A DNA stretch of 14,676 nt from assembly GCA_017520105.1 (NCBI GenBank), contig JAFWRL010000204.1, positions 1 through 14,676 on the forward strand, read 5' to 3'. The notes under the pieces are model-generated. The model was not told the DNA's origin. It made no database searches and saw nothing but the letters and a program-made list of their open reading frames with translations. How positions within the stretch are numbered: position 1 is the first letter of the stretch; the number at the start of each line of letters is the position of its first letter. Below are positions 1 through 14,676 of this stretch, piece after piece. Both the position numbers and the translations under genes were made by a program. Origin of the DNA: Fibrobacter sp. (GTDB taxonomy: Bacteria > Fibrobacterota > Fibrobacteria > Fibrobacterales > Fibrobacteraceae).

Positions 1-1591
1 CGTGGTCGGGGGCCGCGACGAGGCTTCCGATCATAATTTCTTCTTCGAGGGCGAGCTTGCCGTTAGGGAGAGTTTGGCGTCCGTAGATGCGGATATAGCG
101 GAAGCCACCGCCGGTTTCCTTGTTGCTGCGGGCGTGGAAGATGATGTTCTTGCCATCGCGTTCCCACCAGAGTGCTGGGCCGTCGGTGATGTAGCAGTTG
201 TCGGCGGAGAAGGCTGCGTTTAAATCGTCGAGAGTCAGCGGGGGCTGTGTAGGGAGATTCCCGGTCGGAGCCGGGAATGACAAAATCGGATTGCCGGTAG
301 GGTCCATGATTTTCACAACTGTGCGGACGTTGCCGAAAATATGCGCTCGTGTGTGCTTGAGCGAAAAGAGCGGTAAATCGACCGCGGTCATGCTGTTCAA
401 ATCGCCGTGCGCATCGTTTCCGCCGATGGGGAGCAGATAATTGCCTTTGCCTAATTCATTTATCCAAAATTCGCGACCGAGCTTGAAGCCTTCATCGCGG
501 ATGCCGTTCCAGAACTGGAGTCCGCGAATGGAGTGCGTTTTTTTGGTGCCTTTGTCTGCGCGCTCGTTCGGAATGTTCAAATCTTCGGGTTTCCAGTAGC
601 CTCTGCGGAAGATGAACTTTTCCAGAAGTCCCATTTGCTGGAAGGGGTGGGCTGCGAAGCAGTGCGCCCCGGTCATGTTCAGAATTTGCTTGATGCTGCG
701 GGTAGGCTTGTTGTCGAGCCAGTAGCGGCCGCAGTCGCCGAGCCCCGGGAGGTAACCTTCGGGGGCGAGGACTGTCACATGTACGTTCTCGCCTTTGCTA
801 TTCCCTGCGGAGACTTCTTCGCCTGCAAGCATGAGCGGCATGATGTTTCCGTTTTCGTCTTTGCTTGGGAGCGCGGCAATCTCTTCGCGCAGTTTCTGGA
901 ATCTCGGGACAGGCGAATCCGCCTCTTTAGTAAAGTCTTCTTGCGTGAACGCAAAATCGTAGGCGTGGTCGGTGCAATTCACGAAATCGAGCCCGACGGC
1001 TTTAGCTGCCAGCTGCAACACTTCTGGTGTGGCGCCGTATTCCACGTGGTCGGCGGAATAGTGCGTATGGCAATGCATCTCGCCTGCGGCAAAGCCAGGA
1101 GCGATGGGAGGGTGCTCGTTCAAAACTTTAAAGCGGAGCGGAGTCGGCTTGAGTCGGGGCAAGTTCCAGCGTTCGAATGTTTGCGCTTTGCCTTCTCTTT
1201 CGACTGTCAATTTGCAATACGCTTCGTAAGTGCCCGCCGGGATTTCACCGAGTGCGAGCGGAATAAATTTCATTTGCTCGTGGACTTCGTTGTTCAAGTC
1301 TTTGTGGATAGAAATGTCCGGTTGTCGTGCTTTATTTTGCACGTTGTCAAGCGTTTGGTCAAACGTGTTATCAACACAGTGCTTGAGTAAAATTTCTGCT
1401 GCCTTTATTGTTGTCGGGAACCGGTCGGCATCGCGCACGACAATCCACAGGTACGGGCTTACTCCCGGCACAAACTGGAACGGGGCGTCAAAAATGATTT
1501 CGGGCCACGGCTTGTAAAGGAGCGACCAGGGTAGCTTGAACTTAAAATGCGTTTCGGCGTAACGCAATTTTTCCCCTGGCAACAAACTCAT
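1..1591 (-). CDS. PHP-domain metallohydrolase (CehA/McbA-like), 3' end outside window
   Basis: Reading the complement from 1591 gives an uninterrupted 530-codon frame that leaves the window at base 1. PHP-fold metal-site motifs appear in the usual order: His173-Cys-His175-Thr-His177-Tyr-Ser179 (about 1061-1075), then NCTDHA, a GEE acid, AAHP and GGNDAH. PHP proteins are metal-dependent hydrolases, often phosphoesterases; the substrate here cannot be read from sequence. Residues 1-160 are a preceding domain I do not recognise, with a beta-rich look. No signal peptide is seen, so it is probably cytoplasmic. The start ATG overlaps the stop of the barrel gene (TGATG), with AGGGGA just upstream as ribosome binding site, so translation is probably coupled. 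A palindromic repeat lies in frame at 252-281, encoding a Pro/Gly-rich insertion. The C-terminus is missing only because the window ends. Confidence 0.87.
   Translation of the reverse strand, partial: MSLLPGEKLRYAETHFKFKLPWSLLYKPWPEIIFDAPFQFVPGVSPYLWIVVRDADRFPTTIKAAEILLKHCVDNTFDQTLDNVQNKARQPDISIHKDLNNEVHEQMKFIPLALGEIPAGTYEAYCKLTVEREGKAQTFERWNLPRLKPTPLRFKVLNEHPPIAPGFAAGEMHCHTHYSADHVEYGATPEVLQLAAKAVGLDFVNCTDHAYDFAFTQEDFTKEADSPVPRFQKLREEIAALPSKDENGNIMPLMLAGEEVSAGNSKGENVHVTVLAPEGYLPGLGDCGRYWLDNKPTRSIKQILNMTGAHCFAAHPFQQMGLLEKFIFRRGYWKPEDLNIPNERADKGTKKTHSIRGLQFWNGIRDEGFKLGREFWINELGKGNYLLPIGGNDAHGDLNSMTAVDLPLFSLKHTRAHIFGNVRTVVKIMDPTGNPILSFPAPTGNLPTQPPLTLDDLNAAFSADNCYITDGPALWWERDGKNIIFHARSNKETGGGFRYIRIYGRQTLPNGKLALEEEIMIGSLVAAPDH
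252..281. repeat. dRS3-like palindromic repeat inside the PHP gene
   Basis: ATTCCCGG at 257-264 and CCGGGAAT at 271-278 form a perfect 8-bp inverted repeat around a 6-base loop. On the minus strand the flanks read GTC before and CTCCC after. This GTCATTCCC...GGGAATCTCC form is a familiar dispersed intergenic repeat in several bacterial genomes (Neisseria dRS3 has a similar core). Here it is in frame within coding sequence and encodes part of a Pro/Gly-rich loop (SFPAPTGNLP). That it is a mobile or REP-type copy is inference from its form. Confidence 0.6.
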
Positions 1592-2841
1592 CAGTCCCCT
1601 TTTGATTTGACGTTTTCTGCAGGCGCTGACTGTGCAGGCTGTTCTGGCTGCTTTTCAGGCTGCTTGACGGATGCGGCATCTTCGGGCTTGTTCGCCGGTT
1701 GCGGGGGAGCATTGGCCGTGTCGGGCTTGACTTTTGCGGAGTCTGCAGCTATTGAATTTTTGACCGTACTTGAATCGACCTTCGCGGAATCGGCGACGGT
1801 TGCTTTGGCAGAATCTGCAGTGATTGATTTTGCTGTATCTGCGTCGGCGGCGCTTACGGAATCCACGCTGGCGCTAGTTGCTTTCACGGAATCTGCGACA
1901 TTGGCGCTCACGGAATCCACACCGGCGCTATCCGCCGTATTCATGGTATCTTTTTTCGCGGAATCCTTTATGGAACGCAGTTTGTTCAAAATTCGTTTTT
2001 TGCGGAGCGATGGATTGTCATCATCATCGTCGTCGTCATCGTCATCATTGGGTCTCGGCTTGTTCCAGAATCCAAACGTTCCCCTAATCTGTAGCAGAAT
2101 CCCGCCCAGGTTCCATTTGGCTTTTTCGTCTGGCCCGCCAGGGACAATGTCCGAGAATTTCTTGTTGGACTTCACAGAAATAGAGTTGAATCCAATATCC
2201 CCATAGAGTTTGAAGTTCCTCCAGCTGGCAAAAAGGTAACCCACGCTTGCGCCAAAGCCGGCGCCAAAGAGCGGTGTCTTTGCACCGAGATAACCCCAGG
2301 TTGTATAAATTTCGGTCCCCGGCAAAACCCAGTACCAGCGAACCGCAATGCTGAAGAGTCCGCCCGTGCTGAGTGTGATAAAGTTTTTGGGCAACGCGAA
2401 TCGGTATTCGAGAAAAAGCGGAATCCCCTGTAGAGTGTATTCGTAACTGTGGGTGCTGCTGTTGCGGTCGGTGAGCACCACGGACTCGTTATCGTAGATA
2501 AAACCGATGCCCGCGCTTAAGAAGTGGTCTTGCAAGAACTGCCATTGGATTCCGGCAGTAACCGGAAAGCAGAAGTTCACTTTCTGAAAATCCTGCTTCG
2601 CGACATTCAGGGATTCGGCACTGTTGATGGCGCTTTCCCTGAAACCGTAATAGATTGTGTCGATGGCGTTCTGGAAGTATTCGCGTTCCGTAAAACTGAT
2701 GAACGAGATGGAAGGCTGCACAAAGACCGAAAGGATGGAATAGTCGTGGTCCAGTTTTTCATCACTATCAGCAAAGGCATTTGTTGCGAATACCAATGCC
2801 GTCAGGATACAGAGAATTGTGAATCTGGACTGGGACTTCAT
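1591..2841 (-). CDS. Outer-membrane beta-barrel protein with poly-Asp stretch and Ala/Asp/Ser-rich tail
   Basis: The 416-residue product starts with a clear Sec signal peptide (about residues 1-24, cleavage after AFA). Residues 25 to about 260 alternate polar and aromatic/hydrophobic residues with many Tyr, Phe and Gly, ending in a strand that closes with FGFW, as expected of an outer-membrane barrel. Ten consecutive Asp follow (residues 266-275), then a basic stretch (LRKKRILNKLRSIK). The remaining ~120 residues are degenerate ADSAK/ADSVK-type repeats and a Pro/Gln/Glu-rich end. A barrel with a long tail after its last strand is unusual; the tail would probably lie in the periplasm. The start is 7 bases after the bamD stop, so the two are probably co-transcribed, and the stop overlaps the next start. 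I cannot assign a substrate or a named family. Confidence 0.85.
   Translation of the reverse strand: MKSQSRFTILCILTALVFATNAFADSDEKLDHDYSILSVFVQPSISFISFTEREYFQNAIDTIYYGFRESAINSAESLNVAKQDFQKVNFCFPVTAGIQWQFLQDHFLSAGIGFIYDNESVVLTDRNSSTHSYEYTLQGIPLFLEYRFALPKNFITLSTGGLFSIAVRWYWVLPGTEIYTTWGYLGAKTPLFGAGFGASVGYLFASWRNFKLYGDIGFNSISVKSNKKFSDIVPGGPDEKAKWNLGGILLQIRGTFGFWNKPRPNDDDDDDDDDDNPSLRKKRILNKLRSIKDSAKKDTMNTADSAGVDSVSANVADSVKATSASVDSVSAADADTAKSITADSAKATVADSAKVDSSTVKNSIAADSAKVKPDTANAPPQPANKPEDAASVKQPEKQPEQPAQSAPAENVKSKGD
1720..1965 (-). repeat. Degenerate Ala-Asp-Ser coding repeats
   Basis: This stretch encodes many imperfect copies of a 4-6 residue unit around A-D-S-A/V-K within the barrel protein tail. 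The DNA repeats GCGGAATC/TGCGGAATCT-like words at irregular spacing. It is low-complexity coding sequence, not a mobile element, and could change length by slippage or recombination. Confidence 0.55.
2017..2046 (-). repeat. Run of ten Asp codons (GAT/GAC)
   Basis: Ten successive Asp codons, a mix of GAT and GAC, lie between two Asn codons. They mark the boundary between barrel and tail in the upstream barrel gene. The mixed codons make this an imperfect trinucleotide tract. An acidic run of this length could bind Ca2+ or other cations; that is inference. Confidence 0.75.
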
Positions 2842-2848
2842 CCGTTGC

Positions 2849-3700
2849 CTAGTTTGTCAATTTCTTTTCTTCTTTCTGGAGACGCTTCTTTTCGGCTTCT
2901 TGTTTCAGTCGCTTTTCGTAAGCTTCTTCGGCATTGGCGATTTTTGTTTCAGCCTTTTTAACTCGTTTCTGAATCTCGGCATCTTCGAGTGCTTCGTTTT
3001 GCGCTATCGCGAGATATTGTCTTGCAGGGTCAAACTGGTCGAGGTCTGTGTAGGCGTCCGAAATGAGGAACAGGACCTCTTGACGGCGCTTGGCCTTCGG
3101 GTAAGTTTCCAAAAATTCCTTGAAGTAAATCACTGCGGCTTGCGGCTTTTCCATGCGCAAGTAGAGACGGCCTGTCTGGAATTCCTTCTCGGCTACGCGA
3201 TCTATAAGCTGGTCGTAATAGTAGTTGACGGAGTCGCGGAGCGGGGAACTAGGGTGGTTGGCGAGGTAGCGCTCGAAGTCTTTCAATGCGGCGGTTGTGT
3301 TCGATTCATCGCGATCGACCTTGTAATCCATGTTGAACGACGAGACGGCCTTGCGGAATTCTGCGGTTTCGGCAAATGGGGATGCTGGGAAGTTTACGAT
3401 AAAGCTTCCATATTCGCCACGGGCCTCAATCCACTGCTCCAGGTTGAAATAGCTTTCGGCAAGCAGGAACTGCGCTTGTTCCATGTAGCCCGACCCAGCG
3501 CAGGTAGAAAGGATTTCTTCGAGTTTCTCGACTGTCCTGCCGTACTTCTTTGACTTGAAAAGTTCTTCTGCGACATCATAGCGTTTCTTGCACCAGTCGG
3601 TATGGGTCATTTTCTCGTTAGAGGTGGAGGAACAACCCATCATAGTTGTCATATAAAGGAAAAGAGGAACGAACAGGGTATTCTTGAAAAGAGTTTTCAT
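2849..3700 (-). CDS. bamD: BamD-type outer-membrane assembly lipoprotein (TPR)
   Basis: The 283-residue product has a lipoprotein signal ending MMGC with Cys23 as acylation site; Met at the -3 position is atypical. The mature part is TPR-like helical hairpins. Two blocks resemble E. coli BamD: the VDRD...AALKDFERYLANHPSS stretch and the EFQTGRLYLRMEKPQAAVIYFKEFLETYP stretch. BamD is the essential lipoprotein that works with BamA in folding outer-membrane barrels. The last ~45 residues are a Lys/Glu-rich extended helix or coiled coil not present in E. coli BamD (245 residues). I chose the ATG at 3700 over an in-frame GTG at 3730 because it gives a normal short basic n-region before the hydrophobic core; the SD is weak either way. 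It leads the minus-strand unit and diverges from lptF. Confidence 0.8.
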   Translation of the reverse strand: MKTLFKNTLFVPLFLYMTTMMGCSSTSNEKMTHTDWCKKRYDVAEELFKSKKYGRTVEKLEEILSTCAGSGYMEQAQFLLAESYFNLEQWIEARGEYGSFIVNFPASPFAETAEFRKAVSSFNMDYKVDRDESNTTAALKDFERYLANHPSSPLRDSVNYYYDQLIDRVAEKEFQTGRLYLRMEKPQAAVIYFKEFLETYPKAKRRQEVLFLISDAYTDLDQFDPARQYLAIAQNEALEDAEIQKRVKKAETKIANAEEAYEKRLKQEAEKKRLQKEEKKLTN

Positions 3701-3764
3701 TTTTTTTCTTTGGTTAATTCTAACTTTCACGCTGTAAAGTAGAAAAAAACGACTCTAGAGAAAA
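3701..3764. promoter_or_regulatory. Divergent intergenic region between bamD and lptF
   Basis: These 64 AT-rich bases must hold the start signals for both the bamD unit (minus) and the lptF unit (plus). A weak sigma70-like pair for the plus strand is TTGGTT at 3710-3715 and TGTAAA at 3733-3738, 17 bases apart. No convincing pair was seen for the minus strand. The location as a promoter region is solid from gene orientation; the specific boxes are tentative. Confidence 0.45.
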
Positions 3765-5213
3765 ATGATTTTAGTCCGCTATGTGTTGAAAGAGCTGATA
3801 GGCCCTTTTTTGGCGTCGCTCTTTGGCATTACTTTTTTGTTTGTAGTTGACTTTTTGGTCAAGATATTGGACAATGTGCTGTCCAAGGGCTTGCCTGCAT
3901 CTACCGTTATCGAAATTTTTGTTTTGAACCTCGCGTGGATGCTTTCACTGTCGATTCCGATGGCAGTGCTTGTCGCAAGCCTCATGGCGTTTGGCCGTAT
4001 GTCGGGCGACCAGGAAATTACGGCAGTCAAGGCGGCGGGGATTTCGCCGTTGTCGCTGATGCGCCCGGTGCTGCTTGTGGCGCTATTGCTTTCTGTCCTG
4101 ATGGTGGTGTTCAACAACTGGGTGCTCCCGGAGGCGAACCACAGGTCGGTCGAACTGATGAACGCCGTATCGCGCAAAAAACCGCACGTGTTCGTGGATG
4201 CCGGGCGCTTGATTACGCAGTTCCCCGGAGTCCAGCTTTGGGTGAACCGCATCGACCCCGTTTCGGGAACGTTGTACGGGATCCAAATTTTTGAAATGGA
4301 AAAGAAGGGTGCTCCGCGTATTGTCTATGCCGACAGCGCCACGATGGATTACGTCGATAACGGGGCGACGCTCATGCTCCGACTCCGCAGTGGCGAGACG
4401 CATCTCGTCGATCCGGACGATAATGATAACTATTTCCGCATCCGTTTCTTCTCGCAGGATTTGGCCATGCAGAATGTGGATGACCGCCTCGAACGCCGTA
4501 GCCGCAGTTACCGCAGCGACCGCGAAATGCCGGTCGAGATGATGTGGGAGGTGGTGACGGACGCCCGTGAAAAATATGACTCGGCAGCGGTCCAGGCCAA
4601 GTCCCGCCGGTTGCCGACGCTGATGCGCATGCGCGAACTCGTCATAGGCGATAGCATTGTTCCTGCCGATGCGAAAAATGCCGCGAAACAAGATTCCATG
4701 CAGTTCGTAAATGGGCTGCGCAAAGTCCGTGTGCAGGAGGCATCCTCGATGCGTGCGACAGAACGCGTTTGGGGCCGTATGGAAGGCGAACTCAAACGTG
4801 AAGCGCAGTACTTGGTCGAAATTCACAAAAAGTTCAGCACGGCGTTTGCGTGTTTCGTGTTTATATTGATTGGCGCCCCACTTGGAATCATGGCCCGCAA
4901 GGGCGGCATCGGTACAGGCATCCTTTACAGCCTTGCGTTCTTTGTCATCTACTGGATTTGCCTTATCGGCGGCGAAAACCTCGCTGACCGCTTGATTGTC
5001 TCTCCGGAACTCGCCATGTGGATTTCTAATATCCTTATTGGTGTGTTTGGTATCCTCCTTACGCGTGCGATGATTCGCGACCGATTTACTGGCAATTCCA
5101 TAATCCGCAGTTTCTTCGGAAAAATCGGACGCTTTGGAGGCAGGTTTATTGTCTTTAGGGCAATAGGTCGTTTCTTTAGTTTTGTTTTCGGCAAAATTGC
5201 GGAGTTGTTTTGA
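3765..5213 (+). CDS. lptF: LptF/LptG-family LPS export permease (LptF position)
   Basis: The 482-residue protein matches the YjgP/YjgQ permease family. It has three N-terminal membrane helices (about 11-33, 50-75 and 100-121), the signature PEANHR after helix 3, a periplasmic beta-jellyroll, and three C-terminal helices (about 361-380, 385-405 and 416-440). LptF and LptG pair with the LptB ATPase to extract LPS and pass it to LptC/LptA. It is about 115 residues longer than E. coli LptF. The excess is a charged, helical-looking insert (roughly 255-350) between jellyroll and helix 4, and a C-terminal extension after 440 rich in Phe, Gly, Arg and Lys. It overlaps lptG by one base. LptF and LptG are hard to tell apart by sequence alone; I assign F by gene order. 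Confidence 0.85.
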   Translation: MILVRYVLKELIGPFLASLFGITFLFVVDFLVKILDNVLSKGLPASTVIEIFVLNLAWMLSLSIPMAVLVASLMAFGRMSGDQEITAVKAAGISPLSLMRPVLLVALLLSVLMVVFNNWVLPEANHRSVELMNAVSRKKPHVFVDAGRLITQFPGVQLWVNRIDPVSGTLYGIQIFEMEKKGAPRIVYADSATMDYVDNGATLMLRLRSGETHLVDPDDNDNYFRIRFFSQDLAMQNVDDRLERRSRSYRSDREMPVEMMWEVVTDAREKYDSAAVQAKSRRLPTLMRMRELVIGDSIVPADAKNAAKQDSMQFVNGLRKVRVQEASSMRATERVWGRMEGELKREAQYLVEIHKKFSTAFACFVFILIGAPLGIMARKGGIGTGILYSLAFFVIYWICLIGGENLADRLIVSPELAMWISNILIGVFGILLTRAMIRDRFTGNSIIRSFFGKIGRFGGRFIVFRAIGRFFSFVFGKIAELF

Positions 5214-6304
5214 TGAGATTTTCCCGTTATCTTATTTGGAACTTCTTGAAAATGTTCCTCATCGTGGTCTGCGGTGCGGTACTCATTTTTGTCGTAATTG
5301 ACTTTGTCGGTAATATCAAGACATGGCTTTCCCGCGATATGAAACTCGTGGGAGACTACTACCTGAGCTATCTCCCGTATATCCTTTATTTGATTACCCC
5401 GGTTGCATTGTTTATCGCGGTCTTGGCCTCGGTGGGCAATATGGCGCGGCACCTTGAAATGAGTGCCATGCAGAGTTCCGGACAAAGTCCGCTCAAGACT
5501 CTCTTCCCGATATTCTTGCTTGGCGTATTCATGTCGGTTGGCTCTTACGAAATGAGCGAACACTGGCTCCCGGATGCAAACCACAGGCGTTTTGAAATCA
5601 TGGAAACAAACGCCCAAAAGCGCAAGAACCCGCGCATCAAGGAAAAGCAGGATTTCACGTTTATCGATAGCGAAAAGAGCAGCTGGTTTTTCAAGTACTA
5701 TTCCGGTACGAGTAAAGTGGGGCGAGATGTCGTACTCCTGGTTCGCAGTGAAGGCCGCCTAGTAGAACGTTACGATGTGCGCCTGATCCGTTGGGTTGAG
5801 AAGGATTCGCTCGCTTACTGGATGTTTGAAAATGGATACCGCCGTGTGTTCCACAAGGATGGCTCGGTCGAGTTCTTTCCTATCCAGCGCGAGAATATGA
5901 ACGGAAAGGTGCTGACGCATCCGAACGACTTGATTAATGAACGCCAGCTTGCCGATGAAATGGATTCCAAGATGGTCAAGGCGCGAATCGATGTCCTTCG
6001 ACGTTCTGGCGAAGATACCCGCGCGATGGAAACGGCGTTGCAGTTCAAGTATTCCGCCCATTGGATGAACCTGATTGTTCTTTTGATTGGGGCGGCCCTT
6101 TGCCATCGGTATAGCCGTTCTGGGGGGCTCTCCCAGAAATTCGGTGTTGGCCTTTTGCTTGTTTTTAGCTATTATATCCTAGAGAGGATTGGACTTAAAA
6201 TGGGTGAAAATGGAGCGCTTTCGCCTTTCTGGGCGGCGTGGAACAGTCACTTCATTTATGCCGGTCTCGCGATTGTCATGTTATATCGGTCTTTCCGCTT
6301 GTAG
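5213..6304 (+). CDS. lptG: LptF/LptG-family LPS export permease (LptG position)
   Basis: The 363-residue product has the same 3+3 helix plan as its neighbour and the family signature PDANHR after helix 3. N-terminal helices are near 12-31, 48-75 and 97-118, the periplasmic domain spans roughly 120-275, and C-terminal helices lie near 280-300, 305-325 and 333-355. It should form the LptFG heterodimer with the upstream product. I start it at the ATG at 5213, which overlaps the lptF stop as TGATG and has GGAG 8 bases upstream; a TTG one codon earlier is less likely. Length is normal for the family, unlike the enlarged partner. The next gene starts 8 bases after the stop. Confidence 0.85.
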   Translation: MRFSRYLIWNFLKMFLIVVCGAVLIFVVIDFVGNIKTWLSRDMKLVGDYYLSYLPYILYLITPVALFIAVLASVGNMARHLEMSAMQSSGQSPLKTLFPIFLLGVFMSVGSYEMSEHWLPDANHRRFEIMETNAQKRKNPRIKEKQDFTFIDSEKSSWFFKYYSGTSKVGRDVVLLVRSEGRLVERYDVRLIRWVEKDSLAYWMFENGYRRVFHKDGSVEFFPIQRENMNGKVLTHPNDLINERQLADEMDSKMVKARIDVLRRSGEDTRAMETALQFKYSAHWMNLIVLLIGAALCHRYSRSGGLSQKFGVGLLLVFSYYILERIGLKMGENGALSPFWAAWNSHFIYAGLAIVMLYRSFRL

Positions 6305-6312
6305 AGGGTTGT

Positions 6313-8127
6313 ATGTCCGTATCTGAAATATTGTTTGTTGTTGCAGGGGCGTTGCTTGGGTTGGCGTTTCAGGGGGGGATGTTCCTTTTCCTTATCCCGT
6401 TTGCGGTTGTCGCCTTCTCCTTGGCTGTGATGAACCGTCCGAACAATCCGAATACGTCTATACTTCCGGTGATTAAGCGGGACAAGCATTCGACGACACT
6501 TACACCGGTCGTGTCGCCGGACTTGCGTAATGAATTTACGAATGCGAACAAGGTGGAATCGAACGAACCGAATTCTTCTCTGCAGGTCAATCATATTTGG
6601 GAACGTGCAAACTCCGATGTGGATAAGGCGTTTGGCGATATCTTGCGTTGCCTCAAGGTGCTGATGCCGCAAGCGAATACACTCACCATCTTTACGAATG
6701 GTGGCAGCGTGAATGAACTTCGATTGAGAATGTTCCAAAGCGATATCCCGAACTGCATTGATACGGGGGCGAAGATAACCGAGAATATGGGAATTTTGAG
6801 CCAGTTGTTGCGCCCCGGTGTTTCCCGCATTTTGGAAGGCGACCTCCTGGTCGGAAAACGCTTGACATATTACATCGAAAACAGGATGATTCGTTCCTTG
6901 GTCGGTGTTCCGCTGCTGGGCCGCGACGAACAGCGCTTGGGTGTACTATTGGTGGACTCGCTGCACCCGAATGCGTTTACGGCAGCCGAGGCGCAGGCGC
7001 TCACGTACATCGCCCAGGCAATGTTCATGGTGAGTTTCAAGAGCTTTGCTTCGGCGCAGAACTATATTGAACAGCAACAGTTCAGTACGCTTTACCATTA
7101 CCAGCGCAAGTTCTTCCAGACCATGTCCGTCAAGGATATTTACAAGCAGATGTTCGAGTACGTCAAGGAGAACATGCCGTTCGACCGATTGACGATTCTT
7201 GCCCTCGATAAACCTAAGGAAGGTCTGGGCCATGTCGTCTATTGCGTCGGTATGGATTCCGAGCAGTTTGTCAACAAGTCGTTTACGTTATCTGATAAAG
7301 GCATTTTTGTGCTCGCCTTGATGAGGAACCGTCCTGTATTCCGTTCGTTCAATTCGGGCTATGCCGATTATGTGCCGCGACTGAACGATTCCGAAAAACG
7401 CAACATGGAACTGCGTCAGTTGTTTGTAATGCCTGTTTCGTCGGAACCGGATTCCAAGACCGCGGAATTGGCTATCTGCCTTGAAAGCCGTTTCACCAAC
7501 CGCTACCAGGATCACGAGAAAAAACTCTTGAAGGCTTTTGCTGGCGTGGCGGGCTTTGCTTATGCGCGCGCGTGTCAGTTCGAAAAGGGTAAGGACCTTG
7601 CGACTCGCGATGGACTTACAGGACTCATGAATCATCGGTCGCTGGAAGAATCGCTGAGGACCGAAAAAGTTCGTGCGGACCGTAAAAAGTACAATATCGG
7701 CGTGCTCATGATGGATATCGACCACTTCAAGCGCGTGAACGATACTTATGGGCATCCTGTTGGCGACGAGGTCATCAAGGGAATCGCTTTTGCAATCAGT
7801 GGCGAAATCCGCAAAGAAATCGATATCGTTGCGCGTTATGGCGGCGAGGAATTTGTCGTGGCGCTCATTGATACGACTCCGGAGGGCATGATCGAGACGG
7901 CTGAACGTATCCGCAAGGCAGTCGGCAAGTTGGAATTCAACGTCCATCAGCCGGATCCGCTTCGTGTGACGGTGAGCATTGGCGCGTTCCTCGTGGAGCC
8001 TGGATTCACGGACATGAAGAAGGCGGTCAACAATGCCGACCAAGCGCTTTACAAGGCGAAGGACGGCGGCCGCAACCAGGTCGTGCGTTTTGAAACCGTT
8101 GAAACTGAAGCGGTGGGAGCGGTTTAG
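6313..8127 (+). CDS. Membrane-anchored GAF-GGDEF diguanylate cyclase
   Basis: The 604-residue protein begins with two close hydrophobic helices (about 5-39). Two GAF-like sensory regions follow (about 93-236 and 257-420), then a GGDEF domain (about 430-600). GGDEF enzymes make cyclic di-GMP from two GTP. The catalytic motif is intact as GGEEF (510-514). The metal and substrate residues Asp468, Asn476 and Asp485 keep the spacing known from PleD (327, 335, 344). The inhibitory I-site, RxxD in PleD, reads KEID here (501-504), so product feedback may be weak or absent. The start ATG at 6313 has AGAGGG 4 bases upstream; an earlier in-frame start inside lptG is less likely. The short gap to lptG suggests co-transcription with the LPS export genes. 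The GAF ligands cannot be read. Confidence 0.9.
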   Translation: MSVSEILFVVAGALLGLAFQGGMFLFLIPFAVVAFSLAVMNRPNNPNTSILPVIKRDKHSTTLTPVVSPDLRNEFTNANKVESNEPNSSLQVNHIWERANSDVDKAFGDILRCLKVLMPQANTLTIFTNGGSVNELRLRMFQSDIPNCIDTGAKITENMGILSQLLRPGVSRILEGDLLVGKRLTYYIENRMIRSLVGVPLLGRDEQRLGVLLVDSLHPNAFTAAEAQALTYIAQAMFMVSFKSFASAQNYIEQQQFSTLYHYQRKFFQTMSVKDIYKQMFEYVKENMPFDRLTILALDKPKEGLGHVVYCVGMDSEQFVNKSFTLSDKGIFVLALMRNRPVFRSFNSGYADYVPRLNDSEKRNMELRQLFVMPVSSEPDSKTAELAICLESRFTNRYQDHEKKLLKAFAGVAGFAYARACQFEKGKDLATRDGLTGLMNHRSLEESLRTEKVRADRKKYNIGVLMMDIDHFKRVNDTYGHPVGDEVIKGIAFAISGEIRKEIDIVARYGGEEFVVALIDTTPEGMIETAERIRKAVGKLEFNVHQPDPLRVTVSIGAFLVEPGFTDMKKAVNNADQALYKAKDGGRNQVVRFETVETEAVGAV

Positions 8128-8130
8128 AAC

Positions 8131-8163
8131 TATGAGTTCGCGACGCGCTCCCTCCAGGATGAC
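8131..8163. repeat. Possible partial dispersed repeat (CCTCCAGGATGAC type)
   Basis: The 66-base gap between the cyclase and the symporter contains a GC-rich segment. On the minus strand it reads GTCATCCTGGAGGGAGCGCG followed by TCGCG. GTCATCCTGGAG openings are common in dispersed intergenic repeats of some bacterial genomes, and CGCGACGCG at its end is a short palindrome. No full hairpin or T-tract is seen, so it is not called a terminator. Only one copy is visible in the window, so repeat status is inference. Confidence 0.35.
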
Positions 8164-8193
8164 GAAAAAAAACTAACCACTGCCTACTAACCT

Positions 8194-9669
8194 ATGTTCA
8201 CAGTTATTGATTGGATTGTCTTATTCGGTTACTTGCTCCTCTCGCTTGCGATTGGGCTTTGGGTTTCGCGCGGAAACAAGAACCTCAAGGAATACATGTT
8301 CGGCGGCGGCTCGATGCCGTGGGTGGCCGTGGGCATCAGCCTCATCGCGACTTCCGTGAGCGCGACGACGTTCTTGGGCGCACCAGCCGACGTCTATGGC
8401 GATGACATGACGTTTTTGATGTTCCAGATTGGCGCCTTGCTCAGCATCTTCGTGGTGGGTTTTGTGTTTATTCCGCGGTTCCGCACGTCGGGCATTTCGA
8501 GCGCTTATGAACTTTTCGAAGTGCGTTTCGGGAGCAAGTCGGTGCGTCGCTTGGCGGCCATCTTTTACTGCTTGCATTTGCTGCTCCGCACGGGAATTTT
8601 ACTTTATGCGCCATCGCTTGTGCTTGCACAGATTTTGCATATCGACCTGAAATTGGCGATAATCGTTTCGGCGGCGGTTGCGATTTTCTACACGTGGTTC
8701 GGCGGCATCAAGGCGGTCATCTGGACCGATGTGATGCAGTTTGTCGTGTTCTTTGGCGGCGGTGCACTGGTGCTTTTGCTCATTGCAAATGCGGTGGGTG
8801 GCTTTGGCGAAATGGCGACACTCGCAAGCGAAGCCGGCAAGACACGTTGGTGGAATCCGTCAATGGATGTTTCTAATGCACGCACGCTGATTTCGGCAGG
8901 TTTCGCTTATGCAATTCTTGAAATCGCCATTCGCGGTTGCGACCAGCAGTTCGTGCAGCGTTACCTCAGCTGCAAGGATGTGAAGGCGGCCAACCGTTCG
9001 AGCATCCTTTCGATGGTGCTTGGCTGTGCGGTCTCGATTCTCTTTTACTGGGTAGGCGCCGCACTTTACGTTTATTACAACGTTTCAAAAGTCGCTACTG
9101 TTCCGGCGGGCATCGGGCAGAACGACGTGTTCCCGTACTTTATCGTGAACGGCCTCCCGGTCGGCGTGACGGGCTTGATTGTCGCTGCTATTTGCGCGGC
9201 AGCCATGAGCAGCCTTTCGGGCGCCATCAATTCGCTCAGCAATACGTCTGAACGCGACTTCCTCGGCTGGGACGAATCTGCGGGAATGGGCGGGCTCAAG
9301 CGCGCCAAAATCTGGACGGCTGTCTGGGGTGTACTTGGCGTGTTCTTTGCACTCTTTGCCGCAACGCAGCAGGGGAGCCTCCTCAAGAACGCCCTCTTCT
9401 TTACGGGACTTTTCACGGGACCGCTTCTCGGCATGTTCCTTTTGGCCTTCTTTGTGAAGAATTTGCGCAGTTGGCAAGTCATTATCGCCGTTATTTGCGG
9501 CATGGTAAGCCTCGTACTCATCCAGGGAATCCCCGCGTTTGGTGTGCCCGCACTTCTCGGCAATATCTTTAGCTGGCCGTGGATGCCTTTCATCAGTATG
9601 ACCACGACAATTGTGGTGGCGGTGGTGTTGAAGCTCGTGGCAAATCTTGTTTGCGCAAAACGCGGATGA
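8194..9669 (+). CDS. Sodium:solute symporter (SSS/SLC5 family)
   Basis: The 491-residue, highly hydrophobic product fits the SSS family of Na+-coupled importers (LeuT fold, typically 13-14 helices). Recognisable pieces are GGGSMPWVAVGISLIATSVSATTFLG (35-62), the GGIKAVIWTDVMQFVVFFGG segment, and AAAMSSLSGAINS (335-347). Ala52, Val55, Ala336, Ser339 and Ser340 line up with the Na2-site residues of vSGLT (Ala62, Ile65, Ala361, Ser364, Ser365) with the same spacing, so Na+ coupling is probable. The substrate (sugar, carboxylate, other) cannot be told. The ATG at 8194 is the first start after an in-frame TAA; no clear ribosome binding site precedes it. The frame ends in three consecutive stops (TGA TGA TAA), and RHS-derived sequence begins at once in another frame. 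No terminator separates them. Confidence 0.88.
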   Translation: MFTVIDWIVLFGYLLLSLAIGLWVSRGNKNLKEYMFGGGSMPWVAVGISLIATSVSATTFLGAPADVYGDDMTFLMFQIGALLSIFVVGFVFIPRFRTSGISSAYELFEVRFGSKSVRRLAAIFYCLHLLLRTGILLYAPSLVLAQILHIDLKLAIIVSAAVAIFYTWFGGIKAVIWTDVMQFVVFFGGGALVLLLIANAVGGFGEMATLASEAGKTRWWNPSMDVSNARTLISAGFAYAILEIAIRGCDQQFVQRYLSCKDVKAANRSSILSMVLGCAVSILFYWVGAALYVYYNVSKVATVPAGIGQNDVFPYFIVNGLPVGVTGLIVAAICAAAMSSLSGAINSLSNTSERDFLGWDESAGMGGLKRAKIWTAVWGVLGVFFALFAATQQGSLLKNALFFTGLFTGPLLGMFLLAFFVKNLRSWQVIIAVICGMVSLVLIQGIPAFGVPALLGNIFSWPWMPFISMTTTIVVAVVLKLVANLVCAKRG

Positions 9670-10324
9670 TGATAAGTTTACCGAGAATTTCACTGGAAAA
9701 GAGCGTGACGAGAAAATTAAGCTGAACTACTTCGGCGCCCGTTATCTCGACCCGATGCTCGGAATGTGGACAAGCGTGGACCCGATGAGGCAATTTGCTA
9801 GCCCGTATTTGTATGCAGGGAATGGATATAATCCAGTGAACGGGATGGATGCTGAAGGGAATGAGTTCGCTGAAAATGATCGTGTCATAAATATTGGTCA
9901 ATACATTTATGATAAACTTGTAAAGGTGGATTTTTTTGGTAGCGAGATTTTAAAAAATGATTGGAATGAAATGAAAAATTCAGATAGAATGATTACATTT
10001 AATTATTCGAGTATGGATGAAGGCGGTCATTCATGGAAAAGTCTAGATGCAATCGATATTAATACAAATTATAAAAATAATCTTGTGATGACCGCTAAAA
10101 CGGGACGACATGAATGGGACCATTTAAAGGGCATTCCAAAAGCTAGTTGGCATGAAAATCCTAAAAAAGACTTTATAAAAGATGTTACATATAATGATTT
10201 ATTAGGTGTAAATAATGCCATCCGAGAAGGAACCCTTCCTAAGAATCATGAAGCCTTTGGGAAAGAGTATGATCCCATTTATGGAAGAGATTATGATGCT
10301 TTTATGCAAATAGATTTGAAATAG
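9647..10324 (+). CDS. 5'-truncated RHS gene: core end plus C-terminal tip with HExxH motif
   Basis: The frame (225 codons from a TTG) holds the conserved end of an RHS core: FTGKERD at 9689-9709, YFGARYLDP at 9728-9754, then the SVDP...YLYAGNGYNP stretch to about 9865. Intact RHS proteins are far longer; everything upstream is missing because the frame closes at a TGA at 9629 inside the symporter gene. No good start or ribosome binding site is visible, so it is a fragment that may be silent or read from the symporter transcript. After about 9880 the DNA becomes AT-rich, as is usual for variable RHS tips. The tip (~150 residues) matches no toxin family I recognise but contains HEWDHLKG (10109-10132), an HExxH zinc-protease-like motif. 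Toxin activity is inference from RHS tips in general. Confidence 0.7.
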   Translation: MFAQNADDDKFTENFTGKERDEKIKLNYFGARYLDPMLGMWTSVDPMRQFASPYLYAGNGYNPVNGMDAEGNEFAENDRVINIGQYIYDKLVKVDFFGSEILKNDWNEMKNSDRMITFNYSSMDEGGHSWKSLDAIDINTNYKNNLVMTAKTGRHEWDHLKGIPKASWHENPKKDFIKDVTYNDLLGVNNAIREGTLPKNHEAFGKEYDPIYGRDYDAFMQIDLK

Positions 10325-10329
10325 TGATT

Positions 10330-10818
10330 ATGATTATGAATAGTTATACGCCAATTTTATTGATATTTTTGATTTTGATTATTTCGTGTAATCAAAAAAA
10401 AGATGAAGAACATATAAGATGCGAAACATCGATTTGTGTGATTCAAAAAAATCCTTTAGGGAAAATAGATGATTTTAGCAACTATCGAATTAACGAGTCG
10501 ACTTTGCCTAAGGGGATAAAGATTCTCTATAAAAATGAAAATCGAGATGATATTGATTGCATTATGATTTTTAACAATCCTTTTGTAACAACAATTTGTT
10601 TTGATTCTCTTGGCAAGGTTGTGAGTATGGATTCAAATATTCCTGAGGTGACAAGTAGTACGGTGAGGGATACTTCGGATTATCAAATTCACTTAAAATT
10701 TGACTCTTTGGGTGAAGCTAAGGGAAATTATAACCCAATCATGCCCCCTGGAAACACCTCTATTAAGTCTATTATAGAAGGAATAAAAAAGGTGGAAAAA
10801 AGTTTTAGCGCTCCTTAA
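10330..10818 (+). CDS. Small lipoprotein, candidate immunity partner of the RHS tip
   Basis: The 162-residue product has a hydrophobic N-terminus ending IISC with Cys20, a good lipobox, then a Lys/Asp/Glu-rich mature region. This suggests a lipid-anchored periplasmic protein, although the n-region lacks a positive charge. No known domain is recognised. It starts 5 bases after the RHS tip stop; GTG 10324 and ATG 10336 are alternative starts, and none has a clear SD. Base composition is as AT-rich as the tip and unlike the flanking genes, so the two probably arrived together. Genes in this place after RHS tips commonly encode immunity proteins; that role is inference from position. An intrinsic terminator lies 75 bases downstream. 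Confidence 0.68.
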   Translation: MIMNSYTPILLIFLILIISCNQKKDEEHIRCETSICVIQKNPLGKIDDFSNYRINESTLPKGIKILYKNENRDDIDCIMIFNNPFVTTICFDSLGKVVSMDSNIPEVTSSTVRDTSDYQIHLKFDSLGEAKGNYNPIMPPGNTSIKSIIEGIKKVEKSFSAP

Positions 10819-10893
10819 AAAGTGTTAGAATTGCTTTCGAAATAGCTTTTGCAGAATTTGTTGATGGTGAAACGATTCCATCTTTAGTTCACC

Positions 10894-10917
10894 AAAAGTC
10901 GCCTCGGCGGCTTTTTT
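10894..10917 (+). terminator. Intrinsic terminator after the RHS tip/lipoprotein module
   Basis: A 9-bp stem (10894-10902 with 10907-10915, one G-U pair) with a CTCG tetraloop runs into six T (10912-10917). It is preceded by A residues, giving it some bidirectional character. It closes the transcription unit that includes the lipoprotein gene and, since no other terminator is seen, possibly the symporter. Confidence 0.85.
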
Positions 10918-10992
10918 CCATATATTCAGTATGCAAGGCGATTGACAATGGTTTCCTTATGGAATCGGGCACTTGCGCCTGTAAGGGAATAA

Positions 10993-11298
10993 ATGTATAT
11001 TAGCGGTATGGTCAATTCAAAGGCGCTCCTGTCGAATGACGGGGGGTACATATCTTTCTCGTTTAACGGACGGACAATCCGGTTCAAGGGACCGTATAGT
11101 CTTGTTCGGATAGCGAGGGTCAAAGAATGGGACAACGGCTACCTTGTGGTCGATGCCGTCTATAGCCATAGCCAGGATAAGCTTGTCGAAGATTATATTG
11201 ACTTGGTTCCGATACTGGAAAACCTTTATATTGATCCGAAGCTTTTCTTGAAACCGATAAAGTCCGTAGAGGTAGGAGATGTCCGAGCAACAGCTTAA
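10993..11298 (+). CDS. Small protein of unknown function, first gene of a three-gene cluster
   Basis: This 101-residue, soluble-looking protein has a beta-rich N-terminus (ISFSFNGRTIRFKGPYSL) and ends with YIDLVPILENLYIDPKLFLKPIKSVEV. That last part faintly resembles the end of DUF2442 proteins, which often sit next to DUF4160 genes; I am not sure of this. AAGGGA 4 bases before the ATG at 10993 supports that start over the ATG at 11008. The coding sequence is markedly more GC-rich than the lipoprotein gene before it, so it belongs to a different module. It overlaps the next gene by 20 bases, implying a coupled operon. Confidence 0.68.
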   Translation: MYISGMVNSKALLSNDGGYISFSFNGRTIRFKGPYSLVRIARVKEWDNGYLVVDAVYSHSQDKLVEDYIDLVPILENLYIDPKLFLKPIKSVEVGDVRATA

Positions 11299-11512
11299 AG
11301 AAATCGCCGACAACGCCGACATGATTATCGCAAACTATTCGTTTACCGTTATGGAAAACGGCGACATCAAGATACTTTATCTAAGCAATCCTGACCAAGC
11401 CTGTGTGCTCAACAAAGATGGCGACATGATAATGTCTTCGATGGATGATGGCCGTCTCGCTCTTGTGCAAGCTTATTACTTGAAAAACAAGGACTTGATT
11501 GGTAACGACTGA
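11279..11512 (+). CDS. Small protein of unknown function, middle gene of the cluster
   Basis: The 77-residue product is acidic and soluble-looking, without signal peptide or membrane helix. It reads as a short helix followed by beta strands (FTVMENGDIKILYL, ACVLNKDGDMIMSS) and a C-terminal helix. I do not recognise the family with confidence. The start ATG lies inside the end of the previous gene, with AGAGG 6 bases upstream, and its stop overlaps the next start (TGATG). Such tight packing suggests the three products act together. Confidence 0.68.
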   Translation: MSEQQLKEIADNADMIIANYSFTVMENGDIKILYLSNPDQACVLNKDGDMIMSSMDDGRLALVQAYYLKNKDLIGND

Positions 11513-11796
11513 TGCCGAAGTATTTCCCTTTCAAAATTGCGGGCTATTATCTCTATTTCACGATGGCGTGCATCGTCGAATGTATCCACGCACACGCGAG
11601 CGATTCGAAACTGACAGAAACCGGCTCAGCGAAACTGTTCATCAAGTCGGATGGCGATACGATTGTCCAAAAACGCGGGGCGCTTTCCGATAAAGAACTT
11701 GCGATCATCCAGAAATACATCAAGAACAACTATCTGACGATGTTCGAAATGTGGTCGCAGTATTCGGAACATGGGTTCTTCGGCGAAAATAAGTAG
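11512..11796 (+). CDS. DUF4160-like small protein
   Basis: The 94-residue product begins MPKY, has a GYYLYF strand, the pair His26-Ala-His28, an AKLFIKSDGD strand, a SDKELAIIQKYIKNN helix and a late Trp. This order matches DUF4160 proteins (MPxY...GY...F...HxH...AK...G...EL..I...I...W). DUF4160 genes are usually small and paired with other short genes; a toxin-antitoxin role has been suggested for such pairs but is not established. The hydrophobic run at 9-25 should not be read as a signal peptide, since it covers the conserved strands of the family. The start overlaps the previous stop by one base. The RHS scrap begins a few bases after the stop, and no terminator lies directly behind it. 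Confidence 0.68.
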   Translation: MPKYFPFKIAGYYLYFTMACIVECIHAHASDSKLTETGSAKLFIKSDGDTIVQKRGALSDKELAIIQKYIKNNYLTMFEMWSQYSEHGFFGENK

Positions 11797-11811
11797 TTTT
11801 ACAGATCCTGC

Positions 11812-12006
11812 CTGAAAATTTCCTATGATTGGAGAGGTATGCCAATCGAATTCACACAGACGCAGCAACCTACGGGAAGTTCCAGCGATACCGCCCGCCT
11901 TTCGATGATGTACGACGGATCGGGCAGGCGTATCTCCAAGACGCGTTGGGTCAAAAAAGGTCGATGCTTTTTCAATTGGGATTTGGCTAATGCTCCTTTT
12001 GTATAG
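11812..12006 (+). pseudogene. RHS/YD-repeat remnant
   Basis: The frame reads KISYDWRGMPIEF, then a Gln/Thr/Ser-rich stretch, then MMYDGSGRRISKTRW (11905-11949), which is the YD-repeat style of RHS proteins. Recognisable homology ends near 11961 and is followed by unrelated codons and a TAG at 12004-12006. There is no upstream RHS sequence: a stop lies at 11794-11796, the end of the DUF4160-like gene. In an intact RHS protein this segment would precede the FTGKERD core now found 2 kb upstream, so the order is reversed. An ATG at 11839 with GGAGAGG could in principle start a 55-residue peptide; I regard it as debris. Confidence 0.65.
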
Positions 12007-12103
12007 CAAGAGGTATGCCGTCATGGATTGCGGTAGAAATCTCGTAAATATTATTTTTCTGAATCGTAACTAAGAAATTAAGTAGTTTATCATTGGATGA
12101 ATT
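12007..12103. other. Gap with no recognisable gene
   Basis: This AT-rich stretch between the RHS remnant and the terminator hairpin shows no coding or repeat signal I can support. It contains a second copy of AGAGGTATGCC (12009-12019), first seen at 11833-11843 inside the RHS remnant. Together with 11797-12006 and the hairpin, it makes about 360 bases without an intact gene. Confidence 0.4.
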
Positions 12104-12130
12104 CCGCAGGAATGGTTCGCCTGCGGTTTT
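12104..12130 (+). terminator. Intrinsic terminator upstream of the SIMPL genes
   Basis: CCGCAGG (12104-12110) pairs with CCTGCGG (12120-12126), a perfect 7-bp GC-rich stem around a 9-base loop, followed by TTTTGATTTT. It probably ends transcription from the small-gene cluster and insulates the SIMPL genes. It lies only 30 bases before the next start, leaving little room for a promoter downstream. The next gene may therefore be read partly through it, or the hairpin may act in the leader as an attenuator. Confidence 0.7.
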
Positions 12131-12150
12131 GATTTTGTGGATGTTAAAAA

Positions 12151-12155
12151 AGGAG
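12151..12155 (+). promoter_or_regulatory. Ribosome binding site AGGAG deciding the SIMPL gene start
   Basis: AGGAG sits 5 bases before the ATG at 12161. An in-frame GTG at 12137 would place this site inside the coding region and has no comparable site of its own. Confidence 0.8.
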
Positions 12156-12160
12156 AAAAT

Positions 12161-13606
12161 ATGCAAAATAAGGTTTCGTATATCGTCATCATCGTGCTTG
12201 CGTTTGTGTGCCTCTTGCTTTCTATGAGGCTTTCGCACGAAGGAAATGCGGCGAAACAGGCAGAATCTGCCGAACAGGCGAAGGCTTCCGCGAGCGAGTC
12301 TGCGAACTCTAAGGATAGTTGGAATGTCATTTCTCTTTCGACAAGTGAGCAAGAGATGTTTGTTGCTGACGAGTACAAGATTACGTTCAAGATTGTCCAA
12401 AAGCAAAAAGAGAAGAGCCGTGCTTTTGCCTTGCTGAACGAAAGCCGCGAAAAGGTTCTATCGATGCTCAAGGAATTGAATGTCGATAAGTCAAGCTACG
12501 ATCTCCGTTCGATGCGTATTTCTAATGACATAGAACGTCGCCGCGATGGCAAGAGAGTTAAGGTGGGCTATGAGGCCGAGCAGGAGGTCGAGATAAAGCT
12601 TGCGACCAAGTCCTTTAGCGATGCTGTTGAGCGTAAACTGGCAACTCTCGATTTTATAGATGATTTCGAGACTGTTGGCGGATTGAAAAATGCGGATTCG
12701 CTAGAGGTCGAAACGATAAAGCGTACGTGCAAGAAAGTGCTGGAACAGGCTGATGTGTATGCAAGAAGTGTCGGTGCCAAGGTGGGGAAGGTTCTTGCCG
12801 CAGAAGGTAATTCCAATGTGAATGAGCGCAATAGCTATTCTGATTCTGTAGGCATCAATGCTCATTTGAATGTGTCTGTGCAACTTCAAGGCCGTGACGG
12901 TTCTAAGCAATCTTATGTCCAAGTGAGTCAGGAAGAATCGAAGAAATTTTTGGCGGACTTGTTTACTATTTACGCAGGGGCTGTCGTTGATGGCGATGAC
13001 AGGGAGAAAATCTATGGTCAGGTGGGGCGCGTGAAGGATTCCATTGTGGCTCTCGCTAGAAGATTGGGTGTTGCTGAATCCGAAATAGAAGTTCATACCG
13101 CAAGGATTGGAATTAAATCCCAATGGGATTTTACGAACAACGAGTCTAAGAAAAATCGTTTTAGGGCACGCCAGTTTGTGACGGTCAATTTTACGTCCAA
13201 GCAGGATGCCGCGGCATTTTTGGCGGAAGTCGGTGGCGCCGAAAATGTGACTGTTGGTGATGTTCGTTCTGTATTGAAAAATAGCGATTCTCTTAAGGTC
13301 CTTGTGACTGAAATTGCAGGGAAAAAAGCCATGATGCGTGCCCGTGCGATTGCAGAAGGCTTTGGTGGCAAGGTGGGCGATGTCGTGTATGTGGGGAACA
13401 ACACGTCTTACGATTACAATGTGGTTAACGAGATTTCTTATGAATCCAGTGCCAGGGGCAGGACTGTGCTTGGAAATAGCCGAGGAGTTTCTGGAGCCTA
13501 TTTTGATGGCTTGGCCGGTTTTTTGGGTGGCGGCGATGCCTCGGGCATGATTGCGGATTCTGTTGAAGTCAGTTCCAGTGTGAATGTCATTGCAGAACTG
13601 AAATAA
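12161..13606 (+). CDS. Tandem SIMPL (DUF541) domain envelope protein
   Basis: The 481-residue product has one N-terminal membrane helix (about 6-22) as anchor or uncleaved signal, an Ala/Ser/Glu-rich linker to about 55, and two SIMPL-like domains (roughly 55-245 and 250-481). Both halves show the family plan: a VS/LS...E strand, a long helix, a strand, then ...ARxxAxxxGxKVGxVxxV (YARSVGAKVGKVLAAEG and RARAIAEGFGGKVGDVVYVGN), and a closing VSVQL/VNVIAEL strand. SIMPL proteins are mostly periplasmic or membrane-attached and of loosely defined role. The first domain ends near 245 with a normal closing strand, so this looks like an ancient internal duplication. The C-terminus IADSVEVSSSVNVIAELK nearly matches that of the next gene, marking them as paralogues. 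Codon choice is more T-ending than in the next gene. Confidence 0.82.
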   Translation: MQNKVSYIVIIVLAFVCLLLSMRLSHEGNAAKQAESAEQAKASASESANSKDSWNVISLSTSEQEMFVADEYKITFKIVQKQKEKSRAFALLNESREKVLSMLKELNVDKSSYDLRSMRISNDIERRRDGKRVKVGYEAEQEVEIKLATKSFSDAVERKLATLDFIDDFETVGGLKNADSLEVETIKRTCKKVLEQADVYARSVGAKVGKVLAAEGNSNVNERNSYSDSVGINAHLNVSVQLQGRDGSKQSYVQVSQEESKKFLADLFTIYAGAVVDGDDREKIYGQVGRVKDSIVALARRLGVAESEIEVHTARIGIKSQWDFTNNESKKNRFRARQFVTVNFTSKQDAAAFLAEVGGAENVTVGDVRSVLKNSDSLKVLVTEIAGKKAMMRARAIAEGFGGKVGDVVYVGNNTSYDYNVVNEISYESSARGRTVLGNSRGVSGAYFDGLAGFLGGGDASGMIADSVEVSSSVNVIAELK

Positions 13607-13668
13607 TGTGGTCTCGCAGCGGAAAAATGACTATTTTAAATCCATCATATTAAAAAGAGGGCTAAACA

Positions 13669-14466
13669 ATGATGCAAAAATTGCTCAATATCATCTATCT
13701 TATCGTGCTTGTCGTGTGCGTGTGCCTGATTATTCGCGTATTCAATGCGCAACCGGCAACTGTCCCTGCGGTCGCTGCCGCAAACGGCAATGGCACCACG
13801 ACAATCGAAATTCCGCGCATCGAAGTCTCGGCATCCGAAACCAAGAAGTTTGCCGCCGACAAGTTCGAGATGAACTTCAGCCTTGAAATCCGCGGCAAGG
13901 ACAAGGAAGCCGTTTTCAAGCGTATCTCGGAACGCCGCGCCGTGATTTTCGAGAACGTCAAGTCGCTCGATATTCCGCAGTCCGACGTGGAGCAGAACAG
14001 CGTCGATATCCGCAAGGAATGGACTTATCGCAATAACAAGCGCGAACTCGTCGGTTACGTAGCGACGCAGAACTTCACCATTACCGTGAACAGGAAGATT
14101 GACGCTGCCGCTCTCGTGCAGGCTCTTTCTCCGGAACCGGATGTCGAAATCCGTCGTACGGCAGTGGGGCTCAAGGACGAAGATGCTGTGCAGTCGAAGG
14201 TAATCAAGGTCGTGGGCGAAAAGGCGAAAAACAAGGCCAAGAATTACGCCGAAGGCGTGGGTGCAAAGCTTGGCCGCGTTCTGCAGATTAACGGCGAAGG
14301 TGGCGGTGTTTATTACAGGCCGATTCGCTTCCGCACGAACGGTGTCATGATGGCAAAATCGGCAATGATGGACGGTGCCGCAGCCGAAATGGCTCCCGAC
14401 GAAAGCGCCATTGCCGATTCCGTCGAGGTGAGCGCATCGGTCCGTGTTATGTTTGAACTAAAGTAA
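13669..14466 (+). CDS. Single SIMPL (DUF541) domain envelope protein
   Basis: The 265-residue product has an N-terminal membrane helix (about 5-24), an Ala/Pro/Gly linker, and one SIMPL domain (about 48-265). Family marks are EVSASETKKFAADKFEMNF, VGYVATQNFTITV, KAKNYAEGVGAKLGRVLQING and the closing VEVSASVRVMFELK. AGAGGG 7 bases before the ATG at 13669 supports the start; the next codon is also ATG. It lies 62 bases after its tandem-domain paralogue, and no terminator is seen between them, so both may be one unit or have separate promoters. Codon use is strongly biased to C/G-ending codons, suggesting higher expression than the paralogue. Its last 9 bases overlap the minus-strand oxidoreductase gene. 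Confidence 0.85.
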   Translation: MMQKLLNIIYLIVLVVCVCLIIRVFNAQPATVPAVAAANGNGTTTIEIPRIEVSASETKKFAADKFEMNFSLEIRGKDKEAVFKRISERRAVIFENVKSLDIPQSDVEQNSVDIRKEWTYRNNKRELVGYVATQNFTITVNRKIDAAALVQALSPEPDVEIRRTAVGLKDEDAVQSKVIKVVGEKAKNKAKNYAEGVGAKLGRVLQINGEGGGVYYRPIRFRTNGVMMAKSAMMDGAAAEMAPDESAIADSVEVSASVRVMFELK

Positions 14467-14676
14467 TTCTAACAAACTATTTTCATAATCCTGGGCAGCC
14501 TTTTCGAGGGCTGCCTTTGGCATATCCGGGCCGCATCCGAAAAAGCCGAGCGGCTTAAACCACTTCATGCCTGCTGCATTTGCGGTCATTTCGAACGGAA
14601 TGAGCATTTCTTCGGCGGTGTAGCGGTTGAGGCCTTCGTGGGTGTAGTGTTCTGCGGCGGCGCCTGCCGTAAATAC
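14458..14676 (-). CDS. NAD(P)H-dependent oxidoreductase, flavodoxin-like fold (C-terminal part)
   Basis: The complement reads 72 codons to a TAG at 14460-14458; the 5' part lies beyond the window. The sequence VFTAGAAAEHYTHEGLNRYT, then EEMLIPFEMTANAAGMKWFKP and a short C-terminal helix matches the end of Flavodoxin_2 quinone reductases such as KefF and YrkL. There, T(T/A)G...Y...G.NR...ELL.PFE.TA...GM precedes the C-terminus. These enzymes carry FMN or FAD and reduce quinones or related electrophiles with NAD(P)H. It converges on the SIMPL gene with a 9-base overlap, so each stop codon lies inside the other gene. Assignment to the superfamily is fairly secure; the exact member is not. Confidence 0.75.
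   Translation of the reverse strand, partial: VFTAGAAAEHYTHEGLNRYTAEEMLIPFEMTANAAGMKWFKPLGFFGCGPDMPKAALEKAAQDYENSLLELL

What the first reader, a model, noticed from the sequence alone, without database searches (positions are those of the whole stretch)
9647..10324. Orphan RHS tip with an HExxH motif, a possible undescribed metallopeptidase toxin domain
The frame keeps only the end of the RHS core and a ~150-residue AT-rich tip I cannot place in a toxin family. The tip contains HEWDHLKG, an HExxHxxG-like zinc motif, with a further His (KASWHENP) 10 residues after the second His rather than the metzincin spacing. Displaced tips of this kind are known from RHS loci as orphan toxin modules; the activity here is inference.
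Basis: partly seen in the sequence, partly recalled or inferred. Interest (0 to 1): 0.72.

Follow-up and report, generated by a model that had tools for sequence, protein, structure and literature searches.

The report
Spare RHS toxin tip, likely metalloprotease
A genome that is likely Fibrobacter carries a cut-off RHS tip, probably a spare toxin part, whose conserved HExDH motif and predicted fold suggest a zinc-dependent protein-cutting enzyme; a lipoprotein-like gene right behind it likely protects its owner, and the likely target is the envelope of rival bacteria.

Summary

New here: (1) a lipoprotein-like gene starts at or within 12 bases of the tip's stop codon and shares its GC (31.5% and 31.6%); (2) the module sits in a variable site behind a conserved symporter gene, near-empty in two relatives; (3) the same RHS lineage holds many such cassettes: 16 of 49 distinct tips carry HExxH or HExxxH, and 46 of 49 precede a gene with a hydrophobic N-terminus (control 30 of 72). 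This points to toxins acting in the envelope, as VgrG2b does. No intact RHS with this exact tip was found, and one test missed the right protein length. Activity, zinc ligands, expression and immunity are untested.

The parts
9647..10324 (+). orphan RHS-tip ORF (225 aa); the TTG start lies inside the symporter gene and may not be used
   Evidence: stop codon before the core in G039
9674..9868 (+). last part of the RHS core (Rhs_assc_core end), the stretch shared with other cassettes and full-length RHS genes
   Evidence: TIGR03696, E 3.1e-12
9866..10321 (+). tip: predicted zincin-like metallopeptidase domain
10109..10123 (+). HEWDH (His155, Glu156, His159): predicted catalytic and zinc-binding motif
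   Evidence: invariant H, E, D, H
10151..10153 (+). His169 (WH), candidate third ligand, ten residues after His159
10268..10297 (+). YDPIYGRDYD (residues 208-217); Asp209 and Asp215 invariant, alternative third-ligand candidates at the start of the last predicted helix
10324..10818 (+). candidate immunity lipoprotein (possible starts 10324, 10330 or 10336; lipobox-like IISC, Cys codon 10387-10389), beginning at or within 12 bases of the tip's stop codon
   Evidence: no Pfam family
9670..12033 (.). variable island between the symporter gene and the region before the SIMPL gene; in G001 119 bases and in G068 23 bases lie between the two flanking matches
8194..9669 (+). conserved sodium:solute symporter gene that anchors the left edge
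   Evidence: PF00474; 78 of 80 genus genomes

Best explanation
This is an orphan RHS tip, likely a spare toxin part beside a likely immunity gene: the tip is predicted to be a zinc metallopeptidase that would cut proteins in a rival's envelope, and the neighbouring lipoprotein-like protein would likely neutralise it there. The piece as it stands has no signal peptide and a doubtful start codon (seen in the sequence), so it is probably silent and would become a weapon only after recombination into a full-length RHS gene of the same lineage (inferred from the shared core and from published Salmonella work). Shown: the core end, the conserved motif, the variable site, the paired lipobox-like gene, the cassette arrays in relatives. 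Predicted: the zincin fold. Inferred: peptidase activity, envelope site of action, immunity, silence.
Confidence: 0.62

Rival explanations
1. A dead remnant: the fragment is a leftover of an RHS gene with no role, neither expressed nor recombined. (This does not exclude that the tip descends from a zincin.)
For: Doubtful start, no export signal; G039 lacks the tip and has a stop before the core; P0003 and P0011 are internally deleted.
Against: The reading frame is open over 225 codons, its 90% cluster holds 6 member sequences on 11 contigs, and the motif is kept in relatives down to about 40% identity. The G039 core differs in 7 bases, 5 codons synonymous and 2 not, too few to decide.
Confidence: 0.2
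2. A toxin with another target: a zincin-like tip that cuts a cytoplasmic protein, the lipoprotein-like gene being an unrelated neighbour.
For: NleD- and HopH1-type metallopeptidase effectors are injected into host cells (PMC3482391 passages); no direct evidence links the two genes here.
Against: Abutting genes of equal, unusual GC, and 46 of 49 tips in this lineage precede a gene with a hydrophobic N-terminus.
Confidence: 0.13
3. Not a zincin: HExDH is a chance or a different metal site (for example like peptide deformylase, whose HExDH motif it resembles from memory), and the model is drawn to zincins by the motif.
For: Best Foldseek E only 0.016; the motif occurs in 0.8% of shuffles; the PDB profile search gives one hit at E 1.
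Against: No cysteine in the ORF, which deformylase needs (requirement recalled); strong conservation of the motif helix in relatives.
Confidence: 0.12

Closest known systems
Orphan rhs-CT/rhsI modules (PMC3150448; PMC3967940, abstracts)
   Same: core end plus variable tip plus small downstream gene, apart from a full-length rhs gene, with no evident start or export signal
   Different: here the module stands alone in a variable site behind a symporter gene, with no main rhs gene in the window; the partner is a lipoprotein candidate; function untested
VgrG2b C-terminal metallopeptidase with PA0261 (PMC6899460, abstract, two sections and passages)
   Same: HExxH domain on a delivery protein, paired with an envelope-exposed immunity protein that is a predicted lipoprotein in some relatives
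   Different: VgrG2b is a T6SS spike with Glu983 as third ligand; this tip rides on RHS, has no Pfam match, and its third ligand is unknown
Tox-MPTase1-5 and HopH1/NleD zincin toxin families (PMC3482391 passages); Pfam Peptidase_M91
   Same: HExxH toxin domains often with RHS repeats; a sibling tip in this lineage (L075:248-742) passes the M91 cut-off
   Different: the window's tip gives no match to M91 or any other Pfam model
Selecase, abylysin, jannalysin (minigluzincins, group name recalled)
   Same: best structural matches of the model, small metallopeptidase domains
   Different: no sequence match to a PDB chain beyond noise; those are archaeal proteins of about 104-112 residues in the PDB rows

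Membership tests
Orphan RHS-CT/immunity module | end of the RHS core followed directly by a variable tip | tested here: met
   TIGR03696 residues 10-71; the same core piece occurs in 34 of 80 genus genomes, and 50 distinct tips follow it in the stretches read, from 21 of those genomes and the window
Orphan RHS-CT/immunity module | lacks own translation start and export signal | tested here: inconclusive
   no signal peptide in the ORF, TTG start inside the symporter gene; expression not known
Orphan RHS-CT/immunity module | cognate immunity gene downstream | tested here: inconclusive
   abutting lipobox-like gene of the same GC; protection untested
Zincin metallopeptidase (clan MA) | HExxH on a helix | tested here: met
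   residues 82-86 of the tip within predicted helix 73-88
Zincin metallopeptidase (clan MA) | zincin fold | tested here: inconclusive
Zincin metallopeptidase (clan MA) | third metal ligand placed by the fold | not testable with these tools
   no model coordinates are given; candidates His169, Asp209, Asp215
Metzincin | HExxHxxGxxH/D spacing (recalled) | tested here: not met
   the next His is ten, not six, residues after the second
Peptidase_M91 (PF14891) | profile match | tested here: not met
   no Pfam family for the window's tip at E <= 10
Tox-MPTase1-5 of Zhang et al. 2012 | match to those family profiles | tested here: inconclusive
   no Pfam match; whether all five are in Pfam was not checked
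Peptide deformylase | metal-binding Cys besides HExDH (recalled) | tested here: not met
   no Cys in the ORF

The most novel reading that the evidence does not exclude
The tip founds a new zincin family with an unusual metal site (HExDH plus a His ten residues on), one of a large exchangeable library of envelope-attacking metallopeptidase warheads that Fibrobacter keeps as silent cassettes behind and away from its exported RHS proteins, each paired with an envelope-anchored immunity protein.
Probability: 0.25. Interest if true: 0.65.

Novelty: new member of a known kind. Interest (0 to 1): 0.45.

Why it matters
If right, it adds a tip family that no Pfam or NCBIfam model covers, and shows one RHS lineage rich in predicted metallopeptidase tips next to genes with exported-type starts. 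That gives many testable toxin-immunity pairs with unknown envelope targets, and a site where such modules come and go. One search for papers holding Fibrobacter, Rhs and toxin gave 4, all on Ornithobacterium by title, though PMC3482391 lists fibrobacteres among the holders of several toxin families (passages).

Tried and rejected
Exact tip in other genomes: 0 of 200 relatives by protein at E <= 0.001; by profile, 1 of 167 in the phylum at E 0.037, inside an ORF that by eye is an unrelated binding-protein-like gene, and 3 of 80 in the genus at E <= 1, of which only the best was read and looks like noise. Genome contigs twice, viral contigs once and plasmids once gave nothing.

Full-length RHS with this tip: a search gated to about 605-1,925 residues found none, but full-length proteins of this lineage proved to be about 2,250-2,460 residues, so that test missed their size; no protein search was left.

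Sister tips HELDH and HELNH: profile-profile alignment is collinear over 129 columns, E 0.00087 but probability only 23%. Against single tips the first five non-self scores of 49 all belong to HE tips, but the margin over reversed controls is small (22.2 to 20.1 against a best of 18.8). Treated as a lead, not as homology.

Peptide deformylase (no Cys; none among the rows listed), metzincin and M91 membership were rejected. The lipoprotein-like gene has one weak relative, 29% identity, E 0.001, in 1 of 167 genomes, without an RHS gene seen in the 3.3 kb read. The second structure (P0010) was too poor to search.

Full report
What is there. The ORF at 9647-10324 on the + strand encodes 225 residues. 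Residues 10-71 match the RHS-associated core at E 3.1e-12. The rest, about 152 residues, matches no Pfam model at E <= 10 and only noise in NCBIfam and PHROGs (E 0.12 and 0.062). HEWDH starts at residue 155 and a further His is residue 169. The tip's GC is 0.316, that of the next gene 0.315, against 0.482 for the core piece, 0.545 for the symporter gene and 0.467 for the SIMPL gene. The next gene can start at 10324, 10330 or 10336, that is at or within 12 bases of the tip's stop codon. Tip and next gene thus look like one imported unit.

Relatives of the tip. The first protein search listed 5 clusters, of which P0001 is the window's own; the profile search listed 9, 6 of them new. So there are 10 others. 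Nine of them (P0002-P0004, P0006-P0011) were aligned with the window's tip; P0005 breaks off before the motif. P0011 lacks the motif region through an internal deletion, and P0003 lacks about 70 residues before it. The 8 others that keep the region keep GRHExDHLKG and WH. In the 8-row alignment of the window with P0002, P0004 and P0006-P0010, also A93, N116, K133, D136, IYG and D142 (tip numbering) are invariant, although P0010 is only about 40% identical. P0006 carries a source name from Fibrobacter sp.; the window's own genome is not held, so the genus is inferred.

Site. The symporter gene is found in 78 of 80 genus genomes. I took 12 of those sites and aligned them with the window. In G001 119 bases and in G068 23 bases lie between the match to the symporter side and the match that begins at window 12043-12044; in the window about 2.4 kb lie between. 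Other genomes hold different cargo, judged by eye: a type I restriction system in G051, lipoprotein-like genes in G073, G005 and G028. G039 holds the same RHS core piece (46 residues, 95.7% identical) but with a stop codon before it and an unrelated gene in place of the tip. So this is a variable cargo site, and the TTG start is not conserved.

The RHS lineage. The 65-residue core piece matches 34 of 80 genus genomes at E <= 1e-8. I fetched 30 stretches that cover the matches down to about 4e-17, and used the G039 site besides: 21 genomes and the window. The weaker matches, many of them on frames of about 1,500-1,800 residues, were not fetched. Five full-length RHS proteins were read, 2,254 to 2,457 residues, with signal-peptide-like starts by eye; three of them (in L086, L087, L089) are followed by two or three further core pieces with tips. 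Of 65 core hits, 50 give distinct tips of at least 85 residues, 49 of them with a downstream ORF. Of these 49, 16 (the window's included; two pairs among them near-identical) carry HE..H or HE...H, against a mean of 0.4 and a maximum of 3 in 500 shuffles. The downstream ORF has a strongly hydrophobic N-terminus in 46 of 49 (14 of 16 HE tips, 32 of 33 others), against 30 of 72 control ORFs chosen by the same rule behind ORFs of at least 250 residues on both strands of the 12 sites and the window, not all of which are real genes. One of the two HE misses, L087, is a start-choice artefact: the longer ORF behind a near-identical tip (L089) and an identical one (L088) starts with a hydrophobic stretch. 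At least one tip in the set (L083_4927) rests on a poor core match. Of the 10 HE tips scanned against Pfam, one (L075:248-742) passes the cut-off for Peptidase_M91 and one (L079:8280-8756) falls below it at E 0.004; the other eight give nothing beyond noise. The HELDH tip in G018 ends an intact RHS protein; its relation to the window's tip is suggestive only.

How it likely works. Published work describes orphan rhs-CT/rhsI modules in several Rhs systems and shows that Rhs-CTs inhibit growth and are blocked by their RhsI proteins (PMC3150448, abstract), and an orphan Rhs toxin deployed after recombination with the main rhs gene (PMC3967940, abstract). Zincin-like tips on RHS proteins are known from comparative genomics (PMC3482391, passages). 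VgrG2b is a zinc metallopeptidase effector that is toxic in the periplasm and not in the cytoplasm, and is blocked by an exported immunity protein whose homologues are predicted lipoproteins in Enterobacteriaceae (PMC6899460, abstract, sections 9 and 10, passages). By analogy this tip would cut envelope proteins of rivals and its lipoprotein-like neighbour would protect the owner. That is inference: no activity, target, expression or protection is shown here. The odds given to the rivals overlap, because a dead remnant can still descend from a zincin.

Novelty. The kind is known; the family is new to the libraries searched. A search for papers with Fibrobacter, Rhs and toxin gave 4, all on Ornithobacterium by title (listing only).

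Noticed in passing
10993-11512: Two overlapping small genes matching DUF7724 (E 1.8e-35) and DUF7723 (E 5.7e-26), both of unknown function, in the same island behind the RHS module.
   Followed up: no
11512-11796: Small gene with a DUF4160 match (25.2 bits, cut-off 23) directly after the DUF7723 gene.
   Followed up: no
L079, L087, L089, L090 (genus relatives): RHS loci with several core pieces in a row; besides zincin-like tips there are glycine-rich membrane-type tips and tips with HAHG/HTHG-type motifs that look JAB-like (recalled), most of them before ORFs with hydrophobic starts.
   Followed up: partly
L040 (reverse complement) 1605-9918: In G051 the same symporter-SIMPL site holds genes that read as a type I restriction-modification system and ATPase-like proteins (judged by eye).
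   Followed up: no
12137-14466: Two SIMPL (DUF541) genes in tandem form the right edge; some relatives match only part of this stretch, so their number or spacing may differ.
   Followed up: no
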